Of a stretch of DNA of 64,000 bases, positions 1 to 64,000 are shown piece by piece; position 1 is the first letter of the stretch, and the number at the start of each line of letters is the position of its first letter. Origin of the DNA: Frigidibacter oleivorans (GTDB lineage Bacteria > Pseudomonadota > Alphaproteobacteria > Rhodobacterales > Rhodobacteraceae); the NCBI RefSeq assembly GCF_003993775.1, contig NZ_RJRZ01000011.1, positions 1 to 64,000 on the forward strand, written 5' to 3'. The notes below the pieces were generated by a model that saw only the letters and a program-made list of their open reading frames with translations, searched no databases and was not told the DNA's origin. The position numbers and the translations under genes are program-made.

Positions 1-651
1 GGGTTCGGCCGGCGCCTCGGGCGCCGCGGCGCTGGCCTCGGGCATCGGCGCCGGTCCGGGTGCGGGCGGGACCGGGGACTCGCGCTCGGCCAGCGGCACG
101 GCCGGCGCCCCCGAGGCGGCCCCGCCCGAGGGCGCGGATTCCAGCCCCGGCAGGCGCGGCGCGAGGTCGTCGCGCCCCCGTGCGAATTCGCTGCCATAGG
201 GGGTGGCGACGATGCCGGTCTCGGGAGTGGCGGGTTCTGGGGTGCCGGTGTCGGGGGTGCCGGTGTCGGGCTGCGCCGCTGCGGGCGCCGCTGCGGCGGG
301 CATTTCGGCGACCGCCTCGGCGGGGAGATCCCCGGCCGGTGCCTCCGCGGCCGGGTCCTCCGCGGCCGGGGGCGCCGCCGCCATCTCCGTTTCCGGCGGC
401 ACGTCCTCGGTCACGGGGGCAGGTTCCGCCACCGGCGCGGTTCCGGGTCCGGCCGCCGGTTCGGGCGCCGCGGGGGGCGCCTCGGCCACCGCGGCCGGCG
501 GCGCCTCCGCCTCCGGAACGGCCCGCGCCATCGTCGCGCCCGGCCGGTCCGGCAGCGGCAGGGACAGCGAGGCCGCGAACAGCACCACGCCGCCGAGCAC
601 CGCGCCTCCGACAAGGCCGCCCGCCATGCTCCGGATCACGGCGCCGCTCAT
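1..651 (-). CDS. N-terminal part of a membrane-anchored Pro/Ala-rich protein, possibly a divergent polysaccharide deacetylase (runs off the left edge)
   Basis: The reading frame is open for all 217 visible codons from ATG at 651 to the window edge. One hydrophobic segment lies near residues 10-32 (MAGGLVGGAVLGGVVLFAAS) and suggests an N-terminal membrane anchor. About 120 residues rich in Pro, Ala and Glu follow, including a short TGTPDTGTP repeat, and then a YGSEFARGRDDLAPRLPG stretch. From memory, Rhodobacterales often carry a divergent polysaccharide deacetylase beside trpG with this architecture, but the catalytic domain is outside the window, so the function is inferred only from layout and context. 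An in-frame ATG at 687 is an alternative start. The gene is divergent from trpG. Low-complexity composition makes homology hard to judge by eye. Confidence 0.55.
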   Translation of the reverse strand, partial: MSGAVIRSMAGGLVGGAVLGGVVLFAASLSLPLPDRPGATMARAVPEAEAPPAAVAEAPPAAPEPAAGPGTAPVAEPAPVTEDVPPETEMAAAPPAAEDPAAEAPAGDLPAEAVAEMPAAAAPAAAQPDTGTPDTGTPEPATPETGIVATPYGSEFARGRDDLAPRLPGLESAPSGGAASGAPAVPLAERESPVPPAPGPAPMPEASAAAPEAPAEP

Positions 652-885
652 GCCCTGCCCCTCATGCCCTACCCCTCTGGCCTTCATGCCCTGCCCTTCC
701 GGCTGCCCGCATCCTGCGGGGGCGTCGCGTCCCGCGCAAGACCCCCCGCCGTCGCCCGCCACCGTCGCCCGCCCTTGACCCCGGCCCCGGTTGAGTTGCA
801 TCTATAGCCCCACCCCGACCGGGATCGCCATCCCCGCGTCCGCGCGCCCGCCGCGCCGGCGCCACCAGCCAGCGAAGGCGCGGAC

Positions 886-1497
886 ATGCTGCTGCTCATC
901 GACAATTACGACAGCTTTACCTACAACCTCGTGCATTATCTGGGCGAGCTGGGGGCGGATGTCGTCGTGCGGCGGAACGACGCGCTCGACGTGCAGCAGG
1001 CGATGGCGATGAACCCCGCGGGCATCGTGCTGTCGCCCGGGCCCTGCGACCCGGCGCAGGCGGGCATCTGCCTGGCCCTGACCGCCGCCGCTGCCGAAAC
1101 CGGCACGCCGCTGCTCGGCGTCTGCCTCGGCCACCAGACCATCGGCGCGGCCTTCGGCGGCACGGTCGTCCGCGCGGGCGAGATCGTGCATGGCAAGATG
1201 GGCACCATGTTCCACGAGGGCAAAGGCGTCTTCGCCGGCCTGCCCTCGCCCTTCCTCGCCACCCGCTATCATTCGCTGGTGGTGGACCGGGCGACCCTGC
1301 CCGACTGCCTGGAGGTCACCGCCTGGGTCGAGGATGGCACGATCATGGGCCTGCGCCACCGCGACCTGCCGATCGAGGGCGTGCAGTTCCACCCGGAAAG
1401 CATCGCCTCGGAACACGGGCACCTGATCCTGAAGAACTTCCTCGACCTCGCCGGTATCGCCTCGGGTCCGGTGCCGTCGATGGCGGTCCCGGCATGA
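886..1497 (+). CDS. trpG: Anthranilate synthase component II (glutamine amidotransferase subunit)
   Basis: This class I glutamine amidotransferase releases ammonia from glutamine for the TrpE subunit, which makes anthranilate in tryptophan biosynthesis. The 203-residue protein begins [14 protein letters not shown], typical of TrpG/PabA. It carries the nucleophile elbow GVCLGHQ with catalytic Cys80, and the FHPES motif supplies His169 and Glu171 of the triad. Length matches the family. The ATG follows GCGAAGGCG at good spacing. Its last bases overlap the trpD start (ATGA), so the two are translationally coupled. The enzyme could also serve p-aminobenzoate synthesis, as many TrpG proteins do. 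trpE is not in the window. Confidence 0.95.
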
Positions 1498-2513
1498 GCG
1501 ACCGGCTGAAGCCGCTGATCGGCCCCGCCGCCGACCGCCCGCTGACCGGGGCCGAGGCGACGATGGCCTTCGAGGCGCTGTTCGAGGGCGAGGCGACCCC
1601 TGCGCAGATCGGCGGACTGCTGATGGCGCTGCGCGCGCGGGGTGAGACGGTCGAGGAAATCGCCGCCGCCGCCGCGGTGATGCGGTCGAAATGCCTGCCG
1701 GTCCGCGCGCCCGAGGGCGCGATGGACATCGTCGGCACCGGGGGCGACGGCAAGGGCACGCTGAACATCTCGACCGCCACCGCTTTCGTGGTGGCCGGTG
1801 CCGGGGTTCCGGTGGCCAAGCACGGCAACCGCAACCTGTCGTCGAAGTCCGGCGCGGCGGATGCGCTGACGGCGATGGGGATCAATGTCATGGTCGGCCC
1901 CGAGGCGGTGGAACGCGCGCTGGCCGAGGCCGGGATCGGATTCATGATGGCGCCGATGCATCACCCGGCGATGCGCCATGTCGGCGGGCCGCGGGTGGAA
2001 CTGGGCACGCGCACGGTGTTCAACCTGCTGGGGCCGCTGACCAATCCGGCGGGGGTGCGGCGGCAGCTGACCGGCGCCTTCGCCCGCCACTGGATCCGGC
2101 CTATGGCCGAGGTGCTGGGCCGGCTCGGGTCGGACCGGGCCTGGCTGGTGCATGGCAGCGACGGCACCGACGAGCTGTCGATCTGCGGCCCGAGCTGGGT
2201 CGCGGCGCTGGCGGATGGCGCTGTGACGGAATTCGAGGTCCATCCCGAAGAGGCCGGCCTGCCCGTGCATCCGTTCGAGGCGATCCTCGGCGGCACGCCG
2301 GTCGAGAATGCCGCCGCCTTCCGCCGGCTGCTGTCGGGCGAGGCCGGGGCCTATCGCGATGCGGTGCTGCTGAACGCGGCGGCGGCGCTGCTGGTGGCGG
2401 GGCGCGCGGGCGACCTGCGCGAGGGCGCGGCGCTGGCGGCCGAAAGCCTCGACAGCGGCTCGGCGGCGGCGCGGCTGGCGGCGCTGGCCGCCGTCACCCC
2501 CGTGGCGGCATGA
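1494..2513 (+). CDS. trpD: Anthranilate phosphoribosyltransferase
   Basis: TrpD transfers phosphoribose from PRPP to anthranilate, the second step of tryptophan synthesis. The 339-residue protein has the expected all-alpha N-terminal segment with [16 protein letters not shown], then the PRPP-binding glycine-rich motif [14 protein letters not shown] near residues 79-92. [15 protein letters not shown] and the conserved GPLTNPAG motif follow. Length is normal for the family. It overlaps trpG by 4 bases at its start. At its end it runs into the 14-base repeated ATGACC stretch that leads to ung. In many Rhodobacterales trpC follows trpD directly; here ung takes that place. Confidence 0.96.
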
Positions 2514-2541
2514 CCCGTCGCAGATGACCCGCCGCCGATGA
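2510..2541 (+). promoter_or_regulatory. Three tandem ATGA stop/start overlaps (14-base period) linking trpD to ung
   Basis: ATGACC occurs at 2510, 2524 and 2538, exactly 14 bases apart. The trpD stop (2511-2513) overlaps the first ATG. That ATG opens a five-codon frame (MTRRR) whose TGA at 2525-2527 overlaps the second ATG. The second ATG opens another MTRRR frame whose TGA at 2539-2541 overlaps the third ATG, the ung start. This is seen directly. A tandem duplication of an original ATGA junction is the simplest inferred origin. It would require serial termination-reinitiation for coupled ung translation. Confidence 0.8.
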
Positions 2542-3215
2542 CCGATCCCGCGCCGATCCCGCCCGAGGTCGCGGCCGCGGGCTGGGGCCACCTGCCCTTC
2601 TTCGCCCGCGACTGGCCCGCGATCCGCGACCGGCTGGCCGGGGAGCCTGCGGCGCTGCCGCCCGCGGCGCAGCGCTTCGCGGCGCTGGCGCTGACCCCGC
2701 GCAACCGGGTGCGCGCGGTGATCCTGGGCCAGGACCCCTATCCGACGCCCGGCCATGCCAACGGGCTGGCCTTTTCGGTGGCGCCCGGCGTGGCGCTGCC
2801 CCGGTCGCTGGCCAACATCTATCGCGAGATGCGCGACGATCTGGGCGACTGCCCGCGCGACGGCGACCTGTCGCATTGGGCGCGGCAGGGGGTCTTGCTG
2901 CTGAACACCGCGCTCAGCGTCCCGCCGGGCGGGGCCGGGGGTCATGCGGGCTGGGGCTGGGACCGGCTGGCGGCCGAGGTTCTGGCCGATGTCTCGACCG
3001 CGCGGCCGCTGGCGGTGCTGTTATGGGGCAATCACGCCGCGAAGGCCGCCCGCGCGCTGCAACCCCCGCCCGAGGGCGCGCATCTGATCCTGTCGAGCGC
3101 CCATCCCTCGCCGCTGTCGGCTCGGCGCGGGTTTTTCGGCTCGCGCCCCTTCGGCCGAATCAACGCCTGGCTGGAGGCGCGGGGCGAGGCACCGGTGGAT
3201 TGGATCGGGCGGTGA
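2538..3215 (+). CDS. ung: Uracil-DNA glycosylase, family 1
   Basis: Ung excises uracil from DNA as the first step of base excision repair. The 225-residue protein has the catalytic aspartate in GQDPY (Asp66), the LLLNTALSV motif near residues 120-128, LLWGNHAAKA in the uracil-recognition region, and the minor-groove loop HPSPLS with His189. Length matches bacterial family 1 enzymes. The residue after GQDPY is Pro, giving GQDPYPTPGHANGL, where E. coli Ung has His. I believe such variants occur in Alphaproteobacteria, but cannot check here. Translation is likely coupled to trpD through the upstream ATGA ladder. The gene ends just before a hairpin repeat and converges on lpxB. Confidence 0.93.
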   Translation: MTDPAPIPPEVAAAGWGHLPFFARDWPAIRDRLAGEPAALPPAAQRFAALALTPRNRVRAVILGQDPYPTPGHANGLAFSVAPGVALPRSLANIYREMRDDLGDCPRDGDLSHWARQGVLLLNTALSVPPGGAGGHAGWGWDRLAAEVLADVSTARPLAVLLWGNHAAKAARALQPPPEGAHLILSSAHPSPLSARRGFFGSRPFGRINAWLEARGEAPVDWIGR

Positions 3216-3265
3216 GGGCGGGCCTGCGGCCGCCTCCCCCCGGGATATTGGGGAACAGAAGATGG
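3216..3265 (+). repeat. Intergenic hairpin-plus-box repeat, copy 1 (downstream of ung)
   Basis: The stem GGGCGG/CCGCCT around CTGCGG is followed by a C-run, then GGGATATTGG and GAACAGAAGATG. The same layout recurs at 22432-22487, 57004-57061 and, inverted, at 57197-57255. It starts right after the ung stop codon and lies between convergent ung and lpxB, so a role in transcription termination or mRNA 3'-end protection is possible. There is no T-run. Confidence 0.75.
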
Positions 3266-3286
3266 GGGCGCCCGCGCAGGCGGGGC

Positions 3287-4438
3287 TCAGAGGTGCGCCA
3301 GCACCGAGCGGGCGGCGCGCAGGCCCGGCGGCTCGCCGCCCCGGCCCAGCCGGTCCATGGTCAGCGCCATCGCCGCCATCTGCTCCTCGCGCCCGCCGCC
3401 GTCATCGGCCAGCCGCACCAGCGCCGGGGCGATCAGGTCGGGCCGGCAGCGGGTGCCGAGGAATTCCGGCACCGCGCGGGTTTCGGACACGAGGTTGACC
3501 AGCGTCACCGTGTCGAGCCGGACCATCCGTTCCAGCAACATCCGCGTGGCCCAGGCCATGTCATAGGCGATCACCATCGGCGTCGCATTGGCCGCGAGTT
3601 CCAGGCTGACCGTGCCCGAGGCCGCCAGCGCCAGATCGGCAGCGGCGAAGGCCGCGCGCTTGTCTTCCGGGCGTTCCACCACGACCGGCGCCACCGGCCA
3701 GCGCGCGGCCATCGCCCGCACCATGGCGCTGACGCCGCGCACCGTGGGCAGGACCACCCGCATCTCCGGCACCCGGTCGCGCAGGCGCATCAGGCTTTCG
3801 TCGAAGCGGGGGGCGAGCCGCGTCACCTCGCCCCGCCGCGACCCGGGCAGGGCCAGCACCAGCGGCGCATCGGCGGCGATGCCATGGGCGGCGCGGAAGG
3901 CCGCTGCCTGTTCGGGCGTCGCCAGCGGCTCGGCCACCACCGGATGGCCGACGAAATCGCAGGTCATGCCGGCGGCCTGCATATAGGGCGGCTCGAAGGG
4001 CAAAAGCGCCAGCACATGATCGACATGGCGGGCCATCTTCGCCGCCCGACCCGGCCGCCAGGCCCAGACCGAGGGTGCAACATAGTGCATGATCCGCTGG
4101 CCGGGGTCGGCCTGCCGCACCAGCGCCGCGACGCGCAGGCAGAAATCCGGGCTGTCGATGCCGATCAGCGCGTCGGGCTTCGCGGCGATCACCGCCGCCG
4201 CCACCTCGGCAATGCGGCGCTTGAGGTCGAAGTAGCGGGGCAGCACCTCGGCCAGGCCCATGACCGACAGTTCCTCCATCGGGAAGAGACTGGCCAGACC
4301 CTCGGCCTGCATCGCCGGGCCGCCGACACCGGCGAAGGCCGTTTCCGGCGCCAGTTGCCGCATCCCCGCCATCAGCGCGGCGCCGAGCCCGTCGCCCGAG
4401 GCCTCGCCCGCGATGAGGAACAGTCGCGGGCCGCTCAT
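3287..4438 (-). CDS. lpxB: Lipid-A-disaccharide synthase
   Basis: LpxB condenses UDP-2,3-diacylglucosamine with lipid X to form the lipid A disaccharide at the inner face of the cytoplasmic membrane. The start MSGPRLFLIAGEASGDGLGAALM is the family N-terminus with its GEASGD motif, which fixes the ATG at 4438. Further hallmarks are FAGVGGPAM, IGIDSPDF, YVAPSVWAWRPGRA, FVGHPVV and LALPGSRRGEV. At 383 residues it has the usual length. It overlaps the lpxI stop by 4 bases and is the last gene of the long pyrH-lpxB gene block, transcribed towards ung. Confidence 0.96.
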   Translation of the reverse strand: MSGPRLFLIAGEASGDGLGAALMAGMRQLAPETAFAGVGGPAMQAEGLASLFPMEELSVMGLAEVLPRYFDLKRRIAEVAAAVIAAKPDALIGIDSPDFCLRVAALVRQADPGQRIMHYVAPSVWAWRPGRAAKMARHVDHVLALLPFEPPYMQAAGMTCDFVGHPVVAEPLATPEQAAAFRAAHGIAADAPLVLALPGSRRGEVTRLAPRFDESLMRLRDRVPEMRVVLPTVRGVSAMVRAMAARWPVAPVVVERPEDKRAAFAAADLALAASGTVSLELAANATPMVIAYDMAWATRMLLERMVRLDTVTLVNLVSETRAVPEFLGTRCRPDLIAPALVRLADDGGGREEQMAAMALTMDRLGRGGEPPGLRAARSVLAHL

Positions 4439-5256
4439 GCGGGGCGCGACCACAGGAACAGCCCCGCCGCCTCTGCCGCCGCGACCGTGGCGTCGCGGTC
4501 GAGCAGGAGCACGCCCCCCGCCTCCCAGGCGAGGCCGGCCAGTCCCGCGGCGGCGGCGCGGCGGACCGTCTCGGGGCCGAGCGCGGGCAGGTCCATCCGT
4601 CGGTCCTGTCCGGGCTTCGGCGCCTTGTAGATCACGCCGCGCGCCCCGCGCGGATCGGGGCGCAGGCCCGCGCCTGTGGCTGCCACCCAGTCGAGCATCG
4701 CGTCGGTGCCGGGCAGTGCCTCGACCGCAAGGCACAGGCCCTGCGCCACCACCGCGCCCTGCCCCACATCGACAGTGCCGAGCGCCGCGACGATGGCGGC
4801 GGCCCGGGCGGCATCGGCCTCGTCCCCGGGCGTGGGCGCGCCGGCCAGCAGCCCCGGACCCGGCACCAGATCGGGCGCCACCTCGGCCGCGCCCACCACC
4901 GGCAGGTCCCAGTCCTCGAAGATCGCCGCCACCTCGCGCAGGGTCGCGTCGTCGCCCGCCTGCATCGCGGCCAGCAGGCGCGGCACCAGCGTGGCGGTGC
5001 GGTTGTCGAACAGTTCCGGGTCCAGCCGCGGCCGGCGCACCGCGCCGCCGAAGACCACCCGCGTCACCCCGGCATCGGCGAGGTCTGCCAGGAAGGGCAC
5101 CAGCCGTTCGACGCGAAAGCGCAGCGGCGTGACGCCCGGCACGCTGGCCGGGAAGCCCTCCATCTCGGCCAGCAGCACCGGCTCGCCCGCTCGCGTCAGC
5201 GCCGCGACCAGCAGGCCGGGCAGCGCCCCCGTCCCGGCGATCACCGCCGTCGTCAT
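4435..5256 (-). CDS. lpxI: UDP-2,3-diacylglucosamine diphosphatase LpxI (DUF1009)
   Basis: LpxI hydrolyses UDP-2,3-diacylglucosamine to lipid X and UMP, replacing LpxH in most Alphaproteobacteria. The 273-residue protein starts MTTAVIAGTGALPGLL, typical of the family. It contains VVFGGAVRRP, the GDDATLR motif near residues 111-117, VDVGQGAVV and the C-terminal KAPKPGQDRRMDLPALGP with WEAGGVLLLD. Position between lpxA and lpxB is the expected one, with ATGA overlaps at both ends (lpxA stop at 5253, lpxB start at 4438). No LpxH is present in the window. Confidence 0.93.
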   Translation of the reverse strand: MTTAVIAGTGALPGLLVAALTRAGEPVLLAEMEGFPASVPGVTPLRFRVERLVPFLADLADAGVTRVVFGGAVRRPRLDPELFDNRTATLVPRLLAAMQAGDDATLREVAAIFEDWDLPVVGAAEVAPDLVPGPGLLAGAPTPGDEADAARAAAIVAALGTVDVGQGAVVAQGLCLAVEALPGTDAMLDWVAATGAGLRPDPRGARGVIYKAPKPGQDRRMDLPALGPETVRRAAAAGLAGLAWEAGGVLLLDRDATVAAAEAAGLFLWSRPA

Positions 5257-6047
5257 CGCGGGGTCAGGAAGCTGCGGTCCGAGGGACCGAGGATGAAGTC
5301 GATGACCTCGGCGGCGAGCGTGCCCTCGCCCGCCTCGCCCTGCCGGGCCCGGGCGGTTTCGCGGAAATTGCCTGCCGCCAGCGCCTCGTAGAGGTCGCGC
5401 AGCGCATGGATGTCGGCCCGGTCATGGCCGCGCCGCTTCAGCCCCACGAGGTTCAGACCGTCCAGCATCCCGCGCGGCCCCTGCACCAGCCCGTGCGGGA
5501 TCACGTCCGCCGTCACCATCGTCACCGCGCCGATCATCGCGCCGCGCCCGATCCGCACCCATTGATGCACGCCGGACTGGCCGCCGACGATCACGTCGTC
5601 TTCCAGCACGCAATGGCCGGCGATGGCCACGTTGTTCACCAGGATCACCCGGTCGCCGATGGTGCAGTCATGGGCGACATGGGCCGAGGCCATGTAGAGC
5701 CCGTCATCACCGACCCGGGTCACGCCGCCGCCGCCCTCGGTGCCGGTGCTCATCGTCACGCATTCGCGGATCCGGTTGCGCCGGCCGACGATCAGCCGCG
5801 TGCGCTCGCCCTTGTATTTCAGGTCCTGCGGGATGCCCCCCAGCGTCGCGAAGGGAAAGACCACCGTCTCCTCGCCGATCGAGGTCCAGCCGGTGACGAC
5901 GACATGGCTTTTCAGCTCCACCCCCGGGCCGAGTTCGACCTCGGGGCCGACATGGCAGAAGGGGCCGATGCGGCAGCCGGGACCGATGCTGGCCCCCGCC
6001 TCGATCACCGCCGAGGGATGGACCTCTGCGCTTGCGTCGATGGCCAT
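5253..6047 (-). CDS. lpxA: Acyl-ACP--UDP-N-acetylglucosamine O-acyltransferase
   Basis: LpxA adds the first 3-hydroxyacyl chain to UDP-GlcNAc and commits it to lipid A. The N-terminal two thirds are hexapeptide repeats of a left-handed beta helix (VHPSAVIEAGASIGPGCRIGPFC and so on). The HVAHDCTIGD segment carries the catalytic histidine, and GGQSGVHQWVRIG and the NLVGLKRRG motif follow. At 264 residues it has the family length. The stop overlaps the lpxI start, and the gene begins 4 bases after fabZ. lpxD, often in this cluster in other proteobacteria, is absent here. Confidence 0.96.
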   Translation of the reverse strand: MAIDASAEVHPSAVIEAGASIGPGCRIGPFCHVGPEVELGPGVELKSHVVVTGWTSIGEETVVFPFATLGGIPQDLKYKGERTRLIVGRRNRIRECVTMSTGTEGGGGVTRVGDDGLYMASAHVAHDCTIGDRVILVNNVAIAGHCVLEDDVIVGGQSGVHQWVRIGRGAMIGAVTMVTADVIPHGLVQGPRGMLDGLNLVGLKRRGHDRADIHALRDLYEALAAGNFRETARARQGEAGEGTLAAEVIDFILGPSDRSFLTPR

Positions 6048-6051
6048 CGCG

Positions 6052-6552
6052 TCAGCCCTGCAGGTCCATCATCGCGGTAAATTCCGCTTCGCAGGCCAGC
6101 TGCCCCTCGACCGTGGCGCGGCCCTCGAACTTCCAGATCTTGCCGCCCCCGCGCTTCACCGTGACATGCAGTTCCAGCACGTCGCCCGGGATCACCTTGC
6201 GGCGGAACTTGCAGGCGTCGATCCCCATGAAATAGACCAGCAGTTCCTTGTCGACGATGTTCATCGACACGCCCACCAGCACCGCCGAGGCCTGCGCCAT
6301 CGCCTCGACGATGGTCACGCCCGGCATGATCGGCGCGGCAGGGAAATGGCCCTGGAAATGCGGTTCGTTGAAGGTGACGTTCTTGATCCCCACCGCCGAT
6401 TGCATCGGCACGATGTCGCGGACCTTGTCGATCAGCAGGAAGGGATAGCGGTGCGGGATGATCCGCTGGATCAGGTGGATGTCGGCCTCGGTCGCGGGAT
6501 AGGGGGCGCGCGCGGCCTTGCGGTCGGCGGTCTCGGTGGCGGCCTCGGTCAT
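6052..6552 (-). CDS. fabZ: 3-hydroxyacyl-ACP dehydratase FabZ
   Basis: FabZ dehydrates 3-hydroxyacyl-ACP in fatty acid elongation and competes with lipid A synthesis for hydroxyacyl-ACP. The hot-dog fold is recognisable from the catalytic HRYPFLLID (His34), the [12 protein letters not shown] loop and VEAMAQ (Glu83). The start [10 protein letters not shown] at 6552 is chosen over the longer frame because AAGGA lies at proper spacing upstream and the 166-residue product fits the family. It lies 4 bases before lpxA. A 168-base gap separates it from skp, in which I see no gene. Confidence 0.95.
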
Positions 6553-6720
6553 GGGACGGTCCTTGTCAGATCGGAGTCCGGCGTGGCGGACCTTGGGCTT
6601 CGGATGGCCGCGGCGACCGCAGCGTCCCGGACCAGTTAGCAACTCGGTCCCTGCGAGGCAAGCGCGCGGCGTCCCGGCAGGCCCGTCGCCGCCCGTCGGT
6701 CCGGTGCAGCCCGGGCGCGC

Positions 6721-7467
6721 TCAGGGCGCTTCCGGGGCATCCGGCTGCGGCGCGGGGGCCTCGGGGACCGCCGTTTCCGATGTCTCCGGCGCGGGTTCGG
6801 TCGCGTCCGGCGCCCGGCCCTCGCCCAGCCGTTCGTCCACGGCGGCGATCAGCTCGTCGGTCACGTCCACGTCCCGGTCGGCCAGGAACATCGCCCGCGC
6901 ATCGAGCATCACCACCGCGCCCCGCTCGCGCATCACCTGGGACAGCACCGGCAGCGCGGCGGCGAAGAAGGCGCGGCGTTCGGCCTCGCGCTGCCGGGTC
7001 ACGGCGCGGGCCTTGCGGTCCTGCGCCTCGCGGATGCCGGTGACGCGGGTATCGAAGGCGTCGGCCTCCAGCCGGAACGCCTCGGGGTCCATGGTGGCGC
7101 GGCGGTCGGTCAGGCTGCGCTCCTCGGCCAGAAGCTGCGCCTCGATCCGGCGGTTTTCGGCGTTCAGCGCGGCCGAGGCCTCGGCGATCTCGCGCTCGGC
7201 CCGCTTGCCCCACAGCGATCCGGAAAAGAGCCGGTCCTCGTCGAGCGTCAGGATCTGGCTGGCGCCGAGGCTGTTGCCCAGGGGGAAGGCGCCGGAAAAC
7301 GGCGCAAGGCCGACGCCGGGCGAAAGGTCCGGCGGTTGGGACCCGCCCCCCTGCTGCGCCAGCGCCGCGCCCGGAACCGCGGCCAGCAGCGCCACACCCA
7401 GCATCCGGGCCGCCATGCGCGGCAGGCGGTGCCGGACCCCGCCCCGGACCCCGCCCCTGCCCGGCAT
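6721..7467 (-). CDS. skp: Periplasmic chaperone of the Skp/OmpH family
   Basis: Skp-type chaperones hold unfolded outer-membrane proteins in the periplasm for delivery to BamA. A signal peptide is visible (MAARMLGVALLAAVPGAALA, cleavage before QQGGG). The mature protein has ILTLDEDRLFSGSLWGKR and a long charged helical region with many Glu, Arg and Ala residues between about 85 and 175, typical of the coiled-coil tentacles. An acidic Pro-rich tail ends it. At 248 residues it is longer than E. coli Skp because of the tail. The ATG at 7467 shares one base with the bamA stop (TGATG); an internal ATG at 7416 is an alternative. Confidence 0.85.
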   Translation of the reverse strand: MPGRGGVRGGVRHRLPRMAARMLGVALLAAVPGAALAQQGGGSQPPDLSPGVGLAPFSGAFPLGNSLGASQILTLDEDRLFSGSLWGKRAEREIAEASAALNAENRRIEAQLLAEERSLTDRRATMDPEAFRLEADAFDTRVTGIREAQDRKARAVTRQREAERRAFFAAALPVLSQVMRERGAVVMLDARAMFLADRDVDVTDELIAAVDERLGEGRAPDATEPAPETSETAVPEAPAPQPDAPEAP

Positions 7468-9836
7468 CAGAACCGGGTCGAGACGGTCAGGTCGAAGTTC
7501 TGCTCGATGTCGTAGTCCTCTTTCTGCAGCGCCTTCGAGAAGTTGAAGCGCAGGGGACCGATCGGCGTCGTCCAGAACAGCGACACGCCCACCACCGAAC
7601 GGACGTACATGTCGTCATCGACGGTGCAGCCGCCGTCGCCGTCGAGGTCGGTGCAGCCCGTGTCGAGACCGCCCGAGGTGTCGTCGAGGCCCCAGACCGA
7701 GCCCACGTCCATGAACAGGCCGCCCGAGACGCCGTATTCCTCGGGCACGCCGATCGGGAATTCGGCCTCGATCCGGGCGACGGCGAAGTAGTTGCCGCCC
7801 AGCGGATCCTCGTTGGCGACGTCGAGGTCGCGCGGGCCGATGCCCCGGCTTTCGAAGCCGCGCATCTCGCTGCCGAAATAGCGGTCGGTCACGCGCGAAT
7901 TCGTGCCGTTCAGCGCGGTGAAGACGCCGCCCTCGAATTCCGACCGCACCGTCCAGGTGTCGCGGAAGGTGCGGAACTCGCTGCCGACGAAGAACGAGGT
8001 CTTGATCGCCTCGACATCCCCCGCCAGCCCGTAGAATTCCTGGCCGAAGCGCAGGACGACCCCGCCATCCCGGTTGATGCCGTTGCGGCGGCTGTCATAG
8101 TTCAGCTGGTAGGACAGGCCGAAGCTGTCCTGGCTGCCCTCTTCGGCGACGAGGATGCGCGAGCTGTTGAACGTGTCGATGTCGTACAGCTCTTCCTGCC
8201 CGATCTTCACGCCAAGCTGCAGGCGCGTCGCCTCGGTCAGCGGGAATTCGATCGAGGGGTCGAGGCCGATCAGCCGGATCGAGTAATCCGCGTTCTCGTT
8301 GTCCGACACGCGGTAGTAGGCGTTGAAGCGCAGCGCCACGTTGCGGTCGAGGAAGGCGGGCTCGACGAAGGTGATGCTGGAATTCTGGGTCGAATCCGTG
8401 GTGTTGATCGACACGCCCAGGAATTGCCCGCGGCCGAGGAAGTTCGACTCGTTGAAGCTGAGCGCCAGACCCACGCCGCTGTCCACGCCGTAGCTGAGAC
8501 CGAAGGACAGCGAGCCGGTCGGCTGTTCGGTTACGTTTACGTCGACGATGACCTGATCCTGCGCCGATCCCTGACGGGTGTCGACCGAGGAATCCGAGAA
8601 GTAGTTGAGCGCGCGAATGCGTTCGGCGGCCTGACGGATCTCGCGTTCGTTGAAGGGGTCACCCTCGACCGACCGGAACTGGCGCCGGATCACGCGGTCG
8701 AGCGTGGTGGCGTTGCCCTCGATGTCGATGCGTTCGACGAAGACGCGCGGGCCGCGGGTGACGACGAAATCGACGTCCAGCGTCCCTGCCGCCTCGTTCC
8801 GGGTGATGCGCGGCTCGACGCGGATGAAGTCGAGCCCCTTGCGCAGCGCCACGTTCTCCATCCGGGTGATGGCATTGTCGACGGTGTTCGGCGAATAGGT
8901 CGATCCGCTGCGCACCCGCAGGGCGCTGACGAACTCATCCGCCGGCAGGCCATCCACCTCGGACAGGACGCGGACCTGACCGAAGCGGAAGCTCTGGCCC
9001 TCGCGCAGGTTGAAGACCACGAAGGTGGCGTCGCGCTCTTCCGAATATTCGGTGGTGATGCCCAGCACCTGGAAATCGGCATAGCCGCGCGACTGGTAGA
9101 AGTCGGACAGCAGTTGCCGGTCGAGGTTGATGCGGTCCTGCGCATAGGTGTCGCTGCCGAGGAAGGTGCGCAGCAGCCCCGCCTGCTTGGTGTTCAGCAC
9201 CTCGCGCAGGCGGCGGTCGGAAAAGTCGCGGTTGCCGGTGAAGGACAGCCGCTCGATCTCGTTGATGCGGCCCTCGCTGATCTCGAACACCAGATCGACG
9301 CGATTGTCTTCGCGGCGGATGACCTTGGGTTCGACGCGGGCGGCGGTCCGGCCCACGGCGGCATAGGCCTCGGAAATCGAGGCGGCGTCGGCCTCGGCCA
9401 GCCGGGGCGAGAAGACGCGGCCGGGGCGGGACTGGATGCCCTGCTGCAGCTGTTCGTCGTTGACGCGGGCATTGCCCTCGAAGTCGATCACGTTGATCGT
9501 CGGGTATTCGACGACCCGGATCACCAGCGTGTTGCCCGAGGGCACGACCTCGACCGACTCGAAGAGGCCCGAGTTCAGGATGTTCTGGTAAGCGTCGTTC
9601 AGCTGCCCGGCCGAGACCGAGGCGCCGCGCGCGATACCCGCATAGGAGAGAATCGTGTTGGCATCGATCCGGTCGTTCCCTTGCACCTGCACGGCCGAAA
9701 AGCTGTAGCCCTGCGCGAAGGTCGTGACCGGCATCGCGGTTCCGCACAGCAGCGCCGCCGACAGGGCAAGGGCGGGGCGCGACATCAGCCGGCGACTCGT
9801 CCGCCTGCCGCCGCAGACGTTCTGCTCACTGCCCAT
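7467..9836 (-). CDS. bamA: Outer membrane protein assembly factor BamA
   Basis: BamA is the Omp85-family core of the machine that inserts beta-barrel proteins into the outer membrane. The 789-residue precursor has a signal peptide ending near FAQG. POTRA repeats begin with YSFSAVQVQGNDRIDANTI, and the barrel includes FVEPAFLDRNVALRFNAYYR. The GSEMRGFESRGIGPRD segment corresponds to the conserved VRGF/Y loop. The last residue is Phe, as usual for barrel proteins. GGAGAGGGA precedes the ATG at 9836, supporting this start over Met18. It sits between a 52-aa membrane protein and skp. Confidence 0.97.
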   Translation of the reverse strand: MGSEQNVCGGRRTSRRLMSRPALALSAALLCGTAMPVTTFAQGYSFSAVQVQGNDRIDANTILSYAGIARGASVSAGQLNDAYQNILNSGLFESVEVVPSGNTLVIRVVEYPTINVIDFEGNARVNDEQLQQGIQSRPGRVFSPRLAEADAASISEAYAAVGRTAARVEPKVIRREDNRVDLVFEISEGRINEIERLSFTGNRDFSDRRLREVLNTKQAGLLRTFLGSDTYAQDRINLDRQLLSDFYQSRGYADFQVLGITTEYSEERDATFVVFNLREGQSFRFGQVRVLSEVDGLPADEFVSALRVRSGSTYSPNTVDNAITRMENVALRKGLDFIRVEPRITRNEAAGTLDVDFVVTRGPRVFVERIDIEGNATTLDRVIRRQFRSVEGDPFNEREIRQAAERIRALNYFSDSSVDTRQGSAQDQVIVDVNVTEQPTGSLSFGLSYGVDSGVGLALSFNESNFLGRGQFLGVSINTTDSTQNSSITFVEPAFLDRNVALRFNAYYRVSDNENADYSIRLIGLDPSIEFPLTEATRLQLGVKIGQEELYDIDTFNSSRILVAEEGSQDSFGLSYQLNYDSRRNGINRDGGVVLRFGQEFYGLAGDVEAIKTSFFVGSEFRTFRDTWTVRSEFEGGVFTALNGTNSRVTDRYFGSEMRGFESRGIGPRDLDVANEDPLGGNYFAVARIEAEFPIGVPEEYGVSGGLFMDVGSVWGLDDTSGGLDTGCTDLDGDGGCTVDDDMYVRSVVGVSLFWTTPIGPLRFNFSKALQKEDYDIEQNFDLTVSTRF

Positions 9837-9874
9837 CCGTCCCTCTCCGTCTTTTCGCGATATCTTCCGGGTCG

Positions 9875-9903
9875 TGAGTAGCTTGAACGCTATGGCTTGT
9901 CAA
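9875..9903 (-). promoter_or_regulatory. Candidate sigma-70 promoter for bamA, overlapping a palindrome
   Basis: On the minus strand a perfect -35 TTGACA (9898-9903) is followed after 17 bases by a weak -10 TACTCA (9875-9880). The initiator region lies 39 bases upstream of the bamA start codon. The -35 is embedded in the inverted repeat CTTGT-CAAA-ACAAG (9896-9909), which could be an operator. The -10 match is poor, so this is a suggestion only. Confidence 0.4.
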
Positions 9904-10062
9904 AACAAGCGCGCGGTCCGGAGCGACGGGCGGGCGCGACCGCGGCACCGGTGCAGCAGTCGCGGGCCCTGAGAACGGGTCACGGGCGGGCAAACCGGGT
10001 CGGCGTGGGCGGAAAGCCGCGCGGCGGCGGGGGACGGCGGCCCCTGGCGGGCGGCGCCCGGG

Positions 10063-10221
10063 TCAGGGATGCAGCGGGCCGGGCACCAGTTGCAGCAGTT
10101 CGGCGCCGATCGCTGCCCCGCCCACCAGGCCGACCAGAATCGCCATGGGCGTGGCCACGCGTTCCCAGTTCAGATCGACCAGCAGCCACAGGCCGCGGGC
10201 GCCTTTCGCGATAGCGTACAT
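10063..10221 (-). CDS. Small single-pass membrane protein, 52 aa, between rseP and bamA
   Basis: I do not recognise a named family. The frame encodes MYAIAKGARGLWLLVDLNWERV followed by a hydrophobic stretch of about 17 residues (MAILVGLVGGAAIGAEL), then a short polar tail LVPGPLHP. A good ribosome binding site (GGTGGAGGG) precedes the ATG at 10221 by about 7 bases. The gene lies in the same orientation as rseP and bamA, which flank it, and fits the gap between them. One transmembrane helix and an N-terminal basic/aromatic segment suggest an inner-membrane peptide. A role in envelope assembly or RseP control is possible only from context. Confidence 0.7.
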   Translation of the reverse strand: MYAIAKGARGLWLLVDLNWERVATPMAILVGLVGGAAIGAELLQLVPGPLHP

Positions 10222-10328
10222 GTCGGGGGCCCTCCACCCTGATCCACGGGCAAAGGGCTAGCGCGCGATTGTGGCGCGAGTTTGGCGTCCGCCGGGCGCG
10301 GCCGGGGCGGGCGTTCCGGACGGCGGGC

Positions 10329-11681
10329 CTAGCAGCGCAGGTCGTTGGTCAGCCCGAACAGCATCAGCGCCAGAACGATGGCCAGACCCATCGTCATCAG
10401 CACCCCCGTCAACCGGTCCGAGGGCGGCCGGCCGGAGGCCCATTCCCAAGCGTGAAACATCAGGTGCCCGCCGTCCAGCACCGGGATCGGCAAGAGGTTC
10501 ATCAGCCCCACCGCCGTCGACAGCACCGCCACGAACCAGAAGAAATCCGACAGGCCGGCGCTGGCCGCCGCGCCCGAGGTTTCGGCGATGCCGATCGGCC
10601 CGCGCAGGTTGCAGGACGAGATCGCCCCGGTCAGCATGTGACGGAAGGCCGACAGCGACGAGCGGATGACGAAGCCCACCTCGCGCGCACCCTCGACCAG
10701 CGCCTCGCCGGGGCCGACGGTGCGGGTCACCGGCTCGAAGAACATCCCGCCGCCCACGCCGATCAGCCAGCGCGTCTCGAACCCGCCCTCGCGCAGCGGC
10801 AGGTCGGTGCGCCGCGCCGACAGCCGGGTGTCGAAGGTGCTGCCCCCGCCCGTCTCCGACGGCCGCCAGACCTGCAGCCCGATCTCCTCGCCCCCGGCTT
10901 CGGTGACGATGCCCTGCAATTCGCGGAAGCTGCGCACCGGCCGGCCCTCGGCCGACAGGATCACGTCGCCCTTGGCCAGACCGGCGGCGGCCGCGGCGGA
11001 CTCGGGCGCGACCGAGACGATGCGCGGCGGGCTGACGGCCGGGCCGGTCAGCGCCAGTTCGGCGCCGTCGCGGGTGACGCTGTAGGCGAGCCTGTCGCGG
11101 TCGGCCAGATCCTCGCCGACCTCCTGAAGCGTGGTGTAGTCCGGGACCGCGCGCCCCTCGACGGCGCGAATCGTGTCGCCCGCCGCCAGTTCGCCCGTGC
11201 CGCCCGGCAGCGGCAGCAGCCGCCCGACCGTCGGCGTGTCGGTGGCGAAGCCGACGGTCATGAAGACGGTGGCGAAGATCAGCGCCGACAGCACGAAGTT
11301 GAAGACCGGCCCCGCCGCCACCGTCGCCGCCCGCGCCCATAGCGGCGCGCCATGCATGGTGTGGCGCCGCTCCTCGGCCGAGAGGCGCGCCATCGCCGCG
11401 TCATCCGGCCCGGCCGAGGCGGCATTGGCGTCGCCCAGGAATTTCACATAGCCGCCGAAGGGCAGCGCCGCCACCTGCCAGCGCGTGCCGTGCCGGTCCT
11501 TGCGCGAGAACAGCACCGGCCCGAAGCCGAGGCTGAACACCTCGGCCCGGATGCCCGACCAGCGGCCGACGATGTAATGGCCGTATTCATGCACCGCGAC
11601 GATGATCGACAGGGCGACGACGAAGGCCCCCACCGTATAGAGAAGGTTGCCGAAGGACGGGAGAAGCGATGCAATGTCCAA
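10329..11681 (-). CDS. rseP: Intramembrane site-2 protease RseP
   Basis: RseP cleaves anti-sigma factors within the membrane and removes leftover signal peptides. The zinc motif HEYGH at residues 31-35 lies in the first membrane helix, and the third zinc ligand is in the C-terminal NLLPIPVLDGGHL motif. PDZ-type domains lie between (for example PESAAAAAGLAKGDVILSAEGRPV near residues 225-250). At 450 residues it matches the family. It starts 32 bases after dxr, in the conserved dxr-rseP-bamA order. A 107-base stretch without a gene separates its stop from the 52-aa gene. Confidence 0.96.
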   Translation of the reverse strand: MDIASLLPSFGNLLYTVGAFVVALSIIVAVHEYGHYIVGRWSGIRAEVFSLGFGPVLFSRKDRHGTRWQVAALPFGGYVKFLGDANAASAGPDDAAMARLSAEERRHTMHGAPLWARAATVAAGPVFNFVLSALIFATVFMTVGFATDTPTVGRLLPLPGGTGELAAGDTIRAVEGRAVPDYTTLQEVGEDLADRDRLAYSVTRDGAELALTGPAVSPPRIVSVAPESAAAAAGLAKGDVILSAEGRPVRSFRELQGIVTEAGGEEIGLQVWRPSETGGGSTFDTRLSARRTDLPLREGGFETRWLIGVGGGMFFEPVTRTVGPGEALVEGAREVGFVIRSSLSAFRHMLTGAISSCNLRGPIGIAETSGAAASAGLSDFFWFVAVLSTAVGLMNLLPIPVLDGGHLMFHAWEWASGRPPSDRLTGVLMTMGLAIVLALMLFGLTNDLRC

Positions 11682-11713
11682 CTGTCTTCCTCAAATCGAC
11701 CTGACGGCCCGGT

Positions 11714-12895
11714 TCAATCCACCCGGGCGCCGGTGCATTCCCTTGCCAATGCGCGGGCCTCGCGATCGGCGTCGCAGAGGTTATCGAGCGTGATGTCGGC
11801 ATTTCCAAGACCGCTTTGGGCTGACATTCGCGCGAGCACCCGTTCCACCACCGCGGCCATGCCGGTGAAGGGCAGCCGGCCAGCGATGAAGGCGTCGAGC
11901 GCCGCCTCCTTGGCGCCGTTGAACACCGCCCCCGCCAGGCCGCGCGTGGCCATCACCTCGCGCGCCAGCCGCAGCGCGGGATAGCGCGCGGGGTCCGGGT
12001 CGCGGAAGGTCAGCCGCCCGATCTGGCCCAGGTCCAGCCGTGCCACCGGCAGGGGCGCGCGGGTCGGCCAGTTCAGCGCATAGCCGATGGCATGGCGCAT
12101 GTCCGGCGCGCCGAGATGCGCCATCAGCCCGCCGTCGCAGAACCCCACCAGCGCATGGACCAGCGATTCCGGATGCACCAGCACCTCGATCCGCTCGGGC
12201 GCGATGTCGAAGAACTCGCGCGTCTCGATCACCTCCAGCGCCTTGTTGAACATCGAGGCGCTGTCGATGGTGATGCGCTGGCCCATCGCCCAGTTCGGAT
12301 GGCTGGATGCCTCGGCCACCGTGGCACGGGCGAGCCGGTCCAGCGGCCAGTCGCGGAAGGCCCCGCCCGAGGCGGTGATGATCACCCGCTCGACGCAGGC
12401 GATGTCCTCGCCCGTCAGGGCCTGGAAGACGGCGGAATGTTCGCTGTCCACCGGCAGGATGGTGGCGCCGTGGCGGCGGGCGGTCTCCATCAGCAGCGGG
12501 CCGGCGGTGACGAGGCTTTCCTTGTTGGCCAGCGCCAGCGTCGCGCCGTGGCGCAGCGCCGCCAGCCCCGGCGGCAGGCCCGCGAAACCCACGATCGCGC
12601 TCATCACCCAGTCGGCGGGGCGGTCGGCGGCCTCGACCAGCGCGGCGGGGCCGGCCGCGGCCTCGATCCCGCTGCCGGCGAGGCGCGCCCGCAGGTCGGC
12701 CAGGCAGCCGGGATCGGCGGTCACCGCGACCTCGGCCCGCAGGGCGCGCGCCATCTCGGCCAGGCGCGCGGTGTTGCGCGCCCCGGTCACCGCGACGGTG
12801 TGGAAGGCCCCCGGCCCGCCCGCCCGCATCGTCAGGTCGAAGGTGCTCTCGCCGATGGAGCCGGTCGCCCCGAAGATCGAGATCCGGCGCGTCAC
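11714..12895 (-). CDS. dxr: 1-deoxy-D-xylulose 5-phosphate reductoisomerase
   Basis: Dxr converts DXP to 2-C-methyl-D-erythritol 4-phosphate, the committed step of the MEP isoprenoid pathway. The NADPH motif GATGSIGEST lies at residues 8-17. LALANKESLV, the metal-site LPVDSEHSAVFQAL, ITASGGAF, HPNWAMGQRITIDSASMFNKALE and VHPESLVHALV follow. The start is GTG at 12895 (TRRISIFGATG), because it overlaps the cdsA stop as GTGA and gives the standard length of 393 residues. Isoprenoid precursors feed the neighbouring uppS product. Confidence 0.96.
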   Translation of the reverse strand: MTRRISIFGATGSIGESTFDLTMRAGGPGAFHTVAVTGARNTARLAEMARALRAEVAVTADPGCLADLRARLAGSGIEAAAGPAALVEAADRPADWVMSAIVGFAGLPPGLAALRHGATLALANKESLVTAGPLLMETARRHGATILPVDSEHSAVFQALTGEDIACVERVIITASGGAFRDWPLDRLARATVAEASSHPNWAMGQRITIDSASMFNKALEVIETREFFDIAPERIEVLVHPESLVHALVGFCDGGLMAHLGAPDMRHAIGYALNWPTRAPLPVARLDLGQIGRLTFRDPDPARYPALRLAREVMATRGLAGAVFNGAKEAALDAFIAGRLPFTGMAAVVERVLARMSAQSGLGNADITLDNLCDADREARALARECTGARVD

Positions 12896-13758
12896 AGCCG
12901 CAGCTCCGGCACGTCGACGACCTGCGCCACGAGCAGCATCATCAGCGCCGCCCCCAGCAACCCGTCGAACCGGTCGAGCAGCCCGCCATGGCCGGGGATC
13001 AGGGTGGAACTGTCCTTGACCCCGGCGCGGCGCTTGATCGCGCTTTCGGCGATGTCGCCCATCTGGGAGGCCAGCGCGACGGCGGCGGAAATCCAGGGCA
13101 GGTCCGGCCCGGCATCGGTGAAGGTCAGGAAGACCGCGCCCACAAGCGCCGCCGCCACCCATCCGCCGGCCGTGCCGGCCCAGGTCTTCTTCGGGCTGAC
13201 GCGCGGCCAGAACTTCGGCCCGCCGATCAGCCGGCCGGCGAAATAGCCCGCGATGTCGGTCGCCACCACCACCAGCACCAGCCAGGCCAGCCAGACCACG
13301 CCGTGATCGGCGCGGAAGGATACCAGCCCATAGGCCGCCTGCAGGACGGCGATACCATAGATCAGCCAGATCGCCCGGTCGCGCATCGGCAGGGTAAGGC
13401 CGGCCAGCAGCGGCAGCGCCAGCATCAGCCCGCCCCAGCCCCAGCCCCAGTAACCGACGCCGCCGCCGAAGCCCGGCCAGACCCGCGCCAGCACCAGCGC
13501 CGCCAGCAGGCAGGCCGCCGCCAGCAGGCCGATCCGCCGCGCGCCGGCGGGCGCGGCGCGGGCCAGCATCGCCGCCAGTTCCCAGATCATCAGCCCGGAT
13601 GCCGCGACGGCGAGCCCCGCGAACCACCAGCCGCCCAGCCAGATCAGCGCCAGCCCGCCGCCCGCCATCGCCACGCCCGACGCAAGCCTCGGCCCCAGAT
13701 CGGCCCAGCGACCGCGGGAAGGGCCGGCGGGCGGGCCGGCTGGGTCCGGGCCGCTCAT
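12892..13758 (-). CDS. cdsA: Phosphatidate cytidylyltransferase
   Basis: CdsA makes CDP-diacylglycerol from phosphatidate and CTP, the branch point for membrane phospholipids. The 288-residue protein has about eight hydrophobic segments. It carries the C-terminal family signature: SQMGDIAESAIKRRAGVKD followed by STLIPGHGGLLDRFDGL. The start MSGPDPAGPP at 13758 overlaps the uppS stop as ATGA. The N-terminal 25 residues are Pro/Gly-rich and probably cytoplasmic. It overlaps the GTG start of dxr by 4 bases. Confidence 0.95.
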   Translation of the reverse strand: MSGPDPAGPPAGPSRGRWADLGPRLASGVAMAGGGLALIWLGGWWFAGLAVAASGLMIWELAAMLARAAPAGARRIGLLAAACLLAALVLARVWPGFGGGVGYWGWGWGGLMLALPLLAGLTLPMRDRAIWLIYGIAVLQAAYGLVSFRADHGVVWLAWLVLVVVATDIAGYFAGRLIGGPKFWPRVSPKKTWAGTAGGWVAAALVGAVFLTFTDAGPDLPWISAAVALASQMGDIAESAIKRRAGVKDSSTLIPGHGGLLDRFDGLLGAALMMLLVAQVVDVPELRL

Positions 13759-14567
13759 CCCGTCAGCACACCGCCGAACCGGCGTTCGCGCAGCCCGAAG
13801 CGGCCGAGGATCCCGGCCAGAACCTCGGGGGTGAAGTCGGGCCAGAGGACCGGCGAGAATTCGTATTCGGCATAGGCCGACTGCCAGGGCAGGAAGTTCG
13901 AGGTCCGCGTCTCGCCCGAGGTGCGGATCACCAGATCCGGGTCCGGCATCCCGGCGGTGTCCAGCCGCGCGGCCAGCGCCGCCTCGTCCGCCGCGCAGGG
14001 ATCGAGCCGGCCTGCCGCCACATCCTCGGCCAGACGGCGGGCGGCGCGGGCCAGTTCGTCCCGCCCGCCATAGTTGATCGCCACGGTGAAGTTGACGCGG
14101 GCATTGGGGGCGGTGCGGGTCTCGATCCCCGCCATCAGCCGCTGCAGCCGCGGGTCGAGCCGGTCGCGCGCGCCGATGAAGCGCAGGCGCACGCCCTCGG
14201 CCGACATGGCATCGGCCTCTTTCTCGATATAGCGGGCGAAGATGCCCATCAGGCCCAGCACCTCTTCGGTGGAGCGCTTCCAGTTCTCGGTCGAGAAGGC
14301 ATAGACGGTCAGCCAGTCGATGCCCAGATCGGGGCAGGCGCGGACGATTTCCTTGACCCGCTCGGCCCCCTTGCGATGGCCCACCAGCCGGGGCCAGCCG
14401 CGCGAGGTGGCCCAGCGTCCGTTGCCGTCCATGATGATCGCGACGTGACGCGGCGGACACGGTGCGCGGCCGCCCTCGCCCGGCCCCGTGGCCGCGGCGC
14501 GCCCTGCCCTGTCGTCAACGTCCTTGGCCGCCATCGGCGCCTCGCTGCCTGTAACCGCTTCAATCAA
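13755..14567 (-). CDS. uppS: Undecaprenyl diphosphate synthase (cis-prenyltransferase)
   Basis: UppS elongates farnesyl diphosphate with isopentenyl units to C55 undecaprenyl diphosphate, the lipid carrier for peptidoglycan and O-antigen. The motif HVAIIMDGNGRWA gives the catalytic Asp47. GHRKGAERVKEIV, LTVYAFSTENWKRS, NYGGRDEL and DLVIRTSGETRTSNFLPWQ with the C-terminal EYEFSPVLWPDF complete the family pattern. The annotated ATG at 14567 gives 270 residues. An ATG at 14534 (259 residues) is equally possible, since the first 40 residues are not conserved. It is followed by cdsA with a 4-base overlap. Confidence 0.95.
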   Translation of the reverse strand: MIEAVTGSEAPMAAKDVDDRAGRAAATGPGEGGRAPCPPRHVAIIMDGNGRWATSRGWPRLVGHRKGAERVKEIVRACPDLGIDWLTVYAFSTENWKRSTEEVLGLMGIFARYIEKEADAMSAEGVRLRFIGARDRLDPRLQRLMAGIETRTAPNARVNFTVAINYGGRDELARAARRLAEDVAAGRLDPCAADEAALAARLDTAGMPDPDLVIRTSGETRTSNFLPWQSAYAEYEFSPVLWPDFTPEVLAGILGRFGLRERRFGGVLTG

Positions 14568-14608
14568 TGACAGCCCGGCGGCGCCGGGCCGGATCGCCGG
14601 CGCGCAGG

Positions 14609-15172
14609 TCAGACCTGCATGATCTCGGCCTGCTTGCCTTCCAGTGCCTTGTCGACGGCGGCGATCATCTTGTCGGTCAGGGCCTGCACCTCGTCCGACC
14701 AGAACTTCTGGTCGTCCTCGGACATGCCGTCGCCCTTGGCCTTCTTGATCTGGTCCATGCCGTCGCGGCGGACGTTGCGGATCGCCACGCGCGCGTGTTC
14801 GGCATATTGCGCCGCCACCCGCGTCAGCTCTCGCCGCCGCTCCTCGTTCAGTTCCGGGATCGGCAGCATGATGATGGTGCCGTTGGTCTGCGGGTTGATG
14901 CCGAGCCCGCTTTCGCGGATCGCCTTCTCGACCTTGCCGACCATGCCCTTGTCCCAGATGTTGACCGTCACCATCCGGGGTTCGGGCACGTTGACGGTGC
15001 CCAGCTGGTTGATCGGGGTCATCTGGCCATAGGCCTCGACCTGGATCGGCTCGACCAGGCTGGCCGAGGCGCGGCCCGTGCGCAGCGAGGCGAATTCGTG
15101 CCGCAGCGATACCATGGCGCCGTCCATGCGGCGGGTCAGATCCTCGATGTCGATCTCGATGTCGTCGGCCAT
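14609..15172 (-). CDS. frr: Ribosome recycling factor
   Basis: RRF with EF-G splits post-termination ribosomes. The 187-residue product [20 protein letters not shown] contains the family pattern [64 protein letters not shown] and the C-terminal [12 protein letters not shown]. The ATG at 15172 is preferred over the longer frame because GGAAAG precedes it and the length matches the usual 185. It follows pyrH after about 100 bases and precedes uppS by 41 bases, the standard order. Confidence 0.97.
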
Positions 15173-15273
15173 GATGATGCGTCTTTCCGTGTCACAGTCT
15201 GCCCGACCTCTTAGCCGAGGCACGGGGCGAAAGATAGGGGAAGGCGGTCAACGAACCACCAACGGCGGGACGG

Positions 15274-16074
15274 TCAGCCCTTCACCACCGTATAGGTTCC
15301 GGTCCCGGCGAGAATGCCGCGGAAGCCGCCCGGCTCGTCGAGGCTGAAGACGATGATCGGCAGCCGGTTGTCGCGGGCCAGCGCGATCGCGGCCGCGTCC
15401 ATCACCCCGAGCCGCTTGGCCAGCGCCTCGTCATAGCTGACGGTGTCGTAGCGTTTGGCATCGGCGAATTTCTTCGGGTCCTTGTCATAGACCCCGTCCA
15501 CCTTGGTGCCCTTGAAGATCGCCTCGCAGGCCATCTCGTTGGCGCGCAGCGCACCGGCGGTATCGGTGGTGAAATAGGGGTTGCCGGTGCCCGCGGCGAA
15601 GATGCAGACGCGCTTCTTCTCCAGGTGCCGGACGGCGCGGCGGCGGATATAGGGTTCGCAGACCTGGTCCATCGGAATGGCCGAGATCACGCGGGTATGG
15701 ATGCCGAGCGCCTCGAGCGAGGCCTGCATCGCCAGCGCGTTCATCACCGTGGCGAGCATCCCCATATAGTCGGCCGTCGTCCGCTCCATCCCCTGCGCCG
15801 AGCCCTGCAGCCCGCGGAAGATGTTGCCGCCGCCGATCACCATGCAGATCTCGACGCCCAGGTCGTGGACCGATTTCACCTCTTGCGCGATGCGGGCGAC
15901 GGTGGGCGGATGCAGGCCATAGCCCTGGTCGCCCATCAGCGCCTCGCCCGAGATCTTCAGCAGCACCCGCTTGTAGGTTACCGGGGACAGCTGCGGCACC
16001 GCCTGCCGGACCGTCTCGCCCCCTGCCCCGGCCGTCCCGACGGCCCCCGCTGATGCTGCGTCGCTGTCGGTCAT
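15274..16074 (-). CDS. pyrH: UMP kinase
   Basis: PyrH phosphorylates UMP to UDP for nucleotide and sugar-nucleotide synthesis. The amino-acid-kinase fold is shown by [53 protein letters not shown] and the C-terminal GTGTYTV. The ATG at 16074 follows AAGGA at good spacing. About 30 residues precede the kinase core (Ala/Gly-rich), a little longer than in E. coli. It is the first gene of the envelope block and is divergent from miaA. rpsB and tsf, its usual upstream neighbours elsewhere, are not here. Confidence 0.96.
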
Positions 16075-16227
16075 CTGTCGTCCTTGCCGTTCCGTGGGTC
16101 GGGCGGCAAGATGCGCGAAATCGCGGACGGGTTCAACCGGGCACGGCACCCGGTCCGCCGCGGCGCGGCGGAAACCGCGCCCGGAAACCGAACCGCCCGC
16201 CCTCATGACCGGACCCGGCGCCCTTCC

Positions 16228-17103
16228 TTGATCGACCTTGCGGACATACCCGACGACCGGCCCGTGGTGATCGCCGGCGCGACGGCCAGCGGCAAGTCGG
16301 CGCTGGCGCTCGCCATCGCCGAGGCGCGGGGCGGCGCGATCGTCAATGCCGACGCGCTGCAGGTCTGGTCCTGCTGGCGGCTGCTGTCGGCCCGCCCCTC
16401 GCCCGCGGAGGAGGCGCGGGCGCCGCACCGGCTGTACGGCCATCTTTCGCCGGGCGCGGAGTACTCGGTCGGCCACTGGCTGCGCGAGGTGGCGCCGCTG
16501 CTGGCCGGGCGGGACCGGCCCATCGTGGTAGGCGGCACCGGGCTGTACCTGACCGCGCTGACCGCGGGGCTGGCCGAGATCCCGCCGGTGCCGCCCGAGC
16601 TGCGGGCCGAGGCCGATGCGCGCCTGGCCGCCGAGGGAACCGCCGGGATGCTGGCCGAAATCGACCCCGACACGCTGGCGCGGATCGACCGGCTGAACCC
16701 CGCCCGGGTGCAGCGGGCATGGGAGGTGCAGCGCGCCACCGGCCGGGGGCTGGCCTTCTGGCAGGACCGGACGCCGCCGCCGCTGCTGCCCGAGGCGGGC
16801 GCGACCTGCCTGTTGCTCGACGCGCGGCCCGACTGGCTAGCGGCGCGGATCGACCGGCGCTTCGACGCGATGCTGGCGGGTGGCGCGCTGGACGAGGTGG
16901 CGGCGATGCTGCCCGCCTGGGACCCCGCCGCGTTGTGGGCCAAGGCCATCGGCGCGCCGGAACTGGTGGCGCATCTGCGGGGCGAGATCCCGCTTGCGGT
17001 GGCGCGGGACCGCGCGCAGGCGGCCAGCCGGCAATATGCCAAGCGTCAGCGCACATGGTTCCGGGCGCGGATGCGCGGCTGGCGGCGGGTGGTGCCGGGC
17101 TGA
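16228..17103 (+). CDS. miaA: tRNA dimethylallyltransferase
   Basis: MiaA prenylates A37 of tRNAs that read U-starting codons, using dimethylallyl diphosphate. The P-loop [11 protein letters not shown] is followed by NADALQVW, a variant of the usual [21 protein letters not shown] and the C-terminal [11 protein letters not shown] match the family. The start is uncertain. I place it at TTG 16228 ([17 protein letters not shown]), which gives 291 residues, the normal length. In-frame ATGs at 16084 and 16111 would add an unusual basic extension. The gene is divergent from pyrH. Confidence 0.9.
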
Positions 17104-17242
17104 ACCCGGCGGCCCCGCCAGCCGTGGCACATCGGCCACGTCTGCGAATCGGCCCTCGATCGCGCCGCTTCCGTCTTGGCAGGGGGCCACCGGCGGGCCT
17201 AGTCTGGCCGGCGACCGTCATCCGCCGCGCAGGACCGAACCC

Positions 17243-18088
17243 GTGAAGCTCTTCTCCGGCCCGCCCCTGTCCCGTTTCGCCAAGGCCGAGGCGCCGCAGC
17301 CCGCCGACTTCCGCCTGCTGCCGATCGCGCGGCTGGCGGCGGGGGGGCGCTGGCGGGTCGAGGCGATGCGCAGCTATTCCGAACCGCTGCTGTTGTGGTT
17401 CACCCGCGGCCAGGGCCGGATCACGGTGGCCGGCGTCACCCGCGGCTACGGCGTGCACAATGCGATCTTCATCCCCGCCGGGGTGATGCACGGCTTCGAG
17501 CTGGGCCATCAGGTGCATGGCACCGCGCTGTTCTTCGGCCGGACCTGCGACCTGCCGCTGCCGATGTCGCCGCAGCACCTGCGCATCCGCGACGCCACCT
17601 CGCAGGGCGAGCTGTCGGGGATCCTCGATGCCGTCCAGCGCGAGGCGGAAGGCTCGCGCCCGGGCCATGACCGCGCGGCGCTGCTGCATCTGGGGCTGGT
17701 CTCGGTCTGGCTGGAACGGCAGGTGGCCGAGGCCGCGGCCCATCCCGACCCGATGCAGCGGCGGGACGCCTCGCGCCGGCTGGCCAACCGCTATGCCGCG
17801 CTGCTGGAACGCGACTTCCGCAGCGACCGCAACGTGACCGACTATGCCTCGGACCTGGGCGTCACGCCCACGCATCTGACGCGGGTCTGCAACCGCACCT
17901 GCGGGCGGACCGCGCATGCGCTGCTGGCCGACCGCAAGATGCACGAGGCGCGGCGCCTGCTGGCCGAAACCCGGCTGCCGGTGCGCGAGATCGCCGAAGG
18001 CCTGGGCTTCGCCTCGCCGGCCTATTTCACCCGCGCGTTCCAGGCGCAAACGGGCCGCACCCCCAGCGATTTCCGCCGCGGCGCCTGA
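17243..18088 (+). CDS. AraC-family transcriptional regulator
   Basis: The 281-residue protein has an N-terminal cupin-like sensor region (LLLWFTRGQGRITV ... AIFIPAGVMHGFELG) and a C-terminal AraC double helix-turn-helix. The latter reads NVTDYASDLGVTPTHLTRVCNRTCGRTAHALL, then VREIAEGLGFASPAYFTRAFQAQTGRTPSDFR. GTG at 17243 is chosen because AGGA precedes it at good spacing and no better start exists. The ligand is unknown. It lies 365 bases upstream of the peptide-type ABC transporter operon in the same orientation, so control of that operon is a reasonable inference. Confidence 0.9.
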   Translation: MKLFSGPPLSRFAKAEAPQPADFRLLPIARLAAGGRWRVEAMRSYSEPLLLWFTRGQGRITVAGVTRGYGVHNAIFIPAGVMHGFELGHQVHGTALFFGRTCDLPLPMSPQHLRIRDATSQGELSGILDAVQREAEGSRPGHDRAALLHLGLVSVWLERQVAEAAAHPDPMQRRDASRRLANRYAALLERDFRSDRNVTDYASDLGVTPTHLTRVCNRTCGRTAHALLADRKMHEARRLLAETRLPVREIAEGLGFASPAYFTRAFQAQTGRTPSDFRRGA

Positions 18089-18453
18089 TTGCGGCGCCCG
18101 GGGCAACCGGGCCGACAGGCCGCCCCGGCAGGGCCCGCGCCGCGGAGGGAACCTCTGGCGCGGCTTGAACCGGAATTGCGAAATCTCTGTAAAGGCTGAC
18201 GGATGCGGGCAATGCGCGCTTGACCCCCGGCGCGGGCTGCGCTTTGTTTGGCGCATGTCGTTTTTGCATCAGAGAATGTCGCCTTCCGGCTTGGCCGGAC
18301 CCGTCCATTCTGTGCCGAATGGCTGCGAGAGACTGCGCCTGCCGCCCCTGCCTCCTGCGCCATGACGACCGGCCGCATCGCCCGGCCACCGTCGCGGCGC
18401 CGCCGCAGGGCGAGAACGATAATCGGACACGAACCTCTCACAGGGAGACTGAG
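18089..18453 (+). promoter_or_regulatory. 365-base gene-free region upstream of the ABC transporter operon
   Basis: I see no convincing gene here. A possible promoter is TTGAAC (18165-18170) followed after 17 bases by TGTAAA (18188-18193), in a locally AT-richer patch. The region is the likely place for AraC-type operators, but I find no clear paired direct repeats. GGGAG just before 18454 is the ribosome binding site of the binding-protein gene. Confidence 0.35.
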
Positions 18454-20109
18454 ATGACCATCCGTGAAACCTTCGGACCGAAGGTGCATCCAGCCGTTGC
18501 CATGTATGCGCGCGAATGCCGCGAGGGGCTTCTGAGCCGGCGCGAGTTCCTGACCCGGGCCTCGGCGCTCGGCGCCACGGCGGCGGTCGCCTACGGGATG
18601 ATCGGGCTCGACGCGCCGGCCGCCGCGCAGGAAACCCCGGTCGCCGGCGGCACCCTGCGCATGGACATGGAAACCAAGGCGCTGAAGGACCCGCGCACCT
18701 ATGACTGGTCGCAGCTGGCCAATTTCAGCCGCGGCTGGCTGGAATACCTGGTGGAATACCAGAAGGACGGTACCTTCCGCGGCATGCTGCTGGAAAGCTG
18801 GGACGTGAACGAGGACGGCACGGAATACACCCTGCATGTCCGCCCGAACGTCACCTGGAACAACGGCGACCCCTTCACCGCTGAGGATGTAGCCTTCAAC
18901 ATCACCCGCTGGGCCGATGGCACGGTCGAGGGCAACTCGATGGCGGGCCGTCTGGCCGCGCTGGCCGATGCCGACAGCAAGATGGCCGCCGACGGTGCGA
19001 TCACCGTCGTGGACGACATGACGGTGAAGCTGACGCTGTCTTCGCCCGACATCGCGGTGATCGCCAACTTCGCCGACTATCCGGCGCAGGTGGTGCACCA
19101 GTCCTATGACGGCGGCGACCCCTCGACCAACCCGATCGGCACCGGCCCCTACCTGCCCGAGACGAACGAGGTGGGCGTGCGCCAGACGCTGGTGAAGAAC
19201 CCCGACCATACCTGGTGGGGCACCGAGGTCTATGGCGGGCCGTGGCTCGACCGCATCGAATATGTCGATTACGGCACCGACCCCTCGGCGCTGGTCGCCG
19301 CGGCCGAGGCCGAGGAAATCGACATGACCTATCAGACCGTGTCGGAATTCGTCGAGATCTTCGACAGCCTCGGCTGGCAGAAGTCCGAGGCGGTGACGGC
19401 GGCGACGCTGGCCGTGCGCTTCAACCAGGACAACCCGCCCTACGACAACCGCGACGTGCGCAAGGCGCTGCAGATGGCGGTGGACAATGCGGTGGTGCTG
19501 GAACTGGGCTATTCGGGTCTCGGCACCGTGGCGGAAAACCACCATGTCTGCCCGATCCACCCCGAATATGCCGAACTGCCGCCGCTGACCGTCGATCCGG
19601 CCGCGGCCAAGGAGATGCTCGCATCCGCCGGCCATGCGGATACCGAGTTCGAGCTGATCTCGATCGACGACGCCTGGCAGGCGGCGACCTGCGACGCGGT
19701 GGCGGCGCAGATCCGCGACGCGGGCATCAACATCAAGCGCACGATCCTGCCCGGTTCGACCTTCTGGAACGACTGGACCAAATATCCGTTCTCGGCCACC
19801 GAATGGAACATGCGCCCGCTTGGCGTCCAGGTGCTGCAATCGGCCTACAAGTCGGGCGTGGCCTGGAACGAGTCGGCCTTCAACAACGCCGAATTCGATG
19901 CCGAGCTGGACAAGGCGATGGCCATCGCCGATGCCGAGGCCCGCAAGGAGTCGATGGCCAAGCTGGAACAGATCATGCAGGACGAGGGCGTGCTGATCCA
20001 GCCCTACTGGCGGTCGCTCTATCGCCACATGACCGAGCGGGTGATGGGCGCCGACATGCACCCGACCTTCGAGCATCACCACTACAAGTGGTGGATGACC
20101 GAGGCCTGA
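18454..20109 (+). CDS. ABC transporter substrate-binding protein, peptide (SBP_bac_5) family, Tat-exported
   Basis: This family 5 solute-binding protein should deliver an oligopeptide-like or similar ligand to the two permeases that follow. The N-terminus has a twin-arginine signal ([10 protein letters not shown], Arg29-Arg30), a hydrophobic stretch and a probable cleavage after APAAA near residue 58, so it is exported folded. The body shows [38 protein letters not shown] and [14 protein letters not shown], diagnostic of the Dpp/Opp/nickel-type family. It has 551 residues. CAGGGAG precedes the ATG. The ligand cannot be read from sequence; the upstream AraC gene may regulate it. Confidence 0.9.
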
Positions 20110-20143
20110 TCGCCGCGGCGATGCCCTAGCCGAACGGGGGCAT

Positions 20144-20161
20144 GGCGGGTTCCGGCCCGCC
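20144..20161 (+). promoter_or_regulatory. Intercistronic hairpin between binding-protein and permease genes
   Basis: GGCGGG-TTCCGG-CCCGCC forms a perfect 6-bp stem in the 110-base gap, with no T-run after it. Such hairpins often stabilise the upstream mRNA of an abundant binding protein or attenuate read-through. The role here is inferred. Confidence 0.45.
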
Positions 20162-20219
20162 CTGCCCCTTCCGTCCAGCCAAGGCCCCTTGGGGCGCATC
20201 CGCCCGAGAGGGAGCGCCG

Positions 20220-21266
20220 ATGCTGAAATTCCTGGTCAGGCGGACACTGACGATGGTGGCCACCGCGCTGGTGCTGACCTTCGTCGTGTTCTGGCTGACG
20301 AACCTGCCGCCGAACCTCGAGAAGCTGGCGAAATCCGAAGCCAGTGCCCGGATGACCGATGCCGAGGTGGAAAGCTGGCTGGAACGCAACGGCCATGCGC
20401 AGCCGCTGCTGAAACGCTATGGCGAATGGCTGGGCGTCGCCCCCGGCTGGACCTGGGAGGCGGCGGACGGCACCGTCAGCGGCCGCTGCATCCCGCGCGG
20501 CACCCCGCCCGAGGAGGCGGCGCGCTTCTGCGGCGTGCTGCAGGGCAACTGGGGCCTGTCCACCGTCTTCAAGCAGCCGGTGTCCGACATCATCGCCACC
20601 CGGCTGGGGCTGACCGGGATCCTGATGTTCTGGGTGATGGTGCTGATGGTGCCCTCGGCGCTGCTGCTCGGCGTGCTGTCGGGGATGCGCGAGGGGTCGC
20701 GGCTGGACCGGGGCCTGTCGACCATCTCGATCGCCAGCACCGCGACGCCGGAATATGTCTCGGGCGTGGTGCTGATCGTGGTCTTCTCCTCATCGCTGGT
20801 CGGGCTGCGCTGGTTCAAGGGCACCGCGGCCAGCGCCATGGACGGGATCACCTTCGAGAATTTCTTCCTGCCAGTGCTGACCATCGCGCTGTACGGCATG
20901 GGGTACATCGCCCGGATGACCCGGGCCAGCATGGCCGAGGTGATGACCCAGCAATATATCCGCACCGCCCGGCTGAAGGGCGCGGGCTTCGGCCGCGTCG
21001 TCATGCGCCACGCGCTGCGCAACGCGCTGATCGCGCCCTTCACCGTGATCATGCTGCAGTTCCCCTGGCTGCTGAACGGGGTGGTGATCGTGGAAACGCT
21101 GTTCAACTACAAGGGCTTCGGCTGGACGCTGGTGCAGGCGGCGGGCAACAACGACATCGACCTCCTGCTGGGATGTTCGGTGGTGGCGGTGGTGGTGGTG
21201 CTGGTCACGCAGGCGATGTCCGACATCGGCTATGTGCTGCTCAACCCGCGGATCCGGGTGTCATGA
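20220..21266 (+). CDS. ABC transporter permease (peptide type, first subunit)
   Basis: The 348-residue inner-membrane protein belongs to the DppB/OppB-like permeases. After the first helix (MLKFLVRRTLTMVATALVLTFVVF) comes a large periplasmic stretch of about 110 residues, then the membrane core with GLTGILMFWVMVLMVPSALLLGVLSG. The coupling (EAA) loop reads IRTARLKGAGFGRVVMRHALRNALI, which contacts the ATPase. The ATG at 20220 follows GAGAGGGAGCG. The stop overlaps the next permease by ATGA. The periplasmic segment, including RCIPRGTPPEEAARFCG with two cysteines, resembles the variant permeases of this subfamily. Confidence 0.9.
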   Translation: MLKFLVRRTLTMVATALVLTFVVFWLTNLPPNLEKLAKSEASARMTDAEVESWLERNGHAQPLLKRYGEWLGVAPGWTWEAADGTVSGRCIPRGTPPEEAARFCGVLQGNWGLSTVFKQPVSDIIATRLGLTGILMFWVMVLMVPSALLLGVLSGMREGSRLDRGLSTISIASTATPEYVSGVVLIVVFSSSLVGLRWFKGTAASAMDGITFENFFLPVLTIALYGMGYIARMTRASMAEVMTQQYIRTARLKGAGFGRVVMRHALRNALIAPFTVIMLQFPWLLNGVVIVETLFNYKGFGWTLVQAAGNNDIDLLLGCSVVAVVVVLVTQAMSDIGYVLLNPRIRVS

Positions 21267-22417
21267 TGGAGGTGATTGGCTGGTCCTCGATCTTCCTGCG
21301 CCTCGCCGGGCATCTCTGGCCGGTCTGGCTGGCGCTGGTGGTGCTGATCCTGCCCTCGGTGCTGTACCGGCGCCGGCTGGGGCTGTACGGGCGGCTGTTC
21401 GACAGCCCCATCGGCATCGTCGGGCTGCTGCTGGTGGCCTTCTGGACCTTCACCGCGATCTTCGCGCCGATGATCGCCCCCTACGATCCGCTGTCGCAGA
21501 TCGCGCAGATGAAGAACGAGGTGCCGGGCACCATGCGCCCCGACGGCGCGGGCTATTACCTGCTGGGCGGCGACAACCTGGGCCGCGACGTGTTCAGCCG
21601 GATGGTGGTGGGCGCGCGGCGGGTGCTGGCCATCGCGCCGGCGGCAACCGCCTTCGCCTTCGTGGTGGGGATCACGCTGGGCCTGCCCGCGGGCTATCGC
21701 GGCGGGCGGCTGGACACGGGGCTGTCCTTCATCGCCAACCTCGTGCTGGCCTTCCCGGTGATCCTGCTGTTCTACCTGCTGGTGACGCCGGAAATCCGCA
21801 CGACCGGCCTGCCCGTCGTGCTGGCCGCCGTGCTGTTCCTGTTTCCGGTCGTGTTCTTCACCGCCTTCTGGAACAGCCGCCTGCACATGCGCCAGACCGC
21901 CCGCAACATCGCGGTCGGGCTGACGCTGGTGATCGGGCTGTGGGCCTGGTCGGGGCTGGCCTTCAACGCCGATCCCCTCGGCGTCTGGTCGATGGACCCG
22001 AACCTGCTGAACGTCTTCGTCTCGGTCGTCTTCGTCAACGCGCCCACGGTGTTCCGCATCGTGCGCGGCCTCGCGCTGGACCTGCGCACCCGCGACTATG
22101 TGGCGGCGGCGCAGACCCGGGGCGAGGGTGCCTGGTATGTGATGCTGTGGGAAATCCTGCCCAATGCGCGCGGGCCGCTGATCGTCGATTTCTGCCTGCG
22201 GATCGGCTATACCACCATCCTTCTGGGCACGCTCGGCTTCTTCGGCCTCGGCGTCAGCCCGGAAAGCCCGGACTGGGGATCGACGATCAATGACGGCCGC
22301 CGCCTGCTGACCATCGCGCCGCACCCGGCGCTGGTGCCGGCGCTGGCGCTGATGAGCCTAGTGCTGGGCCTGAACCTGCTGGCCGACGCGCTGCGCGAGG
22401 AAAGCCTGAAGGACTGA
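21263..22417 (+). CDS. ABC transporter permease (peptide type, second subunit)
   Basis: This 384-residue protein is the DppC/OppC-like partner permease. The N-terminus includes FDSPIGIVGLLLVAFWTFTAIFAPMIAPYDP and YLLGGDNLGRDVFSRMVVGARRVL. The coupling loop is DYVAAAQTRGEGAWYVMLWEILPNARGPLIVD, and LGFFGLGVSPESPDWGSTINDGRR is the family C-terminal signature. Between these lies an extra membrane-rich insertion of about 80 residues (roughly 165-245) that ordinary DppC proteins lack, as far as I recall. Two adjacent ATGs exist (21263, 21266); the first overlaps the previous stop. It is followed by repeat copy 2. Confidence 0.9.
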   Translation: MMEVIGWSSIFLRLAGHLWPVWLALVVLILPSVLYRRRLGLYGRLFDSPIGIVGLLLVAFWTFTAIFAPMIAPYDPLSQIAQMKNEVPGTMRPDGAGYYLLGGDNLGRDVFSRMVVGARRVLAIAPAATAFAFVVGITLGLPAGYRGGRLDTGLSFIANLVLAFPVILLFYLLVTPEIRTTGLPVVLAAVLFLFPVVFFTAFWNSRLHMRQTARNIAVGLTLVIGLWAWSGLAFNADPLGVWSMDPNLLNVFVSVVFVNAPTVFRIVRGLALDLRTRDYVAAAQTRGEGAWYVMLWEILPNARGPLIVDFCLRIGYTTILLGTLGFFGLGVSPESPDWGSTINDGRRLLTIAPHPALVPALALMSLVLGLNLLADALREESLKD

Positions 22418-22431
22418 TCCCGCGCCCGGAC

Positions 22432-22487
22432 GCGGGGGGGCGTCGCGCCCCCCGCACCCGCCGCGGGATATCTGCGAACAGAAGATG
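22432..22487 (+). repeat. Intergenic hairpin-plus-box repeat, copy 2 (inside the ABC operon)
   Basis: An 8-bp stem GCGGGGGG/CCCCCCGC is followed by CGGGATATCTG and GAACAGAAGATGG. The box matches the copies at 3216, 57004 and 57197 (inverted). Here it lies within an operon, 15 bases after the permease stop. Its end (GATGGAAGGGA) appears to provide the ribosome binding site of the ATPase gene. Confidence 0.75.
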
Positions 22488-22499
22488 GAAGGGAAGCCC

Positions 22500-24584
<2,085 letters not shown>

Positions 24585-24648
24585 GGCGCGGCATGGCGGG
24601 CGCCCCCGGCGTCACACCGGCCGGCCCGGCACCGGAGACAGGCCCCCG

Positions 24649-25413
24649 ATGATCCTGCCGCCCGGTCTTCTGCACGGCCTTCTGCCCGAGGGTCTGACGG
24701 AGGCCGCCGTCTGGCTGCTGATCGGCGCGAGTTTCCTGTCCTCGTTCATCACGGTGGCCTTCGGCATCGGCGGGGGCGCGATGATGCTGGCGGTGATGGC
24801 GCTGCTGGTGCCGCCCGCGGCGCTGATCCCGACGCATGGGGTGATCCAGATCGGGTCGAACCTCGGGCGGGCGGCGATGACCTTCCGCCACATCTTCTGG
24901 CCGGCGTTGCCCGCCTTCACGCTCGGCTCGGCGGTGGGGGCCGGGATGGGCGGGCTGGTGGTGGTGAACCTGCCGCCGGCGGTGGTGCAGATCGGGGTGG
25001 GGCTGTTCGTCGCCTGGTCGATCCTCGGTCGGCCGCCCCGGCAGGTGCGGGACTGGCCGCTGCTGGTGGGTGCGGTCTCGTCCTTCCTGACGATGTTCTT
25101 CGGGGCGACGGGCCTGTTCGTCGCCACCTTCACCAAAAGCCAGTCGCTGCCCCGCCACGGCCATGTCGCCACCCATGCCGCGCTGATGACGGTGCAGCAC
25201 GGCGTCAAGACGCTGGCGTTCGGCCTGCTGGGCTTCGCCTTCGCCGAGTGGTGGGCGCCGGTCGCGGCGCTGATCGCGGCGGGGCTGGCCGGCACCTTCG
25301 CCGGGCGGGTCCTGCTGAACCGGCTGGACGACCGCCGCTTCCGGCTGGCGCTGGACGCGGTGCTGCTGTTGCTGGCGGCGCAGCTGATCTGGACCGGCCT
25401 GCGCAGCCTGTAG
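24649..25413 (+). CDS. TauE/SafE-family membrane permease
   Basis: The 254-residue protein has about seven or eight hydrophobic segments and the pattern of the TSUP (TauE/SafE) family, with FLSSFITVAFGIGGGAMMLAVMALLVPPAALIPTHGVIQIGSN near the start. The second half repeats a similar module (LVGAVSSFLTMFFGATGLFVATFTKS). Members export sulfite, sulfoacetate or related small anions; the substrate here is unknown. It follows the ABC ATPase by 64 bases in the same orientation and may be co-transcribed. It converges on the small gene at 25452. Confidence 0.85.
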   Translation: MILPPGLLHGLLPEGLTEAAVWLLIGASFLSSFITVAFGIGGGAMMLAVMALLVPPAALIPTHGVIQIGSNLGRAAMTFRHIFWPALPAFTLGSAVGAGMGGLVVVNLPPAVVQIGVGLFVAWSILGRPPRQVRDWPLLVGAVSSFLTMFFGATGLFVATFTKSQSLPRHGHVATHAALMTVQHGVKTLAFGLLGFAFAEWWAPVAALIAAGLAGTFAGRVLLNRLDDRRFRLALDAVLLLLAAQLIWTGLRSL

Positions 25414-25451
25414 GGGCGCAGGCACGGCGGGGACCCATCTGGCGGGGCCGG

Positions 25452-25718
25452 TCAGGCGCTGGCCACCGCCTCGATGGCGATCGAGCGCTTTTTCAGCTCG
25501 GAGTACAGCGCGGGCAGCACGCGGGGCTTGTTGACGGCGCTGCGCAGCGCCTCGCCCAGCATCGCCTCGGCCCTGCGGCCTTCGGACTGCACGCGCCAGA
25601 CCATCCGCCGGGTCACCCCGTCGTCATAGACGATCTCGAAGCCCTGCCCGTCGCGCGCGCGCCTCAGGCCAAGGAAATCGAATCCCCCAAGGGGGCTGTG
25701 AAAAGTGATGGGTGCCAT
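25452..25718 (-). CDS. Conserved-looking hypothetical protein, 88 aa
   Basis: I do not recognise this protein. It starts MAPITFHSPLGGFDFLGLRRARDGQGFEIVYDDGVTRRMVW, a mix of beta-strand-like segments. The second half is helical and basic/acidic (GRRAEAMLGEALRSAV ... LYSELKKRSIAIEAV). No signal peptide or membrane segment is visible. The ATG at 25718 is preceded by GAGGCAGAG; a longer frame to 25796 lacks support. It is flanked by convergent TauE and, upstream, the acyltransferase, and is probably its own transcription unit. The clean frame and binding site suggest it is real. Confidence 0.6.
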   Translation of the reverse strand: MAPITFHSPLGGFDFLGLRRARDGQGFEIVYDDGVTRRMVWRVQSEGRRAEAMLGEALRSAVNKPRVLPALYSELKKRSIAIEAVASA

Positions 25719-25855
25719 CTGCTCTGCCTCGTCTCGGTCCCGGTTATCCCGGCACTCTTGTGAAAAAAGCATGAACAGCAGCGCGGGTTTCGTCAATCGG
25801 GCCGGCGATCACGGCTGCGTGCACCTGATGCAGACCGGGCACAGGTTCTGTGGCC

Positions 25856-27835
25856 TCAGCGCCGATCCGGCGTCCACAGGCTCGGGTCCAGCCGCACCGA
25901 AAAGCGCTTGACCCCGGCCGGGCTGAAATGGTCGCCGTCGCGCCAGAAGATCTCGCGGCAATCCTGCAGGTCGCGCGGAAAGGTCAGGTCCATCATGTCG
26001 ATCTGCGACACATAGCGTAGCCGCGCCGCCGCGGCCTGCCCGGCCAGATAGCTGTCCAGCGCGGAGAACTCGGCCCTGAGGTTCGGGCGCAGTTGCACCG
26101 GCGCCGCACAGCCATAGCGCAGGATCAGGTCCAGCGGCACATGCGGTTCCAGTCGCGGGCCGAACCAGACCAGATCGACCTGCCGCGCCAGGGCGGACAG
26201 GTAGGCGACCAGCTGCGCCGTCTCGTCGGCATTGGGCTGGATGTCGGGTACGGCCTCGTCCAGCGACAGGTCCGAGATCAGCGCGCGCTCGCCCTGCCGC
26301 TTGCCGTCGGGGCTGAGCAGGTAGAACCCGGCCTGTTCGTAGATGACCCGCGCGACCATCCCCGGATGTGTGCGCACATAATCAAGGAACAGGTCGAATT
26401 CGCAATCCGATCCCGGCATGTGCGGGCGGCAGCCGCCCTCGGTCAGGCCGGTCAGGAACAGCGGGCGGTCCGGGCGTGCGGCCAGCGCCGCCATCAGGTC
26501 GATCGCGTGGCTGTCGCCCAGAACCACGATGGCGGGGCCGAGCCGGGCGTGGCAATCCGCCATGCGGCGTTCCCATTCGGCATCGACATCGTCCGAACTG
26601 AACAGGCAGGCGCCGTCATCGGCGGGGGCGGGCCGGCTGGTGGCGGCGGCCAGCCGTGCCACCTCGGGCGCCAGGTCGGGGTTCATCCGCAGCCACAGGT
26701 CATCGGCCCGCGACGATTGCCCCGCCGCGCCCGCCAGCGCGAAGACGGCGATCCCCGCCACCGCGCCCGCGAACAGCGGTGCGCGGCGCCGCGACCGCGC
26801 GGGCACGGCCCGGAACGGCTGTTCCACGAAGCGCCAGCTGAGCCAGGCCAGCGCCAGCGACAGCAGCACCAGCGCCAGCATCAGCGCCAGGGGCGGCTCT
26901 GCGATATGGGTCAGCCGCGCCGCCGCGAAGACCGGCTGGTGCCAGAGATAGGCGCTGTAGCTGATCAGCCCCACCGCCACCAGCGGACGCGCCCGCAGCA
27001 GCGCCGCCGCCCGCGTGCCCTGCCGCGCGCCCCACAGGACCCCGACCGTTCCCAGCACCGGCGGCAGCGCGGCGGCGCCCGGGAAGGGCGTGGTCTCGCC
27101 ATAGGTCAGCATCGGCACCACGATCAGCGCCAGCCCCAGCCCGGCGGCCAGTTCGTGCCACAGCCCCGGCTGCCGCGCCTCGCCCGCCGGGCGCGCGGCC
27201 CACAGGGCCAGCAGCCCGCCGGCGAGCAGTTCCCAGGCCCGCCCGCCGATCAGGAAGAAGGCGCCGTCCGGGTCCGCCGACATCGCCCACAGGCTCCAGC
27301 CGAAGCTGGCCAGCGCGGCCAGGGCCAGCGCCGCCCACAGCGCGCCCCGCCACCAGCGCCAGACCGCCGCCAGCGCCAGCGGGAACAGCAGGTAGAACTG
27401 CTCTTCCACCGCGAGGCTCCACATATGGACCAACGGCTGCAGCTCGGTCTCGGCCGCGAAATAGCCGGCTTCCTTGTAGAAATGCACGTTGGCGATGAAG
27501 AGCGCGGTGGCCGAGAGGCTGGCGAAATAGTCCTCGAACCGTTGCGGCGTCATCAGCAGCCAGCCGATGGGCAGCGTCGCGGCCAGCATCACGAACAGCG
27601 CGGGCAACAGTCGCCGCACCCGCCGTTCATAGAAGCCGAGGATCGAGAAGCGCCCTTCCGCCAGATCGCGCAGCAGGATCGCGGTGATCAGATAGCCGGA
27701 GATGACGAAGAAGACATCGACCCCGACATAGCCGCCGGCGAAGGCATCGAACCCGGCATGGAACAGGATCACCGGCAGCACGGCAATGGCGCGCAGTCCG
27801 TCGATCTCGGGTCGGTGGGCGTGAGAGGCGGACAC
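25856..27835 (-). CDS. Membrane acyltransferase (OafA/YrhL type) with C-terminal SGNH domain
   Basis: The N-terminal half is an acyltransferase-3 domain with RPEIDGLRAIAVLPVILFHAG, GGYVGVDVFFVISGYLI, FYERRVRRLLPALF, HMWSLAVEEQFYLLFP and about ten membrane helices. From residue 400 or so an SGNH-like domain follows, with the catalytic serine in VVLGDSHAIDLM and a C-terminal WRDGDHFSPAGV carrying the Asp/His pair. Such fusions O-acetylate lipopolysaccharide or other exported glycans. GTG at 27835 (659 residues) is preferred over the ATG at 27919, because the latter lies beyond the rpsI terminator. GGAG is five bases upstream. Confidence 0.9.
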   Translation of the reverse strand: MSASHAHRPEIDGLRAIAVLPVILFHAGFDAFAGGYVGVDVFFVISGYLITAILLRDLAEGRFSILGFYERRVRRLLPALFVMLAATLPIGWLLMTPQRFEDYFASLSATALFIANVHFYKEAGYFAAETELQPLVHMWSLAVEEQFYLLFPLALAAVWRWWRGALWAALALAALASFGWSLWAMSADPDGAFFLIGGRAWELLAGGLLALWAARPAGEARQPGLWHELAAGLGLALIVVPMLTYGETTPFPGAAALPPVLGTVGVLWGARQGTRAAALLRARPLVAVGLISYSAYLWHQPVFAAARLTHIAEPPLALMLALVLLSLALAWLSWRFVEQPFRAVPARSRRRAPLFAGAVAGIAVFALAGAAGQSSRADDLWLRMNPDLAPEVARLAAATSRPAPADDGACLFSSDDVDAEWERRMADCHARLGPAIVVLGDSHAIDLMAALAARPDRPLFLTGLTEGGCRPHMPGSDCEFDLFLDYVRTHPGMVARVIYEQAGFYLLSPDGKRQGERALISDLSLDEAVPDIQPNADETAQLVAYLSALARQVDLVWFGPRLEPHVPLDLILRYGCAAPVQLRPNLRAEFSALDSYLAGQAAAARLRYVSQIDMMDLTFPRDLQDCREIFWRDGDHFSPAGVKRFSVRLDPSLWTPDRR

Positions 27836-27862
27836 GGACACTCCGGCGGGCGGACTGACATC

Positions 27863-27893
27863 AAGAAAGGCGCGGACCGAAATCCGCGCCTTT
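27863..27893 (-). terminator. Rho-independent terminator of rplM-rpsI
   Basis: On the minus strand the 8-bp stem GGCGCGGA/TCCGCGCC with a 6-base loop is followed by TTTCTT. It lies about 60 bases after the rpsI stop. AAA/TTT extends the stem. It separates rpsI from the acyltransferase gene and decides the start of the latter. Confidence 0.85.
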
Positions 27894-27951
27894 CCCTTGC
27901 GGGCCGATGCCCGCGCCATGGCGTCGCGTCGCAGCGACGCGGAAGGCCGGA

Positions 27952-28446
27952 TCAGCGCTTCGAGAACTGGAAGCTGCGGCGGGCCTTGGCCTTGCCGTAT
28001 TTCTTCCGTTCGACGACGCGGCTGTCGCGGGTCAGGAAGCCCGCGGCCTTCAGCGCCGGGCGCAGCGCGGGATCGTACAGTTGCAGCGCCTTGGACACGC
28101 CGTGCTTGACCGCACCGGCCTGACCGGACAGGCCACCGCCGGCCACGGTCGCGTAGACGTCGAACTGGCCTTCGACGCCGGCGATCTGGAACGGCTGGCG
28201 CAGGATCATCTGCAGCACCGGGCGGGCGAAGTAGACGGCCATCTCGCGGCCGTTGACCACGACCTTGCCGTTGCCGGGCTTGATCCAGACGCGGGCGACC
28301 GCGTCCTTCCGCTTGCCGGTGGCATAGCTGCGGCCCTGCGCATCGCGGCGGGGTTCACGGGCGGGGGCGGTCTCGACGGCGGCGGCGGCGGGCGTGCCCG
28401 CAACAGCGGCCTTCAGATCGTCGAGGGATTTGAGGTCTTCGGCCAT
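27952..28446 (-). CDS. rpsI: 30S ribosomal protein S9
   Basis: S9 binds the 30S head near the P site. The family core is [59 protein letters not shown] and the C-terminal [25 protein letters not shown], whose last Arg reaches the P-site tRNA. An N-terminal extension of about 35 residues (Ala-rich) precedes the core, as is usual in Alphaproteobacteria. It starts two bases after the rplM stop and ends before a strong terminator. Confidence 0.98.
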
Positions 28447-28448
28447 CT

Positions 28449-28913
28449 TCAGGCGCTCCGGGTGTTCTTCGGATTCAGCGATTTGACGTCCAGCACGACG
28501 GGCTGCTGCGCCTCGTGCGGGTGGGCGGCACCGGCATAGACGCGCAGGTTCGACATCTGCTGGCGGCCCAGACGGTTGCGCGAGATCATGCGTTCCACCG
28601 CCTTGATCACAACGCGTTCGGGATGGGCGCCTTCCAGCACCTGCCGCGCCGTGCGCGACTTGATGCCGCCCGGATAGCCGGTGTGCCAGAAATACTGCTT
28701 GTCCTCGCGCTTCTTGCCGGTCATCTGCACCTTGTCGGCGTTGATGACGATCACGTTGTCGCCCATGTCCATGTGCGGCGTGAAGGTCGGCTTGTGCTTG
28801 CCACGAAGACGCATGGCGACGATCGTGGCGAGGCGGCCCAGAACGACACCCTCGGCGTCGATCAGGATCCACTTCTTCTCGATGTCCGCCGGGGTCGCGG
28901 TAAAGGTTTTCAT
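28449..28913 (-). CDS. rplM: 50S ribosomal protein L13
   Basis: L13 is an early 50S assembly protein. The start [22 protein letters not shown] at 28913 and the motifs [47 protein letters not shown] and [16 protein letters not shown] are diagnostic. It has 154 residues. A longer in-frame extension to 28964 would run into the leader hairpin and is not used. GGGGCAAGACCC precedes the ATG. It is the first gene of the rplM-rpsI operon, with promoter and leader hairpin just upstream. Confidence 0.98.
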
Positions 28914-28957
28914 CGGGTCTTGCCCCTTTGGCTGACGGGTCCGGGCGCCACGGGGCA

Positions 28958-28975
28958 CCCGCATTCGGATGCGGG
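28958..28975 (-). promoter_or_regulatory. Leader hairpin of rplM mRNA
   Basis: CCCGCAT-CCGA-ATGCGGG forms a perfect 7-bp stem directly downstream of the predicted -10 box, so it would lie at or near the 5' end of the transcript. E. coli L13 is known to autoregulate through its leader. This hairpin is a candidate for that or for 5'-end protection. Confidence 0.6.
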
Positions 28976-29004
28976 CTTATCCGTGATTGCGCGACGCGGG
29001 TCAA
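28976..29004 (-). promoter_or_regulatory. Sigma-70-type promoter of rplM-rpsI
   Basis: On the minus strand TTGACC (28999-29004) is followed after exactly 17 bases by GATAAG (28976-28981). The upstream 60 bases are AT-rich, unusual for this genome, and could act as an UP element, as expected for ribosomal protein genes. Confidence 0.7.
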
Positions 29005-29056
29005 GCGCCGTGATCTCAATTTTCATGCGCAAAAACAATGACCTGCAAAATAGGTA

Positions 29057-29494
29057 TCAAGATACCCCATCTTTCGCGCGCTGCGGCGGGATCGAATAGG
29101 TCATCGAGGCGCGGGCAACGGGCTCTGCCAGCCCCTCGGAATAGATCAGCGCGTCGGCGACGGCGAGGCTGCGCCCCAGCTTCAGCAGCCGCGCGGCGCA
29201 GATCAGGTCCACCCCGGCGGCGGGCTTGCGCAGGAAGTCGATCGAGGCGCCGGTGGTGACGGCCAGCGCCACCGGCCCGATGCGCGACAGGATGGCGAGG
29301 TAGATCGCCACATCCGCCAGGGCAAAGATCGACGGGCCCGATACCGTGCCCCCCGGCCGCAGGTGCCGCTCTGCCACCCGCAGCCGCATCCGCGCGCCCG
29401 TGTCGTCCACCGCCTCCAGCGCGAAATCCCCCGCCACCTGCGGAAACTCCCGCGCCAGGAACGCGGCCAGCGCCTGCCTGTCCATCGCCCGCAT
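29057..29494 (-). CDS. PaaI-family hot-dog thioesterase
   Basis: The 145-residue protein has the acyl-CoA thioesterase pattern of the PaaI family. [38 protein letters not shown] corresponds to the catalytic loop and helix, and [17 protein letters not shown] and a C-terminal SMTYSIP follow. The substrate is unknown. The ATG at 29494 follows GGGAGGGG at good spacing; a second ATG three codons on is possible. It is transcribed towards rplM from a short divergent region shared with trmFO. Confidence 0.85.
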
Positions 29495-29629
29495 CCAACC
29501 CCTCCCGATGCTCCCGCGCCGCAGCCTGCCCGCGCCCCGGCCCCGCTGGCAAGCCGCGCGCCGCGGCTGCATCGCGCGACGTTGCGGCCAAGCCTTCCCT
29601 TCGGAGCCGGGCGGGATTATTTCCGCCCC

Positions 29630-30970
29630 ATGACAGAGACCTTGCATATCATCGGCGGCGGCATGGCCGGGTCCGAGGCGGCGTGGCAGGCCGCGCAGAT
29701 GGGCGTGGACGTGGTGATCCACGAAATGCGCCCCGCGACCGGCACCTTCGCGCATCGCACCGGCAACCTGGCCGAGATGGTCTGTTCCAACTCGTTCCGC
29801 TCGGACGACGACGAACGCAATGCCGTGGGGCTGCTGCATTGGGAAATGCGCGCGGCGAACGGGCTGATCATGGCGATGGCCGAGGCGCATCGCCTGCCCG
29901 CCGGCGGCGCGCTGGCCGTGGACCGCGACCCGTTCTCCGAGGCGGTGACGGCGCGGCTGCGGGCGCATCCCCGGGTGACGGTTGCGCCGGGCGAGGTGAC
30001 CGAACTGCCGCGCGAGGGGCAGTGGATCGTCGCCACCGGACCGCTGACCTCGGGCGCGCTGGCCGACAGCATCCGCGCCGAGACGGGGGCCGAGGCGCTG
30101 GCCTTCTTCGACGCTATCGCCCCCATCGTCCATGCCGACACGGTGGACATGTCGGTGGCCTGGATGCAGTCGCGCTATGACAAGGGCGAGACCGAGGACG
30201 AGCGCACCGCCTACATGAACTGCCCGATGACGAAGCCGCAATACGAGGCCTTCATCGACGCGCTGCTGGCCGCCGAGAAGACGGAGTTCCGCGAGGGCGA
30301 GACGGCGGGCTATTTCGACGGCTGCCTGCCGATCGAGGTGATGGCCGAGCGCGGGCGCGAAACCCTGCGCTTCGGCCCGATGAAACCCATCGGCCTGACC
30401 AATGCCCATGACCCGCAGGTGAAGCCCTATGCGGTGGTGCAGCTGCGCCGCGACAACAAGCTGGGGACGCTCTACAACATCGTCGGCTTCCAGACCAAAA
30501 TGAAGTATGGCACGCAAACCGCTGTGTTCCGGATGATTCCGGGGCTGGAGAATGCCGTTTTCGCCCGGTTGGGTGGCATTCATCGCAACACCTTCATCAA
30601 CTCGCCCACGCTGCTCGACGACCGGATGCGGCTGCGCTCGCGCCCCGGCCTGCGCTTCGCCGGGCAGATCACCGGCGTCGAGGGCTATGTCGAAAGCGCG
30701 GCGATGGGGCTGTTGGCGGGGCGGATGGCGGCGGCGCAGATCCTGGGCCGCGACCTGCCGCCGCCGCCGCCCGACACCGCGACGGGCGCGCTCGTCACCC
30801 ATATCACCGGCGGGGCCGAGGCGAAGACCTTCCAGCCGATGAACGTGAATTTCGGGCTGTTCCCGCCGGTCGAGGCGCGGGGCGGGCGCCGGGGCCGCAA
30901 GGACCGCTATCTTGCCTATACGGAACGGGCGAAAACCTCGTTCAGCCAGTGGCTTGCGGCGCAAGGCTGA
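29630..30970 (+). CDS. trmFO: tRNA:m5U54 methyltransferase, folate/FAD-dependent
   Basis: TrmFO methylates U54 of the T-loop using methylenetetrahydrofolate and FAD. The FAD motif [17 protein letters not shown] opens the protein. [89 protein letters not shown] and NVNFGLFPP are family hallmarks. At 446 residues it has the standard length. It shares one base (TGATG) with the gluQ start, so the two form an operon of tRNA-related genes. Confidence 0.97.
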
Positions 30971-31809
30971 TGCGGCGGACGAGGTTCTCGCCCTCGCCCA
31001 CCGGGTTGCTGCACCTCGGCCATGCCCGCGCGGCCTGCGAGGCCGCGGCACGGGCCGATCCGGGGCAGTTCCTGATCCGGATCGAGGATATCGACCGCGC
31101 CCGCTGCCGCCCGGACTTCGAGGCGGCGATCTTCGAGGATCTGGCCTGGCTGGGGCTCGACTGGCAGCGCCCGGTCTGGCGGCAGTCGGACCGCCTGCCC
31201 GCCTATGACGCCGCGCTGGCCCGGCTGGCGGGGATGGGGCTGACCTATCCCTGCCGCTGCAGCCGGGGCGACATCCGCGCCGCACTGTCCGCCCCGCAGG
31301 AAGGCGCGCCGGTCATCGGCCCGGACGGCGTGGTCTATCCCGGCACCTGCCGGGGCCGCGCGATGGCGGAGGCAGGGCCGCGGGATGCGATCCGGCTGGA
31401 CATGCGCCGCGCCATCGACAGGCTTGGCAGCTTGCCCGCCTTCCTCGAAACCGGCCCGTGCCATCCGGGGCGACACCAGCTGACCGCCGAAGCGCTGCTG
31501 AGCCATGTCGGCGACGTGGTGCTGTCGCGCCGCGAATTCGGCACCTCCTATCACCTCGCCGTGGTGGTCGATGACGCGGCGCAGGGCATCACCGAAGTGA
31601 CCCGCGGCCGCGACCTGTTCGAGGCGACGCAGATCCACGTCCTGCTTCAGGCGGTGCTGCAGCTTCCGCAGCCAAGCTACTGGCATCATGACCTTGTCCG
31701 CGATAGCTACGGCAAGCGTCTGGCCAAGCGAGACGATGCCCGCGCCATCCGCCGCTATCGCGAGGACGGGCTGTCCCCGGCGCAGGTGCGGGCACTGGCC
31801 GGGGTGTGA
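30970..31809 (+). CDS. gluQ: Glutamyl-Q tRNA(Asp) synthetase
   Basis: GluQ attaches glutamate to queuosine at position 34 of tRNA(Asp). It is a GluRS catalytic domain without an anticodon-binding domain, and its 279 residues fit that. It has FSPSPTGLLHLGHA (HIGH-type), RIEDIDRARCRPDF, a zinc-ligand set CRCSRGDIR ... YPGTCRG, and the KMSKS-like YGKRLAKR. The start at 30970 overlaps the trmFO stop; the longer frame from 30949 is not needed. It converges on hisI with a 4-base gap. Confidence 0.93.
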   Translation: MRRTRFSPSPTGLLHLGHARAACEAAARADPGQFLIRIEDIDRARCRPDFEAAIFEDLAWLGLDWQRPVWRQSDRLPAYDAALARLAGMGLTYPCRCSRGDIRAALSAPQEGAPVIGPDGVVYPGTCRGRAMAEAGPRDAIRLDMRRAIDRLGSLPAFLETGPCHPGRHQLTAEALLSHVGDVVLSRREFGTSYHLAVVVDDAAQGITEVTRGRDLFEATQIHVLLQAVLQLPQPSYWHHDLVRDSYGKRLAKRDDARAIRRYREDGLSPAQVRALAGV

Positions 31810-31813
31810 CGGC

Positions 31814-32206
31814 TCAGGCGATGGGGTCGGCGATGACCACTTCCGCCCCGTCCCGCAGCGCGGTGTGGAAGCAGGAGCGGCGGTTGGTGTGGCAGGCGGG
31901 CCCGGTCTGATCCACCAGCAGCAGCAGGCAGTCGCGGTCGCAGTCGATGCGCAGTTCCACCAGCCGCTGCACATGGCCCGAGGTGGCGCCCTTCGGCCAG
32001 AAGGCGCGGCGCGACCGCGACCAGTAGGTGACGATGCCCTCGTCCAGCGTCCGCGCGATCGACTCGGCGGTCATCCAGGCCATCATCAGCACCTCGCCCG
32101 AGGCGTGGTCCTGCGCGATGGCCGGGATCAGCCCGTTCGCGTCGTAGCGCAGCGTCGCGGGATCGAAGGGCGCGGGCGTGGCGGAAGAGGTCGCGTCGGC
32201 GGGCAT
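31814..32206 (-). CDS. hisI: Phosphoribosyl-AMP cyclohydrolase
   Basis: HisI opens the adenine ring of phosphoribosyl-AMP in histidine synthesis. The 130-residue single-domain form (not fused to HisE) contains LIPAIAQDHASGEVLMMAWM, TYWSRSRRAFWPKGATSGH and DCDRDCLLLLVDQTGPACHTNRRSCF, which carries the Zn and Mg ligands (Asp-x-Asp-x-Asp-Cys type and the CHTxxxSCF motif). Length matches the family. No other his gene is nearby. It is divergent from the NifU-like gene. Confidence 0.95.
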   Translation of the reverse strand: MPADATSSATPAPFDPATLRYDANGLIPAIAQDHASGEVLMMAWMTAESIARTLDEGIVTYWSRSRRAFWPKGATSGHVQRLVELRIDCDRDCLLLLVDQTGPACHTNRRSCFHTALRDGAEVVIADPIA

Positions 32207-32275
32207 CTCGGCACCTTTGCAAGCCAGGGCATTCGTCCCTACCTATAGCCGGTGCGCGGTGGAAGGAAGAACGGC

Positions 32276-32734
32276 ATGAGCGACGGGACAAGTGATGGCG
32301 ACCTGATGAAGCTCTATTCGCAGCGCATCCTCGCGCTGACGGCCGATATCCCGCATCTGGGGCGCCTGCCCGCGCCGCAGGGCAGCGCGCGCCGGCGCTC
32401 GCCGCTGTGCGGGTCCACGGTGACGGCGGATGTGGTGCTGCAGGACGGGCGCGTGGCCGAATTCGCGCAAGAGGTGCGGGCCTGCGCGCTCGGCCAGGCC
32501 TCGGCGGCGGTGGCGGGCGCGGCGATGATCGGCCGCAGCCGGGCCGAGATCGAGGCGGCGCGCGACCAACTCGCCGCGATGCTGAAGGAGGGCGGAGCGG
32601 TCCCCGCCGCGCCCTTCGCCGATTACGAGGTGCTGATCCCCGCCCGCGACTATCGCAACCGCCATGCCTCGATCCTGCTGGCGCTCGAGGCCGCAGCCGA
32701 GGCGGTGGCGCAGGCCGAGATGGCGACGGCCTGA
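32276..32734 (+). CDS. NifU/IscU N-terminal-like iron-sulfur scaffold protein
   Basis: The 152-residue protein resembles the scaffold domain of IscU/SufU. Two of the usual ligand cysteines are visible in SPLCGSTVTADV and VRACALGQASAAVAGAAMIG. The usual third cysteine near the C-terminus is missing, where ARDYRNRHASILLALEA follows instead. AAGGAA precedes the ATG at 32276, better than the frame start at 32252. It stands alone, divergent from hisI. A delivery or repair role in Fe-S metabolism is inferred, not shown. Confidence 0.8.
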   Translation: MSDGTSDGDLMKLYSQRILALTADIPHLGRLPAPQGSARRRSPLCGSTVTADVVLQDGRVAEFAQEVRACALGQASAAVAGAAMIGRSRAEIEAARDQLAAMLKEGGAVPAAPFADYEVLIPARDYRNRHASILLALEAAAEAVAQAEMATA

Positions 32735-32748
32735 CCCCCTTTTCCATG

Positions 32749-32785
32749 AAAAAACCGCCGCACATCCCGGGAAGGATGGCGGCGG
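32749..32785 (-). terminator. Rho-independent terminator (minus strand) after the 40-aa gene
   Basis: Read on the minus strand, an imperfect stem CCGCCGCCATCC/GGATGTGCGGCGG with a short CCGGG loop is followed by six Ts. It lies between the convergent NifU-like gene and the 40-aa gene, about 130 bases after the latter's stop. Confidence 0.75.
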
Positions 32786-32913
32786 CAGTGGCGCGTTCCG
32801 GTCCGGCCGGCCGGGAGTGCGGTCCCGGGACAGGCAGTGGGGTGCGGCGGGCGGGGAAGTCCCGCCGCGATGGCCGGGGGAAGGGGCGCGAGGCAGTAAG
32901 GGTCGGATCGGGG

Positions 32914-33036
32914 TCAGACGGGCGACGGCAGGTGCAGCGCCGCGACCAGCGCGATCATCAGCACCGCCGCGCCGGCGGCATCTTCCAGCATCGTGGCGCG
33001 GCAGCGGCGAAGGGTCTGGCGAAGGTCGGTCAGCAT
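32914..33036 (-). CDS. Small single-pass membrane peptide, 40 aa
   Basis: The frame MLTDLRQTLRRCRATMLEDAAGAAVLMIALVAALHLPSPV has a basic N-terminal helix followed by one hydrophobic segment (residues 21-36). AGGAG precedes the ATG at 33036 by eight bases, and a Rho-independent terminator lies downstream, so it looks like an independent expressed gene. I do not recognise a named family. The Arg-rich amphipathic start and single helix suggest an inner-membrane peptide. Confidence 0.6.
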   Translation of the reverse strand: MLTDLRQTLRRCRATMLEDAAGAAVLMIALVAALHLPSPV

Positions 33037-33141
33037 GGTCGCGGCTCCTGTTCGCGGTCCTGTTGCTGCTTTGTTCTCATGATTCCCGGATCGGATCAAG
33101 AACTTTTAGCGAACGATTAACGAATACGGTGGGCGGACGGC

Positions 33142-35244
33142 CTAGCCGACCGAGATCAGCCGGATCGCCCGGTCCTGCTCCATCAGCCACAGCAGCACCC
33201 GCGCCGCCTGCCCGCGCGGCCCTTCCAGCGCCGGATCCATCGCCAGCAGCGCCCGCGCATCGCTTTGCGCCACCGCCATCAGCCCCGCCTGCCGTTCGAT
33301 ATCGGCGATGCGAAAGCGCGGCAGGCCGGATTGGGCCGTGCCGATCATGTCGCCCGCGCCGCGCATCGCCAGATCCTCCTCGGCGATGCGGAACCCGTCC
33401 TCGCTGTCGCGCAGCAGTTGCAGCCGCCGCTCGGCCGCGCCCGACAGCGGCGCGCGATACATCAGCACGCAGGTCGATTCGGCGGCCCCGCGCCCGACCC
33501 GGCCCCGCAGCTGGTGCAGCTGCGCCAGCCCGAAGGTCTCGGCCCGCTCGATCACCATGATCGAGGCATTGGGCACGTTCACCCCCACCTCGATCACCGT
33601 CGTCGCCACCAACAGCCGCGTGCGCCCGGCGACGAAACCGGCCATCGCGGCGTCCTTCTCGGCAGGCGGCATCTGGCCATGGACCAGCCCCACCCGCCCC
33701 TCGCCGAGCGCCGCGCGCAGCGCCTGGAACCGCTCTGTCGCCGCCGTCAGGTCCGAGGTCTCGCTCTCCTCCACCAGCGGGCAGACCCAATAGGCCTGCC
33801 GCCCCTCGGCGATCGCGCGCGCCAGATGCGCCACCACCTCGTCCATCCGCGCGGTCGAGATCAGCGCCGTCCGCACCGGCTGCCGGCCCGGCGGCTTTTC
33901 GTCCAGCAGGCTCACATCCATGTCGCCATATTGCGCCAGCGCCAGGCTGCGCGGGATCGGCGTCGCCGTCATCACCAGCACATCCGCCGCCGCGCCCTTG
34001 GCGCCCAGTTCCATCCGCTGCGCCACGCCGAAACGGTGCTGTTCGTCCACCACGGCCAGCCGCAGGTCGCGGAACTCCACATCCTTCTGGAACAGCGCAT
34101 GGGTGCCGACCAGCAGGTCGACCCGCCCCGCCGCCAGATCGGCCAGCTTCGCCGCCCGGTCGGCGCCCCGGTCGCGCCCCGTCAGGATCGCCACGCGCAG
34201 CCCCGCCGCGGCGGCGTATGGGGCGATGCTGTCCAGATGCTGGCGGGCCAGGATCTCGGTAGGCGCCATCAGCGCGCCCTGCCCGCCCGCCTCGACCGCG
34301 ATGCACAGCGCAAGCAGCGCCACCAGCGTCTTGCCCGACCCGACATCGCCCTGCAGCAGCCGGTTCATCCGCCCCGCGCCGGCCATGTCGGCGGCGATTT
34401 CGGCCAGCGCCCGGATCTGGGCGCCGGTCGGGCGATAGGGCAGCGCCGCCAGCACCCGGTCGGTCAGCCGCCCGTCCCCGCGCGAGGGCCGGCCCTTGCC
34501 CCGGCGGCTGCGGGCGCGGGCCAGCGCCAGCGTCAGCTGATGCGCGAAGAGCTCGTCATAGGCCAGCCGCGCCCGGGCCGGCGCCTCGGGCTGGCAATCG
34601 GCGGCGGCTTGCGGCGCATGGGCGGCGCGCAGGGCCGCGTCCCAGTCGGGCCAGCCCTCGCGCGCCTTCAGCGCCGGGTCGATCCATTCCGCCAGCCGCG
34701 GCAGCCGCGCCAGCGCCGAGGCTGCGGCCTTCGCCACCTGCTTCTGCCCCAGCCCGGCGGTCAGCGGATAGACCGGCTCCCATCCCGGCAGGTCGGCGGC
34801 TTCCTCGGGGCGCAGGATGTGGTCGGGGTGCACGATCTGCGCCACCGCGTCGAACAGTTCCAGCTTGCCCGACACGATCCGCCGCTGGCCGGTGGGCAGG
34901 TGCCGGCTCAGCCAGTCGCCGCGCGCATGGAAGAAGACCAGCTGGAATTCCGTCGCCGCGTCGCGGACCGAGATGCGATAGGGCCCGCCCTTGCGCGCCG
35001 GCGGCCAATGCGCGCCCACCGTCACCTCGACCGTGGCGATGCAGGGGGCGGTGAAGTCGCGGATCGAGGCGCGGGGCCGGCGGTCCACCACGCCCCCCGG
35101 CAGAAGGAAGAGCAGGTCGCGCGGCCGTTCGGCCCCGAGCGCGGCGAACAGCTTCGCCGTCTTCGGGCCGACGCCCTCCAGCGTCTCGAGCCCGGCGAAG
35201 AGCGGGAAGAGGATCGGCGGGCGGCCCCGCGCGGGCGGCTGCAT
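33142..35244 (-). CDS. recG: ATP-dependent DNA helicase RecG
   Basis: RecG remodels stalled replication forks and branched DNA. The 700-residue protein has an N-terminal wedge/OB domain starting with GLETLEGVGPKTAKLFAALG. The helicase core then shows Walker A LLQGDVGSGKT, MAPTEILARQH, VGTHALFQ, the DEQH box (VVDEQHRFGV), VMTATPIPRSL and the C-terminal VIEVGVNVPNASIMVIERAE with HQLRGRVGRG. Length is the usual one. It starts one base after the ligA stop, so ligA-recG form an operon. Confidence 0.97.
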   Translation of the reverse strand: MQPPARGRPPILFPLFAGLETLEGVGPKTAKLFAALGAERPRDLLFLLPGGVVDRRPRASIRDFTAPCIATVEVTVGAHWPPARKGGPYRISVRDAATEFQLVFFHARGDWLSRHLPTGQRRIVSGKLELFDAVAQIVHPDHILRPEEAADLPGWEPVYPLTAGLGQKQVAKAAASALARLPRLAEWIDPALKAREGWPDWDAALRAAHAPQAAADCQPEAPARARLAYDELFAHQLTLALARARSRRGKGRPSRGDGRLTDRVLAALPYRPTGAQIRALAEIAADMAGAGRMNRLLQGDVGSGKTLVALLALCIAVEAGGQGALMAPTEILARQHLDSIAPYAAAAGLRVAILTGRDRGADRAAKLADLAAGRVDLLVGTHALFQKDVEFRDLRLAVVDEQHRFGVAQRMELGAKGAAADVLVMTATPIPRSLALAQYGDMDVSLLDEKPPGRQPVRTALISTARMDEVVAHLARAIAEGRQAYWVCPLVEESETSDLTAATERFQALRAALGEGRVGLVHGQMPPAEKDAAMAGFVAGRTRLLVATTVIEVGVNVPNASIMVIERAETFGLAQLHQLRGRVGRGAAESTCVLMYRAPLSGAAERRLQLLRDSEDGFRIAEEDLAMRGAGDMIGTAQSGLPRFRIADIERQAGLMAVAQSDARALLAMDPALEGPRGQAARVLLWLMEQDRAIRLISVG

Positions 35245-35245
35245 C

Positions 35246-37561
<2,316 letters not shown>

Positions 37562-37655
37562 TTAGGATGCGGGCGGGGCGAAGGCTAGTCCATCGGCCGG
37601 CGCGCGCCGACTTGCGCGGATCGCCCCGGCCGCCGCGCCGGAGGGCGCCCGCCGC

Positions 37656-38369
37656 TCAGGCCCGCAGCGCCACCCTGCCCTCCTGCGCCGCCGGGGCCGG
37701 GTCGCGCAGCACATAACCGCGGCCCCAGACGGTTTCGATGTAATTGTCGCCGCCCGTCGCCTCGGCCAGTTTCTTGCGCAGCTTGCAGATGAAGACGTCG
37801 ATGATCTTCAGTTCCGGCTCGTCCATCCCGCCATAAAGATGGTTCAGGAACATCTCCTTGGTCAGCGTCGTGCCCTTGCGCAGCGACAGCAGTTCCAGCA
37901 TCTGGTATTCCTTGCCGGTCAGATGGATCGGCGTGCCGTCGGTATCCACCGTCTTCGCGTCGAGATCGACGGCGATGCGCCCGGTGCGGATGACCGAATG
38001 CGAATGCCCCTTGGACCGGCGGACGATGGCATGGATCCGCGCCACCAGTTCCTCGCGGTGGAAGGGCTTGGTCATGTAATCGTCGGCGCCGAAGCCGAAG
38101 CCCTTCAGCTTGCTGTCGGTATCGTCCGCGCCCGACAGGATCAGGATCGGCGTGTCCACCTTGGCCAGCCGCAACTGGCGCAGCACGTCATGCCCGGTCA
38201 TGTCGGGCAGGTTCAGGTCGAGAAGGATCAGGTCGTAATCGTAGAGCTTGGCCAGGTCGACGCCTTCCTCGCCCAGATCGGTGCAGTAGACGTTCAGGTT
38301 CGCGTGGGTCAGCATCAGTTCGATGCTGCGCGACGTGGCAGGGTCATCCTCGACCAGCAGGACTCGCAT
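37656..38369 (-). CDS. ctrA: Cell-cycle response regulator CtrA
   Basis: CtrA is the OmpR-type master regulator of Alphaproteobacteria. In Rhodobacterales it mainly controls motility, gene transfer agent and related traits. The receiver domain starts [20 protein letters not shown] with the phosphorylation site Asp51 in [10 protein letters not shown] and a conserved [12 protein letters not shown]. The winged helix shows [52 protein letters not shown]. Its 237 residues match the family. Two GANTC sites surround the start codon and a near-consensus CtrA box lies 50 bases upstream. sciP is immediately upstream in the same orientation. Confidence 0.97.
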
Positions 38370-38434
38370 AAGGGATTCTCCACAGGCATCCGTCAGGAAC
38401 CGACTTTCGGTTCATTTTCTTAACTGCACGTTAC
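38361..38434 (-). promoter_or_regulatory. GANTC sites and CtrA box in the ctrA upstream region
   Basis: GACTC (38361-38365) and GATTC (38374-38378) flank the ctrA start codon and match the CcrM methylation site GANTC. TTAA-N7-TTAC (38420-38434) is one base off the CtrA consensus TTAA-N7-TTAA. In Caulobacter both types of site regulate ctrA; a similar autoregulation here is inferred. Confidence 0.6.
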
Positions 38435-38461
38435 TGTGATCGGGCGCCGCACCGGTTCAAT

Positions 38462-38740
38462 CTAAAGTTGACGATACTGTTTCAGCGCCGTGGTCCGGAG
38501 CGCGGTTTCGCCGTGACATTCCACGAGCCGGCACCATCCGTCGAACTCCTCCTCCGACAGGGCATAGCGGCTCAGCGCCTCGGCCCGCGGAATCAGGCCG
38601 GCCGCCACCGCGCGCACCACCAGCGCCTTGCGCCGCGCCACCCATCGGACCGTGTCTGCGGGGGGCAGATCGGCGCGGGTCATCACCGTGCCGTCCGCCA
38701 TCGTCACCGCGCGGGGACCATCGACCTTCTTCAGAAACAT
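38462..38740 (-). CDS. sciP: CtrA inhibitor SciP (DUF1153)
   Basis: SciP is a small helix-turn-helix protein that restrains CtrA-activated transcription in Caulobacter. The 92-residue frame MFLKKVDGPRAVTMADGTVMTRADLPPADTVRWVARRKALVV followed by AGLIPRAEALSRYALSEEEFDGWCRL matches the DUF1153 family and includes the HTH. The ATG at 38740 gives the right length; the longer frame to 38941 overlaps the mnmA promoter and is rejected. It lies 92 bases upstream of ctrA in the same orientation, and is divergent from mnmA. Confidence 0.93.
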   Translation of the reverse strand: MFLKKVDGPRAVTMADGTVMTRADLPPADTVRWVARRKALVVRAVAAGLIPRAEALSRYALSEEEFDGWCRLVECHGETALRTTALKQYRQL

Positions 38741-38864
38741 GACCACCTGCCTGCTTGCCCTGCCCGACGCCGCGCAAGGCGGAGGGCCGATCGCCGCGCC
38801 CGCCCCTTGCCCAAGACGGCCGGAGGCTGCGGCCCTCGCGCTTAACGGGCCATGAAGCGCGGGC

Positions 38865-38892
38865 TTGTGAGTAGGCAGCATTTTCCTATATT
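38865..38892 (+). promoter_or_regulatory. Candidate promoter of mnmA
   Basis: TTGTGA (38865-38870) and TATATT (38887-38892) are 16 bases apart in an AT-richer patch, 47 bases upstream of the mnmA start. Confidence 0.5.
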
Positions 38893-38939
38893 CCGCCGGA
38901 ACCAGCCCCATCCCCGCACGCAGCCCGCCGGAGCCTTCC

Positions 38940-40082
38940 ATGCCGCTCGACCGTCATCCCGTGAACTCGCTGGGCTTTGCCAAGCCCCAGGCCGAGACGC
39001 GCGTGGTCGTCGCCATGTCGGGCGGCGTCGACAGTTCGGTCGTGGCCGCGATGCTGAAGGACGAGGGCTATGACGTGGTGGGCGTCACCCTGCAACTGTA
39101 CGATCACGGGGCGGCGCTGGCCAAGAAGGGCGCCTGCTGCGCGGGCCGCGACATCCACGACGCCCGCCGCGTGGCCGAGACGATGGGCTTTCCGCATTAC
39201 GTGCTGGATTACGAGAACGCCTTCCGCGAGGCGGTGATGGAGGAGTTCGCCGAAGCCTATCTGGGCGGCGCGACCCCGGTGCCCTGCATCCGCTGCAACG
39301 AGCGCGTGAAGTTCCGCGACCTGCTGGAAACCGCCAAGGATCTGGATGCCGACTGCATGGCGACCGGCCATTACATCCAGCGCAAGCTGGGCGCCGCCGG
39401 GCCGGAACTGCATTGCGCCGCCGATGCGAACCGCGACCAGAGCTATTTCCTGTTCTCGACCACGCCGGAACAGCTGTCCTACCTGCGCTTCCCGCTGGGG
39501 CATCTGGCCTCGAAGGCGGAAACCCGGGCGCTGGCGGCGAAATACGGGCTGCCGGTGGCGGACAAGCCCGACAGCCAGGACATCTGCTTCGTTCCCGAGG
39601 GCAACTATGCCGCGGTGATCGAAAAGCTGCGCCCCGGTGCGGGCCAGCCGGGCGAGATCGTGGATCAGGCGGGCAATGTGCTGGGCGAACATCGCGGCGT
39701 GATCCATTACACCATCGGCCAGCGCCGGGGCCTGGGCATCGGCGGCACGGGCGAGCCGCTTTACGTCATCCGGCTCGACCCGGCAGCGCGGCGGGTGATC
39801 GTCGGCCCGAAGACCGCGCTCGCCACCCGCACGATCCCGGTGCGCGAGATCAACTGGCTGGGCGATGCGGCCCTCGACAGCCGCGGCGAATGGCATGTGG
39901 CGGTCAAGGTGCGCTCCACCCGGCCGCCGCGCCCCGCGGTGATCCGCCCCCTGTCCGCCACCGAGGCGGAGGTGGAGCTGCTGGACCCGGAGGCCGGCGT
40001 CAGCCCCGGGCAGGCCTGCGTGTTCTACGATCCCGACAGCCCGCGCATCCTCGGCGGCGGCTGGATCTGGAAGGGGCGCTGA
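38940..40082 (+). CDS. mnmA: tRNA-specific 2-thiouridylase MnmA
   Basis: MnmA inserts sulfur at C2 of the wobble uridine of Lys, Glu and Gln tRNAs. The ATP-binding PP-loop [18 protein letters not shown] is near residues 22-39. The catalytic cysteine is in IRCNERVKF (Cys119, with Cys116 just before), and the sulfur-relay cysteine in [11 protein letters not shown] is Cys216. [23 protein letters not shown] and the C-terminal beta-barrel ([10 protein letters not shown]) follow. It has 380 residues, normal length. It ends 12 bases from the convergent tmm stop. Confidence 0.97.
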
Positions 40083-40094
40083 GCCCCTTCGCCT

Positions 40095-41432
40095 TCAGTT
40101 TATCAGATAGCTTTCCAGGCTGTCGTCCAGCGCCTCCTTCCAGGGCGTGTGATGGACCGGCGCCATCGTGCCGGTCATCACCGAGCGATAGCTGTGGTCG
40201 CGGAAGGCCATGATCCCCGCCTTCTTGTGGTCCTTCCATTCGAAGAAGGCCTCGCAGGCGCCATCGACGTCGAAGCTGGGATAATCCGTCTCGGCGATCA
40301 GCTCCTTCACGTAGTCGCCCTGATAGTGGATCGCGTCATGGGCATCCTGCCCCGCATCCTCGCCCGCCACGCGGGCGGCGACATCGGCCAGCAGCGCCTG
40401 CGGATCGTCGGGGATGGCGATGCGCCCGAGGATCGCGTCGCGCACCCACCAGGCCTGTGCGTCGAACATGTTGAAGGTAAACCACTGGTCCTGCATCCCC
40501 AGATAGAACAGCTTCGGGTTCTTCACCCAGACCACGCCCTTGTAGAGGTCGGCGGTCGCCAGCCGGTTCGCCGTCTTCAGGCGCAGATCGTCGGGCAGGA
40601 AGGGGAAATGGTGGCGATAGCCGGTGCAGAGGATGATTGCATCCACATGCCGGCTGCTGCCATCGGCGAAGCTGGCGGTGTTGCCCTCGACCCCGGTCAG
40701 GATCGGCACCTCGGCCCAGTTGTCGGGCCAGTCATAGCCCATGGGCGCGGTGCGATGCGACACGGTGATCGATTTCGCGCCGTATTTCCACAGCTGCGAG
40801 CCGATATCCTCGGCCGAATAGGAGGTGCCGATCAGCAGCATATCGCGGCCCGCGAATTCGCGCGCGTCGCGAAAGTCATGGGCATGCAGGATGCGGCCGT
40901 TGAAGGTGGCGAAGCCCGGATATTCCGGCACGTTCGGCACCGAGAAATGCCCCGAGGCGACGATGACGTGGTCGAACGTCTCGGAATAGATCCGGTCCGC
41001 CGCCAGGTCGTGGACGGTGACGGTGAACCGGTCCGTCTCCGCGTCGAAGGCGACCCAGCGGACGGCGGTGGAAAAGCGGATCCAGGGCCTGACGCCCGCC
41101 TTCAGCACCCGCCCCTCGATATAGTCGAACATCACCGCCCGCGGCGGATAGCTGGCGATCTGCTTGCCGAAATGCTCCTCGAAGCTGTAATCGGCGAATT
41201 CCAGCCCCTCCTTCGGGCCGTTGGTCCACAGATAGCGGTACATCGAGCAATGCACCGGCTCGCCATGTTCGTCGAGCCCGGTGCGCCAGGTGTAGTTCCA
41301 CAACCCGCCCCAGTTCGCCTGCTTCTCGAAGCAGACCACCTCGGGGATGGGGTCCCCCTTGCGGGCGGCGGACTGGAAGGCGCGCAGCTGCGCAAGGCCG
41401 GACGGACCGGCCCCGATCACGCAAATTCTCAT
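40095..41432 (-). CDS. tmm: Trimethylamine monooxygenase (flavin-containing monooxygenase)
   Basis: Tmm oxidises trimethylamine to TMAO with FAD, NADPH and O2. The 445-residue protein starts [19 protein letters not shown] (FAD GxGxxG). It carries the FMO identifying motif [11 protein letters not shown] at residues 177-187 and the NADPH motif [13 protein letters not shown]. Motifs that I associate with bacterial Tmm are [47 protein letters not shown] and [21 protein letters not shown] precedes the ATG at 41432. It is the last gene after dmmC, within the methylamine cluster, which supports trimethylamine as the substrate. Confidence 0.93.
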
Positions 41433-41481
41433 CGTGTTTCCCTGTCGTTCATGCCCGGTATCTCCGGGTCCGGTTGGATCG

Positions 41482-42555
41482 TCAGTCGGGGAAGATGCCG
41501 GGCGAGGTCGGCTGGCCGTCGTCATAGGGTTTCAGCCAGTCGATCGCGGTCTGGCGATAGCGGCTGAGCCCCTTGTATTCCACCAGTTCGGGCGGCAGGC
41601 TTTCCAGCACCCGCGGCAGGCGGCGGCCCCATTTCGGCACCGTCACGATCTGGTCGAGGCTCATCAGATAGCCGCGGATCGGGAACAGGATCGCGTTCGA
41701 CCGCGGCAGCCGCCACAGGCTTTGCAGCTCTACCCGCAGATGCACCTTGCGCCCCGCATTCTGGGGCGTGACCGTCATCCGGTCCGGCCCCCAGTGCGGA
41801 TAGCGTTCGGGGCTGGTGTCGAGCCGCGGGTTGATCGTCATCGTCCAGTTCAGCCGCCGCACCGGCTGGCCGAGCCGCAGGTTCAGCAGGAATTTCAGCG
41901 CCCGGTCGAACACCCCCATCTCATGCGCCAGGGGCACCGGCGCATGCCATTCGTGAAAGCTCATCCCCACGTCGAAATCCAGCGACCAGTCCGCCTGCGC
42001 GGTGATCATGCCCGCATCCATCCACAGGTTGCCGTCGCGCTGGTCGAGGATCGCGTGGTCGCCCTGGGTCTGACGGGCGATATAGTCGAAGGGTTCGCGC
42101 GGCAGGGTCGCGGGATCGCCGAAGGTGAAGGTATCGTCGATGCCCATCGGCCGGTTGATCCAGCGCCAGCGGTCGCCATCCTTCGTCAGGGTGAACAGAT
42201 GCGGATAGGCCCGCGCCTGCTCCTCCATCAGCAGTTCCAGCACGTCCCACTGCGCCAGCATCATGTGCGGCAGCGCCTGATAGCGCAGCGGGTCCTCCTC
42301 CAGCACCCGCGCCCGGTCGGCCATTTCCGACAGGTAGTGTTCGTCCACGTCGATCAGATGCTCGAAGGCCGATCCGGGGCGGCCCGGCACATGCGGTTCG
42401 ATGTTCACCGAATAGCGATAGCTGTCCTCGGCAAAGGGAAAGGGGAAATGCGGGATGTTGCCGGGGCTGTTGCGATAGCTGAAATCGTCGCGGAAGGTGC
42501 CCGGCAGGAAGGTCTCCGGGCGGTGGACGGCGGCGGTGGCGGAACCGGGCGGCAT
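41482..42555 (-). CDS. dmmC: Dimethylamine monooxygenase subunit DmmC (heme-dependent oxidative N-demethylase alpha-subunit-like, DUF3445)
   Basis: This 357-residue protein belongs to the DUF3445 family, whose studied member HODM uses a heme in a PAS-like fold to oxidatively N-demethylate dimethylamine. Recognisable stretches are [69 protein letters not shown] and [14 protein letters not shown]. It is expected to form the catalytic subunit with DmmA and DmmB. AGGAG precedes the ATG. The gene lies 10 bases after dmmB and 49 before tmm. Subunit letters follow the published operon order dmmDABC. Confidence 0.88.
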
Positions 42556-42565
42556 CGGCGATCTC

Positions 42566-43519
42566 CTACAGGTCGAGGACCAGCCGGTCGCCGGTGAAGC
42601 GCGACATGCAGGTCATGATGCGGTCGCCCGCCGCCCGTTCCCCGGGCGACAGGAAATGGTCGTTGTGCAGGATCGTGCCCCGCGCCTCGATCACGCGGGT
42701 GGCGCATTCGCCGCAGGCCCCGCCCCGGCACAGGCAGGGCGCGGCCACGCCCGCGGCCTCCAGCGCCTCCAGCAGGCTCTGGTCGCGGCCGACCGTGACC
42801 TCGATCCCTGACCGGGCCAGCGTCGCCGTGAAGGGATCGCCGGGCGGCGGCGCCTCGAACCGTTCGGCATGCAGCGCCTGGTCCGGCCAGCCGGCGTCCC
42901 GCGCGGCCTGCAGCGCCGCGGCCATCAGCGCGTCCGGCCCGCAGGTGTAAAGATGGGTGCCGAGCGGCTGATCCCCGACCACGGCGGCAAGGTCGATGCG
43001 GCGCCCCTCGTCGGAGGGGTAGAGCGTCACCCGCGCGCCGTGACGCGCCACCAGAAGGTCCGCGAAGGCGGCGGTGGCGCGGCTGCGGCAGGCATAATGC
43101 AGCTCGAAGGGCAGGCCCAGCCGGTCGAAGGTGGCGGTCATCGCCATGAAGGGCGTGATGCCGATGCCCCCCGCCACCATCACATGCCGCCGCCCGCGCC
43201 AGTCGGGCTGGAACAGGTTGGCGGGCTGGCCGGCCGACAGAAGGTCGCCCACCGCCAGCCGGTCGTGCAGGAAGGCCGATCCGCCCCGCGACCGCTCCGC
43301 CCGGCGCACGGCAATCTCATAGCCGCTGCGGTCCTCGGGGTCGGAACACAGCGAATAGGGGTTGCGGCGCAGCGTCGGGCCGTCGCGCATCGCCAGCACC
43401 AGATGCGCCCCGGCGGAAAAGGCCGGCAGCAGCCCGCCCGTCCGGGGCACCAGCCGGATGCGGCGGATGCCGGGGATGGCATCGTCGATCGCGGCGACCC
43501 GCAGCGCGAGTTCCGTCAT
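42566..43519 (-). CDS. dmmB: Dimethylamine monooxygenase subunit DmmB (PDR/VanB-type flavin and 2Fe-2S reductase)
   Basis: The 317-residue protein is a phthalate-dioxygenase-reductase-like electron donor. An N-terminal flavin-binding barrel includes LRRNPYSLCSDP, the NAD(P)-binding domain has MVAGGIGITPFMAM and YTCGPDALM. The C-terminal plant-type ferredoxin has Cys264-x4-Cys269-x2-Cys272 and Cys304 (PCLCRGGACGECATR ... TCMSR). It should pass electrons from NAD(P)H to the DmmC heme. The start at 43519 overlaps the dmmA stop as ATGA. It precedes dmmC by 10 bases. Confidence 0.9.
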   Translation of the reverse strand: MTELALRVAAIDDAIPGIRRIRLVPRTGGLLPAFSAGAHLVLAMRDGPTLRRNPYSLCSDPEDRSGYEIAVRRAERSRGGSAFLHDRLAVGDLLSAGQPANLFQPDWRGRRHVMVAGGIGITPFMAMTATFDRLGLPFELHYACRSRATAAFADLLVARHGARVTLYPSDEGRRIDLAAVVGDQPLGTHLYTCGPDALMAAALQAARDAGWPDQALHAERFEAPPPGDPFTATLARSGIEVTVGRDQSLLEALEAAGVAAPCLCRGGACGECATRVIEARGTILHNDHFLSPGERAAGDRIMTCMSRFTGDRLVLDL

Positions 43520-44112
43520 CGGAAGGCCTCCTCTGCCGCCGGCGCGCTGCCCGGTTCCTCGGCATCGATGCAGACGCCCTGAAAGGCGCCGAGCCGGCGC
43601 GAGTAATGGTCGCGCACGAACAGGGTCAGCCCGCAGCCGGGGCAGGCACAGGGTTGGGTCGTCACCTCCTCGGCCACGGTCTTGCAATGCACGCATTGCA
43701 CCCGCCGCGCCCGGTTGCCGCGATGTTCCGTCGCGACCGACAGCGGGTCGATCCCCGCCGCCTCTGCCACCACCAGCACCTGACCGATGAACCCCTCGCT
43801 GCCCGCCGCGTAAAGCCGGGTGCCCATCCGCGCGCCGTCGAGCAGCCCCGCCAGGCGGGAAAGCAGCGCGGCGAGGTCGGGCGCCTGCCACAGGCTCGCC
43901 GCGCCAAGCGCCGCCAGCGCCACGGCCTGCGCCGCACCGTCCGGGTCGCGCGGCAGGTAAAGGATATCGCTGCGGGTCAGTGCCCCGGCATCGGGGGCGA
44001 GGTCCGTCAGCGCCCCCGCCCCCGCACCTTCCAGCGCGAAGATGTGGCGCCGCGCCTGCGGGACCAGCGCAAGGCCGGGATAGACGGGCCGGCTGAGGAA
44101 CGCTGCCGCCAT
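43516..44112 (-). CDS. dmmA: Dimethylamine monooxygenase subunit DmmA
   Basis: The 198-residue protein has an N-terminal part of about 130 residues with alternating helices (LVPQARRHIFALEGAGAGAL, RLYAAGSEGFIGQVLVVAEAAG) that resembles an NAD(P)-type or ferredoxin-reductase-like half domain. A C-terminal zinc-ribbon or rubredoxin-like knot follows, with Cys140-x2-Cys143 and Cys157-x2-Cys160 plus Cys155. The tail LFVRDHYSRRLGAFQGVCIDAEEPG is typical of DmmA. It is the small partner of the DmmABC heterotrimer. It starts 7 bases after dmmD and overlaps dmmB by 4 bases. Confidence 0.82.
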   Translation of the reverse strand: MAAAFLSRPVYPGLALVPQARRHIFALEGAGAGALTDLAPDAGALTRSDILYLPRDPDGAAQAVALAALGAASLWQAPDLAALLSRLAGLLDGARMGTRLYAAGSEGFIGQVLVVAEAAGIDPLSVATEHRGNRARRVQCVHCKTVAEEVTTQPCACPGCGLTLFVRDHYSRRLGAFQGVCIDAEEPGSAPAAEEAFR

Positions 44113-44119
44113 GCCCGCC

Positions 44120-45250
44120 TCAGCCCACCGCCGTGCGTTTCAGCTTCTTCGGGTCGTCGAAGGGCAGTTCATGCGCCTTTGCCGCAAAGGTTTCCGCCCC
44201 CTTCACCGTCAGCGGCGTTCCCGCCACGGCGCAGTCGGGCGCGAGCCGGGCGATCGCCATCGACTGGCCGGTGATCGCGGAATAGCTGGGGCAGGTCACC
44301 ACCCCCACCCGCCGGTCGCCCGCCCAGACCTCGTCCCCCAGACCGCAGGCATGGTCGGCCTCCAGCAGCAGGCCGAAGATGCGGAACCGCTCTTTCCCCT
44401 TCAGGCGGAAATGTTCCTCGGCACCCTTGAAGGCGGTCTTCCCCGGGCTGACGGTGAAGGTCAGCCCCAGTTCCCACAGGCTGTCGCCCGGGCCTTCGTC
44501 CGCAAAGGGATACATCTGCGAATTGTCGTAAGGGTAGAACAGCAGGTAGCTTTCCACCCGCAGCATGTCGAGCACCGAGAAGCAGCAGGGCACGATGCCC
44601 ATTTCTGCCCCCTCGGACAGGATCGTGTCCCAGATCAGCGGCGCGTCCTGCCCGCGGCAGAAGATCTCGTAGCCGCGTTCGCCGGTATAGCCGGTGCGCG
44701 AGATCGTCACCGGCGCGCCGAAGAGCGTGGCCGGCATGTGGTGGAAGTATTTCAGGTCGCGGATACCCGGCACATGGCGGGCAAGGTAATCCACCGCCAC
44801 CGGCCCCTGCAGCGACAGGTCGTGCAGGTCGTCGTCGAACAGCACCGCGCAGTTGCGGCCCATCGCGGCCTTCACCACCTCCTCATGCGCGGACCCGGAG
44901 CCGTGCACCAGCATCCAGGCATTCGGGCCGGTCCGGTAGATGATGCAGTCGTCGGTGAAGAAGCCCTTTTCGTTCAGCAGGCAGGCATAGACGGACCGGC
45001 CCGGCGTCACCTTCGACATGTCGCGCGTGGTAATCCAGTCCAGCACGGCGATGGCATGCGGCCCGACGAGGTGCATCTTCTTCAGGCCCGACACGTCCAT
45101 CAGCCCGGCCTTGGTGCGGATGGCGGTGTGTTCCTCCTGGATGTCCTTGGCATAGGTCCAGGCGGTGCCCATCCCGCTCCAGTCCTCCAGCGCCGATCCA
45201 AGCGCGCGATGCCTGTCCGCAAGGGCCGAGAAACGCCAGCTCAGCGCCAT
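44120..45250 (-). CDS. dmmD: Tetrahydrofolate-dependent aminomethyltransferase-like protein DmmD (GcvT family)
   Basis: DmmD is a GcvT-like protein expected to trap the formaldehyde released from dimethylamine as methylene-tetrahydrofolate. Visible family features are RTKAGLMDVSGLKKMHLVGPHA, DWITTRDMSKVTPGRSVYACLLNEKG, SLQGPVAVDYLA, ISRTGYTGERGYEIFC and CCFSVLDMLRVESYLLFY with the C-terminal RRVGVVTCPSYSAITGQSMAIARL. It has 376 residues from ATG 45250, which follows AGGGAG; the GTG two codons upstream is less likely. It is the first gene of dmmDABC-tmm and has its own promoter region. Confidence 0.9.
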   Translation of the reverse strand: MALSWRFSALADRHRALGSALEDWSGMGTAWTYAKDIQEEHTAIRTKAGLMDVSGLKKMHLVGPHAIAVLDWITTRDMSKVTPGRSVYACLLNEKGFFTDDCIIYRTGPNAWMLVHGSGSAHEEVVKAAMGRNCAVLFDDDLHDLSLQGPVAVDYLARHVPGIRDLKYFHHMPATLFGAPVTISRTGYTGERGYEIFCRGQDAPLIWDTILSEGAEMGIVPCCFSVLDMLRVESYLLFYPYDNSQMYPFADEGPGDSLWELGLTFTVSPGKTAFKGAEEHFRLKGKERFRIFGLLLEADHACGLGDEVWAGDRRVGVVTCPSYSAITGQSMAIARLAPDCAVAGTPLTVKGAETFAAKAHELPFDDPKKLKRTAVG

Positions 45251-45293
45251 GATCACTCCCTGATGTTTTATTTTCTGGAATAGTTATTTCTTG

Positions 45294-45357
45294 ATGATAG
45301 GCAGCGATTGCCGCGTCGCAAGAAGAATCTCGCAGTTGCGGCAGAATTCTGCGGCAG
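45294..45357 (-). promoter_or_regulatory. Candidate promoter and operator of dmmDABC-tmm
   Basis: On the minus strand TTGCGA (45316-45321) and TATCAT (45294-45299) are 16 bases apart. Directly upstream, TGCGGCAG occurs twice (45337-45344 and 45350-45357) around the palindrome CAGAATTCTG (45342-45351). The palindrome resembles the CAGGAATTTT found upstream of tdm and amtB. The 187 bases between dmmD and the regulator hold no gene. Confidence 0.55.
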
Positions 45358-45437
45358 GTGCACAAGGATCGGCCGCCCCGCCCCGACCGGGCCGGCGGAC
45401 AGGGTCCGTCACGGGGGAGCGGGGGACAGGGCGCCGG

Positions 45438-46091
45438 TCAGCGCCGGTCGCCGTTGGCCTGCGGATAGCTGATGATCGACAGATAGCGCGCCGGCAGGCT
45501 GACCAGCTGTTCCGGCCCGTGCGGCGCATCCGCGTCGAAGAACAGGCTGTCGCCGGGCCGCATGTGGAACAGCTGGTCGGCATGGCGATAGACCACCTCG
45601 CCCTCCAGCATGTAGAGGAACTCCATGCCCTCGTGCTGGAAGGTGGGGAAGATATCGGCATTGTCCGACAGGGTGATCAGGTAGGGTTCGACCACCACGC
45701 CCGAGGTGTTGTTGTCGATATGGCCCAGCAGGTTGTACTGGTGTCCGGCCCGGGTGCCGCGCCGTTCCAGCTCCACCCCCTCGCCCGCCCGGACGAAGAC
45801 CGCGTTGCGCGGCTCCTCATAGCCGCGGAAGAAGGCGGTCAGCGGCACCCCGAGCCCGCGCGACAGCGCCTGCAGGGTCGAGAGCGAGGGCGAGATGTTG
45901 CCGTTCTCGATCTTCGACAGCATCCCCAGCGACAGGCCGGTGGCATTGGCCAGATCGGTGACGGTGATGCCCAGCTTCTTGCGGAAGGTGCGCACCTCGT
46001 GCCCGATGGCCAGTTCCAGCCGGTTCTCGCGCGGCTCGCGCAGCGCGTGCGGGTCCTGGGTCAGCGGTACGGGGCGCTTGGCATCGTCCAA
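45438..46091 (-). CDS. XRE-family transcriptional regulator with cupin domain
   Basis: The 217-residue protein has an N-terminal helix-turn-helix (EVRTFRKKLGITVTDLANATGLSLGMLSKIENGNISPSLSTL) and a C-terminal cupin (FQHEGMEFLYMLEGEVVYRHADQLFHMRPGDSLFFDADAPHGPEQL). Such proteins usually sense a small metabolite. The only usable start is TTG at 46091, preceded by GGAAGGA. The nearby ATG is out of frame. It lies between tdm and dmmD and is the obvious candidate regulator of the methylamine genes. A 33-base inverted repeat just upstream suggests autoregulation. Confidence 0.92.
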   Translation of the reverse strand: MDDAKRPVPLTQDPHALREPRENRLELAIGHEVRTFRKKLGITVTDLANATGLSLGMLSKIENGNISPSLSTLQALSRGLGVPLTAFFRGYEEPRNAVFVRAGEGVELERRGTRAGHQYNLLGHIDNNTSGVVVEPYLITLSDNADIFPTFQHEGMEFLYMLEGEVVYRHADQLFHMRPGDSLFFDADAPHGPEQLVSLPARYLSIISYPQANGDRR

Positions 46092-46128
46092 GGGGCAGTC
46101 CTTCCGGGAATCCTTGCACCGGAGGCCC

Positions 46129-46161
46129 GGCGCATTTCACTGCTGATTACCGCAATGCGCC
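46129..46161 (-). promoter_or_regulatory. Inverted repeat upstream of the XRE regulator gene
   Basis: GGCGCATT (46129-46136) and AATGCGCC (46154-46161) form a perfect 8-bp inverted repeat with a 17-base spacer, 38 bases upstream of the TTG start. It is the best operator candidate for the regulator itself. Confidence 0.55.
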
Positions 46162-46195
46162 TTCCGGGGAAAGACGATCCGCCGCGCGGATCCGC

Positions 46196-48544
46196 TCAGG
46201 CCAGCCCCCGCGGCCGCAGCTTCTGCGGATCGTATTGCGCCAGTCCCGTGACCTCGGCCGGGATCCGCTTCATCTGCCCGTCCAGCCGCCCGACCTCCAG
46301 CCGCGTGCCTTGCGCGGCATGGACCGGCTCCAGCCGCGCGAGCGCGATCTGCCGGCCCAGCACCGGCGAATGGGTGGCCGAGGTGACCACCCCCACCTGC
46401 GCCCGGCCCAGAAACACGCCGTCGCCATGCGCCACCGCATCGCGCCCCTGCAGCGCCAGTCCCGCCAGCACCTGCCGCGGATGGGCCTTGCGCGGCTCGA
46501 TCGCCGCGCGGCCGCAGAAGTCGTCGGCCTTGCCCTTCAGCGCCACGGCGAAACCCAGCCCCGCCTCGAACGGGTCGGTCCGGTCGGTGAATTCGTGGCC
46601 CGCGAAGACCAGCCCCGCCTCGATCCGCAGCATGTCGAGCGCGGCAAGGCCCATGGGGATCAGCCCGTGCGGCGCACCCGCCGCCATCACCGCCTCCAGC
46701 ACCCGGCCCGCATCCTTGGGGTCGCAGAAGACCTCATAGCCCAGTTCGCCGGTATAGCCGGTGCGCGACACCACCACCGGAATCCCCTCGAACCCGCCGA
46801 TCCGGCCCACGGTGAAGCGGAACCAGTCCAGATCGGCCAGCGGCACGCGGTTCGGCGCCGTCCAGACCAGATCGCGCAGGATCTCGCGCGAGGCCGGACC
46901 CTGCACCGCGATGTTGTGCAGCCGGTCGGTCGAGGACCGGACCCAGGCCCGGTAGCCCATCCGCCCGGCCTGTTCGCGCAGCCACAGCCCGCTGGCATCG
47001 TCGCCGCCGATCCAGCGCCAGGCCATCTCGCCCATGCGGAACAGGGTGCCGTCATCGACCATGCCGCCATGGTCGTAGCACATGGCGGAATAGACCACCT
47101 GCCCCACCGACAGTTTCGACACGTCGCGGGTCAGGCACCATTGCAGCAGCGCCCCGGCATCCGGCCCGGTCACCTCGTATTTGCGCAGCGCCGACAGGTC
47201 GATCACCGCCGCCGCCTCGCGGCAGGCGCGGTATTCGGCGATCCGGCCCGCCCGCGTCTCCTGCGGCAGCCAGAAGCCGCGATACTCGACATGCTCGGTC
47301 ACATGCGGGGCGAGCGCGGCATGAAAGCCGGTCTCCCTGGTCAGTTCGGGTTCGGCATCGGGGGTCATGCGCCAGGCCACGGCTCTCTGGAAGGTCTCGC
47401 GCCCGGAATAGGTGCGAATGTGGATGTCGGTCAGGTCCCAGCCATTGGCGGGGTCGATGTCGTCGGGGCAGGAGGACGAGACGCAGACCAGATCGGTCAG
47501 CGCCCGCATCAGCACATAATCGCCGGGCCGCGACCACGGTTCGTCGAAATAGAGCTGGTTCAGGTGATCGACGCCGGTGTTGTAGAAGAAATTCAGCGCC
47601 TCCCACCCCTTGCGGGCAGCGACGCCGAACGGGTTCAGCGCGGCGTTGAAATTGTCGCTGCAATTCGGATGGCCCGGATAGCCCTGATCCTCGTAATAGC
47701 GGGCGTTGCAGGCGGTGGCGAAGGCGTCGTGCCGGCCGACCGTGTCCTGCACGATTTCCACCAGCGGCTGGAAATCGCGGTCGAAGGCCTTCGACGGCAG
47801 GCCCGGCGCCGGATAGCTGCGCCCGGTCAGGGTGCGGGTGATGGTGGCGTCCAGCGCATGTTCGATGCCGCGGTCGAGCTTGCGCGCGTCGAAGCACTGG
47901 AAATCGCTGCATTGCCGACCGTCGACGTCGATCACCTGGATCCACTCGCCCGCCCGCACGGTGAAGGCGCGGGCGCTGGCCGGGCGGATGCGCAGATCGG
48001 TCAGCGGCTCGGCCAGCGGGTCGGGCAGCCGGTCGGCATAGGCGCGCCGGCCCGGGGCGCGGGTGACGAACAGGTGCAGGGGCGTCGCCGTCTCGGCACT
48101 GTCGGGGGCTGCGGGCGGTCGCGGCGCCACGGCGATCAGCAGCCCCGGCTCTGCCGCCGTCATTCGGACCCGGTCGCCCGCGCGGCTGTCCGGCCCGAAC
48201 AGCCGCAGCGCCCGGCCCTGCGCCGGGTCCGCGCCCGCCCGCAGCAGCGCCGCGGCAAGGCGGCGGCCCGATCCGTCCGCCGCCGCCAGCAGCGCCTGCA
48301 GCGCGCCCGCCGGTCCGTCGCCGGCAAGGCCGAGCGCCCCGGTCCGGAACCGCCCGTCCCGGGTGACGAAGGACAGCTCGCACACCTGCCCGCCCTCGAT
48401 ATCCACCAGTTCCAGCGCCTCGCCTGCCGCCAGCCGCAGCGTCACCGATCCCCCCGCCGGCACGCGGTGACGTTCCACCCCCGGCGGCAGCGCGGGCTGC
48501 CCGGGCCGGCGCAACAGGCTGGCGGCGGGGGGCGACAGGAGCAT
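46196..48544 (-). CDS. tdm: Trimethylamine N-oxide demethylase (TMAO aldolase) Tdm
   Basis: Tdm splits TMAO into dimethylamine and formaldehyde, and its folate domain captures the formaldehyde. The 782-residue protein has a DUF1989-type zinc domain around residues 170-400 (RAGEWIQVIDVDGRQCSDFQCFDARK, ATACNARYYEDQ, NCSDNFNAAL, CVSSSCPDDIDPANGW), with zinc-ligand candidates Cys279, Cys354 and Cys359. A GcvT domain follows (about 415-770): VIDLSALRKYEVTGPDAGALLQ, SRTGYTGELGYEVFC and QVGVVTSATHSPVLG. The first 165 residues look like a degenerate copy of the DUF1989 start. Length matches published Tdm of about 780. It lies between the Amt region and the regulator. Confidence 0.92.
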   Translation of the reverse strand: MLLSPPAASLLRRPGQPALPPGVERHRVPAGGSVTLRLAAGEALELVDIEGGQVCELSFVTRDGRFRTGALGLAGDGPAGALQALLAAADGSGRRLAAALLRAGADPAQGRALRLFGPDSRAGDRVRMTAAEPGLLIAVAPRPPAAPDSAETATPLHLFVTRAPGRRAYADRLPDPLAEPLTDLRIRPASARAFTVRAGEWIQVIDVDGRQCSDFQCFDARKLDRGIEHALDATITRTLTGRSYPAPGLPSKAFDRDFQPLVEIVQDTVGRHDAFATACNARYYEDQGYPGHPNCSDNFNAALNPFGVAARKGWEALNFFYNTGVDHLNQLYFDEPWSRPGDYVLMRALTDLVCVSSSCPDDIDPANGWDLTDIHIRTYSGRETFQRAVAWRMTPDAEPELTRETGFHAALAPHVTEHVEYRGFWLPQETRAGRIAEYRACREAAAVIDLSALRKYEVTGPDAGALLQWCLTRDVSKLSVGQVVYSAMCYDHGGMVDDGTLFRMGEMAWRWIGGDDASGLWLREQAGRMGYRAWVRSSTDRLHNIAVQGPASREILRDLVWTAPNRVPLADLDWFRFTVGRIGGFEGIPVVVSRTGYTGELGYEVFCDPKDAGRVLEAVMAAGAPHGLIPMGLAALDMLRIEAGLVFAGHEFTDRTDPFEAGLGFAVALKGKADDFCGRAAIEPRKAHPRQVLAGLALQGRDAVAHGDGVFLGRAQVGVVTSATHSPVLGRQIALARLEPVHAAQGTRLEVGRLDGQMKRIPAEVTGLAQYDPQKLRPRGLA

Positions 48545-48628
48545 GGGGGCGGCGGACCTCGCGGAACGGCGGTTCGGAGCGATCTTCCGCCGCGACCGGC
48601 GCGGCTGTAAAGTCGGAATATTGCCCTA

Positions 48629-48638
48629 CAGGAATTTT
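48629..48638 (-). promoter_or_regulatory. CAGGAATTTT motif upstream of tdm
   Basis: This 10-mer (plus-strand reading) is 85-94 bases upstream of the tdm start and is identical to 50331-50340 upstream of amtB. It lies in an AT-rich stretch (48606-48650), where TAAAAT (minus strand, 48634-48639) is a possible -10. The remaining 181 bases between tdm and the 55-aa gene hold a hairpin only. Confidence 0.5.
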
Positions 48639-48678
48639 AGTTTATTAGCAGGACGCAACAGCCGATTCGAACAGCAAC

Positions 48679-48702
48679 GGGCCGCGCCCTGCGACGCGGC
48701 CC
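48679..48702 (-). terminator. Hairpin downstream of the amtB/55-aa unit, possible weak terminator
   Basis: GGGCCGCG-N8-CGCGGCCC is a perfect 8-bp stem, 24 bases after the stop of the 55-aa gene. Read on the minus strand it is followed by GTTGCTGTTC rather than a pure T-run, so termination may be partial. Confidence 0.45.
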
Positions 48703-48725
48703 GCCGGACTGCCCTTCGGGACGGC

Positions 48726-48893
48726 TCAGCCGTGCTTCTTCGCCATATGCATCTCGTGCGCGGCCATGCGGAAGATCGTGTAGACGCAGGCGGCGACGCC
48801 GGCGAGGATCAGGAAGCCCACGACGGCGGGCTTGTCGGCGAAGGTGTAATAGACCTCGGCGCCGTCCCAGCTGGTGATCGGTGCGGTGTTCAT
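48726..48893 (-). CDS. Small membrane protein (55 aa) paired with the Amt transporter
   Basis: The frame MNTAPITSWDGAEVYYTFADKPAVVGFLILAGVAACVYTIF ends in a charged HEMHMAKKHG tail and has one clear membrane helix (about residues 23-41). GGAGAGCAC precedes the ATG. It follows amtB by 22 bases in the same orientation, so it is almost certainly co-transcribed. I recall similar small proteins beside Amt genes in Rhodobacterales but know no assigned function. A regulatory or stabilising subunit of the transporter is a plausible inference. Confidence 0.75.
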   Translation of the reverse strand: MNTAPITSWDGAEVYYTFADKPAVVGFLILAGVAACVYTIFRMAAHEMHMAKKHG

Positions 48894-48915
48894 CTGTGCT
48901 CTCCTGGACTGGGGA

Positions 48916-50250
48916 TCATTCCGCCGGCGAGACCGGCGACAGGTCGAAGGCCGGCACCGCCGCCTCGGGATAGGCCTTGGCCGGGATCTCGACCTTGTCG
49001 AGCCCCGCCAGTTCCACACCCTGGCTCACGCGCAGCAGGCCCACGGATTTCAGCACGAAGGACAGCACCCAACCCGGCACGAAGCCCAGCAGGACGAAGA
49101 CCGCCGCGCTCATCAGCTGGCCGGTGAAGCTGATCGCCGGACCCTCGACGTTCAGGTAGCCCGAGGCCAGCAGCCCCGCCATCACCAGCCCGTAGACGCC
49201 CGAACAGCCATGCACGGCCACCGCGCCCACCGCGTCGTCGATCTTCATCCGGACGACGATGAAATCGTTGATCTTCGGGATGATCACCCCGCCGATGAAC
49301 GAGACGAGGAAGGCCAGACCCGGATAGTAGAGGTCCAGCGCCGGCGCCGAGGAGATGACCCCGATCAGCGCGCCGGACATCATCCAGAACGGATCGCGCG
49401 TCATCAGATAGGCGCCGATCATGCCGCCCGCCACGCCCATCAGCGTGTTGAAGGCAAAGGCCGACAGCGTGGTGGGGGTGTTGTAGATCGTCAGCCACCC
49501 GTCGGGCGTGTAGATGATGCAGCCGCCGAGGAAGCCGAAGAAGCCCATCACGATCAGCATCAGCCCGATCAGCGACATCGGCATGTTGTGGCCCGGGATC
49601 TCGTTCAGCGTGCCGTCCGGGTTGTAGCGGCCCATCCGCGGGCCGAGGTTCATCAATACGCCGAGCGTGAAGAAGCCGGCGATGGTGTGGACGCAGCCCG
49701 CCGCGCCCACGTCATGCAGGCCCCAGACCGAGGTCAGCCAGCCCGACGGATGCCAGCCCCAGGCGGCGCCGAGGATCCAGACGACCGAACCCAGCACGAT
49801 GGCGAGGATGGTGAAGCCCGACATGCGGATCCGCTCGATGACCGAGCCGGACATGATCGAGGCGGTGGTGGCGGCAAACAGGGTAAAGGCCGCATAGAAG
49901 ATGCCCGAGGCCTGGTCTGCGAGGTTCGGCCCCATGTTTGCCGACCAGGGCAGCGCGCCCGGCGCGGCGGCGGGGATGATCCCGCCGGGGAAGGCGTTGT
50001 AGATCCACCAGCCGACATAATAGAAGGACGGCACGAGGAAGGCGAAGGCCAGCAGGTTCTTGATGCCCGAGGCCAGCGCGTTCTTGGACCGCGACGCGCC
50101 CATTTCATAGGCGAGGAAGCCGGCGTGGATCGCCAGCATCAGGGCGGTGCACCACCAGTAGAATATCTCGATATTGAGCGTGTTGACCGAGGCGATCGCC
50201 GCCTCCAGCGCGGCGATCTGGGCCTCGAGGTCGGGCGTGGTCTCTTCCAT
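48916..50250 (-). CDS. amt: Ammonium transporter (Amt family)
   Basis: The 444-residue protein has eleven or so membrane helices. It keeps the pore residues Asp180 and the twin histidines His188 (DVGAAGCVH) and His347 (KIDDAVGAVAVHG). It differs from typical AmtB by an acidic amphipathic N-terminus of about 25 residues (MEETTPDLEAQIAALEAAIASVNTL) with no obvious signal peptide, and by GNN-type loops such as NPDGTLNEIPGHNMPMSLIGL. No glnK is adjacent; a 55-aa membrane protein follows instead. Association with tdm and dmm genes suggests uptake or recapture of ammonium, or perhaps of a methylated amine. Confidence 0.9.
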   Translation of the reverse strand: MEETTPDLEAQIAALEAAIASVNTLNIEIFYWWCTALMLAIHAGFLAYEMGASRSKNALASGIKNLLAFAFLVPSFYYVGWWIYNAFPGGIIPAAAPGALPWSANMGPNLADQASGIFYAAFTLFAATTASIMSGSVIERIRMSGFTILAIVLGSVVWILGAAWGWHPSGWLTSVWGLHDVGAAGCVHTIAGFFTLGVLMNLGPRMGRYNPDGTLNEIPGHNMPMSLIGLMLIVMGFFGFLGGCIIYTPDGWLTIYNTPTTLSAFAFNTLMGVAGGMIGAYLMTRDPFWMMSGALIGVISSAPALDLYYPGLAFLVSFIGGVIIPKINDFIVVRMKIDDAVGAVAVHGCSGVYGLVMAGLLASGYLNVEGPAISFTGQLMSAAVFVLLGFVPGWVLSFVLKSVGLLRVSQGVELAGLDKVEIPAKAYPEAAVPAFDLSPVSPAE

Positions 50251-50593
50251 GGGTTTCCCTTCGCTGTTGGACAGTCAGTCGTTTTTCGACTCTTTGGAAG
50301 CGTTTCCTCAAGATAATATTCTATAATCGGCAGGAATTTTTGCAACGCAGCATTTTCCGTTGCAGCATCGGGGGTTGCAACTGCGGCAAGCTTCCTGCCG
50401 GGGCGGCACGGTTGCGATCCGTCGCAGGTGCGCGCCCCGCAGCTATGTTCTAGCCGCCTTGCAAACCGCGCATTCCTTGCGTCCAGCGCATGACGGGCAT
50501 GGCGCTTTCTGCGTTGCAGAAAGAGACCGGCAACCCCATTTTCCGCTCACGGGCAGAACGACGCCGCCCGACCGAACCCAAGGAAGCCCGACC
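50251..50593. promoter_or_regulatory. 343-base divergent region between amt and the 60-aa gene
   Basis: No gene is seen. For amt (minus strand), TTGCAA (50340-50345) and TAGAAT (50318-50323) are 16 bases apart. CAGGAATTTT (50331-50340) sits in the spacer. TTGCA repeats occur at 50340, 50360 and 50375. On the other side, the inverted repeat CTTTCTGC-GTT-GCAGAAAG (50505-50523) lies 71 bases before the 60-aa gene. Confidence 0.55.
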
Positions 50594-50776
50594 ATGACGA
50601 CCCTCACGCTCGACCACGCGCCCCGCCGCAGCCCGCTTGCCGCGATCGGCGAGATCTTCCGCATCTTCGAGGCCGCCGTCAGCGCCTCTGCCGACATCCA
50701 GGCACATCGCCGCCCCGACGACGCGACGCTGCGCGCGCTCGGCATCGAACCCGCCGCCTTCCCGGCCCTGCACTGA
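50594..50776 (+). CDS. Unrecognised small protein, 60 aa
   Basis: The frame MTTLTLDHAPRRSPLAAIGEIFRIFEAAVSASADIQAHRRPDDATLRALGIEPAAFPALH is preceded by AAGGAAG at good spacing and followed by a strong bidirectional terminator, so expression is likely. An amphipathic helix (residues 14-35) and an RALGIEPAAF tail recall the small Arg-containing DUF1127-like proteins common in Rhodobacterales, but the match is weak. No membrane segment is clear. Confidence 0.65.
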   Translation: MTTLTLDHAPRRSPLAAIGEIFRIFEAAVSASADIQAHRRPDDATLRALGIEPAAFPALH

Positions 50777-50823
50777 CCGCACCGGCCGCCGTCCGCGGCC
50801 TCGCCCGCGGTCCGTGGAAGAGA

Positions 50824-50853
50824 AAAGGCCCGCCGTGCAACCGGCGGGCCTTT
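50824..50853. terminator. Bidirectional Rho-independent terminator
   Basis: AAAGGCCCGCCG-TGCAAC-CGGCGGGCCTTT has a 9-bp GC stem extended by three A-T pairs. T-rich ends (TTTCT on plus, TTTTCTCTT on minus) follow on both strands. It serves the convergent 60-aa and DUF475 genes. Confidence 0.9.
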
Positions 50854-50879
50854 CTGCTGTCTGGCGTCACGGGTGACGG

Positions 50880-51956
50880 TCAGGCGGGCGCATCCGCCGC
50901 ATGGCCGTTTTCCCGGTTCCACCGGATCGAGGACCACAGCGAGATGCCGATCAGCGCCGCGCCGCCCAGGCCGGTGATGACCTCGGGGATGTGGAACAGC
51001 GTCTGCACATACATGATCACCGACAGGATCAGGATCGCGTAGAAGGCGCCGTGTTCCAGATAGCGGTACTGCGCGAGCGTCCCCTTCTCGACCAGCATGA
51101 TCGTCATCGAACGCACATACATCGCGCCGATGCCGAGGCCGATGGCGATGATGAACAGGTTCTGCGTCAGCGCGAAGGCCCCGATCACCCCGTCGAAGGA
51201 GAACGAGGCGTCCAGCACTTCCAGATAGAGGAAGGCGCCGAGCCCGCCCTTGGCCGCGCCGGACATCGCCTCTTCGTTCTTGTCGAGGATGCCGCCCAGC
51301 ACCTCGACCAGCAGGAAGGTCAGCAGACCCCAGATCGCCGACGAGATGAAGACGCCCGCCTGCGCCGGGGGCACCAGCCGCGAGAAGACCAGCATGATCA
51401 CCAGCACCACCGCGATCTCGATCCCGCGGATCGAGGAATAGCGCGAGGCCCAGTCTTCCAGCGCATGGACCCAGTGTACGTCCTTTTCGTGGTCGAAGAA
51501 GAAGTTCAGCGCCACCATCATCAGGAAGGTCCCGCCGAAGGCCGCGATCGGCAGATGCGCGTCATGCATGATCTCGGCATATTGCTCGGGCTCGGAGGCG
51601 GCCAGAACCACCGCCTGCCACGGGCCGATCTTGGCCGCGATCACGACGATCAGCACCGGGAACAGGATCCGCATCCCGAAGACGGCGATGACGATGCCCC
51701 AGGTCAGGAAGCGGTGCTGCCACTTCGGCGTCATTTCCTTCAGCTTGTTGGCGTTGACGATCGCGTTGTCGAAGGACAGCGAGATTTCCAGCACCGCCAG
51801 CACGCAGCAGATGAAGAAGACCTTCATCGCCCCGGCGATCGTATGTTCGGTGGAAAAGCCGAGCCACGCGCCGAGCGCGAGGCCGATCGCCGTGACGATG
51901 AAGGCCCATCTGAAATAGCCCAGCGTCGAGCTGTGCGAGATCGGTTGCGTGGTCAT
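50880..51956 (-). CDS. DUF475 (TerC-like) integral membrane protein
   Basis: The 358-residue protein has eight or nine hydrophobic segments and the acidic motifs of the TerC/DUF475 superfamily: LEISLSFDNAIVNANKLKEM in the first half and EVLDASFSFDGVIGAFALTQN in the second. These are thought to bind metal ions such as manganese in related exporters. The ATG at 51956 fits the family start; the frame continues upstream to 52178 but that part is GC-rich leader. It appears monocistronic, with a promoter about 220 bases upstream and a terminator downstream. Substrate unknown. Confidence 0.88.
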   Translation of the reverse strand: MTTQPISHSSTLGYFRWAFIVTAIGLALGAWLGFSTEHTIAGAMKVFFICCVLAVLEISLSFDNAIVNANKLKEMTPKWQHRFLTWGIVIAVFGMRILFPVLIVVIAAKIGPWQAVVLAASEPEQYAEIMHDAHLPIAAFGGTFLMMVALNFFFDHEKDVHWVHALEDWASRYSSIRGIEIAVVLVIMLVFSRLVPPAQAGVFISSAIWGLLTFLLVEVLGGILDKNEEAMSGAAKGGLGAFLYLEVLDASFSFDGVIGAFALTQNLFIIAIGLGIGAMYVRSMTIMLVEKGTLAQYRYLEHGAFYAILILSVIMYVQTLFHIPEVITGLGGAALIGISLWSSIRWNRENGHAADAPA

Positions 51957-52203
51957 TGCTGGCGCTCCGTGCAGAGGGCGCAGGCAGGCAGGGCGCGCAG
52001 GCGGCCCTGAGGGCGCGCAGGGGCGCGCGCGTCGCGCGGGTGAGTGAGAGTCATGAAATCTGGTTCCGCCGGCTTCACATCCTGGCGGCGCCGACATCGC
52101 GAGAGCGCCGATTACTCTCGCCAGAGGGGCCCGGTCACCGTCGCGCGCCCGGGATCGCGGGCGCGCATGTTCCCCCATCTACCGCAAATCCGGCAAAGGT
52201 CAA
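51957..52203 (-). promoter_or_regulatory. Promoter and long structured leader of the DUF475 gene
   Basis: TTGACC (52198-52203) and TAGATG (52176-52181) are 16 bases apart on the minus strand, some 220 bases before the start codon. The leader begins with the perfect 9-bp hairpin GCGCGCCCG/CGGGCGCGC (52143-52166) and has further inverted repeats. TerC-type genes are sometimes preceded by yybP-ykoY manganese riboswitches, but I cannot align its consensus here. Confidence 0.45.
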
Positions 52204-52227
52204 TATTGTCGCAGGCCCCGCGTGCGA

Positions 52228-53535
52228 TCAGCCCTCGGCCACCAGCGCCTCATAGGCGGCGCGCTGCCGGGCGGTCCAGCGCACCTTCAGCCGGTAGCCC
52301 GCCTCTTCGGCCAGTTCCTCCAGCACCAGCGTCTCGCGGTGCAGGAAGGCGCGTTCCTTGCCGGCCTCGTAGCGCAGATGCACCACCGCCTCGGTCCGCT
52401 CCTCATCCAGCGCCTCGGACACCGCCGCCAGCAGCGCGTCGAGCCCCTCGCCCGTCACCGCCGACACCGCATGGACGCCGGGCGTACGCGCATCCTGCGC
52501 CAGCAGCGCCCGGCGCGACTCCGGCCCCAGCAGGTCGATCTTGTTCCAGACCTCGAACAGCGCCACGTCCTCGTCCACGCCCAGGCTTTCGAGGATGCCG
52601 CCGACATCCTCGGCCTGTTCCTCGGTCTCGGGATGGGCGATGTCGCGGACATGCAGGATCAGGTCCGCCTCCAGCACCTCTTCCAGCGTGGCGCGGAAGG
52701 CGGCGACCAGCTGCGTCGGCAGGTCCGAGATGAAGCCCACCGTGTCCGACAGGATCACCTTGCGCCCCGAGGGCAGCACCACCCCCCGCATCGTCGGATC
52801 GAGCGTGGCGAACAGCATGTCCTTGGCCAGCACCTCGGCCCCGGTCATCCGGTTGAACAGCGTGGACTTGCCGGCGTTGGTATAGCCCACCAGCGCCACC
52901 ACCGGGAACGGCACCTTGCGCCGGGCCGCCCGGTGCAGTTCGCGCGTGCGGACCACCTTGTCCAGCTGGCGGCGGATCTTCACCACCTCTTCGTCGATGG
53001 CGCGGCGGTCGGCCTCGCGCTGGGTCTCGCCGGGGCCGCCGACGAAGCCGAAGCCGCCCCGCTGCCGTTCGAGGTGGGTCCAGGCCCGGACCAGCCGGGT
53101 GCGCTGATAGCTCAGCGCCGCCAGTTCCACCTGCAGCACGCCCTCGCGGGTGCGGGCGCGGTCGGCGAAGATTTCCAGGATCAGCCCGGTCCGGTCCAGG
53201 AGCTTGCAGCCCCATTCCTTTTCTAGGTTGCGCTGCTGGATCGGCGTCACCGGCCCGTCGATCAGCACCAGATCGACCTCGTCGGCCTTGATCCGGCCCT
53301 TCAGCTCCTCGACCTTGCCGGTGCCGAACAACAGCCCCGGCGCGGCGCGCGGCACGCGCACGACCTCGGCCCCCGCCACCACGAGGTCCGGCAGGGCATC
53401 GGCCAGCGACACCGCCTCGGCCAGGGCCAGTTCGGGCTCGCGCCGCGACGCGCGCGCCCGCGGCCCGCTTTTCAGGTCGGGATGCAGGACCAGCGCGCGG
53501 GTGGGCCGGTCCTTGACGTCAGGAAGGTCGGTCAG
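52228..53535 (-). CDS. hflX: GTPase HflX
   Basis: HflX is a ribosome-associated GTPase that rescues or splits stalled ribosomes under stress. The N-terminal domain includes [43 protein letters not shown] and [19 protein letters not shown]. The G1 motif is [12 protein letters not shown], with [10 protein letters not shown] and NKIDLL. Coding similarity ([15 protein letters not shown] and on) continues upstream of the first GTG at 53412, back to a CTG at 53535-53533 that overlaps the hfq stop as CTGA. I therefore start it there (435 residues). No ATG, GTG or TTG lies in frame between the two. Confidence 0.88.
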
Positions 53536-53765
53536 TCTTCGCCCTCGTAGAGAGAGATGGCCTGCCCCGGCATGATGGTCGAGATCGCGTGCTTGTAGAC
53601 CAGTTGCGATTGCCCGTCGCGCCGCAGCAGGACGCAGAAATTGTCGAACCAGGTGATGACGCCCTGCAGCTTCACCCCGTTGATCAGGAAGATCGTCACC
53701 GGGACCTTGGTCTTGCGAACGTGGTTGAGAAAGGCGTCCTGCAGGTTCTGTTTGTCGGCGGCCAT
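53532..53765 (-). CDS. hfq: RNA-binding chaperone Hfq
   Basis: Hfq is a hexameric Sm-like protein that helps small RNAs pair with targets. The 77-residue product has the Sm1 motif [58 protein letters not shown], which gives Sm2 with the YKHAI signature. The short Glu-rich tail ends EGED. The ATG at 53765 is the standard start. The stop overlaps the inferred hflX start. A gap of 212 bases without a gene separates it from trkH; it probably holds its own promoter. Confidence 0.98.
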
Positions 53766-53977
53766 TGTTATTTGCCTTGTCTTGCCTTGGGTTGTCGCAG
53801 TTCGTTCCACCCTGCTTGCGGCAGATGCAAGGGCCGCAGGGTCGTCGGCCTCAGGGTCGTGGCGAGTATGTGACGCAACCGGGGGAGTTTCCACCCCGAA
53901 AAGCACGAAGCGCGAACGTCCCGCCACCGCCTCCGCCGCATGTGGCCGAATGCGCGCAGGGGCGTCGCGGTTCCGCT

Positions 53978-55537
53978 TCAGCCGCGCCACATCTCGGGAT
54001 TCAGCAGCGCCACGATGGCCAGCGTCTCCAGCCGCCCCAGCACCATCGCCACCGCCAGAACCGCCTTGGGCACCACCCCGAGCGCGGCCCAGACCAGCGG
54101 CGCATCGCCCGCCACCCCGGCCAGCGGCCCGGTATTCGACAGGGCCGCGATGCCGAGGATGGTGGCCGCGGTGAAATCCAGCCCCGTCAGCGTCAGCGCC
54201 AGCATGGTGACGGCGATCGACAGCGCGAAGAGCGCGAAGAACACCCAGGCCACCTGCGCGCCCTGCCGCCGCATCTGCCGGGCCGCCGCGCCGCCGCCAC
54301 CCACCGAATGCGGGTGCACCAGCTTCTGCAGCTCGCGCTCGCCATGGCGGTAGAGCGCATAGACCCGCAGCAGCTTGACCCCGCCCGCTGTGGTCGCCAC
54401 CCCGCCGCCGATGATCGCCAGCCCCGCCAGCACCAGCCCCGGCGTCGGCAGCCCCGACCAGAAGCGCGCGTCGATCCAGCCCGAGGATTCGAAGCCCGTG
54501 GTCGTGAGGAAGGACAGCACGGTGAAGACCGCGCCCCAGGCGGCCTCGGCGGCGGCGGGGATATTCTCGGTATCGTTGACCTCCACCGCGCCCACCCAGT
54601 GGCGCAGGAACAGCACCCCCGGCACGATCAGCATCAGCGCCAGCCCCATCCGCACCTCGGGATCGTGCCACAGCGGCCCCGCCCGCCAGCGCGCCCCGGC
54701 CTCGGGCAGGGTGTGGCGCGACAGCGCCAGCAGCAGGAACAGGAAGATCGCGATCTCGCCCGCGAATCCCGATCCGCCCCGGCCGATGCCGCCGACGGGC
54801 GAGATGCCCGAGGTGGCGAGCGTGGACATCGCATGGCAGAAGGCCACCAGCGAACTGTCCCCCGCCAGCAGCAGCGCCAGCCACAGCAGCCCGGTCAGCC
54901 CGGCATAGATCGGGAAGACGACCACCGCCTGCCGCACCACCCGGTCGCCGGGCGCGGCGCCGCGCGCGCCGCGGGCCGCCGCGACCGCCCGTGCCGCCCG
55001 CGGCTTCGTGTTGGCGACCCGCGCCGCCCCCTGCCCGGGCGCGGCCGAGGCATCGCCCATCACCTCGAACCCGCCGAGGTTCATCGGCGCGAAGATCGCC
55101 ACCCCCGCCACCAGCATGAAGAATCCGCCGAGCCAGCCCACCAGCGCCCGCCACAGATGCACCGAGGGCGGCAGGCGCGAGGGTTCGAACAGCGTCGCCC
55201 CGGTGGTGGTCAGCGAGGAGACCATTTCCCACCAGGCGCTGACATAGCCGGTGTCGCGGACCGCCTCGTTGAAGGGCACGGCCAGCACCAGCGGCAACAG
55301 GGTGAAGGCGCCGAGCAGCGCCAGCAGCTGGCCCCGCGCCGGCGTCATCGGCGGCCGGCCCGAGGTGGCGATGCCGATCATCACCGACAGGGTGACGACC
55401 AGCAGCGCGGGAAACAGGAAGGCCCGCGCCACGTTCCAGTCGCGCAGCGCCGCGGCATGGGCGGCCGGCACCAGCATGGCCAGCGCCCCCACCAGCATCA
55501 GCAGGACGATCAGCGGCAGCGTGGCGATCCGGCCCAC
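53978..55537 (-). CDS. trkH: Potassium uptake protein TrkH
   Basis: TrkH is the K+ (or Na+/K+) channel-like subunit controlled by TrkA. The 519-residue protein has the four selectivity-filter loops visible as [38 protein letters not shown] and [10 protein letters not shown] basic Ala/Arg-rich cytoplasmic insertion of about 40 residues (roughly 165-205) lies in the first half. The start is GTG at 55537. It follows trkA by 9 bases. The trk genes sit in the classic ntr-trk-hfq order. Confidence 0.95.
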
Positions 55538-55546
55538 CCCGGCGCC

Positions 55547-56923
55547 TCAGAAGAAGTCGATGGAGACCTGCAGAAGGCGCTCGACCTCCGGCACGTCGCC
55601 CGCCATCGAGAACAGCAGGATCACGTCGCCCTCCTCGACCTTCAGGTCGGGACGCGGCTTCAGCACCTGATCGCCCTTCAGCAGCGCCCCCACCAGCACG
55701 CCTTCGGGGAAGTCGATGTCGCGCACCAGCCGCCCGGTCAGCGGCGAGGTGGACAGCACCTGCGCCTCGATCACCTCGGCCTCGGCATCGCCGATGGAAT
55801 AGATCTCGCGCACCCGGCCATGGCGGATATGGCGCAGGATCGAACTGACGGTGGTCGCGCGGGGGTTGATATAGGCGTCGATGTCGAGCGGCCCCATCAG
55901 CGGCACCAGCGTCGGATCGTTGATCAGCGCGATGGCCATCGGACAGCCCGCCTGCTTGGCCCGCACCGCGGCAAGGATGTTGGTCTTGTCGTCGTCGGTC
56001 ACGACCAGCACCGCATCGGCCCGGTCGATATTGGCCTCCTGCAGGATGTCCATGTCCATCCCGTCGCCGTTCAGCACGATGGTGCGTTCCAGCGCATCCG
56101 CCGCCCGTTCCGCCTGCGCGCGGTCATATTCGATCACCTTGGCCCGCACCCGGTCGGTGCGGCGTTCCAGCGCCCGGGCGACGGCGAGGCCGACATTGCC
56201 GCCGCCGATGATCACCACCCGTTCCTGCTTCTTCGTCGACTTGCCGAAGATTTCCAGCGTGCGGTTCACATCCTCGATATGGCTGAACACATAGATCTGG
56301 TCGGCCGCATACAGCTGGTCGCCCGCCTCCGGCGCGAACAACCGCCCCTCGCGCCGCACCCCCGCCACGATGGCGCGCAGGGTGGAAAACAGTTCCGTCA
56401 GCTGCCGCAGCGGCGTGTTCAGCACCGGGCAATCCTCGTCCAGCGCGATGCCCAGCAACTGCACCCGCCCGCCGAGGAAGTTCTCGGTATCGAAGGTCGC
56501 GGGCGCCGCGATCCGCTGCAGCGCCGCCTCCGCCACCTCGCGCTCGGGCGAGATCACCACGTCGATGGGCAGGTGATCGGTGCGGTAGAGGTCGGAATAG
56601 ATCGCCTCGAGGTAGCCCTGCGCGCGGATGCGGGCGATCTTGCGGGTGATGCCGAAGACGGAATGGGCCACCTGGCAGGTGACCATGTTCACCTCGTCGG
56701 AATGGGTGGCGGCGATGATCAGGTCGGCATCGCGGGCGCCCGCCCGTTCCAGCACCTCGGGATAGGAGGCGAAGCCCGCCACCCCCTGCACGTCCAGCGT
56801 GTCGGCGGCCCGGCGCACCAGTTCGGGATTGCTGTCGACCACGGTCACGTCGTTCTTTTCGACCGACAGGTGCCGGGCGATCTGCCAGCCGACCTGCCCT
56901 GCCCCGCAGATGATGATCTTCAT
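55547..56923 (-). CDS. trkA: Trk system potassium uptake protein TrkA
   Basis: TrkA is the cytoplasmic NAD(H)/ATP-binding gating subunit of the Trk channel. The 458 residues comprise two RCK modules, each with a nucleotide-binding motif ([19 protein letters not shown] and [17 protein letters not shown]) and a TrkA_C part (for example [16 protein letters not shown]). The first codon ATG at 56923 opens the canonical N-terminus. It precedes trkH by 9 bases. Between ntrX and trkA lies a 349-base region carrying two facing repeats, so trkA may have its own promoter. Confidence 0.96.
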
Positions 56924-57003
56924 GCGTCCTCGCTGGTGCCGCCGGCCCTTGATAGGCCGCGCCGCGCGGGAAGGTCAATCGCGCGGGAACCGCCGGCCGG
57001 GCA

Positions 57004-57061
57004 GCGAGGGGGCCGTCTGCCCCCTCGCGCTCCCCCGAGGATATTTGCGAACAGAAGATGG
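57004..57061 (+). repeat. Intergenic hairpin-plus-box repeat, copy 3
   Basis: A perfect 10-bp stem GCGAGGGGGC/GCCCCCTCGC is followed by CCCCCGAGGATATTTG and GAACAGAAGATG. It faces copy 4 across about 135 bases in the 56924-57272 intergenic region, which otherwise shows no gene. Confidence 0.75.
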
Positions 57062-57196
57062 CAGCAAGGTTCCGTTAACCTCGCGCGGCGAGACTGGGGC
57101 TGCGGTACAGGCGGGGACGCCGATGACCGCAACAGGAGATGGCGCCCCGCCCGGCTTGTCCGCATTGTCCGCCGGTGCGGGGCGTTCCTTGCCCTG

Positions 57197-57255
57197 CATC
57201 TTCTGTTTCCCAATATCCCGGGGGAGTCGCCGCAGGCGACGGGGGCAGCGCCCCC
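57197..57255 (-). repeat. Intergenic hairpin-plus-box repeat, copy 4 (downstream of ntrX)
   Basis: On the minus strand two hairpins (GGGGGC/GCCCCC at 57241-57255 and GTCGC/GCGAC at 57226-57240) precede CCCCCGGGATATTGG and AAACAGAAGATG. It begins 18 bases after the ntrX stop. Orientation relative to the gene matches copy 1 after ung. Confidence 0.75.
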
Positions 57256-57272
57256 TGCGCCGTTGGCCGGCC

Positions 57273-58727
57273 TCATTCGCCCAGTTCGTCCTCGGTCTCC
57301 AGCGGCTCGTCCTCGAACTGGGCGATGCGGGCGCCGGATTTGGCGGTGGTGACCACGCCCAGCGATTTCAGCTTGCGGTGCAGGGCCGACCGTTCCATGC
57401 CGACGAAATTCGCGGTGCGGCTGATATTGCCGCCGAAGCGGTTGATCTGGGTCAGCAGGTATTCGCGCTCGAACAGTTCCCGCGCCTCGCGCAGGGGCAG
57501 CGTGGCCAGCCCCCCCGACAGCACGATCCGCCCCTCGTCGCCCTCGCCGCCCGGACCCTGACCCGGCAGTTCCCGCGCCTCGATCGGGCCCGGCCCGTCA
57601 CCGAGGATCAGCGCCCGCTCGATGACGTTGCGCAGCTGCCGCACGTTCCCCGGCCAGGCCATGGTCTGCATCAGCGCCTCGGCCTCTTCGGACAGGGCGC
57701 GCAGCGGCAGGCCCTGCGTGCGGTTGAACATCGCCACGAAATGCCGGGCGAGTTCCGGGATGTCCTCGCGCCGGTCGGCCAGCGACGGCACGGTGATCGG
57801 CACCACGTTCAGCCGGTCGTAGAGCTCCTGCCGGAAGCGTCCCGCGGCGATCTCGGCGGCGAGGTCGCGGGTGGTGGAGGAGATCACCCGCAGGTCGACG
57901 CGCACCTTGTCCGACCCGCCGACGCGGGTGAACTGCTGGTCCACCAGCACGCGCAGGATCTTGGACTGGGTGCCGGGGGGCATGTCGGCCACCTCGTCGA
58001 AATAGACGATGCCGCCATGCGCCTGTTCCAGGAGGCCCTTTTCCACCCCCCGTTCGGCGCTTTCGCGGCCGAACAGCACCTCTTCCATCCGCTCGGGTTC
58101 TACCGAGGCCGAGGAGACCGAGACGAAGGGGCCGCTGGCGCGGTTGGAATTGACATGGATGTAGCGGGCGGCGACCTCCTTGCCGCTGCCGGGCTGGCCG
58201 GTCAGCATCACCCGGGCGTTCGACTTCGTCACCTTGTCGAGATTGGCGCGCAGGCCGCGGAAGGCGGCGGAGGAGCCGATCATCTCGGACGAGGTCACGT
58301 CGCGGCGGCGCAGGCTCGCATTCTCGCGCCGCAACCGGCTGGTTTCCATCGCCCGGGTGATGACGACCATCAGCTGGTCGATGTTGAACGGCTTCTCGAT
58401 GAAGTCGTAGGCCCCCTGCTTGATCGCCGCCACCGCGATCTCGATATTGCCGTGGCCCGAGATGATGACCACCGGCACGTCCGGGTTGTCGCGCTTGACG
58501 GTCTTCAGGATGTCGATCCCGTCCATGCGGCTGTCCTTCAGCCAGATGTCGAGGATCATCAGCGCCGGCGCCTCGGCGTTGATCTGGGTCATGCAGTCGT
58601 CGGAATTGGCCGCGAGCCGGGTGGTGAAGCCCTCGTCCTTCAGGATGTCCGAGATCAGTTCGCGAATGTCGCGCTCGTCATCCACGATGAGGATGTCGCC
58701 CGTCCTGCCGTCGCGGTTCGGGGTCAT
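57273..58727 (-). CDS. ntrX: Nitrogen response regulator NtrX
   Basis: NtrX is the response regulator partner of NtrY. The 484-residue protein has a receiver domain (ILIVDDERD, phosphosite Asp60 in ALMILDIWL, EKPF), an AAA+ domain with GQPGSGKEVAARYIH, YFDEVADMPPGTQSKILRVL and [15 protein letters not shown], and a Fis-type HTH (NISRTANFVGMERSALHRKLKSLGV). The GAFTGA loop needed for sigma-54 contact is missing: VLFGRESAERGVEKGLLEQ runs straight into the Walker B region. The start overlaps the ntrY stop as ATGA. Confidence 0.95.
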   Translation of the reverse strand: MTPNRDGRTGDILIVDDERDIRELISDILKDEGFTTRLAANSDDCMTQINAEAPALMILDIWLKDSRMDGIDILKTVKRDNPDVPVVIISGHGNIEIAVAAIKQGAYDFIEKPFNIDQLMVVITRAMETSRLRRENASLRRRDVTSSEMIGSSAAFRGLRANLDKVTKSNARVMLTGQPGSGKEVAARYIHVNSNRASGPFVSVSSASVEPERMEEVLFGRESAERGVEKGLLEQAHGGIVYFDEVADMPPGTQSKILRVLVDQQFTRVGGSDKVRVDLRVISSTTRDLAAEIAAGRFRQELYDRLNVVPITVPSLADRREDIPELARHFVAMFNRTQGLPLRALSEEAEALMQTMAWPGNVRQLRNVIERALILGDGPGPIEARELPGQGPGGEGDEGRIVLSGGLATLPLREARELFEREYLLTQINRFGGNISRTANFVGMERSALHRKLKSLGVVTTAKSGARIAQFEDEPLETEDELGE

Positions 58728-61138
58728 GTCTGCGTCTCCTTGAAGGCCTGTTCCGGTTCGGTGCCGCCCGCGTCGGCCGGTGTCTGCGGCGCGCTGTGCG
58801 GCGGGTCGCTTTCGGCCCGCACCCCCGCCCGCGCCGCCCGCGCCCGGGGCAGCCGGATCTCCGCCAGCGCGCCGCGATGCGCCCCCGCGGCGAAGGGCGG
58901 CGCGTCGGTCAGGGTCAGCGTGCCGCCATGTTCCTCGACGATCTTCTTGACGATCGGCAGGCCCAGTCCGGTGCCGCGCGACCGCGTGGTGTAATAGGGT
59001 TCGAACAACCGCCCGCGATCCTCGGGCAGGCCCGCGCCGTTGTCCATCACGCGGATGGTCACGAGATCGGGAGCATCGGTCATGCTGACCCGCACCTCGG
59101 GGACGTATCCTTCCGGTGCGCCGTTTTCAAGCAGGGATTCAACGGCTTCGCCCGCGTTCTTCACGATGTTCGTCACCGCCTGCCCGATCATCGTCGCATC
59201 CAGTTCCACGATCACCGGCGCCGCGGGCAGGTCGGCCACCAGCCTGGCGCCGTGCAGCGCGCCTTCCTGCAAGGTCACCGCGTCGCGCATCAGCCGCGTC
59301 AGGTCGGTGTCGCGGCGGTCGGGTTCCGGCATCCGGGCGAAACGGCTGAACTCGTCGACGATGCGGCGCAGGTCGTTGGTCTGGCGCACGATCACGTCCA
59401 CCATCTGGTCCAGCGCCTCGGCCTCGGCGCCCTCCAGCCCGCGGCCGAACTTGCGCCGGATGCGTTCCGCCGACAGCTGGATGGGGGTCAGCGGGTTCTT
59501 GATCTCATGCGCGATGCGGCGGGCCACGTCGCCCCAGGCCGCCATGCGCTGCGCGCCCACCAGTTCGGTGACGTCGTCGAAGGCCACCACATAGCCTTCC
59601 AGCCGCCCGTCGACCCGCCGCCGCATCGCCATCCGCACCAGCAGGCTTTCCAGCCGGCCCTCCCGCGACAGGCGGATCTCGTCCTGCACCGTCTCGGACA
59701 CGCCCTCGCGCAGGCGGTGGAACAGCTCGGCGAATTCCGGCACCACCTCGGCCAGCGGCCGTTCGTCCGCCGGTCCCGGCTCCACCGCCAGCAGCCGCGC
59801 CGCCGAGCGGTTGAGGAAATCGACCCGTCCCTGCGCGTCGAGCCCGATCACCCCGGCGGTGACCGAGGACAGCACGGAATCGAACAGTCGCCGCCGTTCG
59901 TCGGTCTGGCGGTGGGTGGCGACCAGCGCCTCGCGCTGGCCCTTCAGCTGCCGGGTCATCTGGTTGAAGACCCGGCCCAGCATCGAGATCTCGTCGTCGC
60001 CGCGTTCCTCCAGCACCTGCACGTCCAGATCGCCCGCGCCCACCCGCTGCGCCGCGCCGGCGAGCCGTCCCACCGGCCGCGCCAGCCGTTCGGCGAACCA
60101 CAGGCCCAGCCAGACGGCGGCGAGGATCAGGATCAGCGCGAAGCCGAGGTAGAGCAGCGAGAATTCGAACAGCACCCGGCCGCGGTCGGATTCCAGCTGG
60201 CGATACAGGGTGACGGTCTTGCGGGTGTCGTCCAGCAGGCTGAGGATCTGCCCGTCGACATTGCGCGAGACATAGAGGTAGCGGTCGACATAGGGGTCCA
60301 GCCGGATCAGGGCGCGGAACTCGTTATTGTCCCAGTCCTCGATCACCACCGTCTCGCCCGCGTCGGCGCGGGACATGGCGGCGGGATCGGGCGTCTCGAA
60401 GTTGAACAGATAGCTGCGGTCGCCCCGGGCGCGGATCTCGCCCTGCGCGTCGATCACATAGGCCTCGCGCAGGCCGCGCTGGATCTGCGCCTGGCCCTGG
60501 GTCAGCAGCTGCCGCAGGTCGCCGTCGCTCATGAAGAAGGTGGCCTGGCGCGAGACGTTCAGATAGGCGGCCAGCGCCTCGGCATCGGTGACGAGGTCTC
60601 GGCGGTGTTCGGCCTCATAGGCCTCTGCCGCCGCCAACGAGGAGCCGAGCGCCTGCCGCACCCGTTCCGAAAACCAGCCTTCCAGCCCGATATTCACCGT
60701 CAGCCCGGCAAAGACCGCAACCAGCACCGTGGGCACCAGCGCCATCCCCGCGAAGACGCCGGTCAGCCGCAGGTGCAGGCGCGAGCCCGCCGATTGCGCC
60801 CGCCGCGCCGCGACCATCCGCGCCAGCCGGGCGAAGACCAGCCCCGCCACCACGAGGATGTAGACGAGGTCGGCCAGCACCACCGCCCGCAGCCCGAAGG
60901 AGGAGGCGCCCTGTTCGAAGGGCCCGAGCGCGAGGAAGGTGGCCATCGTCAGCGCCGGCCCGAGGATCACCAGCCCGATCGTGCCGAGGTTCTGCAACCG
61001 CCGCATCCGCCGCAGCCGGGCCAGCCGCTCCCACGCGCCGGCAGAGCCCTGACGGGGCGTCCGGCCGCCGGAGCCGGGCGCGCGGCGCGGGCGGTCGCCC
61101 TCGCCGGATGCGCTGGCCTCTGTCCGGGCCTCGGTCAC
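58724..61138 (-). CDS. ntrY: Nitrogen sensor histidine kinase NtrY
   Basis: NtrY is the membrane sensor of the NtrYX system. Two N-terminal helices (TIGLVILGPALTMATFLALG and VLADLVYILVVAGLVF) are followed by another pair around LTGVFAGMALVPTVLVAVF. A periplasmic sensor part and a further helix lead to HAMP (LARPVGRLAGAAQRVGAGDLDV), PAS, HisKA ([21 protein letters not shown]) and HATPase (VTNIVKNAGEAVES, DNGAGLPED, GTGLGLPIVKKI) domains. GTG at 61138 gives 804 residues; the start is uncertain because the first 60 residues are low-complexity. The C-terminal tail is Pro/Ala-rich. Confidence 0.93.
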   Translation of the reverse strand: MTEARTEASASGEGDRPRRAPGSGGRTPRQGSAGAWERLARLRRMRRLQNLGTIGLVILGPALTMATFLALGPFEQGASSFGLRAVVLADLVYILVVAGLVFARLARMVAARRAQSAGSRLHLRLTGVFAGMALVPTVLVAVFAGLTVNIGLEGWFSERVRQALGSSLAAAEAYEAEHRRDLVTDAEALAAYLNVSRQATFFMSDGDLRQLLTQGQAQIQRGLREAYVIDAQGEIRARGDRSYLFNFETPDPAAMSRADAGETVVIEDWDNNEFRALIRLDPYVDRYLYVSRNVDGQILSLLDDTRKTVTLYRQLESDRGRVLFEFSLLYLGFALILILAAVWLGLWFAERLARPVGRLAGAAQRVGAGDLDVQVLEERGDDEISMLGRVFNQMTRQLKGQREALVATHRQTDERRRLFDSVLSSVTAGVIGLDAQGRVDFLNRSAARLLAVEPGPADERPLAEVVPEFAELFHRLREGVSETVQDEIRLSREGRLESLLVRMAMRRRVDGRLEGYVVAFDDVTELVGAQRMAAWGDVARRIAHEIKNPLTPIQLSAERIRRKFGRGLEGAEAEALDQMVDVIVRQTNDLRRIVDEFSRFARMPEPDRRDTDLTRLMRDAVTLQEGALHGARLVADLPAAPVIVELDATMIGQAVTNIVKNAGEAVESLLENGAPEGYVPEVRVSMTDAPDLVTIRVMDNGAGLPEDRGRLFEPYYTTRSRGTGLGLPIVKKIVEEHGGTLTLTDAPPFAAGAHRGALAEIRLPRARAARAGVRAESDPPHSAPQTPADAGGTEPEQAFKETQT

Positions 61139-61269
61139 GATTCGCGCGCCACGTTCTGCCGGTGCCTCCGTCCGAACCCCGTGTCGGGGCCTGCCTCGCG
61201 CGGGGCGCACTTTTCGGGGCCTTGCCGCGCCGCACCCGGCGCATCGGGGGCGGAAACCGCCCCTCGCCC

Positions 61270-61286
61270 GCCACAGGCACTGTGGC
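61270..61286 (-). promoter_or_regulatory. Hairpin between ntrC and ntrY
   Basis: GCCACAG-TGC-CTGTGGC is a perfect 7-bp stem just downstream of the ntrC stop, with no T-run. It lies in a 152-base gap and may limit read-through into ntrYX. Confidence 0.45.
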
Positions 61287-61290
61287 GCTT

Positions 61291-62667
61291 TTACATCAAC
61301 TTGCGACGGCGTGTCACGCGGATATCCAGCTCGGTGATCTTCTTGCGCAAGGTATTGCGGTTGATCCCCAGCAGATCGGCACATTTCGCCTGATTGCCGG
61401 CGGTGGCATCCAGCGCGATCTCGATCAGCGGCATCTCCACCTCGCGCAGGATCCGGCCATACAGGCCCGGCGGCGGCAGCGCGCCGCCATGTAGGTCGAA
61501 GTAGCGTTTCAGGTGCTTGGCGACCGAGGTGGACAGCCGGTCGCCCTCGGCTCCGCCGCGCAGCGGCTCCATCGCCGGCTGGCTGCCGAGGATCGCCTCG
61601 ACCTCGCCGCGGGCGATCTCTTCCTCGGGCGAGGTCACCATCAGCCGGCGCACGGTGTTTTCCAGCTGGCGCACATTGCCGGGCCAGCTGTAGGCGCGCA
61701 CGAGGTCCATCGCCTCGGCCGAGAAGCGGCGCAGCGGGAAGCCGTCGCGTTCGCCCTTCTGCAGGAAATGTTCGGCCAGCGCCGGGATGTCGTCCACCCG
61801 TTCGCGCAGCGCCGGCACGGTCAGGGTGACACCCCCCAGCCGGTAGAACAGGTCCTGCCGGAAGCCGCCCTGTTCCATCCGCCGCGACAGGTCGATCTGG
61901 CTGGTGGCCATGATCCGCGGCGCGCTGTTGCCGAGCGCGTCGAGCAGGCGGACGATCCGGCCCTGCGCCTCGTCGTCGAAATCGCCCACCTCGTCGAAGA
62001 CGAGGCTGCCGCCCCGGACCCGCGCGATCAGCGCCGAGGGTCCGTCCGCCCCCTGCAGGTCCTGCGCCTGCGCCACCACGAAGGGCAGCGTCCGCCGGTC
62101 GGAGAAGTCATGGATCGCGCGGGCGATCAGCGACTTGCCCGTGCCGCTCTCGCCCGAGATCAGCACCGCGAGGTCGGTGTTCATCACCCGCGCCACCAGC
62201 CGGTACAAGGCCTGCATCGCCGGGGTGCGTCCGACCAGCGGCAGGTCGCTGCCCGGCTCGGTCCGCGTCACCTCGGCCACCGGTTTCGGCGGGGCGGCGC
62301 GGCGCTTCTGTTCCAGCGCCCGCGCCGCGCGCTTCATCAGGTCCGGCAGGTCGAAGGGCTTGGGCAGGTAGTCATAGGCCTCGGCCTCGGCGGCCTGGAT
62401 CGCGGTCATGATCGTGTTCTGGGCCGAGATCACGATCACCGGCAGGCCGGGCCGCTCCTTGCCGATGCGGGGCAGCGCCTCCAGCCCGTTGCCATCGGGC
62501 ATGATCACGTCCGAGATGACGAGATCGCCCTTCCCCTCCTCGACCCACCGCATCAGCGTCGTCAGCGACGAGGTCGCATGAACCTTGCAGCCCGCGCGGG
62601 TCAGGGCCTGCGTCAGCACGGTGCGGATCGTGCGGTCGTCGTCAGCGACAAGAACGGTGCCGTCCAT
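61291..62667 (-). CDS. ntrC: Nitrogen regulator NtrC (GAFTGA-less, Rhodobacter type)
   Basis: NtrC is phosphorylated by NtrB and activates nitrogen assimilation genes. The 458-residue protein has a receiver ([14 protein letters not shown], Asp53 in [14 protein letters not shown]), an AAA+ domain ([74 protein letters not shown]) and a C-terminal HTH ([22 protein letters not shown]). The GAFTGA loop is absent between [10 protein letters not shown] and GGSLVFDEV. Rhodobacter capsulatus NtrC is known to lack it and to act with sigma-70 polymerase. It starts 5 bases after ntrB. Confidence 0.96.
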
Positions 62668-62672
62668 CGGGT

Positions 62673-63782
62673 CTACTCCTGCGGGGTCGTCGCCGCATCG
62701 GCGCCCTTGGGCGCGATGGGCAGGGAAATGCGGAACACGGTGCGGCCGGGCACGCTGTCGACGCTGATCCAGCCACCATGGTCGCCGATGATCTTCGACA
62801 CCAGCGCGAGGCCCAGACCCGTGCCGTTCTCGCGGCCCGAGACGAAGGGCTCGAAGATGTCCTGCGCGATGTCGGGCGGAATGCCGCGGCCGTCGTCGAT
62901 GATCTCGACCTGCAGCGGCAGGCTGCGCCCGGTTCCGTCGCGGCGCCGCAGCCGCAGCGACAGGTCATAGAAGGTGCGGATGCGGATCGTCCCCGGCTCG
63001 CCGCGCGAGGCCTCGGCGGCGTTCTTCAGCAGGTTGAGGAAGACCTGCAGCAGCTGGTCCATGTCGCCCATGGTCGAGGGCAGCGAGGGATCGTATTCCT
63101 CGAGGATCTGCATATGGGCGGCAAAGCCCACCAGCGACGAGCGCCGCGCGCGGTCCAGCACGTCGTGGATGTTGACCGGGCGCAGTTCCGGCGGGCGCAG
63201 GTTGCCGAACTGTTCGACCTGTTCCAGCAGCTTCACGATGCGCCGGGTTTCCTCGACGATCAGGTCGGTCAGTTCGCGATCCTCGGCCGACAGCGACATG
63301 GACAGCAGTTGCGCCGCCCCGGCGATGCCGGCCAGCGGGTTCTTGATCTCATGCGCCAGCATCTCGGCCATGCCGATCGCCGATTTCGCCGCCGACTGCA
63401 CCACCTGCGCCCGGCCCAGCCGGTCGGCCAGCTCGCGCGGCGCAAAGGTCACCAGCAGCGTGGCATTGGCGTCGTTCAGGGGCGCGATCTGCATGTTGCA
63501 CAGGACCGGCGGCCGGTCACCGGTGCCCACGTCCACATCGTTGACGAACAGCGCCGACTGGTTGCCGCGCACCCGGGCCAGCACCTCTTCCATCGGGGCG
63601 TCGATGGCCAGGCGGTCGTTCAGCGGCGCGCCCGCCAAGGTGCGGGACGAGGCGTTGAGGAAATCCTCCGCCGCCGGATTGGCCGCGACCAGCCGGTCCT
63701 CGATATCCACGAGGATCGCGGGCAAGGGCAGCGCGTTCCAGATCGTCCCGGGCAGCGGCAGGCGTTCGGTGACCTTCTTCAT
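62673..63782 (-). CDS. ntrB: Nitrogen sensor kinase NtrB
   Basis: NtrB is the soluble kinase/phosphatase for NtrC, controlled by PII. The 369-residue protein has a PAS domain ([29 protein letters not shown]), the HisKA motif [20 protein letters not shown] with His144, and HATPase motifs [21 protein letters not shown] and [18 protein letters not shown]. No membrane segment is present, as expected. The ATG at 63782 overlaps the dusB stop (ATGA), giving the conserved nifR3-ntrB-ntrC operon. Confidence 0.96.
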
Positions 63783-64000
63783 GCGGCCTCCGCCTCGGCG
63801 GCGCCGGCGGAACGGGCCGCCTCGCGGGCGGCGGCCTCGCTGGCGCGGTCGGTCTCGGCCAGACCCGCCCGCAGCAGCGCCAGCACCGCCGCCGGGCTGT
63901 CGACCGCCATCAGCCCGCGGCGCAGCGCCGGGTCGGCCCCCGCCGCAGCGCAATACCAGCCGAGGTGCTTGCGGGCGATGCGCAGGCCCAGGTCCCGGCC
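63779..64000 (-). CDS. dusB: tRNA-dihydrouridine synthase DusB (NifR3), C-terminal part
   Basis: Only the last 73 codons are in the window. They read RDLGLRIARKHLGWYCAAAG ... LRRGLMAVDSPAAVLALLRAGL, matching the DusB C-terminal helical domain with its RKHxGWY motif, followed by an Ala/Glu-rich tail. The stop overlaps the ntrB start. This gene was originally named nifR3 in Rhodobacter for its place in the ntr operon. Confidence 0.9.
   Translation of the reverse strand, partial: GRDLGLRIARKHLGWYCAAAGADPALRRGLMAVDSPAAVLALLRAGLAETDRASEAAAREAARSAGAAEAEAA

Follow-up and report, generated by a model that had tools for sequence, protein, structure and literature searches.

Short repeats in the methylamine promoters of Frigidibacter oleivorans as probable worn pieces of a longer, conserved operator of an XRE/cupin regulator

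Nitrogen supply and climate-relevant amines both depend on how methylamine breakdown is controlled, a control that is only beginning to be described, in 2026 for one AraC regulator of one marine bacterium. This regulator, TmaR (SPO1584) of Ruegeria pomeroyi, binds the tmm, tdm, dmm, gmaS-mgs, mgd and tmaR promoters (PMC13390433); the main text of that article gives no motif and mentions no XRE regulator. In the methylamine clusters of the Rhodobacteraceae, XRE, amt and glxA genes repeatedly co-occur with tdm, dmm and mgs genes (PMC7574528), and in the passages on these clusters the XRE gene is annotated but given no function, target or site. Our literature search found no described regulator of the XRE/cupin family for methylamine genes. 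The XRE plus cupin layout is shared by PuuR, the enterobacterial putrescine repressor; the gamma-glutamylation pathway under its control includes a glutamine-synthetase-like enzyme.

The locus studied here lies in a stretch of 64,000 nucleotides of the F. oleivorans genome, the whole of which is referred to as the window. Its minus strand carries dmmD (44120-45250; GcvT-like, dimethylamine monooxygenase operon, Pfam GCV_T, adjoined by DmmA), an XRE/cupin regulator gene (45438-46091), tdm (46196-48544; trimethylamine N-oxide demethylase, above the cut-off of NCBIfam NF053776) and amt (48916-50250; ammonium/methylammonium transporter family, Pfam PF00909). The regulator, the putative binder of the sites described below, belongs to the XRE/cupin class by its domains, an N-terminal HTH_3 (53 bits, 34-86) and a C-terminal Cupin_2 (46.7 bits, 140-206), both above the Pfam cut-off. 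Its best NCBIfam relative is PuuR (NF007408), at 66.1 bits against a cut-off of 211 and thus outside PuuR membership. The segment MLSKIENG of its recognition-helix region is 98-100% conserved in 56 orthologues. The mgsABC-gmaS genes of the same genome are located on another contig (C35), with no XRE gene beside them.

The original prediction drew attention to a 10-mer, CAGGAATTTT, upstream of tdm and amt, and its placement is borne out. Two plus-strand copies precede these genes, one at 48629-48638, which is 85-94 bases from the tdm start (48544), and one at 50331-50340, which is 81-90 bases from the amt start (50250). As tdm and amt lie on the minus strand, the 10-mer reads AAAATTCCTG in the gene sense, in one orientation at both. 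It is not frequent genome-wide either, with three exact copies in the 38 contigs (4,048,906 bases), two of them in the window, and none of the reversed control pattern. The third copy (C32:346070-346079, or 1501-1510 of locus L003) lies in the other orientation, about 90 bases before a gene for the binding protein of an ABC peptide transporter, and is joined to TTGACA; tried as an operator, it was judged a chance occurrence (box permutation p 0.21, no profile match). A 10-mer shared by two AT-rich promoters is weak evidence by itself, and the question was therefore put to related genomes. By our own estimate, a common 10-mer would arise by chance in a few per cent of pairs of such promoters of about 150 bp. 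This favours a reading in which the 10-mers resemble each other by chance and the element consists mainly of core promoter sequence (A-tract, -35, extended -10) at nitrogen genes that are strongly expressed.

Conservation of a motif in related genomes was found, in an extended form. The mgsA promoters of XRE-bearing genera have in common a double box of about 40 bp, TTTgCCTnnnAGGAAAaaaaGTTTCCTGnCAGTTGA. Expectation maximization (EM) on the XRE promoters of other genera yielded TTTCCtnaTAGTgaAA, and a separate run on 26 mgsA promoters, those not directly behind an XRE gene, yielded TTTGCCTnnnAGGAAAAAAAGTTTCCTGnCAGTTGA, a longer element with a -10 of the GGTGCTAGC type behind it. This mgsA element can be read as a palindromic box that occurs twice, at a distance of about 20 bases. 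The palindromic box was found as TTTccCtnnaGggAAA; symmetry was imposed in one single-box scoring, not in the EM on XRE promoters. The predicted operator would thus be a 16-bp palindromic box, roughly TTTnCCTnnAGGnAAA, occurring either alone or in pairs with a spacing of about 20 bases. The second mgs box touches the -35, with A-rich sequence upstream, as expected if the element were core promoter.

The consensus TTTCCYTNTAGTGAAA, with three mismatches allowed, gave 13 matches in the F. oleivorans genome, none in the cluster and no more than its reversed control, and for AAATTCCTGTAG with one mismatch the control was as frequent as the pattern across the genus. In sister species, the tdm promoters had a weak single-box score, the signal being carried by the double-box register. 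A first matrix, from XRE promoters alone, was rejected: it placed dmmD at rank 1, amt at rank 2 and tdm only 23rd, and was AT-driven. Matrices based on mgs promoters were therefore used and permutation controls added. The matrices used to scan the window were learned from mgsA promoters only, and included no sequence of the genus itself and no tdm promoter; column-permuted matrices, which keep base composition, served as controls (400 trials for the window sites).

With these matrices, a tdm site at 48617-48656 on the minus strand (GCGTCCTGCTAATAAACTAAAATTCCTGTAGGGCAATATT in the gene sense), which contains the tdm copy of the 10-mer, ranked first at each of the widths 22, 30 and 40 among about 128,000 window positions. 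Its score at width 40 was 18.4; a dmmD site came second at 8.8, and the best site elsewhere reached 2.1. None of the 400 permuted matrices did as well for tdm at widths 30 and 40, and 1% did at width 22; the dmmD result at width 40 was attained by 1%. A sequence profile of the mgsA double-box promoters (R1) was also searched against whole genomes. In the F. oleivorans genome (G000) its one match at E<=10 was the tdm site, with an E of 0.27 genome-wide and 0.0041 for the window, and in genome G004 the single match was again the tdm promoter. Since tdm ranked first and was also the only genome-wide profile match, the 10-mer, an A-tract plus the left arm of one box, is best seen as part of the putative operator, not as the operator. 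R1 gave no match at the mgsA promoter of F. oleivorans in the whole-genome search; this promoter carries TTTCCTAATACGAAAA at C35:28532-28547 (permutation p 0.0055). Downstream of the tdm site in the gene sense, TTTACA (48606-48611, minus strand) is probably the -35, as suggested by CAGTAT/CACTAT 17 bases downstream in loci L007-L009. Seven tdm promoters from two orders have AAA.T....TTC and an invariant CTTTAC in common.

At dmmD, the original prediction had proposed CAGAATTCTG (45342-45351, plus strand, 92-101 bases before the ATG) as a variant site. This candidate is unrelated to the motif revealed by comparison: 0.79 chance matches with up to one mismatch are expected in the window, and it has no motif match. 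Instead, 45263-45302 on the minus strand (GCCTATCATCAAGAAATAACTATTCCAGAAAATAAAACAT), directly after a probable -10, TATCAT, is where the dmmD sites of L008 and L009 fall in alignment, which argues that this position and not CAGAATTCTG is the candidate dmmD operator.

The amt region (50302-50341, plus strand) comprises two putative eroded half-sites, a AATTCCTG arm corresponding to the 10-mer and a TGAGGAAA arm. It ranked eighth at width 40 with the mgsA-derived matrices, and neither it nor the XRE promoter of the window was significant alone in the permutation controls. Within the genus, the amt promoters of four genomes show no variation in AATTCC or in TGAGGAAA. The amt site is a conserved but eroded putative half-site, and the amt copy of the 10-mer is degenerate. 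The 10-mer had also been placed between the -35 and -10 hexamers of amt; it is indeed bracketed by the promoter-like pair TTGCAA-16-TAGAAT (50318-50345, minus strand; a consensus match only) but overlaps the first hexamer by one base. A perfect inverted repeat, CTTTCTGCGTTGCAGAAAG, to which chance matches within three mismatches are rare, is present at 50505-50523, between amt and a small plus-strand ORF at 50594, and is possibly a site of another regulator. A second inverted repeat, TTGCAACG...CGTTGCAG, is found nearby, at about 50342-50366.

Taken across the window, the predicted regulatory element is real: chance does not account for the tdm and dmmD sites, and the amt site is conserved. 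The identification of the 10-mer with the XRE/cupin operator stands insofar as both copies fall in conserved operator-like elements, and requires correction insofar as the 10-mer is only part of a paired box of about 16 bp. The two 10-mers are likely to be partly eroded pieces of operators of one regulon, with the XRE/cupin protein as the most likely binder.

We examined the distribution of the XRE gene in 198 genomes sampled from the family. It was present in 55, mgsA in 58 and both in 51 (Fisher p about 1e-34), and XRE often immediately precedes mgsABC-gmaS or has dmm, tdm and amt genes as neighbours. In the sister-species loci L006, L081 and L112, no dmmD adjoins XRE, which heads mgsABC-gmaS, and a GlxA-like AraC gene is found directly upstream. 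An R1 match at E<=0.0014 was obtained in 30 family genomes, all of which have XRE and show their best match upstream of mgsA; the profile had been built from 24 of these and not from the other six (G143, G117, G034, G145, G198 and G039). The double box was seen at mgsA, by profile and by eye, in none of the seven mgsA-bearing genomes that lack XRE, a comparison that rests on seven negatives, nearly all mgsA-bearing genomes having XRE. The sites might instead belong to a general regulator of nitrogen or stress responses with no relation to the cluster, amt and mgs being nitrogen genes. Many sites would be expected from such a regulator, whereas strong R1 matches are confined to methylamine promoters and XRE-bearing genomes, and we consider this explanation highly improbable.

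The element was also found in a second order. In four Hyphomicrobiales-type loci (L007, L008, L009 and L014), XRE occurs together with amt and tdm; dmmD is present as well in L008 and L009. In three Hyphomicrobiales loci, nine of the 11 XRE, amt, tdm and dmmD promoters fell within the top four sites per 18-kb locus of the mgsA-derived matrices; permuted matrices averaged 2.5-2.7 with a maximum of 7, and none of 300 did as well. The dmmD site is conserved in these Hyphomicrobiales. Permuted matrices, although they keep composition, thus fail to reproduce the tdm, dmmD and Hyphomicrobiales results, and the placement of the box relative to -35/-10 varies between genes. Both observations speak against an element that is mainly core promoter, which we regard as improbable. 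The XRE proteins of the four loci are 75-77% identical to that of the window, against at most 72% in the other Rhodobacteraceae genera sampled, and dmmD is 78-82% identical in L008 and L009. With these XRE and dmmD identities, horizontal transfer of the methylamine cluster is likely. In Acidimicrobiia and relatives (L029, L032, L034, L036, L040-L043, L045-L049, L063 and L075), tdm is preceded at a distance of about 4 kb by an XRE gene of roughly 40% identity, and the locus also contains an amt-like gene. The XRE-tdm-amt linkage may therefore extend to another phylum.

The main rival to the XRE protein as binder is an AraC/GlxA-family activator equivalent to TmaR. Tandem sites about 20 bases apart with the second at the -35 are the classic AraC layout, and the two boxes, the second touching the -35, fit it. 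TmaR binds the equivalent promoters in R. pomeroyi (PMC13390433). Among genomes with both XRE and mgsA, an R1 match is also more common where a TmaR-like AraC gene is present (20 of 23 versus 10 of 28, p 2e-4), an association behind which phylogeny or GC content could stand. Ten family genomes with strong R1 matches nevertheless lack a close AraC homologue. F. oleivorans itself has its best R1 match genome-wide at tdm without a close TmaR homologue: a query with a putative TmaR orthologue from a related genus, not SPO1584 itself, gave at best 31% identity (E 7.6e-46) and nothing at 1e-60, and no gene was scored as an orthologue. The box is moreover palindromic, as for an XRE dimer. We consider the AraC activator unlikely, though less so than the other two alternatives. 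For the XRE/cupin protein as owner of the sites, the element tracks its gene across genomes and two orders, and we infer with good confidence that this protein binds the boxes.

In related genomes, the predicted operator is found not only in the XRE gene's own promoter but also in those of mgsABC-gmaS, tdm, amt and dmmD. The XRE/cupin protein (45438-46091) would bind the box as a dimer, and pairs of dimers would occupy double boxes. By analogy with PuuR and putrescine, its cupin domain would sense a methylamine-derived ligand, probably a product of methylamine metabolism. The position of the dmmD site directly downstream of the -10 suggests repression, as does that of the XRE sites of relatives, over the -10 or beside the start codon (L008). 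At tdm, where the site is upstream of the -35, and at mgs, where it is over the -35, activation is as possible as repression. The short repeats in these promoters are worn pieces of a longer putative binding site, common to many bacteria, through which the XRE/cupin protein most likely controls methylamine use as a nitrogen source.

Compared with PuuR, the gmaS gene of the present system parallels the glutamine-synthetase-like enzyme of the PuuR pathway. The pathways differ, and the XRE protein of the window scores far below the 211-bit cut-off. TmaR and TmoR of R. pomeroyi are regulators in the same pathway (PMC13390433). TmaR belongs to the AraC family, unlike the XRE/cupin protein, and has no close homologue in F. 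oleivorans. The XRE protein is a second, widely co-inherited candidate regulator with a defined putative operator and a list of target promoters, which makes its regulon testable and predictable from sequence. On balance, we think it reasonably likely that this uncharacterised XRE/cupin protein governs, as a conserved and specific regulator, the entire regulon for methylated amines (mgs-gmaS, tdm, dmm and amt) in Rhodobacterales and Hyphomicrobiales, using one operator in both orders, and that the Acidimicrobiia XRE may extend it to another phylum. It would act with TmaR where the latter is present and alone elsewhere.
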